Source of the DNA: Deltaproteobacteria bacterium
GTDB lineage: Bacteria > Desulfobacterota > SM23-61
NCBI GenBank assembly: GCA_029857975.1
Contig: JAOUFX010000198.1
Location: 1 to 6,249, forward strand
Direction: 5' to 3'
Length of the DNA stretch: 6,249 bases
Positions 1 through 6,249 of this stretch are shown here, piece after piece. Numbering within the stretch: position 1 is the stretch's first letter; every line of letters starts with the position of its first letter. The position numbers and the translations under genes are program-made. The notes under the pieces were generated by a model that searched no databases, was not told where the DNA came from, and worked only from the letters and a program-made list of their open reading frames with translations.

Positions 1-973
1 CAATATGTTTTTTGGTGGATGTTCCGGTTCAGCGGTCGCCGATGCCTCCAGCATCGGAGGGGTAATGATTCCGGAGATGACTCGGAGAGGGTATGGAAAA
101 GGGTATAGCGCCGCGCTCAATGCCGCTTCCTCCACCATCGGCATCATCATCCCTCCAAGTATTCCCATGATCCTGTATGCCTGGGTGACGGAAGTTTCCA
201 TCCGACAACTCTTCCTGGCCGGATTCATTCCAGGGATCCTCGTAGGCGTAGCCCAGATGGCGGTGGCCGCCTATCTGGGCTACAAGCGAAAACACTATAG
301 GGCCCCCAAACCGAGAAAAGACATCGTACTGGCCCAGTTCAGGAAAAGTCTCCCGGCCCTATTCATTCCCATCCTGGTCTTAGGGGGGATTCTGGCCGGC
401 ATCTACACGACGACGGAAGCCGCCCTGATCGGTGCGCTATACGTCCTGGCCATAGAGAGCCTTATCTATAAGGCATTCAGCGTCAAGGAAATTTTCGGCA
501 TGATGGTCGAAGCAGCCAAAGTGACCGGCGTCGTCATTTTTCTGATTGCTACCTCCATGATGCTGACCTATGTAATCGTCGTCTCCAGAATCCCGGCTAT
601 ACTCCAGGCTGGCTTGGCTCAATTCGTCCCTAACGCAACGATGGCCCTGATTACGATTACCGCCATCCTCCTGGTAACCGGGTGTTTTCTGGATCTGGCT
701 CCCTCTCTGCTCATATTTACGCCCATTTTTTATCCCTTTGCAGTGAAACTGGGGGTCAACCCTGTTCACTTGGGCGTGGTCATGACCATGGTCCTGGGAA
801 TCGGACTTTTCACGCCGCCCGTCGGACAAACGTTGTATATCTCGGCCCTCATCGCCGACACGCCCATCGAGGATGTGAGCCGGGATATCCTGTGGTTCTT
901 ATCGGCCATCGTAGTTGTCGTCTTGCTCGTGATTTTCTTTCCGCCGGTCGCGTTATGGATGGCGTCCTTTTGA
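1..973 (+). CDS. TRAP transporter large permease, DctM family (5'-truncated by window edge)
   Basis: This is the integral-membrane subunit of a tripartite ATP-independent periplasmic transporter, which imports carboxylates and similar solutes using an ion gradient, with a periplasmic binding protein and a small DctQ subunit. The reading frame is open from the first complete codon (nt 2). The ATG at nt 5 is an internal Met, because it sits inside the conserved DctM segment FFGGCSGSAVADASSIGG. About 100 N-terminal residues of a usual 425 or so are missing. Family marks visible: MIPEM near residue 22, the IIIPPSIPMILY membrane segment near 48-58, and the C-terminal GLFTPPVGQTLYIS block near 267-280. 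I count about seven hydrophobic segments, the last ending in FFPPVALW. The substrate cannot be read from this subunit. DctP and DctQ are presumably upstream. The stop is followed by a 203-nt gap, so co-transcription with the next gene is uncertain. Confidence 0.95.
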   Translation, partial: NMFFGGCSGSAVADASSIGGVMIPEMTRRGYGKGYSAALNAASSTIGIIIPPSIPMILYAWVTEVSIRQLFLAGFIPGILVGVAQMAVAAYLGYKRKHYRAPKPRKDIVLAQFRKSLPALFIPILVLGGILAGIYTTTEAALIGALYVLAIESLIYKAFSVKEIFGMMVEAAKVTGVVIFLIATSMMLTYVIVVSRIPAILQAGLAQFVPNATMALITITAILLVTGCFLDLAPSLLIFTPIFYPFAVKLGVNPVHLGVVMTMVLGIGLFTPPVGQTLYISALIADTPIEDVSRDILWFLSAIVVVVLLVIFFPPVALWMASF

Positions 974-1176
974 ATAGAACCCCCACTGGGTTGGGATCCA
1001 AAGACAGGGGAACCTCTTCCGAAAACCCCGGAAAAGTCGGGACTGAAGGAAATTAGCCAAGGCCTAAAATAGTGGATAGTGTCAGGGTGAGTGATTAGTA
1101 AAAAAATGTTTTCACTGACACGAAACCCTCACACGGACACTCTCTGTTTTCGGATTTCGGATTTACTCATTTAACT
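974..1176 (+). other. Intergenic spacer with imperfect inverted repeat and short tandem repeats
   Basis: No gene is seen in these 203 nt. Two weak hairpins follow the permease stop (AACCC/GGGTT at 978-992; CCCG/CGGG at 1027-1041), but neither has a T-run, so no intrinsic terminator is supported. An inverted repeat lies at 1079-1134 and a tandem CGGATTT pair at 1151-1164. Confidence 0.6.
1079..1134. repeat. Imperfect inverted repeat (GTGTCAGGGT / ACCCTCACAC)
   Basis: The outer arms 1079-1088 and 1125-1134 are complementary except at one position. The inner arms AGTGA (1090-1094) and TCACT (1112-1116) also pair. The alternative perfect pairing GTGTCA (1079-1084) with TGACAC (1116-1121) exists too. 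The CACTGACAC core (1113-1121) recurs exactly at 2399-2407, which suggests an interspersed intergenic repeat family rather than a gene-specific operator. Confidence 0.5.
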
Positions 1177-1494
1177 ATGCATGTAAGAGTTGAACTGTGG
1201 ATGTGGCTGGGCGATGAGCTGGGGAGTGATTTCCAGCCACTTTCCGAAATGCGGTCTGGCAAAGAAATGGATGTGGAAGAAGGGCTGACGGTCATCCAGC
1301 TCTTCGACCGTTTGGCCGCTCAACATCCTTTCATTGCCGAAAAGGTCTTCGACCGGAAAAGCCAGAAATTTTTTCCCAATCTCAGCGTGATCGTAACGGA
1401 GGATGGCAAAGTCGTCAGTCCCTTCATCCTTGAAGTAAGTGTGATTAAGGAAGGATATAAAATAACCGTTTTACCCTTCTATGCCGGGGGTTGA
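1177..1494 (+). CDS. MoaD/ThiS-family sulfur-carrier-like protein (ubiquitin-like fold)
   Basis: This 105-residue protein begins MHVRVELWMWLGDELG, like the first strand and helix of MoaD, and ends in VLPFYAGG. The C-terminal Gly104-Gly105 is the feature that E1-like enzymes (MoeB/ThiF) adenylate and thiocarboxylate, making the protein a sulfur donor for molybdopterin or for other sulfur-transfer steps. It is some 15-25 residues longer than ordinary MoaD. The extra length seems to lie around residues 17-35 and 58-70. The start is set by the family pattern: the frame is closed by a TAA at 1099-1101, and no ATG, GTG or TTG lies between that stop and 1177. No Shine-Dalgarno sequence precedes the ATG. 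No MoaE or E1 partner is in the window. MoaD-like genes often sit beside tungsten or molybdenum oxidoreductase genes, so a link to a pterin enzyme outside the window is possible but inferred. Confidence 0.85.
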   Translation: MHVRVELWMWLGDELGSDFQPLSEMRSGKEMDVEEGLTVIQLFDRLAAQHPFIAEKVFDRKSQKFFPNLSVIVTEDGKVVSPFILEVSVIKEGYKITVLPFYAGG

Positions 1495-1540
1495 AAAGAG
1501 TTACAAGTTTTAAATTCCGAGGCGCAAAGACCCATTCGCT

Positions 1541-1589
1541 TTCAGAAGTCAGGGGGGGAAGGAAAAAATTTACCAGGCTGATTTCTGAA
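1541..1589. repeat. 12-bp near-perfect inverted repeat upstream of Fd1 gene
   Basis: TTCAGAAGTCAG (1541-1552) and CTGATTTCTGAA (1578-1589) are complementary at 11 of 12 positions, and the exception is a G-U pair in RNA. The 25-nt loop begins with a G-rich purine run. No T-run follows, so a terminator is unlikely. It could be a regulator site or a leader structure 47 nt before the ATG. The right arm recurs exactly at 3156-3167. Confidence 0.5.
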
Positions 1590-1636
1590 TGGTTGCCCCC
1601 GAGGCATTAATAAAATGGAAATAAGAGGAGAACAGC

Positions 1637-2371
1637 ATGAGGATTGATCAGGAAAAATGTAAAGGATGTCGGCTTTGCGCGGATTACTGTCCCGTGGGAG
1701 CGATCCAATATTTCCAGGACGAGAAAAACCCCAAAAAGAAAAAAGCCCGCATCGATGAAGAAGAGTGTGTAGAATGCGGCGTATGTTTTCGAGCCGAGGT
1801 CTGCAAGCCCCAAGCCATTTACCGCCAGGAAATAGGGTGGCCCCAGAGTGTACGTCTGGCCTTCAGTGATCCCATGGTCGAACACAAACAAACCGGCGTT
1901 CCCGGAAGAGGAACCGAAGAGATGAAGACCAACGAGGTGACCGGACGGTTCAGGAGGGGTTCTTACGGGATGGCCGTCGAACTCGGCCGACCGGGTGTGG
2001 CCGCCAGGTTGAAAGACCTGGAGAAGATCGCTATCGCTTTAGCCAAAATAGGCGTTGAATTTGAACCCAAAAACCCGGTGACATTTTTGTTCGAGGATGT
2101 AAAAACCGGAAAGCTCAAACCCGAAGTGCGGAAGGAGAAAGTCCTTTCCGCGATTATCGAGTTTGTGGTCAAACCCGATCAACTGCGTCCTGTCTTCCAG
2201 TCTTTAAAGGATATTTCTGGGAAGATAGAAAGCGTCTTTTCTCTGGACCTGATCAGCTTCCCCGAGGAAGCGGAGAAAAATCCGGCTTTAAAGGTGGTAA
2301 AGGAGATGGGGTTCCCGGTATATCCCAACGGGAAAGTTAATTTGGGGTTGGGAAAAGTTTTGAACAAATGA
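1637..2371 (+). CDS. Ferredoxin-type 4Fe-4S protein with conserved C-terminal domain, copy 1 (Fd1)
   Basis: This 244-residue, probably cytosolic protein has no signal peptide or membrane segment. Residues 1-60 carry two iron-sulfur motifs: C8-x2-C11-x2-C14-x3-C18-P, typical of bacterial ferredoxins, and C44-x2-C47-x2-C50-x5-C56, whose last spacing is two residues longer than usual. The rest is not ferredoxin. It holds GRGTEEMKTN (90-99), ELGRPG (115-120), FEPKNPVTFL (142-151), and a segment near 168-207 (LSAIIE ... FSLDLIS) whose strand-helix-strand look suggests an ACT- or ferredoxin-like fold; that is inference. All these blocks are kept in the second copy at 4527-5264. The ATG is preceded by GAGGAG (1625-1630) at 6 nt. 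The likely role is electron transfer, perhaps with ligand sensing or protein docking by the C-terminal part. The partner is unknown; the gene for CxC1 follows directly. I do not recognise a named family for the full-length protein. Confidence 0.9.
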   Translation: MRIDQEKCKGCRLCADYCPVGAIQYFQDEKNPKKKKARIDEEECVECGVCFRAEVCKPQAIYRQEIGWPQSVRLAFSDPMVEHKQTGVPGRGTEEMKTNEVTGRFRRGSYGMAVELGRPGVAARLKDLEKIAIALAKIGVEFEPKNPVTFLFEDVKTGKLKPEVRKEKVLSAIIEFVVKPDQLRPVFQSLKDISGKIESVFSLDLISFPEEAEKNPALKVVKEMGFPVYPNGKVNLGLGKVLNK

Positions 2372-2387
2372 TTTTGACTTTATTATT

Positions 2388-2432
2388 ACTGGCACTGGCA
2401 CTGACACTTTATTTTTCTTTAGGCACTTAAAG
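2388..2432. repeat. Tandem hexamers plus CTTTA/TAAAG inverted repeat between Fd1 and CxC1 genes
   Basis: Three consecutive hexamers, ACTGGC, ACTGGC and ACTGAC, occupy 2388-2405. They are followed by CTTTA-N6-TAAAG (2417-2432), whose right arm touches the Shine-Dalgarno of the next gene. The equivalent junction in the second module is only 4 nt long, so this spacer looks like an inserted repeat that separated two formerly close genes. Confidence 0.55.
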
Positions 2433-2442
2433 GAGACTTTAT

Positions 2443-3060
2443 ATGACCCATACCTTACATCGCACTGGAGATTTGGAGAGTATCAGGGAAGATTTTCCCA
2501 TGCTGACCCATGTGGCCCGGGGGTTTAACGATAAAGATGCCGGCCCCCGGTTGAAACAGATTGCCCAGACCATGACCAAATATACGGACCTGCACTTCGG
2601 CGACTGTAAAGTCGGGAATAAGTACACCATGGACTCCGGGGAGATTATGGAGAAGCTCACCGTGGGATGCCAGGTGGTGTTCAAAGATAAAGAAAGCTTG
2701 ATCGCCTGTATGAAGGAGTTGAAGAAAAAAGACCAAGGGATTTCCATCGTGGTCTCCGGGTTATTCGATGAAGTCTTCGACTGCTGCCACCAGGCAGGAC
2801 TCAAGCCTCCCTTAATCGAGTTTGCTCTTGGGGTTCACGGGAATACCAAGAAGCTCTGGCCACCCGAGATTCTGGATTTCGTGACCATGTGCGGCCATGG
2901 GCTGGTCTCCGGCCGCCTGGTAAAGAAGATGGTTCAGGATATCAAGAAAAAGAAGATCACCGTGGAAAAAGCCGCTATCGAGCTGGCTAAACCCTGCCTC
3001 TGCGGAATTTTCAATCCTTACCGAGCTGCCAAACTTCTGCGGAAGATGGTGGAGAAATAA
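2443..3060 (+). CDS. Uncharacterised Cys/His-conserved protein, copy 1 (CxC1)
   Basis: I do not recognise this 205-residue family. It has no signal peptide or membrane helix and is Lys-rich, so it is probably cytosolic. Comparison with its paralogue at 5269-5883 shows what is kept: MTHTLHR at the N-terminus, VFKDKE (79-84), SGL-x-DEV (105-111), adjacent Cys114-Cys115, GVHGNTKKL with His132 (130-138), MCGH with Cys150 and His152, and C185-x-C187-G-x-FNPYRAAKLL near the C-terminus. Five Cys and two His that survive while many other residues change suggest a metal or iron-sulfur site. Other Cys (55, 76, 89) are not conserved. The CC-x34-C-x34-CxC spacing loosely recalls the CCG domain of HdrB-type proteins, but the CxxC of that motif is absent, so homology is not claimed. 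AAGGAG (2430-2435) sits 7 nt before the ATG. The pairing with Fd1, repeated downstream, implies a shared complex. Confidence 0.88.
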   Translation: MTHTLHRTGDLESIREDFPMLTHVARGFNDKDAGPRLKQIAQTMTKYTDLHFGDCKVGNKYTMDSGEIMEKLTVGCQVVFKDKESLIACMKELKKKDQGISIVVSGLFDEVFDCCHQAGLKPPLIEFALGVHGNTKKLWPPEILDFVTMCGHGLVSGRLVKKMVQDIKKKKITVEKAAIELAKPCLCGIFNPYRAAKLLRKMVEK

Positions 3061-3179
3061 TGTCGCGGCCCATAAGTTCATTGCCAAAAGCGGCAAGGAA
3101 CTCAGCGGTTCTCTGCCTGGCTCTCTGGCAGCGATTGGAATTGATCAACTTATTTCTGATTTCTGAAAAGCGAGAATAG
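3060..3179 (+). CDS. Possible 39-codon small ORF filling the CxC1-pdxA gap
   Basis: An ATG overlaps the CxC1 stop (TAATG, 3058-3062), with GGAG at 3051-3054 five nt before it. The frame runs 39 codons to TAG at 3177-3179, 15 nt before the next gene. The product would begin MSRPISSLPKAARNSA and include a short hydrophobic stretch (VLCLALW, then LINLFLI). No family is recognised. The second module lacks a counterpart, and its 3' end is made of the CTGATTTCTGAA repeat, so it may be a chance ORF. Confidence 0.2.
   Translation: MSRPISSLPKAARNSAVLCLALWQRLELINLFLISEKRE
3153..3167. repeat. Tandem TTTCTGA pair upstream of pdxA-like gene
   Basis: TTTCTGA occurs twice in a row (3153-3166). The 12-mer CTGATTTCTGAA (3156-3167) is an exact copy of the one at 1578-1589, and a related GGATTTCGGA lies at 1152-1161. 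It sits 28 nt before the TTG start at 3195. Confidence 0.5.
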
Positions 3180-3194
3180 GAGGGAAAAATCATT

Positions 3195-4208
3195 TTGAAT
3201 ACGAATCAAAAGCATCGACCCAAAGTAGCCATAGTCATGGGAGACGCCACCGGCATCGGGCCAGAGCTAGTAGCTAAATCTTTGGCTACGGAAGAGACCC
3301 GCCGCCTCTGCCGCCCGGCGGTGATCGGCGACGCCCGAGTAATGGCCGAGGCGATCCAATTGACCAAAGCTTCTCTGAAGATCGTTCGCCGGAAAAATTG
3401 GGCAGAGGTTTCGGGTGACGCCGGCCTGATGGAGATGTTTGACCTGGCCAACCTTGACCCTAAAGAATACAAGAGGGGAGAAGTCAGTGCCCGGGCAGGG
3501 CAAGCCTGCCTTCAATACCTGGAATTGGGTATGGGACAACTGATGGCTGGACAGGCGGCGGCAATGGTTTTTGCCCCGCTGAACAAGCTGGCTATGCGCC
3601 TGGCTGGCTCCCCCTTCAAAGGTGAACTAAACCATTTCATAAGCTTGACCAAGGCCGAACTGGCCGGAGAGATCAATTTTTTGGAGCCCTTATGGACCTC
3701 TCGGGTCACCTCCCATGTTGGTTTTCGGGAAATCTGCGACCAGCTAACTCCCGAGGGCATCTTGCGGGCAATTACTCTTCTGCATAAAACCATGTGCCGG
3801 GCCGGACTGGAAAAGCCACGGATTGGGGTTGCGGCCCTGAACCCTCATGGGGGGGAGAAAGGCCTTTTTGGCCCGGAAGAAGAGACAATCATCCAGCCTG
3901 CTGTGGAAAAAGCAAGGCAGCAGGGGATGGAGGTTCGAGGCCCGTTTCCCGCGGATACCATCTTTGTACGGGCCCGCAAAGGTGAGTTCGAAGGCATCGT
4001 GACCATGTACCACGATCAAGGACAGATCGCTACCAAGCTTTTGGGCTTCGATCGGGGAGTGACGGTCTCCGGGGGGCTTCCGGTGGTCATTGCTACCCCC
4101 GCTCACGGGACGGCTCATGATATTGCCGGTAAAGGGATCGCCGATGTGGGAGCTTTTCAGGCGGCGTTGCGAATTGCAGTGCGCATGGGTCAAGGATTAA
4201 AGAATTGA
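3195..4208 (+). CDS. PdxA-family NAD-dependent dehydrogenase (PdxA2-like, divergent)
   Basis: The 337-residue length and order of motifs fit the PdxA family, metal- and NAD(P)-dependent enzymes that oxidise and decarboxylate hydroxy-acid substrates such as 4-phospho-hydroxy-threonine. Visible: VAIVMGDATGIGPE (11-24, classically GDPAGIGPE), APLNK (127-131), NPHGGEKGLFG (216-226), PFPADTIF (250-257), MYHDQG (271-276) and HGTAHDIAGKGIAD (304-317). The three metal-binding histidines appear present as His147, His174 and His273. The usual GHTE around the first is replaced by LNHFIS, and in the pocket GVN reads GVT (288-290) and IRTS reads IATP (299-302). These changes argue against simple vitamin B6 synthesis and for a catabolic paralogue, as known for tetronate or terephthalate pathways; the substrate is unknown. 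The start is TTG: a stop lies in frame at 3177-3179, no ATG or GTG lies between, and AGGAGGG (3178-3184) sits 10 nt upstream. Confidence 0.9.
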   Translation: MNTNQKHRPKVAIVMGDATGIGPELVAKSLATEETRRLCRPAVIGDARVMAEAIQLTKASLKIVRRKNWAEVSGDAGLMEMFDLANLDPKEYKRGEVSARAGQACLQYLELGMGQLMAGQAAAMVFAPLNKLAMRLAGSPFKGELNHFISLTKAELAGEINFLEPLWTSRVTSHVGFREICDQLTPEGILRAITLLHKTMCRAGLEKPRIGVAALNPHGGEKGLFGPEEETIIQPAVEKARQQGMEVRGPFPADTIFVRARKGEFEGIVTMYHDQGQIATKLLGFDRGVTVSGGLPVVIATPAHGTAHDIAGKGIADVGAFQAALRIAVRMGQGLKN

Positions 4209-4217
4209 CCGCGGTCA
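4206..4217. repeat. Perfect 12-bp palindrome at the pdxA-like stop codon
   Basis: TGACCGCGGTCA reads the same on both strands and begins with the TGA stop of the PdxA-like gene. It may be a dimeric regulator site or chance. No T-run follows, so it is not an intrinsic terminator. Confidence 0.35.
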
Positions 4218-4292
4218 TGGATAAAAAATAACACCTTTCCCCTTAATAGTTTTTCTGCTCATAAATTTTAAATTTAATAGGATGCAGATTTG

Positions 4293-4321
4293 CCCTGTTA
4301 GATAGTCAACATTTAACAGGG
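4293..4321. repeat. Strong inverted repeat CCCTGTTA / TAACAGGG
   Basis: Perfect 8-bp arms (4293-4300 and 4314-4321) enclose 13 nt. In RNA a G-U and two A-U pairs lengthen the stem to 11 bp with a 7-nt loop (AGTCAAC). No T-run follows on either strand. It lies about 80 bp upstream of the -35 element of the promoter at 4403, a distance suited to an activator or looping repressor site. It could instead be a 3' processing or stability hairpin of the upstream transcript. Confidence 0.6.
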
Positions 4322-4389
4322 TGAATCCGTGTCCAAAAAGGAAATTCTTATACAACCAAGGTAAAAAATAAAAAATAAAGGTGGGAGAG

Positions 4390-4437
4390 AAAAAATTCTT
4401 CATTGACAGCCTGGATGAGTCAAAGGATAATGAGCAG
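4390..4437 (+). promoter_or_regulatory. Near-consensus sigma-70 promoter for Fd2-CxC2
   Basis: TTGACA (4403-4408, six of six consensus) is followed after exactly 17 nt by GATAAT (4426-4431, five of six). AAAAAATT at 4390-4397 sits where an UP-element subsite is expected. The start would be near A4436 or G4437, giving a 5' UTR of about 90 nt. TTGAC (4403-4407) and GTCAA (4419-4423) form an inverted repeat with an 11-nt spacer, which could be an operator overlapping the promoter. Confidence 0.7.
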
Positions 4438-4444
4438 CTATTTT

Positions 4445-4481
4445 CAAGCCCCCGGCGTCAAAGCTCGAAGAGGGGGGCTTG
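4445..4481 (+). promoter_or_regulatory. Leader stem-loop in the 5' UTR of Fd2
   Basis: CAAGCCCCC (4445-4453) pairs perfectly with GGGGGCTTG (4473-4481) around a 19-nt loop. It begins about 8 nt after the predicted transcription start and ends 32 nt before the ribosome binding site. No T-run follows, so it is more likely an RNA-stabilising or regulatory 5' structure than an attenuator. Confidence 0.5.
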
Positions 4482-4526
4482 CCCAAAAAGACTTCCATTG
4501 AATTTTCAAAAAGAAGGAGGAGATAG

Positions 4527-5264
4527 ATGCAAATTAATAAAGGGAAGTGTACCGGATGCGAAGCCTGTCATCCGTACTGCACAGTAGGAGTCATTCATTC
4601 GGTGAAGAAAGATGGCGGCGAAGACCTTGTCAGTGTCATCGATCAGGATGAATGCGTAGAATGTGGCGTGTGCCATCGGGCCAATGTCTGCCCGACCGAC
4701 GCGATCTATCCGGTTGAGCTCAAATGGCCTCGATCCCTGCGGGGCGTTTTCAGCGATCCTCTGACGGTGCACAAAGACACCGGGATTGCCGGCCGCGGAA
4801 CCGAGGAAATGAAGACCAATGATGTTACCGGACGGATCCGCAGGGGACATGCCGGGGTGGCTATCGAATTGGGAAGGCCGGGCATAGGAACTCGCTTCCG
4901 GGATGTGGATATCATGGCCCAGGCGGTGGCCAAGGTCGGGGTCGTATTCGAACCCAAAAATCCCGTGACTTTCTTGATGGTAGATAAGAGCACGGGAAAG
5001 ATCCGCGAGGATGTTCTCAACGAAAAGGCCCTTTCGGCGATTATCGAATGCGGCATAGAGATGGATAAATTGGAGAATTTGCTCTCGGTCATCAAAGCCA
5101 CGGCCCCCAAGCTAAATACGCTCTTTTCTTTAGACCTTATCTGTAAAGTAGGGGAGAAAGGGGAAATGGAGACTCTGCCCATCGCCCAGAAAGTGGGCTT
5201 TACGCCCCGTCCCAACACCAAGAACAATATCGGTTTTGGCCGCCCTTTAGCGAAGGAGGAATAG
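4527..5264 (+). CDS. Ferredoxin-type 4Fe-4S protein with conserved C-terminal domain, copy 2 (Fd2)
   Basis: This 245-residue paralogue of the protein at 1637-2371 is almost the same length and has no signal peptide. Iron-sulfur ligands are C8, C11, C14, C18 in the first motif (Thr, not Pro, follows C18) and C43, C46, C49, C55 in the second, with the same unusual x5 spacing before the last Cys. GRGTEEMKTNDVTGR, ELGRPG, FEPKNPVTFL, LSAIIE and LFSLDLI are all kept, while surrounding residues differ widely, so the duplication is old. Differences from copy 1 cluster in the linker between the two Fe-S motifs and in the last 40 residues, including the ACT-like segment; these may set the partner or ligand. 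AAGGAGGAG (4514-4522) gives a strong ribosome binding site. The gene has its own promoter at 4403 and ends 4 nt before CxC2, so the pair is an operon. Confidence 0.9.
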   Translation: MQINKGKCTGCEACHPYCTVGVIHSVKKDGGEDLVSVIDQDECVECGVCHRANVCPTDAIYPVELKWPRSLRGVFSDPLTVHKDTGIAGRGTEEMKTNDVTGRIRRGHAGVAIELGRPGIGTRFRDVDIMAQAVAKVGVVFEPKNPVTFLMVDKSTGKIREDVLNEKALSAIIECGIEMDKLENLLSVIKATAPKLNTLFSLDLICKVGEKGEMETLPIAQKVGFTPRPNTKNNIGFGRPLAKEE

Positions 5265-5268
5265 GTAA

Positions 5269-5883
5269 ATGACTCACACTTTACATCGAAGAGGGGATAA
5301 CCAAAGTTTGCAGGAAGATTATGTTGTTCTGATCATGCCGGCCCAGGGCGTCAACGTCCCGGGTTCCGATGAAAAGTTGAAGAAGCTGTGGGAGATTTTT
5401 TCCCGTTACAATGTAGTAAATTTCGGCAATGGCAACCATAACAAATTCACCCTGAGTCTGAAAGACCTGAAAAAGAAGAAATCCATGATCGGCCACGCCG
5501 TCTTCAAAGATAAGGAGACGCTGACCCAGTTCGTCAAAGAGTTGAAAGAAGCCGACCTGGGCCTCTCCACGGTCCTTTCCGGTCTGTACGATGAAGTAAA
5601 GGATTGCTGCGGCAGCCTGGGAATCAAGCTGCACACGGTGGAACATTCCCTGGGGGTTCATGGCAACACCAAAAAGCTCCCCTCGGAGAATGTATTGGAG
5701 ATCCACACCATGTGTGGCCACGCCCTGATCGCCCCCAAATTGATTGAAGCCATGGTCGATTCAATCAAGAAAGGTAAACAGACTCCAGAGGCTGCGGCTG
5801 AAGAACTGGCGCGCCAGTGCTCCTGCGGGGTCTTCAACCCTTATCGGGCCGCCAAACTGCTTAAGAAAATGGCTTCCTTGTAG
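5269..5883 (+). CDS. Uncharacterised Cys/His-conserved protein, copy 2 (CxC2)
   Basis: This 204-residue paralogue of the protein at 2443-3060 belongs to no family I can name. Conserved features line up: MTHTLHR, VFKDKE (78-83), LSGLYDEV (103-110), Cys113-Cys114, LGVHGNTKKL with His131, TMCGH with Cys149 and His151, and C184-x-C186-G-x-FNPYRAAKLL. These are the only cysteines in the protein, so all five are conserved, which strengthens the case for a metal or Fe-S site. The C-terminal half is clearly closer to copy 1 than the N-terminal 75 residues, where insertions and substitutions accumulate. The ribosome binding site AAGGAGG (5253-5259) lies inside the last codons of Fd2, with a 4-nt gap between the genes, implying translational coupling and roughly equal amounts of the two proteins. 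I infer a complex or a cluster-transfer pair with Fd2; this is not shown by sequence alone. Confidence 0.88.
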   Translation: MTHTLHRRGDNQSLQEDYVVLIMPAQGVNVPGSDEKLKKLWEIFSRYNVVNFGNGNHNKFTLSLKDLKKKKSMIGHAVFKDKETLTQFVKELKEADLGLSTVLSGLYDEVKDCCGSLGIKLHTVEHSLGVHGNTKKLPSENVLEIHTMCGHALIAPKLIEAMVDSIKKGKQTPEAAAEELARQCSCGVFNPYRAAKLLKKMASL

Positions 5884-5887
5884 GCCG

Positions 5888-5930
5888 AGGCAAAAAGACC
5901 AAGCGCGGTCCCATTACGCCTTTGATTTTT
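5888..5930 (+). terminator. Weak terminator-like structure after CxC2
   Basis: GACC (5897-5900) pairs with GGTC (5907-5910), and AGGC (5888-5891) with GCCT (5918-5921). This makes an interrupted stem followed by a T-rich run (5921-5930, one G and one A inside). The internal bulges make it a poor intrinsic terminator. Confidence 0.25.
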
Positions 5931-6133
5931 AGCTCCCTCCCAGGCCCATTGATTTTAATCTGATCTCCTTATAGCCCCCGGAGTGGAGACAAACATCGGG
6001 TAGCGCAACGCCGAAAAGATTATCCGTCGGTATAAGCTGGTCATGAAGCTGGTCAACGATACGCCCACCCGCTGAGTCATCAAGAGAAAACCGAAAATAA
6101 AGTTTTATCCGCAATCCAAAGTTAAAGTTTGCG

Positions 6134-6162
6134 TTGCAATCGATCTTTATCTGTGTGATACT
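6134..6162 (+). promoter_or_regulatory. Possible extended -10 promoter for the gene after 6243
   Basis: TTGCAA (6134-6139) and GATACT (6157-6162) are 17 nt apart, each matching four of six consensus positions. A TG at 6154-6155 supplies an extended -10. Transcription would start near 6169, about 74 nt before the likely ATG, with the TAAAGT array inside the leader. Confidence 0.35.
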
Positions 6163-6175
6163 AATGAAAAATGTC

Positions 6176-6223
6176 TAAAATGCTTAAAGTGCGCTAAAGT
6201 ACCTAAAGTTAAAAAAAATTTTT
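6176..6223. repeat. Phased TAAAGT repeat array ending in A8T5
   Basis: TAAAAT (6176) and TAAAGT (6185, 6195, 6204) recur every 9-10 nt, then A8T5 (6211-6223) continues the phase. Further TAAAGT copies lie at 6098 and 6123. Phased A-tracts usually bend DNA. The unit resembles the repeat at 2417-2432, so it may also belong to an interspersed intergenic repeat family. Confidence 0.5.
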
Positions 6224-6242
6224 GATCACCCGAGGACAAGGT

Positions 6243-6249
6243 ATGGGAC
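6243..6249 (+). CDS. Probable start of next gene (truncated by window edge)
   Basis: An ATG at 6243-6245 follows GAGG (6232-6235) at 7 nt and lies downstream of a candidate promoter. Only two codons are visible, so nothing can be said about the product. Confidence 0.3.

Follow-up and report, generated by a model that had tools for sequence, protein, structure and literature searches.

What does a two-gene unit do that is present twice within a few kilobases, on either side of a gene for a PdxA-like enzyme? In the stretch of DNA that we analysed (6,249 bases, hereafter the window), a gene for a ferredoxin-like protein (Fd) is followed by a gene for a protein with conserved cysteines and histidine (CxC), and this order recurs. 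The open reading frames of both pairs and of the PdxA-like gene between them lie where a preliminary description had placed them, all on the forward strand, and the copies are of near-equal length, as it had reported. The features of the window are:

2 to 973, + strand: DctM, TRAP transporter large permease (PF06808, 2.3e-82; TIGR00786 above cut-off); its 5' end lies beyond the window
1177 to 1494, + strand: MoaD/ThiS-like small protein, WorX-like by position (PF02597, 2.7e-4, just under the cut-off)
1637 to 2371, + strand: Fd1 of pair 1, subfamily 15 (244 aa; 2[4Fe-4S] ferredoxin domain and C-terminal domain)
2443 to 3060, + strand: CxC1 of pair 1, subfamily 15 (205 aa; Cys/His protein, no family in Pfam or NCBIfam)
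3195 to 4208, + strand: PdxA-like metal-dependent beta-hydroxyacid dehydrogenase (337 aa, TTG start; PF04166, 1.4e-89)
4527 to 5264, + strand: Fd2 of pair 2, subfamily 16 (245 aa; AlphaFold2 pLDDT 91.6)
5269 to 5883, + strand: CxC2 of pair 2, subfamily 16 (204 aa; C149, H151, C184, and C186; AlphaFold2 pLDDT 93.6)

Searches of the window for tRNAs and Rfam families gave no match. There is no gene for the AOR large subunit in these 6,249 bases; the record seems to end there, and such a gene may lie elsewhere.

Fd and CxC as a module

The preliminary description had suggested that the two genes form a module, which should be seen as adjacency of their homologues and as agreement of their trees. 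Both are found, and the pair is a real module. Among the matches listed are 118 distinct CxC genes, and in 112 cases the gene immediately upstream is Fd. Of the remaining six, five are cut at the edge of a locus, and one has Fd downstream. Conversely, CxC lies downstream of 110 of the 115 Fd genes among those matches. The Fd and CxC trees agree with r = 0.73 across 108 pairs (partial pairs having been dropped from the 112), while the best of 1,000 shuffles reached 0.13. (Loci were drawn from the best matches listed, and a simple script that picks the longest ORFs was used for gene calling. The 69 wide loci are 60 regions picked around CxC matches, L001 to L008, and the window.)

CxC is carried by 28 of 395 and 15 of 199 genomes in samples from two phyla, or about 7%; these samples include three carriers that were known beforehand (G001, G002, and G008). 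Fd was detected at E <= 1e-40 in 27 of the 28 genomes and in 14 of the 15, and in the two that fall below this threshold, a weaker Fd piece sits right beside CxC. A CxC search of plasmids gave no match. The pairs occur in anaerobes; one relative of Fd is named from Sporolituus thermophilus.

We also looked at 12 long proteins of the 120 listed. Eleven hold parts of both Fd and CxC, and P0262 holds Fd only. In P0241, P0242, and P0245, the frame seems to shift shortly ahead of CxC; Fd is truncated in P0243; gaps or missing ends are seen in P0244, P0246, P0251, and P0279; the order of Fd and CxC is reversed in P0248; and P0280 has a broken middle. The best fusion candidate is P0285. The fused frames mostly look like frameshifts or chimeras and are weak evidence for a complex. 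In-frame TAG or TAA codons were reported within some CxC matches. Because the frames end at these codons at normal length, we read them as usual stops and not as pyrrolysine.

The two copies in the window are 49% identical for Fd (over 244 aa, E = 6e-85) and 48% identical for CxC (over 203 aa, E = 2e-65); on these alignments, chance likeness between the paired copies is excluded. The preliminary description regarded them as an old duplication held under selection, with two specialised versions. Selection is borne out: omega is 0.04 to 0.17 in five comparisons of the window copies with near relatives, so both are under purifying selection. Clustering of the 108 pairs gave 24 subfamilies, and pairs 1 and 2 belong to old ones (15 and 16). 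(The subfamilies were cut from the same Fd and CxC trees, so their support from 53 of the 108 rows is not an independent test.) The CxC tree groups these two subfamilies with support of 92, not starred, but the best Fd tree does not, and a test of the two as one group did not reject it (p-AU 0.38). An old duplication is thus possible, and the copies are anciently diverged. A single private duplication that gave two specialised copies does not fit the 24 subfamilies, the up to nine CxC matches in one genome, or the window itself, which is a mosaic: pair 1 and the PdxA-like gene are arranged as in L109, and the PdxA-like gene and pair 2 as in L001. Downstream of this PdxA, L109 has a pair from a different subfamily.

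Conserved residues, families, and folds

In an alignment of 108 pairs from the matches listed, CxC residues C149, H151, C184, and C186 are present in all 108 rows. Wherever the row is filled (91 to 107 rows), seven of the Fd cluster cysteines are present without exception; the eighth, C11, is present in 90 of 91. The preliminary description had all putative ligands kept in both window copies. This is right for the eight Fd cysteines and the four CxC residues, but H122 of CxC, a conserved histidine in 102 of 108 rows, is a proline in copy 1. Beyond its cluster motifs, Fd has nine more invariant residues (108 of 108 rows), and in its second domain R90, K96, N98, R117, E174, and K232 are invariant. 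In CxC, R7 and N190 are conserved as well, and the N-terminus reads MTHxLHRxG.

PF00037 matches two stretches in each Fd copy, which thus have a 2[4Fe-4S] ferredoxin domain; in the second motif, the last cysteine follows after a longer spacing than in the usual motif. In contrast to Fd, neither CxC copy matches a Pfam or NCBIfam family above its curated cut-off. Scans of 67 CxC members gave just scattered weak matches: the best, at E = 0.0004, was confined to a single member, and the model shared by most members was a kinase model (8 of 67, best 0.0017). We dropped a link to methanogenesis markers (DUF2099, McrD): PF09872 (DUF2099, methanogenesis marker 8) matched one of the 67 at E = 0.021, across residues 54 to 136, which stops short of the CGH/CxCG region, and in 16 genomes it had no match at E <= 0.01. 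Family scans and the listings of literature searches yielded no name for the pair, in line with the preliminary description, which knew of no named system.

Foldseek searches of the PDB with the AlphaFold2 models of Fd2 and CxC2 gave no match at E <= 0.001. (A match in the PDB to XPA at E = 0.003, from a separate search, spans about 35 residues and was taken as chance.) Residues 12 to 107 or so of CxC are predicted to have a ferredoxin-like fold that resembles PII-like, ACT, and McrD folds, with matches at background level, and weak Foldseek rows suggest a fainter resemblance for the ferredoxin-like domain of Fd. Such folds often belong to regulatory or assembly proteins, which speaks against an enzyme. 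For the C-terminal half of CxC, Foldseek and VIA-align found no clear relative, but this does not argue for a new fold.

The protein encoded between the pairs has the PdxA domain (PF04166). It scores 275.4 bits against TIGR00557 (cut-off 290.35), it stays under every NCBIfam PdxA cut-off listed, and it has GELN where 4jqp and 6e85 carry GHTE, a motif with a phosphate role. It thus has neither the equivalog score nor the GHTE of PdxA (4-hydroxythreonine-4-phosphate dehydrogenase). This dehydrogenase, flanked by two different pairs, probably acts on an unphosphorylated acid.

Genes beside the pairs

Of the 59 pairs with full flanks among the matches listed, 33 have the organic-acid transporter gene TctA no more than 5 kb away. 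About 2.5 would be expected near 59 pairs by chance, given 213 TctA in 16 genomes (about 61 Mb), which are fewer genomes than those behind the 59 pairs. The transporters beside the pairs are of the TTT and TRAP types and, by sequence inspection, also ABC. TctA, TctC, and DctM are all absent within 6 kb of 30 of the 92 pairs with wide context (some flanks are cut); this argues against an enzyme, as does the partial match between subfamily and operon type.

Near these 92 pairs, we found PadH-like genes in 20 cases, CODH-like in 16, CooF-like in 15, and AOR in 11. AOR and CODH-like genes were never near the same pair (0 of 92, versus about 2 expected; not significant). The operons of L094 and L107, by a 200-base rule, hold only CooF-like, CODH-like, PadH-like, Fd, and CxC genes. 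Several operons hold separate dehydrogenases (HIBADH, PdxA-like, zinc ADH, or AOR), the L006 operon has an MmgE/PrpD dehydratase, and the L096 operon has a UxaA-like gene. (UxaA was named from sequence inspection only, as were FeADH, CoAT3, AT3, FAH, IclR, PucR, ABC, HMGL, DctP, and the smaller TctB clusters. Of the unnamed operon neighbours, 62 of 92 were scanned together, plus one from L001, and two further sets of ten, among these or others, were scanned singly.)

Where operon context is available, all four members of subfamily 12 have the PadH/CODH-like set and three of the four a BhcA-like aminotransferase; a PadH or CODH-like gene accompanies subfamily 4 (6 of 7), and zinc ADH subfamily 20 (6 of 11). 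In subfamily 10, a ureohydrolase is found in two of three operons, from two phyla. For the two versions, the preliminary description had thought of two electron donors or of two steps in one pathway. Because subfamilies tend to accompany different catabolic genes, different substrates or steps are favoured.

In the CODH-like neighbour (c5), only four N-terminal cysteines are kept in 12 of 12 sequences (one of which is a 266-aa piece), and there is one other cysteine-rich column (7 of 12). It scores 97.7 bits against TIGR01702, for which the cut-off is 478, and does not have the C-cluster ligands of Ni-CODH. In operons such as those of L094 and L107, this makes CxC a candidate for the substrate end.

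Proposed function and relation to known systems

We tentatively propose, at a little under an even chance, that Fd and CxC together are a two-subunit iron-sulfur catabolic enzyme for an imported small organic acid, most likely an oxidoreductase. We infer that the two proteins would form a complex in which the active metal site belongs to CxC (C149, H151, C184, and C186, with R7, N190, and MTHxLHRxG), the two [4Fe-4S] clusters of Fd pass electrons to or from this site, and either the substrate or a charged cofactor is bound by the second domain of Fd (with R90, K96, N98, R117, E174, and K232). Each acid would have its own paralogous pair. Electrons may reach NAD via the CooF-like/CODH-like/PadH-like set in some operons and other partners elsewhere.

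Three other readings seem less probable to us. The pair might be a non-redox iron-sulfur enzyme that acts on organic acids as a lyase, dehydratase, racemase, or decarboxylase, with a site-differentiated [4Fe-4S] cluster held by three cysteines of CxC and Fd merely keeping it reduced. The three invariant cysteines and histidine of CxC, the invariant charged residues of Fd, and the dehydrogenases that several operons already have would suit this, but some operons hold other dehydratases (L006 and L096), and the PadH-like, CODH-like, and CooF-like neighbours, where present, point to net electron transfer; we consider it unlikely. Rather unlikely, in our judgement, is a redox- or metabolite-sensing regulator or assembly factor, whose PII-like or ACT-like domains would control a transporter or mature partner metalloenzymes. 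Fold matches of the size that we found are common, the pairs have no single target among transporters of three types, and with AOR near only 11 and CODH-like genes near only 16 of 92 pairs, no one enzyme is their fixed partner.

Finally, the pair might simply carry electrons for dehydrogenases encoded nearby, AOR among them, and lack an active site. This could explain the ferredoxin motifs of Fd and the MoaD-like gene of the window, which is 71% identical to the L109 protein that sits between AOR and Fd. But AOR is near so few of the pairs, and a carrier hardly needs many invariant charged residues in both proteins or so many subfamilies, so we find this quite improbable. The catabolic-enzyme reading can be put more broadly, and with slightly greater reserve: Fd-CxC may be an undescribed class of two-subunit iron-sulfur enzymes that has expanded in anaerobes, so that one genome has many paralogues and every paralogue is specific for another imported organic acid. 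In some operons, its link to NAD would be a relative of CODH that no longer has the catalytic cluster and conducts electrons instead. Anaerobes of sludge, sediment, and groundwater degrade many organic acids by unknown routes, and this module, whose defining subunit has no family model, would mark many unassigned operons. If the pair is an enzyme, subfamily and neighbouring genes make guesses about substrates testable, and CxC would define a new family of metal-site proteins.

Parts of this system resemble known ones. The PdxA-like protein shares a family with PdxA2/D-threonate-4-phosphate dehydrogenase and terephthalate dihydrodiol dehydrogenase (PDB matches 4jqp, 6e85, and 4aty), but differs in having GELN in the place of the GHTE of 4jqp and 6e85 and in scoring below the curated cut-offs. 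As in tungsten AOR/WOR operons with WorX, a MoaD-like gene precedes Fd in the window and in L109; in L109 it is next to AOR, whereas the window is without AOR. Some pairs adjoin CooF-like, CODH-like, and PadH-like genes, which recalls Ni-CODH with CooF and a flavin NAD reductase, but the CODH-like protein keeps just its four N-terminal cysteines. The predicted ferredoxin-like domain of CxC resembles PII-like/ACT regulators (SbtB, CPII) and McrD at background level; no sequence link to them was found, and beyond this domain CxC has a C-terminal half of its own, which contains MCGH and CxCG. The closest known type for Fd is the bacterial 2[4Fe-4S] ferredoxins and domains (reaction-centre PshB-type, HdrA, and clostridial ferredoxin), to which Fd adds about 180 residues with invariant residues of their own.

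Gene content of the window

The preliminary description proposed a two-gene module, duplicated around a PdxA-like enzyme: Fd, a 4Fe-4S protein, followed by CxC, a Cys/His protein. The window's open reading frames bear out its coordinates and lengths for both pairs:

2-973, + strand: TRAP permease DctM (cut)
1177-1494, + strand: MoaD/ThiS-like protein
1637-2371, + strand: Fd1
2443-3060, + strand: CxC1
3195-4208, + strand: PdxA-like enzyme
4527-5264, + strand: Fd2
5269-5883, + strand: CxC2

In pairwise comparisons, Fd1 and Fd2 are 49% identical and CxC1 and CxC2 are 48% identical, both over almost their entire length. The start of CxC (MTHxLHRxG) is almost invariant, with R7 in 108/108 and H6 in 105/108 sequences, which is unusual for a protein start; it may be part of the metal or active site.

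None of six PdxA-like proteins that adjoin pairs (window 3195-4208, L001, L109, L126, L128, and L152, the L-numbers being loci other than the window) matched the pattern GHTE[HFLM], which suggests that their substrates are unphosphorylated. The PdxA-like proteins of the window and L001 have GELN.

Pairing and origin of the window locus

Homologs of CxC form 1148 protein clusters and homologs of Fd form 3776, which may include other ferredoxins. Among the fetched loci, 112 of 118 distinct CxC genes are immediately preceded by Fd in the same orientation, with gaps of -4 to 234 bases (29 or less in 95 of the 112). Of the remaining six, five run off the end of their locus, and in the sixth case (L131) Fd instead immediately follows CxC. 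Conversely, CxC lies downstream of 110 of 115 distinct Fd genes; the other five comprise three truncated at the end, one followed by just 479 bases of sequence, and the gene in L131. In a phylum sample of 395 genomes, CxC was present in 28 and Fd (E ≤ 1e-40) in 27; in a second sample of 199 genomes, the counts were 15 and 14. All Fd-positive genomes also contain CxC, and in the two CxC genomes without Fd at this threshold (G039 and G476), a weaker partial Fd adjoins CxC.

The Fd and CxC trees also agree: across 108 pairs, path lengths in the two trees were correlated (r = 0.73, versus a maximum of 0.13 in 1000 shuffles), and for 95 pairs, the closest neighbor in the Fd tree ranked among the three closest in the CxC tree. 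Thus, both adjacency and phylogeny uphold the proposed module.

In both trees, window pair 1 belongs to subfamily 15 (with L109, L147, L157, L159, and L104) and window pair 2 to subfamily 16 (with L001, L145, L002, L112, and seven others). These groupings have SH-aLRT support of 94 to 99 in both trees, as computed from a 53-row subset, with the subfamilies cut out of the same data. The CxC tree joins subfamilies 15 and 16, with a support of 92 that is not starred; they stay ungrouped in the best Fd tree, but the grouping is not rejected (p-AU 0.38). Five comparisons with near relatives gave omega of 0.04 to 0.17.

The window is a mosaic rather than a tandem copy, as seen from L109 and L001. 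L109 is similar across MoaD (71% identity), Fd1 (88%), CxC1 (88%), and PdxA (86%), but DctM is just 38% identical, and in L109, PdxA is followed by a pair of subfamily 13, unlike the window's second pair. L001 resembles the window's other end (PdxA 96%, Fd2 97%, CxC2 91%). In L109, a tungsten oxidoreductase gene (AOR) also separates DctM from the MoaD-like gene; AOR is absent from the corresponding place in the window (973-1177), where the MoaD-like gene persists without its usual partner. The Fd of subfamily 13 (L109:8640-9889, L146:10684-11916, L149, and L008) has an insert of about 25 residues within the second cluster motif.

More broadly, wide loci contain 16 combinations of neighboring pairs at most 6 kb apart. 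All 14 that could be placed in the trees join different subfamilies, although not all are independent (L002 resembles L112, and L004 resembles L006). CxC distances within these 14 range from 1.4 to 2.8, where the background median is 2.1. Neighboring pairs have thus mostly been assembled from separate subfamilies and not by recent tandem copying, despite counterexamples just over 6 kb apart in L126 (within one operon) and L007, each with two pairs of one subfamily.

Operon context

Within 6 kb of the 92 pairs with wide context, we found genes for the organic-acid transporter TctA (51), for TctC (47), and for the TRAP permease DctM (7); a putative NAD-linked electron chain of PadH-like (20), CODH-like (16), and CooF-like (15) proteins; and GntR/FCD (20), AOR (11), zinc ADH (9), PdxA (8), and HIBADH (8). 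For 30 of the 92, TctA, TctC, and DctM were all absent within 6 kb. TctA is within 5 kb of 33 of the 59 pairs that have full 5-kb flanks, versus about 2.5 expected (computed from 213 TctA in 16 genomes, about 61 Mb). One TctA gene that adjoins two pairs (L096, G001:C121:29374-30630) carries an in-frame TAG and is broken into two frames.

Subfamilies lean toward operon types. Among pairs with operon context, a PadH or CODH-like gene accompanies 6/7 in subfamily 4, 4/4 in subfamily 12 (three with a BhcA-like aminotransferase), and 3/5 in subfamily 19; zinc ADH accompanies 6/11 in subfamily 20; and a ureohydrolase is in 2/3 operons of subfamily 10 (one among the kin of each phylum sample). Other neighbors are varied: 63 proteins span 57 Pfam families, none in more than three. 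Such diversity would be expected if every operon serves its own acid; some of these neighbors (such as TatC and a chaperonin) are plainly unrelated.

One cluster, c5, comprises 12 CODH-like proteins, 11 of 487-573 amino acids and one 266-residue piece (L127:6411-7976, L094, L137, L139, L140, and others). Four N-terminal cysteines are kept in all 12, and the sole other cysteine-rich column has cysteine in 7. A PadH-like gene is in the same locus for all 12 and a CooF-like gene for 11.

Possible function and relation to known systems

We propose, with somewhat less than even confidence, that Fd and CxC would form a two-subunit iron-sulfur oxidoreductase, with a predicted metal in the putative complex, which would act on imported organic acids. 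We favor this mainly by exclusion: catabolic operons that otherwise vary share the pair as their constant element; the subfamilies lean to operon types; and in some operons (L094 and L107, both located via the pairs themselves), the only genes besides the pair encode the NAD-linked chain, in which the CODH-like protein lacks most of its catalytic-site cysteines. The same pair might instead be a non-redox iron-sulfur lyase, which we consider unlikely, or a protein with PII-like domains that acts in regulation or assembly, which we consider slightly less likely still; that it is a plain electron carrier seems rather improbable.

Regarding the CODH-like proteins, Ni-CODH groups with altered C-cluster motifs were already described in a 2019 survey, which excluded hits under 550 amino acids or 200 bits (PMC6344411). 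CxC matched no Pfam or NCBIfam family in our family scans, and literature searches, with most subscription papers and bioRxiv preprints outside their scope, showed no description of CxC or of the Fd-CxC module among the papers listed. The cluster domain of Fd is itself ordinary; the CxC family and the Fd-CxC module we rate as categorically new.
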